Source of the DNA: an uncultured Clostridia bacterium
GTDB taxonomy: Bacteria > Bacillota_A > Clostridia > Oscillospirales > Oscillospiraceae
Assembly (NCBI GenBank): GCA_947167435.1
Contig: CAMVIC010000050.1
Location: 1 to 9,688 of the forward strand
Direction of reading: 5' to 3'
DNA: 9,688 nucleotides
Shown here: positions 1 through 9,688 of the stretch, in pieces
Layout: each line of letters opens with the position of its first letter
How positions within the stretch are numbered: the stretch's first letter is position 1
Notes under the pieces: generated by a model
What the model saw: only the letters and a program-made list of their open reading frames with translations
Told to the model about the DNA's origin: nothing
Databases searched by the model: none
Made by a program: the position numbers and the translations under genes

Positions 1-391
1 CGTCGACCTGTTCCTCCCGGCAGCGCAGAATCCCCAGATAGACGCGCAGCTTCTCCAGCCCTTCGGCTGTGACCAGCGCCTCATCAGGCCGGGCGGCCAA
101 CAAGGCAGCCTCTCTCCCCCGGTTCCCAGCAAGGCTGCGCAGCCGCAGCAGGGAGCAGAGGCTCAGGTTCAGGCACAGCAGCACCAAAAGCGTGATAAAG
201 TACCAGCTCTGAAAAACCCTGTGCAGCCCCAGCATCAGGATCAGCCCGTGGGCTTCCTGATAGGTCTGGGCGTACCAGGCTACCTCCCGCCCCTGGGGAA
301 TTACCGAACCCGCCACGGAGCACAGAGCGATCAGCACCAGCAGCAGGATGCCGAAGCGCATGGAGCGCAAAAAAGAAAACACTTTTTTCAT
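1..391 (-). CDS. resB: Cytochrome c biogenesis protein ResB (Ccs1), N-terminal part, cut by left edge
   Basis: ResB with CcsA forms the system II machinery that carries heme across the membrane and attaches it to apocytochrome c. The reading frame starts at an ATG (389-391) and stays open to the window edge, giving 130 codons of a protein that usually has several hundred. The N-terminus MKKVFSFLRSMRFGILLLVL followed by IALCSVAGSVIPQG is the typical ResB opening: a short basic segment, a first membrane helix at residues 12-31 and an IPQ turn. A second helix lies at about 62-82 (SWYFITLLVLLCLNLSLCSL), followed by an Arg-rich cytoplasmic-type turn. A weak ribosome site (AGGA) sits 5 bases before the ATG. 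It lies 70 bases downstream of nrfA on the same strand, and its product would mature that multiheme protein. ccsA probably follows beyond the edge. The family call is firm; length and completeness cannot be judged. Confidence 0.9.
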   Translation of the reverse strand, partial: MKKVFSFLRSMRFGILLLVLIALCSVAGSVIPQGREVAWYAQTYQEAHGLILMLGLHRVFQSWYFITLLVLLCLNLSLCSLLRLRSLAGNRGREAALLAARPDEALVTAEGLEKLRVYLGILRCREEQVD

Positions 392-423
392 GCTATCCTA
401 TTCCAAATCATTCTAATAAGCAG

Positions 424-449
424 AATGCCCGCCCTTTCGGGCGGGCATT
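424..449 (-). terminator. GC-rich hairpin between nrfA and resB
   Basis: A perfect 11-bp stem (424-434 with 439-449) closes a 4-base loop that reads GAAA on the minus strand, a GNRA-type tetraloop. It begins 12 bases after the nrfA stop. The downstream side reads CTGCTTATTAG, so a proper U-tract is missing. It may therefore be a leaky terminator that lowers resB relative to nrfA, or a stem that protects the 3' end of the nrfA message, rather than a full stop. The stem is seen directly; its action is inferred. Confidence 0.5.
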
Positions 450-461
450 ATCCCGTTCGTC

Positions 462-1748
462 TCAGTCTTTGAACATACCCATGGCCTGGGCAGTCAGTTC
501 CGCCGCCTTGTCCAGGGTCTGTGCCGCCAGGGCGGGATTGTGGGCGCCTTCGCTGTTCTCCACGAAGACGAAGTCCCAGTAGAACTGCGCATCCCGCGCA
601 ACCGCGCGGATGGCGTCCAGCTCTTCCTCGCTGTATTCGCCGCTCTCCACGGCCGCGGCCAGTTTCTCGGTCAGGTCCACCAGCTGCCAGGCCACCTCAT
701 TGGTCCGGGCAACGGTCTGCTCCTGCACCGCGCGGACCTCAGACACCAGGTCCGCATGGCAGGCGGCACAGGTGTTTGCGATCAGGTCCGGGTTATCCAG
801 GGGACTGGTCAGGTTGTGGTTGGTGTACACGGTGCCGTCCGCCGCGGTGGCCTTGCCCATGTGGCAGTCGGCGCAGGTGAACACGTTCTTGTGGATGCTG
901 CCCACACCCAAATAGGTCTCCATCTCCGGATGCTGCACCTTGATCTGCCGCACGCCGGTGTTGGGATTGGTGTAGTCGGCAAAGGGCTGTCCGTCCACCA
1001 TCAGGTTGTTGAAGTAATTCAGAATGGCGTCGGGGCTCATGCTCTCCAGGCTGTTGTGGGGCAGGGTGGTCGCCTTGGTGGCCGGGTCGAAGTAATACTC
1101 CACATGGCACTGACCGCAGGCCAGGTTCGCCGCGTCGATCTTGTCGAAATCCTCACCCACCGCGTCGATCAGGTAGGTGTGGGTCACCACCACCTGCTCG
1201 CCCGCCTGGTTGGCATGGCAGTTGTAGCAGCTGATGCCCTCGTTCACGTGCTGCATGGCGTCTTCAAAGCTCATGGCATAGGCCGCATCCCCCATCTCGT
1301 TGACCATGGCGGTAAAGTCTGGGGTTTTGCAGGTGATGCACTGGGCCAGGGCGTGGGGACGGCCGGTGGAGGTCACGTCCGCCACATCGTAGAAGTGGCC
1401 GCGGGCGCTGGCATAGCAGTAGCTGAAACCGTAGGGTTCATACAGGGTGGGCAGATAGGGATACTCCACCAGATAGTCGGTGGCTTCCCGGTTCTCCTGG
1501 TTGCGCATGTAGCTTTCGTATACTTCCGGGTACTTCTCGGCCCAGTCCTGGGCGCTCATCACGGTGATGCCGGAGACCCCCGTCTCCACCTGACCGGCCA
1601 CATTCTGGACCTTGACGCCGACGGCAGCCTCCGCCTGAGGCGCCATGCCGCCGACAAAACATGCCACGAGCATAACAATGAGGAATACGCCGCAGACCGC
1701 CCCGGACAGGGAGACGAGCCGACCGTTTCTCTTCTTGCTTCTGTTCAT
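462..1748 (-). CDS. nrfA: Pentaheme cytochrome c552, ammonia-forming nitrite reductase NrfA
   Basis: NrfA reduces nitrite to ammonium with six electrons on the outer face of the membrane in anaerobic respiration. Numbered from the upstream ATG at 1760, the protein has heme 1 CITCK (141-145, the lysine-ligated active-site heme), then CYNCH (178-182), CGQCH (215-219), CADCH (296-300) and CAACH (331-335). Active-site residues of the family are visible: Arg120 in ARGH, Glu221-Tyr222 after heme 3, and Lys274, Gln276 and His277 in KVQHPE, so both the calcium site and the catalytic Arg/Tyr/His set look intact. The N-terminus is basic, then hydrophobic (about 17-39), with a possible lipobox LVAC (Cys34) or an AEA cleavage site. 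I prefer the second ATG (residue 5, 1746-1748) because GGAGG lies 5 bases before it; the alternative start at 1760 has a poorer site. No nrfH is beside it. resB follows on the same strand. Confidence 0.95.
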   Translation of the reverse strand: MNRSKKRNGRLVSLSGAVCGVFLIVMLVACFVGGMAPQAEAAVGVKVQNVAGQVETGVSGITVMSAQDWAEKYPEVYESYMRNQENREATDYLVEYPYLPTLYEPYGFSYCYASARGHFYDVADVTSTGRPHALAQCITCKTPDFTAMVNEMGDAAYAMSFEDAMQHVNEGISCYNCHANQAGEQVVVTHTYLIDAVGEDFDKIDAANLACGQCHVEYYFDPATKATTLPHNSLESMSPDAILNYFNNLMVDGQPFADYTNPNTGVRQIKVQHPEMETYLGVGSIHKNVFTCADCHMGKATAADGTVYTNHNLTSPLDNPDLIANTCAACHADLVSEVRAVQEQTVARTNEVAWQLVDLTEKLAAAVESGEYSEEELDAIRAVARDAQFYWDFVFVENSEGAHNPALAAQTLDKAAELTAQAMGMFKD

Positions 1749-1756
1749 GATCTCCT
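1749..1756 (-). promoter_or_regulatory. Ribosome binding site of nrfA
   Basis: On the minus strand the bases just before the preferred nrfA ATG read GGAGGAGATC. The GGAGG core is 5 bases from the ATG at 1748. The site overlaps the upstream in-frame ATG at 1758-1760, which argues that the upstream ATG is not the main start. Confidence 0.7.
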
Positions 1757-1765
1757 CCATATCCT

Positions 1766-1783
1766 CTCTCCCAGGAGGGAGAG
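1766..1783 (-). promoter_or_regulatory. Hairpin in the nrfA 5' leader
   Basis: In the nrfA message CTCTCCC (1777-1783) pairs perfectly with GGGAGAG (1766-1772) around a TCCT loop, some 17 bases before the preferred start. The loop and 5' arm also contain CCTCC, which could instead pair with the GGAGG ribosome site just downstream. Two exclusive folds are therefore possible on paper. Whether either controls translation is unknown. Confidence 0.4.
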
Positions 1784-1793
1784 GAATTCATAG

Positions 1794-1801
1794 TTGTACA
1801 A
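1794..1801. promoter_or_regulatory. Candidate operator 1, palindrome TTGTACAA
   Basis: This 8-base perfect palindrome sits over the predicted nrfA transcription start, just downstream of its -10 box. An identical copy lies at 1868-1875. Read on the minus strand it extends to TTTGTACAA, matching the second copy read on the plus strand. Its place would suit a repressor of nrfA. The regulator is not identifiable from the window. Confidence 0.45.
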
Positions 1802-1805
1802 AGTA

Positions 1806-1834
1806 ATTATATCGTACTCCGTTCTCCCGCGCAA
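1806..1834 (-). promoter_or_regulatory. Promoter of nrfA (sigma-70 type)
   Basis: On the minus strand TTGCGC (1829-1834) and a perfect TATAAT (1806-1811) are separated by 17 bases. An A-rich stretch (1840-1852) lies just upstream of the -35 box and could act as an UP element. The predicted start near 1799 gives a leader of about 50 bases. A TTGTACAA palindrome covers the predicted start site. Confidence 0.75.
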
Positions 1835-1867
1835 GAAGATTTTCTTTTTTTCGGAATTCCCGGTGTT

Positions 1868-1875
1868 TTGTACAA
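1868..1875. promoter_or_regulatory. Candidate operator 2, palindrome TTGTACAA
   Basis: This is the second identical copy, 74 bp centre to centre from the first, close to seven helical turns. It lies about 70 bases upstream of the predicted nrfA start and about 10 bases upstream of the -35 box of the divergent BMP-like gene. It could therefore bind a regulator of both genes or act as the distal site of a DNA loop. The match and spacing are seen; the function is inferred. Confidence 0.45.
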
Positions 1876-1884
1876 TTTTTCGGC

Positions 1885-1912
1885 TTGTAATTCTGCGTTT
1901 TGCCTATATAAT
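1885..1912 (+). promoter_or_regulatory. Promoter of the BMP-like/metallophosphoesterase operon
   Basis: TTGTAA (1885-1890) and a perfect TATAAT (1907-1912) are separated by 16 bases. Transcription should begin near 1919, leaving a leader of about 78 bases before the ATG at 1997. It diverges from the nrfA promoter, whose -35 box lies about 50 bases away. Confidence 0.75.
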
Positions 1913-1924
1913 GAAAATCGCACA

Positions 1925-1970
1925 GCGGCCCGGCAAAACGCCCTCCGGCGTTCCGCGATAACGGGGCCGC
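1925..1970 (+). promoter_or_regulatory. Structured 5' leader of the BMP-like gene
   Basis: Two nested stems are visible: an outer GCGGCCC (1925-1931) with GGGCCGC (1964-1970), and an inner AACGCC (1937-1942) with GGCGTT (1947-1952) around a CTCC loop. The fold would begin about 6 bases from the predicted transcript start. No U-tract follows, so it is not a terminator. It may stabilise the message 5' end. No known riboswitch was recognised. Confidence 0.4.
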
Positions 1971-1996
1971 GATAATCCAAGGAAAAGGAAGCCTCT

Positions 1997-3943
1997 ATGA
2001 AACCTGAAGCAAGCGAACAATACAACAAGGCCCTGAAAGCGGGGCAGAAATATTACAAGAACGCGGTGGCCCACGGCGGCTACCCCTACCCGCTGGTGCT
2101 GGACGAGATTCTGGACGAGAGCAGCGTGGCGGGCTATATGGACCTGGGGCTGGTGAACATCCCCACGGAGCGCATCGTGGGCACCAGGTCCGCCGGTCGC
2201 ACCGCCGCCCTGGCCGGGAACTTCATGCCCCTGCTGGAGGCCCGCAGCGAATTTGCCGGCAAGTGGATCTCCCTGTGTGACGCCCATCTGAGCGAAGAGG
2301 GCATCCGGGACCCCATCCAGTGCTACGAGTACCTGGGCCGCTTTTACGTGCAGGAGGGCAACAAGCGCCTGAGCGTTCTCCTCAGCTACCAGTCCCCCAC
2401 CATCTCCGGCCGGGTCACCCGCATCGTCCCCCGCTATTCCGACGACCATGACGTCCAGATTTATTACGAATTCATGCGTTTTTATTCCCTCTCCGGCCTG
2501 TACGGGGTGGACTTTCGGCACCGGGGCTGTTATGATAAGTTACAGGCGGCCCTGGGCTTTGACCCGGACCACGTCTGGACCGATATGGAGCGGCGCAGTT
2601 TTTCCGCCGGTTTCTCCCATTTCCGTGCCGCCTTTGAGAAGCTGAATCCGGACCCGGGCCCCATCACCCCGGCGGAGGCGCTGCTGGTCTGGCTGCAGGT
2701 CTTCCCCTTCTCCAAGATCAAGGAGCAGACCCAGCCGGAGCTTACCAAGAGCCTGGCCGGGATCTGGCCGGACGTGCAGGCCCAGGCGGACAGCGAGCCC
2801 ATCGCCCTGAGCACCGCCCCCGAGGACAAGGAGAAGAGCGTGCTGTCCAAGCTGCGGGAGTTTGCCCTCGGCGAGCATATCGACATCGCCTTTATCTACT
2901 CCTATTCCCCGGAGACCAGCCCCTGGATCCGCGCCCACGACGAGGGGCGGCAGTATCTGGAAGCGCGCATGGGCGACCGGGTGAGCGTGTCGGTGGTGCA
3001 CGCCTACAATCACGACTATCTCAGCGCTATTCTCGACGCCATCGAGGCCGGCGCGAAGCTGATATTTGCCGCAACGCCCTCCATGATCGACGACTGCCGC
3101 AAGGCCGCCGCCCTGTACCCGGAGGTGCACATCCTTAACTGCGCCCTGTCCCAGCCCTATCCCGGCGTGCGGGTCTACTACAACCGCATCTATGAATGCA
3201 AATTCATTGCCGGCGCCATTGCCGGCATCATGACCGAGGGGGACACGGTGGGCTACGTGGCAAACTATCCCATCTTCGGCGTGCCCACGGGCATCAACGC
3301 CTTCGCCCTGGGTCTGCGCATGACCAGGCCCGGCGCCCGGGTTAAGCTTCTCTGGTCCTGCACTCCAGGGGACCCGGTGGCGCGGCTGAGTGAGAGCGGC
3401 GTCACGGTAATCTCCAACCGGGACATCGCCGTACCCAACTGCAGGCGTCCGGCCCTGGGCGTTGGGACCTATATTCTGCGGGACGGGCAGCAGATTCTTC
3501 CGCTGGTCACCCCCGTGTATCACTGGGGAAAGCTCTACGAGAAGATCGTCGAAAGCATTTTCAGCGGCGCCTTCGACGATATTGCCAGCAGCAAGGCCGT
3601 CAACTACTGGTGGGGCATGGACAGCGGCGTGCTGGACGTGCAGCTGAGCGAAGCGCTCCCGGAGGGGCCGAAAAACCTTGGCCGGATTCTGCGGGACGGC
3701 ATCGCCGACGGCAGCATTCGCCCCTTCCAGGCCCGGATCGTCGACCAGGCCGGGCAGCTTCGAAACGACGGCAGCCGCAGCTTCTCCCCGGAGGAGCTGA
3801 TGAATATGGACTGGTTCTGCGACAATGTGGACGGGCAGATTCCCGGATTTGAGGAATTGCTGCCCATGTCCCGGGATCTGGTGCGGGTCCTGGGCCTGTA
3901 TCGGCGGACGCTTCCGCCGGAGAAGGAGGAAAAGCAATTGTGA
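1997..3943 (+). CDS. Cytosolic BMP/PnrA-like ligand-binding protein with ParB-like N-terminal motif
   Basis: The 648-residue protein has no signal peptide, lipobox or membrane segment, unlike the BMP-family lipoproteins that feed nucleoside ABC transporters. Residues 1-250 hold a region with YLGRFYVQEGNKRLSVLLSY (112-131), a motif like the EGNKR/EGHKR of ParB-like domains. Residues about 295-560 resemble the periplasmic-binding fold of BMP/PnrA proteins: IAFIYSYSP (298-306), LIFAATPSM (355-363), YYNRIYECKFIAGAIAGIM (394-412), VGYVANYPIFGVPTGINAFA (418-437) and VYHWGKLYEKIVESIFSG (507-524). The C-terminal tail (590-648) is helical. The ATG at 1997 is preceded by a purine-rich GGAAG. The stop overlaps the metallophosphoesterase start by 4 bases, so the two are probably translated together. 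Likely role: an intracellular sensor or handler of a nucleoside-like ligand. The fold call is good; ligand and ParB-like chemistry are not proven. Confidence 0.82.
   Translation: MKPEASEQYNKALKAGQKYYKNAVAHGGYPYPLVLDEILDESSVAGYMDLGLVNIPTERIVGTRSAGRTAALAGNFMPLLEARSEFAGKWISLCDAHLSEEGIRDPIQCYEYLGRFYVQEGNKRLSVLLSYQSPTISGRVTRIVPRYSDDHDVQIYYEFMRFYSLSGLYGVDFRHRGCYDKLQAALGFDPDHVWTDMERRSFSAGFSHFRAAFEKLNPDPGPITPAEALLVWLQVFPFSKIKEQTQPELTKSLAGIWPDVQAQADSEPIALSTAPEDKEKSVLSKLREFALGEHIDIAFIYSYSPETSPWIRAHDEGRQYLEARMGDRVSVSVVHAYNHDYLSAILDAIEAGAKLIFAATPSMIDDCRKAAALYPEVHILNCALSQPYPGVRVYYNRIYECKFIAGAIAGIMTEGDTVGYVANYPIFGVPTGINAFALGLRMTRPGARVKLLWSCTPGDPVARLSESGVTVISNRDIAVPNCRRPALGVGTYILRDGQQILPLVTPVYHWGKLYEKIVESIFSGAFDDIASSKAVNYWWGMDSGVLDVQLSEALPEGPKNLGRILRDGIADGSIRPFQARIVDQAGQLRNDGSRSFSPEELMNMDWFCDNVDGQIPGFEELLPMSRDLVRVLGLYRRTLPPEKEEKQL
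3923..3930 (+). promoter_or_regulatory. Ribosome binding site for the GTG-started metallophosphoesterase
   Basis: AAGGAGGA lies inside the last codons of the BMP-like gene, about 10 bases before the GTG at 3940. It supports the unusual GTG start and the GTGA overlap. Confidence 0.7.
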
Positions 3944-4569
3944 AGCTCCTGCTGGTCGCCGATGAGGAAGACAAGTATCTCTGGGACTATTACCGTCCCG
4001 GCCGTCTTGCGGGCTATGATCTGATTCTGTCCGCCGGCGACCTGAAGGCGGAGTATCTGAGCTTTCTGGTCACCATGGCCAACCGTCCTCTGCTCTATGT
4101 CCATGGCAACCACGACGGCCGCTATGAGCAAAAGCCCCCCGAGGGCTGCGACTGCATCGACGGAAAGCTGGTCACGGTAAACGGCCTGCGCATTCTGGGC
4201 CTGGGCGGCAGCGCCATGTACAGCCGCGGGCCCCATCAGTATACCGAGGCTCAGATGGCCCGGCGCATCCGCCGTCTGCAGTTTCGCATCTGGCGGGCAG
4301 GCGGCGTGGATATCGTGCTCACCCACGCGCCGGTGCGGGGCTACGGGGACCAGGAGGACCTGACCCACCGGGGCTTTGAGGCCTTTCTCCCCCTGCTGAA
4401 CCGCTGGAAACCCACGCTGCTGGTGCACGGGCACGTGCACCGCCGCTACGACGCGCTGGGCAGCCGGGTGCACATGCTGGACGGCACAACCCTTCTCAAC
4501 GTCTGCGGGCGGGTGGAGCTGGAGATGGAGCCGGGCGGCAGGCTGATTCTCCCCGAAAATCTTCACTGA
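3940..4569 (+). CDS. Calcineurin-like metallophosphoesterase
   Basis: The 209-residue protein has the ordered motifs of the metallophosphoesterase superfamily: ADEE (7-10) in place of the usual DxH, SAGDLKAEYLSFLV (31-44) with metal-bridging Asp34, GNHDG (56-60), THAP (128-131) and GHVH (164-167). These would bind two metal ions and cleave phosphoester bonds. It is short, with no signal peptide or extra domain, so it is a cytosolic single-domain enzyme. The first metal-site histidine is missing: D8-E9-E10 stands where DxH is expected. From memory, close clostridial relatives also carry SDEE here, so this looks like a subfamily trait. The GTG start is supported by AAGGAGG 10 bases upstream and overlaps the BMP-like gene by 4 bases. 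The substrate is unknown; a phosphodiester linked to a nucleoside pathway is a guess from the partner gene. Confidence 0.88.
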   Translation: MKLLLVADEEDKYLWDYYRPGRLAGYDLILSAGDLKAEYLSFLVTMANRPLLYVHGNHDGRYEQKPPEGCDCIDGKLVTVNGLRILGLGGSAMYSRGPHQYTEAQMARRIRRLQFRIWRAGGVDIVLTHAPVRGYGDQEDLTHRGFEAFLPLLNRWKPTLLVHGHVHRRYDALGSRVHMLDGTTLLNVCGRVELEMEPGGRLILPENLH

Positions 4570-4595
4570 CGACGCTGCAGGATTCTTAATCATGC

Positions 4596-4640
4596 AAAAA
4601 TACCCGAAACCGTTCATCATCGGCGGTTTCGGGTATTTTT
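4596..4640. terminator. Bidirectional rho-independent terminator
   Basis: A perfect 17-bp inverted repeat (4596-4612 with 4624-4640) surrounds an 11-base loop. Rightward transcripts end in T6 (4636-4641); leftward transcripts end in T5 (complement of 4596-4600). It lies 26 bases after the metallophosphoesterase stop and 14 bases after the stop of the convergent acidic gene, so it would serve both. Confidence 0.92.
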
Positions 4641-4654
4641 TAATGGATTGCCTG

Positions 4655-7495
4655 CTAAAATTTCAGGATCAGGCTCAGGGCCGCCACGGGCAGGACAGCC
4701 GCCAGCATGAACAGCAGCAGGAACCCGGCGCCCACCGTCCCGGCGGACAGGAGCTTACCAAACACCAGCAGCACCCCCAGCACGGCGGCCAGAATGGTGA
4801 GCAGGAGATTGATGCGCGTGGCCACGTACATGCTGCGCCCGGTATCCGCCATGTGCACCAGGGGGCCCAGTCCCTCCCGGCAGACTACTGCAGCCACCTT
4901 GCTGTTCTGGCCGGGCTTGGCCTCGGACAGGGCAAAGCGCTCCACATAGGGCGGAAAGTCGTAGCCGTCAGTAGCCACGTCAAAGCTCTCGTGCAGCATC
5001 TCCGGGCTGACGTTGAAGTCCCGGATGGCGAAGATGGGATGCCGGTTGGAGCGGATCAGTCCCACCAGGGCCTTGCGCACCGGCGGCAGCGCCTCGTATT
5101 TCAGGTTGAAGATTCCGTACAGAATTCCGTCCACCGCCAGCAGCACCGTGGTTTTGCTCACAAGGCGATAGGGAATGCGCACGTTCATCAGGCGCATCAG
5201 CTCCGTGCCGCCGCACAGCACGTTTTCTCCGTCGATGATGCCCTTGAAGCCGCCGCCGGGCAGAAACTCGAAGTTCTCCACCCGTTTCATGCTGCAGGCG
5301 TTCTTCTGCATCAGATCCGCAAAGCAGGATGCGATGCCGGTGCCGGAGGCACAGATCATACTGCCCGCATAGGAGATGATCTTCTCGGCGGACACGTCGG
5401 CAAAAATCCGGATGCTGTCGATCTCCACGCTCCCCTCCGGGAACAGGTCCCGGTCGGTCACGATCAGGTTCTGGCTGCGGCCGATATCGCACAGGCCGGA
5501 CCATCCGGCCACGGCTGCGCCGCTGGAGAAGATGCGCATGGTGCCCACAAAATAGGGCAGGGCAAAGCACAGCAGCGCCGTCACCGGAACCGCCGGGCAC
5601 AGCAGCGCCGTCAATACGTACAGGAAGTCTCCCGTGCTCTTTTTGACCAGTACCACGATGACGGCCAACAGCAGGCAGAAAATGCCAAGCAGCGGGGCCA
5701 CCCGGTAAAAGGCGTTTTCATCCGGCGGTGTCTCCTCGGAGCGGCGCACGAAGCCGGTTGCGGGGCGGGAGGACTTGAGCAGGGTCACGTCCTTGCCCTT
5801 CAGGTCCTGTTCCCCGCAGACGGTATAGCTGCGCTTTCCGATGGCCGGCACCCGCAGCGCCTTGCGCAGGCCCCGGGCGCTGAGTACGGAGGAGCACAGC
5901 ACACCCATCAGGGACAGGCTGGAGATCAGGCACAGGGGCGTGTGGGGCGTTCCGAAGCCGTTCAACGCCACGGCCAGCGCGTCCAGGCTGGTGAGGACAC
6001 AGCAGAGTGTGGCCATGGAGTCTGCGCCGAAACGGCCCTGGGCCAGATTCAGGGCGGAATTGGTGATCACGTCCAGGTTCAGCAGCATGATGGCCAGCTG
6101 CAGGCCCAGGCAGAAGGCCGCCGCCACCCGATAGGTCTTGAGCATGCCGGTCACCGGCAGCCCCAGGGTGATGTAGGCCAGCACCGCCAGCAGGACGATG
6201 CCCAGCCGGAAGCGCATCCGCAGGGACTGCACCTGGGAGCCGTAGTAGCGGGTTGCGGCGGCAGGCGTCTGCTCCGGACCCAGGTCCTCGTCCTCATCCT
6301 CCACCGTATCCGGTGCGGTGCGCACGCCCGCGCCGAAAATCCGGGCCACAAGCCCCACGGCCATGCCCTGGATAAACTGCCAGAAGCTGGGGAAGGCGTC
6401 TTCATCGTCAAGCTCCACGCCGGTTGCCCGTCTGGCCGTTCCCGGTGCCTTCCGTTTTCCCTCCGCAGCGTCGCCGCTCTTTGGGGCATCCTCGTTCATG
6501 GGTTGTTCCGGCTCGGGCTGCTCCGGCTCGGGCTGCGGGGCGATGGTCGGTTCCGCAGCCGCCTCCGGCCCGGGCTCCGCGTCGAAGACGGGCAGGCTCT
6601 CCGCCGTCTCCTCCGCTTCCACGGCAGAGGCGAACAGACTGTCAAAGTCCGGTTCCGACGCCTCGGCCTCCGGTGCCTCCGGCTCCCGTGCCTCCGGCTC
6701 CCGTGTCTCTGCCGGGGCAGGCTGAACCGCCGGGGCAGGCTTGATCGCCGGTTCGGCCTCTTCGGTCTCTCCGGCCGCCAGCCGCGCTGCCTGAAGGGCA
6801 GCCTCCACAGCTTTCTTTTCTTCCTCCGCCGCGGCAGCGGCGAAGTATTCCTCCGCCGAATACTCCGGCGGCGAGTTGAGCGAACGCTTCTTCGGCTGCG
6901 GGCGCATCAGTCTGCGCAGGCGGCCCAGGAGGCTGTTGTCTTCCTTCTCGGGCGAGCCTGTCTCTTCCTCGCCCTCCTCCGTTCTGCTCCAGTGATACAG
7001 GTCGTCGGTGGACTGCCGGGGCGGCTCGTAATCCTCGTCCGCGCTCAGGTCCAGCTCCTTGTCCCCGAAATACATGCCGCTGCGGCTGCTGCCCACGTGA
7101 AAGCGCGGGTCAAAGCTCTCATCCGGCTTTTCTTCCCCGTCTCTCCCGCCGAAGGAGAAGGGCTGATGCCCCTGCTCCCCGGCAAGGCCGCTCTCGTCAG
7201 CGCTACCGATGATGGCGGCGATCTGCCGCGCTTCCTCGGTCATGGAGGCAAGCGTACCCGCTGCAGCCCCGGCAGCGCCCGCCGCTGCGGAGCCCGCTGC
7301 GGCAGCTCCGACGACCGCCGCGGTCCCGGCCGCCGCGGCGCCGACGGCTTTCACACCGGCCGCGGAGCGCGGGCGCACCCGGTCGTCCGGGGCTTCGTCT
7401 GCCTTTTCTTCCGTATATGCGTCATCTTCCGGCATTTCGCCGGAGAAGGTCTCCCCCGCCATGTCGGCTCTGAACTGGGCCAGGATATCGTCCAC
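4655..7495 (-). CDS. Degenerate P1B-type ATPase-like membrane protein with acidic N-terminal tail (3' part of a frameshifted gene)
   Basis: This is the downstream frame of one large gene. The first in-frame start codon is GTG at 7495, without a ribosome site, and the frame stays open back to a TGA at about 7619-7621; the true start is probably beyond the right edge. Numbered from 7495, residues 1-425 are acidic and low-complexity, with an Ala/Gly-rich stretch (44-85), a basic patch (191-205) and Pro-Glu repeats (259-332). Then come eight hydrophobic helices: 429-450, 456-475, 492-511, 517-538, 598-617, 624-650, 893-913 and 918-942. This is the 4+2+2 order of P1B heavy-metal ATPases. CPAVPV (633-638) stands at the CPC place, LIVTDRDLFPEG (677-688) at DKTGTLTxG, NFEFLPGGGFKGIIDG (741-756) resembles the nucleotide-domain glycine loop, and VLLAVDGILYGIFNLKYEA (784-802) the strand before TGDN. 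DKTGT, HP, TGDN and GDGxND are absent, and the actuator region is only about 60 residues. Most likely a catalytically dead relative. Confidence 0.65.
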   Translation of the reverse strand: MDDILAQFRADMAGETFSGEMPEDDAYTEEKADEAPDDRVRPRSAAGVKAVGAAAAGTAAVVGAAAAGSAAAGAAGAAAGTLASMTEEARQIAAIIGSADESGLAGEQGHQPFSFGGRDGEEKPDESFDPRFHVGSSRSGMYFGDKELDLSADEDYEPPRQSTDDLYHWSRTEEGEEETGSPEKEDNSLLGRLRRLMRPQPKKRSLNSPPEYSAEEYFAAAAAEEEKKAVEAALQAARLAAGETEEAEPAIKPAPAVQPAPAETREPEAREPEAPEAEASEPDFDSLFASAVEAEETAESLPVFDAEPGPEAAAEPTIAPQPEPEQPEPEQPMNEDAPKSGDAAEGKRKAPGTARRATGVELDDEDAFPSFWQFIQGMAVGLVARIFGAGVRTAPDTVEDEDEDLGPEQTPAAATRYYGSQVQSLRMRFRLGIVLLAVLAYITLGLPVTGMLKTYRVAAAFCLGLQLAIMLLNLDVITNSALNLAQGRFGADSMATLCCVLTSLDALAVALNGFGTPHTPLCLISSLSLMGVLCSSVLSARGLRKALRVPAIGKRSYTVCGEQDLKGKDVTLLKSSRPATGFVRRSEETPPDENAFYRVAPLLGIFCLLLAVIVVLVKKSTGDFLYVLTALLCPAVPVTALLCFALPYFVGTMRIFSSGAAVAGWSGLCDIGRSQNLIVTDRDLFPEGSVEIDSIRIFADVSAEKIISYAGSMICASGTGIASCFADLMQKNACSMKRVENFEFLPGGGFKGIIDGENVLCGGTELMRLMNVRIPYRLVSKTTVLLAVDGILYGIFNLKYEALPPVRKALVGLIRSNRHPIFAIRDFNVSPEMLHESFDVATDGYDFPPYVERFALSEAKPGQNSKVAAVVCREGLGPLVHMADTGRSMYVATRINLLLTILAAVLGVLLVFGKLLSAGTVGAGFLLLFMLAAVLPVAALSLILKF
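6505..6534 (-). repeat. 15-bp tandem repeat encoding Glu-Gln-Pro-Glu-Pro
   Basis: Two adjacent 15-base units (6505-6519, 6520-6534) differ at one base and encode the PEPEQPEPEQP stretch in the acidic tail of the pseudo-ATPase. The unit length keeps the frame, so copy number could vary without breaking the protein. Confidence 0.7.
6675..6704 (-). repeat. 15-bp perfect tandem repeat encoding REPEA
   Basis: Two identical 15-base units (6675-6689, 6690-6704) encode TREPEAREPEAPEAEA in the acidic tail, with a degenerate third unit at 6661-6674. This looks like slippage-driven growth of a disordered linker. Confidence 0.7.
6711..6741 (-). repeat. 18-bp-period repeat encoding PAPA units
   Basis: A 13-base sequence (gccggggcaggct) occurs at 6711-6723 and again at 6729-6741, period 18 bases, encoding KPAPAVQPAPAE. 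It is next to the REPEA repeat in the same Pro/Ala/Glu linker. Confidence 0.6.
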
Positions 7496-9688
7496 GGAGT
7501 ATTGCCGCCCGTCTGGGGCGCTGCTCTCCGCGTCCGCCGCGAAGGCAGACTCCTCTGACGGCAGCTGGACCGCCGTCTCCTCGTCCTCCTCCGCTTTCTC
7601 CCCGGCAGCGGGCCTGTTTCAGCCGCGGCCAGATAGTCCTCCTCGAAGCGGAAGTGGCTCGGCTCCTGCCGCCCCTCTTCCAGCTCCTGCCGCCGGCTGC
7701 GCTCCTCCTCCACGGCAAGGCCGAAATAGTTCGCCGCTTCGTCCGATCCGGCACCGCCGCGCTCCGCTTCCCCGTTGTCAAACAGGGGCGCACTGTCCGC
7801 GCTTTCGCCGCTCATCACAGCATAAAGCAGGCTCAGGCGGTCCTTCAGCTCTGTATCGGTCAGATCCGCCGGTGCCCGGCCCTCTCCGTCGGTTTCCGGC
7901 TCCGGTGCTTCTTCGTCGCCCTGGTCAATCCCGGTGGGAAGCGCGTCCGGATTCCGGTCCTCCGCTTTCTCCCCGGTATTCTGTTCCGGTTCCCAATCAA
8001 CCGCGGCCTCTTGCACGCGGGATTCTTCTCTTGTTTCCTGTCCGGGGACGTCTCCGTCCCCGCGGATGGCTGCTTCCTCAGTCGTCAGCATGTCCACCGC
8101 CTTTCCCTGCTTGTCTGCGTCGCGGAACTCCTGCGTCGCTTCCTGTCCGAATACCGCCGTATCCCCGCTCTGCTTCTCCGCATCTTCTCCCTGGTCTTCG
8201 AAGTATTCCGGATCCAGCGCAAGCGTCTCCGTGGGAAACAGGCTCTCCTCCAATTCAAAACCGTCCTCCGGCGGTGTGTTGTCCGCCTCCGGTTCCTCCG
8301 ACGGTTTCTCCCGGCTGAACAGGCCGCGAAGCCGGCTCCACAGGCCCTTTGGCCGCGCTGTCCGGTCCTCGCCCTGTGCGGGCTGATTCTTTTCTTCGTC
8401 AGGTTTCCCTGCCTGAGCGTCCTCGGCCGCCGTCTCTTCCTCCGCTTCTCCGGCTGGCGTGACGGCTGCCGCAGGCTCCTCCCGGGGCTCGCCCTCCTGG
8501 GCGTCCGGTTCTTCCGGCTCCGAAGATGTCTCCGCCGCGGAAAGCTCCGTATCGGAAAACTCCGGTGCATCCCCGCGCTGTTCGGCCCAGAATTCCGCCA
8601 GGATCTCCTGCACGCTGTATGCAGGCAGGCTGTATTCCTCCGCGCTCTCCGCCTCCGGGTCGGGCGTCGGTGTTTCTTCCTCCCGGTCGTCCTCTGCGTC
8701 TGTCTCCTGAGCGGGAGCCGGCGTCTCCTCCTGATCGCTCTCCGCGTCCGTCTCCGCCTCGGCGGTGCGGGCTTCGGCCCGGGCCTCGTCGGCGCTGTTG
8801 GCTGCGTTCAGGTCATCCCAGATTTTCAGCATGGCGGCAAACGACGCCTCGGTCTCTGCGTCCCAGACCACCTCAGGCGGCTGCTTCGCCTCAGGCGCCT
8901 CCGGCTCCGCCGGTTCTTCGGCATCTTCCGCGGCTGCGGCTTCCCCGCTGTCCGCCTCCGGCTGCTCATCCCCAGGCTGCGTCTCTGCTTTCTCCGATTC
9001 TTCGGACGCCGGGGCTTTCTCCTCGGGGAGCGGCGCCTGTTCCGGCTCCTCTGCAGGCGGCTCTTCCTGTTCCCCGGCGGGGATTTCATCCGGCTCAGGC
9101 TCTGCCGGAGCCGCGCCCCAGACGCGCACGTCCTCCCGGTCTTCTTCGTCCGCTGCCGGTTCTGCCTTTATCTCTGCGGTCACGGCGCCGGAATTCCAGA
9201 CGCGAACCGTTTCCTCTTCCCCTTCGTCATCCGGGCTCTGCCCGTCGGGGTGCGCGGGCGGGACGGCGCCCCAGACGCGCACGTCCTCGTCCTCATCCTC
9301 ATCCGGTGCCGCGTCCGGGTCGATTCCCAGGGCTTGCATGGCGCTGAGCAGATACTCCCGCGCCTCTTCCTCGGTGTATTCCGGCAGCGGCTCCGGGGAG
9401 AACTCCGGCTCCGCTTCGGCTTCTTCGCCGGCCTTCCTGCCGTCTTCTTCCGCTTCGTCTGCCGTGTCAGGATCTTCGCCGCTTTCCTCCGGAGCGGACT
9501 CTTCCGCGGCTTCCCCGCCGGTTTCCTCGGGTGTTTCCTGCACGGCGTCCGACTCCTCCGGCGTCGCGCTCTCCGCCTCCTCGTCGGAAGGCGCGGCGGG
9601 CGGATCCTGTTCCTCCTCATCCGGCGTTGCGGTCGCTTCGTTCCCGTCCGGAACCTCCGCCGCCGCTGCCGGTACGGCCGTCTTATCC
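7351..9688 (-). CDS. Giant acidic, probably disordered N-terminal region of the same gene (5' part, cut by right edge)
   Basis: The frame enters from the right edge (48 codons before the GTG at 9543) and has no clear start, so the N-terminus is outside the window. Numbered from 9543, residues 1-644 are rich in Glu, Asp, Ala and Pro, with few hydrophobic stretches and no membrane helix. They carry short helix-like modules (PEYTEEEAREYLLSAMQALG 54-73, SFAAMLKIWDDLNA 234-247, PAYSVQEILAEFWAEQ 307-322, LTDTELKDRLSLLYAVM 561-577), a thrice-repeated VRVW motif (88-91, 113-116, 139-142) and a basic amphipathic patch GLWSRLRGLFSREK (400-413). After residue about 644 the composition flips to Arg-rich and the frame stops at 7351. 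The next frame meanwhile continues the acidic style with AAGEKAEEDEE, which echoes NTGEKAED at 522-529. The tail after about 7610 is therefore an out-of-frame artefact. No function is recognised. Confidence 0.6.
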   Translation of the reverse strand, partial: DKTAVPAAAAEVPDGNEATATPDEEEQDPPAAPSDEEAESATPEESDAVQETPEETGGEAAEESAPEESGEDPDTADEAEEDGRKAGEEAEAEPEFSPEPLPEYTEEEAREYLLSAMQALGIDPDAAPDEDEDEDVRVWGAVPPAHPDGQSPDDEGEEETVRVWNSGAVTAEIKAEPAADEEDREDVRVWGAAPAEPEPDEIPAGEQEEPPAEEPEQAPLPEEKAPASEESEKAETQPGDEQPEADSGEAAAAEDAEEPAEPEAPEAKQPPEVVWDAETEASFAAMLKIWDDLNAANSADEARAEARTAEAETDAESDQEETPAPAQETDAEDDREEETPTPDPEAESAEEYSLPAYSVQEILAEFWAEQRGDAPEFSDTELSAAETSSEPEEPDAQEGEPREEPAAAVTPAGEAEEETAAEDAQAGKPDEEKNQPAQGEDRTARPKGLWSRLRGLFSREKPSEEPEADNTPPEDGFELEESLFPTETLALDPEYFEDQGEDAEKQSGDTAVFGQEATQEFRDADKQGKAVDMLTTEEAAIRGDGDVPGQETREESRVQEAAVDWEPEQNTGEKAEDRNPDALPTGIDQGDEEAPEPETDGEGRAPADLTDTELKDRLSLLYAVMSGESADSAPLFDNGEAERGGAGSDEAANYFGLAVEEERSRRQELEEGRQEPSHFRFEEDYLAAAETGPLPGRKRRRTRRRRSSCRQRSLPSRRTRRAAPQTGGNTPWTISWPSSEPTWRGRPSPAKCRKMTHIRKKRQTKPRTTGCARAPRPV
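7594..7621 (-). other. Apparent -1 frameshift joining the two halves of the large acidic gene
   Basis: Upstream, the sensible frame reads EEDYLAAAETG; downstream, the sensible frame reads AAGEKAEEDEETAVQLP. Joining them needs a shift of -1 between about 7603 and 7621. Adding one C to the short C run of the coding strand (7609-7611) would give ETGPAAGEKAEEDEE without a break. No classic X-XXY-YYZ slippery heptamer is in frame; A-AAG at 7594-7597 is a weak alternative. A sequencing or assembly error, a natural mutation, or recoding cannot be told apart here. Confidence 0.75.
9113..9288 (-). repeat. VRVW repeat: three copies, two identical over 23 bp
   Basis: A 23-base sequence occurs identically at 9113-9135 and 9266-9288 and encodes EDVRVWGA each time. 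A diverged third copy between them (about 9196-9210) encodes TVRVWNSGA. The copies are 25-26 codons apart and are joined by acidic linkers. Trp and Arg in an otherwise acidic, order-poor region suggest a conserved short binding motif. Confidence 0.75.

Follow-up and report, generated by a model that had tools for sequence, protein, structure and literature searches.

P1B heavy-metal ATPases such as CopA, ZntA and CadA (TIGR01525) are the closest described relatives of the protein family reported here. In helix 6 they carry a metal site, CPx or an equivalent of it, which is a trait of the P1B subfamily, and they have GDGxND, which is a motif of P-type ATPases. In one published account, DKTGT is termed the signature of P-type ATPases, and their A domain is described as carrying a Glu-bearing phosphatase loop (PMC10654040). 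Two other proteins offer partial comparisons. MgtA, a P-type ATPase, is reported to form a dimer, but it is described there as a Mg2+ transporter, unlike the present family (PMC10925321). PcrP/PA2803 of Pseudomonas belongs to the HAD superfamily, is reported to be non-catalytic and to bind other proteins, and shares this non-catalytic HAD likeness with the family; however, its report presents it as a putative phosphonatase relative, not as a protein derived from a P-type ATPase (PMC12632274). Our searches of open-licence papers met no account of a branch of P-type ATPases that is conserved but does not pump.

The window, a stretch of 9,688 nucleotides, encodes a protein that is covered by no Pfam family. 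It has the 4+2+2 eight-helix order, the N-domain fold with its glycines and a P-domain remnant in common with CopA, ZntA and CadA, to which it shows distant sequence similarity. In contrast to these pumps, the family lacks DKTGT, HP, TGD and GDGxND, does not keep CPx, and has an A domain of about 38 residues and a long acidic N-terminal tail. On balance, we consider it probable that this is a pseudo-pump, whose eight-helix P1B-derived core has no phosphorylation and transport cycle and is retained by selection, in single copy, across an order of Clostridia.

Architecture and P1B descent of the core

The gene lies on the reverse strand, as do all of its features given below, and its 946-aa ORF at 4655-7495 was confirmed in the ORF list of the window. 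The C-terminal 517 aa (4655..6208) form the P1B-ATPase-like core, as defined by profile and fold matches. The 4+2+2 helix order that an earlier note had read from the sequence was recovered in the second of two structure models, which has helices at residues 7-148, 187-253 and 473-539; the first was the weaker of the two (pLDDT 72, pTM 0.51). The first four transmembrane helices, at the MA, MB, M1 and M2 positions (5840..6265; residues 7-148), are followed by a shrunken A-domain remnant of about 38 aa with short strands at 154-159 and 166-171 (5726..5839), and then by helices 5 and 6 (M3 and M4; 5525..5725; residues 187-253), in which the CPC site is reduced to CPA. Between helices 6 and 7 lie the N and P domains. 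Here, TDRDLFPEG (5432..5458, read in the sequence) replaces the DKTGT phosphorylation motif, an N-domain-like fold without the HP motif follows (5093..5431, assigned by a structural match to 2voy_J and by glycine counts), and the second half of the P domain (4868..5092, assigned by sequence and column counts) has AIRDFN for TGDN and CREGLGP for GDGxND. The last two transmembrane helices (4667..4867; residues 473-513 and 519-539) complete the core.

Several sequence, profile and fold routes place the homology to P1B ATPases above chance, as the earlier note had proposed. The core matches TIGR01525 at E 3.9e-8, which is under the curated cut-off of that profile, and the CopB ATP-binding domain at E about 1e-3, and an hhalign comparison gave E 8.6e-18. 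Foldseek and superposition identified CopA and P1B ATPases as the structural match, which supplies the P-type template that had been named as a check; the best TM-score is a modest 0.44 by query length and the rmsd over the whole chain is high, and the N domain of the model superposes on the CopA N domain 2voy_J over 109 residues with an rmsd of 2.0. In a viral structure library, the one match under E 0.001 was a P-type ATPase, as were three of the next four. Descent from a different eight-helix family was rejected, since fold and profile matches point to P1B ATPases, and the core almost certainly descends from a P1B heavy-metal ATPase.

The core is preceded by an acidic tail, which in the window is divided between two reading frames: one stretch that shares the core's frame (6209..7618; 470 aa, D+E 21.9%, no Cys) and one in another frame (7619..9687; D+E 31.6%, no Cys), which is cut by the window end. 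From the window end to about 7600, acidic coding follows the frame of 7351-9687, and from there on that of 4655-7618, a switch that is visible in GC by codon position; past about 7600 the former frame becomes Arg-rich, and the core's own frame is acidic from there. Because tail and core are read through in a single frame in the long relatives P0004 (1588 aa) and L012 (1572 aa), we attribute the change in the tail of the window contig (7590..7620) to a local frameshift or an assembly error. About 1,167 tail residues precede the core (697 and 470 aa, the former including about 8 residues beyond the frame change), in line with the earlier note, but they occupy two frames in the window, where tail and core do not form the intact fusion that the note described. 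The frame of 7351-9687 stays open up to the edge of the window, which does not include the start of the gene. A 988-aa open frame on the forward strand (4592-7558) runs antisense to the gene and is put down to the high GC content. For this analysis, a codon-based gene caller replaced one that picked antisense ORFs in GC-rich DNA; an antisense ORF over the upstream tail of the window is still called.

Loss of the pump motifs and remodelling of the former active site

Conservation was examined in 220 family proteins, which come from the best 120 of 916 proteins of a homologue search (E<=1e-3, among 7996 scored) and the best 120 of 641 proteins of a wide-alignment search (E<=1e-20), and in three sets of loci: near (L001-L080, the best 80 of 93 confirmed), far (L111-L170, 60 regions chosen from 111 matching genomes) and deeper (L195-L234, 40 regions chosen mostly among the weaker matches of the wide profile). 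Homologues with an intact phosphorylation motif, which according to the earlier note would mark this copy as merely mutated, did not appear: D[KR]TGT is found in 0/220 listed homologues, and DKTGT in none of the 40 deeper members. A member without D[KR]TGT is present at 140/140 near and far loci, where ORFs with the motif had been excluded by rule before the family count, the check being that each locus retains a member. Two DKTGT proteins that match the family profile (L048 and L129) are separate genes and encode canonical pumps. At the same position, 219 of the 220 listed homologues have D.D[LIVF][FY]P, and 216 have DRDLFP.

The second Asp of this DxD occurs in 139/140 near and far rows, the remaining one being a gap. 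The motif is eroded in the deeper 40, of which 21 have D at the second position, 14 have E and 5 have another residue. The first position is Asp in 79/80 near (one gap), 48/60 far and 32/40 deeper members, and is thus replaced in 12 of the 60 far members. In the ungapped register of the profile alignment, the phospho-Asp faces the residue preceding the first D, which is Asp in 0/80 near, 2/60 far and 10/40 deeper members. A second register, in which the phospho-Asp faces the first D of DxD, is also possible, and this choice weakens a reading of its simple loss.

Besides TDRDLFPEG, the sequences CPA (in ALLCPAVPV), AIRDFN and CREGL were confirmed in the window. TGD usually reads [IVLT]RD in the near and far sets, its Asp being retained in 79/80 near, 54/60 far and 38/40 deeper members, and GDGxND is mostly R[ED]G. 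The Cys of CPx is retained in 29/80 near and 5/60 far members. A TGE tripeptide, perhaps a vestige of the phosphatase loop, opens the A-domain remnant in 41/80 near and 2/60 far members; it is CGE in the window and is not conserved in the family. In the N domain, the HP motif is lost, as had been stated, but the fold and two of its glycines are kept, with the glycines of GGG and VLCG largely retained. Neither DKTGT and GDGxND, by which an active P-type ATPase is recognized, nor CPx, by which a P1B ATPase is, characterizes the family. Sequence, profile and fold all support the reading as a pseudo-ATPase, and the capacity for pumping has very probably been lost.

HAD phosphatases share a set of Asp in motif I, Thr/Ser in motif II, Lys/Arg in motif III and an acidic residue in motif IV. 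The term "dead", which the earlier note applied to the core, fits the pump machinery, which is gone, but not the old active site, which is remodelled and strictly kept in the window's clade: an acid in I, Asp in II, Lys/Arg in III and Asp/Glu in IV are found together in 79/80. Such a fixed set without Thr/Ser leaves room for a new site, and the old active site may have a new ligand-binding or catalytic use. This set and the Asp that persists at the first position of DxD in most members would also be compatible with some chemistry or Mg2+ binding, which counts against a wholly inert core. A bolder alternative holds that it has become a new working site altogether, in which DxDLFP, RDFN, the Arg and R[ED]G would serve a membrane-bound HAD-type phosphohydrolase or ligand sensor. 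The set of the window's clade, the two retained N-domain glycines and the DxD, which we take to resemble motif I of HAD phosphatases, all favor it. However, the full HAD-type set with Thr/Ser in motif II is present in 0/80 near, 16/60 far and only 2/40 deeper members, and therefore no single chemistry is common to the family; likewise, D+2 is D in only 21/40 deeper members, leaving no catalytic set common to all. We regard this alternative as unlikely.

Neighboring genes, degenerate relatives and the tail motif

The gene has a steady position behind rlmB, which lies upstream on the same strand at 68/81 near loci (counting the window, which is cut there by its end, and truncated contigs) and at 44/60 far loci, and is adjacent at 36/39 deeper loci with enough sequence, one of the 40 being left out. 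Measured from rlmB to the first possible start codon, the median gaps are 40.5 and 23 nt, and 44 of 46 far distances are at most 112 nt, a spacing that suggests an operon with rlmB. An EF-G-like gene is found, usually downstream, at 51/81 near loci (with 45 of 53 copies transcribed in the same direction) and at 22/60 far loci; in the window, the downstream place is taken by a convergent metallophosphoesterase gene.

Further genes were seen around these loci. At 68/81 near loci, a divergently transcribed protein is encoded upstream of rlmB; the example in L004 (5188-6045, reverse strand) is apparently membrane-bound, with a Cys-rich C-terminus and no Pfam or NCBIfam match. The window itself contains a gene for a cytochrome c552-type (NrfA-like) protein (PF02335, E 4.7e-74) beside a ResB-like gene, on the reverse strand at 462-1760 and 1-391. 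On the forward strand at 1997-3943, it encodes a 648-aa protein whose residues 298-454 match a BMP/PnrA-like domain (PF02608) and whose long N-terminal half has no assigned domain; a metallophosphoesterase gene comes next.

Seven member genomes contain 3 to 7 PF00122 matches each, among which two further degenerate P1B-like families were recognized; their counts are minima, with 14 of the 32 matches from these genomes examined. Family B, whose phospho-Asp is replaced by Gly, Ser or Glu (F[GSE]KTG), occurs in at least 5/7 genomes (L171, L174, L178, L180 and L184, from G001, G002, G006, G005 and G007, respectively). Among the best 120 of its 362 relatives, Gly stands at the phospho-Asp in 115 and the N-terminus is MARH or MAKH in 107; the few named entries are labelled as heavy-metal or cadmium ATPases. 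Family B shares P1B descent and a lost phospho-acceptor with the window family; unlike the latter, it keeps many other P1B motifs in a near-full P1B sequence (TIGR01525 E 4e-108, above the cut-off) and forms a separate clade. The third family, with FDKAG[IV]F, LTED for LTGD and no GDGxND, occurs in at least 3/7 genomes (L181, L182 and L183, from G001, G005 and G007, respectively). In a tree of 39 rows, which includes every third row of the wide alignment (A2) for the window family, all four groups are single clades, and the window family has a support of 100/100 and a long branch under a midpoint root only.

This company of pumps and degenerate relatives in the same genomes would suit an inactive partner that pairs with canonical P-type ATPases and regulates them. 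Nevertheless, the recurring neighbor is rlmB and no pump gene, and the family profile met only two canonical pumps in 140 loci; judged from these gene contents, such a pairing seems improbable.

The tail carries a motif of its own. The recurrent helical modules noticed earlier include a repeated sequence, with copies AYSVQEILAEFWAE (8581..8622) and QYSVDDILAQFRAD (7463..7504) in the window. Among tails of at least 100 aa, at least one copy of the strict motif is present in 47/79 near and 44/59 far tails, against a background of at most 0.0003 per shuffled protein and 0/723 neighboring ORFs of the far loci, and in some lineages it is multiplied to several copies. It is absent from 32/79 near and 15/59 far tails, some of which have looser variants; among deeper members, the strict motif is found in 6/34 tails and a looser regex matches 9/40.

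A metal buffer, another idea of the earlier note, or a metal store, in which the acidic tail would work together with what is left of CPx, could draw on the tail's net charge of about -235 over its 1,167 residues in the window, but the same residues include 0 Cys and 5 His, and the candidate was rejected for a tail without Cys. The retention of the CPx Cys in only 29/80 near and 5/60 far members also counts against it, as does the highly variable tail length, the core match starting at residue 18 to 1103 among the listed homologues, some of them perhaps cut by contig ends. This leaves it very improbable.

Distribution, selection and possible role

The wide profile (A2) matches 90 of 98 genomes of the order at E<=1e-40, and 8 have no match. 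There is one match per positive genome, except in G091, where the gene is split over two contigs; three matches contain one internal stop, which, like the 8 genomes without a match, counts against the pseudo-pump reading. The narrow alignment (A1) undercounts the order, with 111/295 genomes vs 90/98, and a single-protein search of the genome contigs gave no matches, the loci being found by the alignment-based search. Of 391 genomes sampled from the class, 17 gave full-length matches (E 2.3e-60 or better), and all of these are also in the order sample (17 of the 18 shared, G111 being without). The other listed matches are partial (within positions 176-483) and no stronger than E 3.6e-33, which is what ordinary P1B pumps should give. 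We infer that the class-sample genomes without a full-length match lie outside the order. Relatives come from hosts labelled Oscillospiraceae, Ruminococcaceae, Clostridiales, Eubacteriales, Clostridia and Candidatus Limivicinus, among others, many of them assemblies from rumen or gut; Limivicinus is placed in Clostridia, Eubacteriales by NCBI.

The median dN/dS is 0.16 across the 163 pairs that could be used among 168 with more than 80% identity. The core is under purifying selection, and in the sample it is single-copy and order-wide. A decaying pseudogene or locally mutated pump copy, to which the frame change near 7600 and the three internal stops might point, is hardly credible and is refuted for the family by the absence of DKTGT from 220 listed homologues and from the members at 180 loci, by this dN/dS and the presence in 90/98 genomes, and by the confinement of the frame change to the tail of this contig, a simple mutated pump having been rejected as there are no intact relatives among them.

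A role for the pseudo-pump can be proposed from what the computations established, namely its descent, order-wide presence in the sample, motif loss, purifying selection, position behind rlmB and a tail motif that the majority of the near and far sets share. The core would be the membrane anchor of the protein, from which the long, probably disordered acidic N-terminal tail would extend into the cytosol. Tail helices resembling [FY]S-hydrophobic-[DE][DE]-ILAE[FYV] could act as docking peptides that recruit a cytosolic partner, and the N and P remnants could provide either a switch that responds to a ligand or nucleotide without hydrolysing it or a further surface for docking. The steady position behind rlmB suggests co-expression with ribosome maturation and makes proteins close to the ribosome or to the membrane insertion machinery prime candidates for the partner. 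A scaffold or tether role is a plausible hypothesis. Against docking through the motif family-wide stands its strict form in only 6/34 deeper tails, and such docking therefore cannot explain the whole family.

More tentatively, the old pump may have become a near-universal membrane platform for signalling or assembly in the order, with a conserved ligand-sensing pocket in place of the dead active site and tail motifs that would gather partners alongside ribosome maturation. If this is true, the family would, together with the two further degenerate P1B families, constitute the first described expansion of pseudo-P-type ATPases within the literature searched, in a textbook enzyme family. The order offers a natural series, from replacement of the phospho-Asp only in family B to the fully remodelled site, for the study of how a pump changes into a pseudoenzyme. 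Found in single copy in 90 of the 98 genomes sampled and covered by no Pfam family, the pseudo-pump probably serves a basic task in the order.
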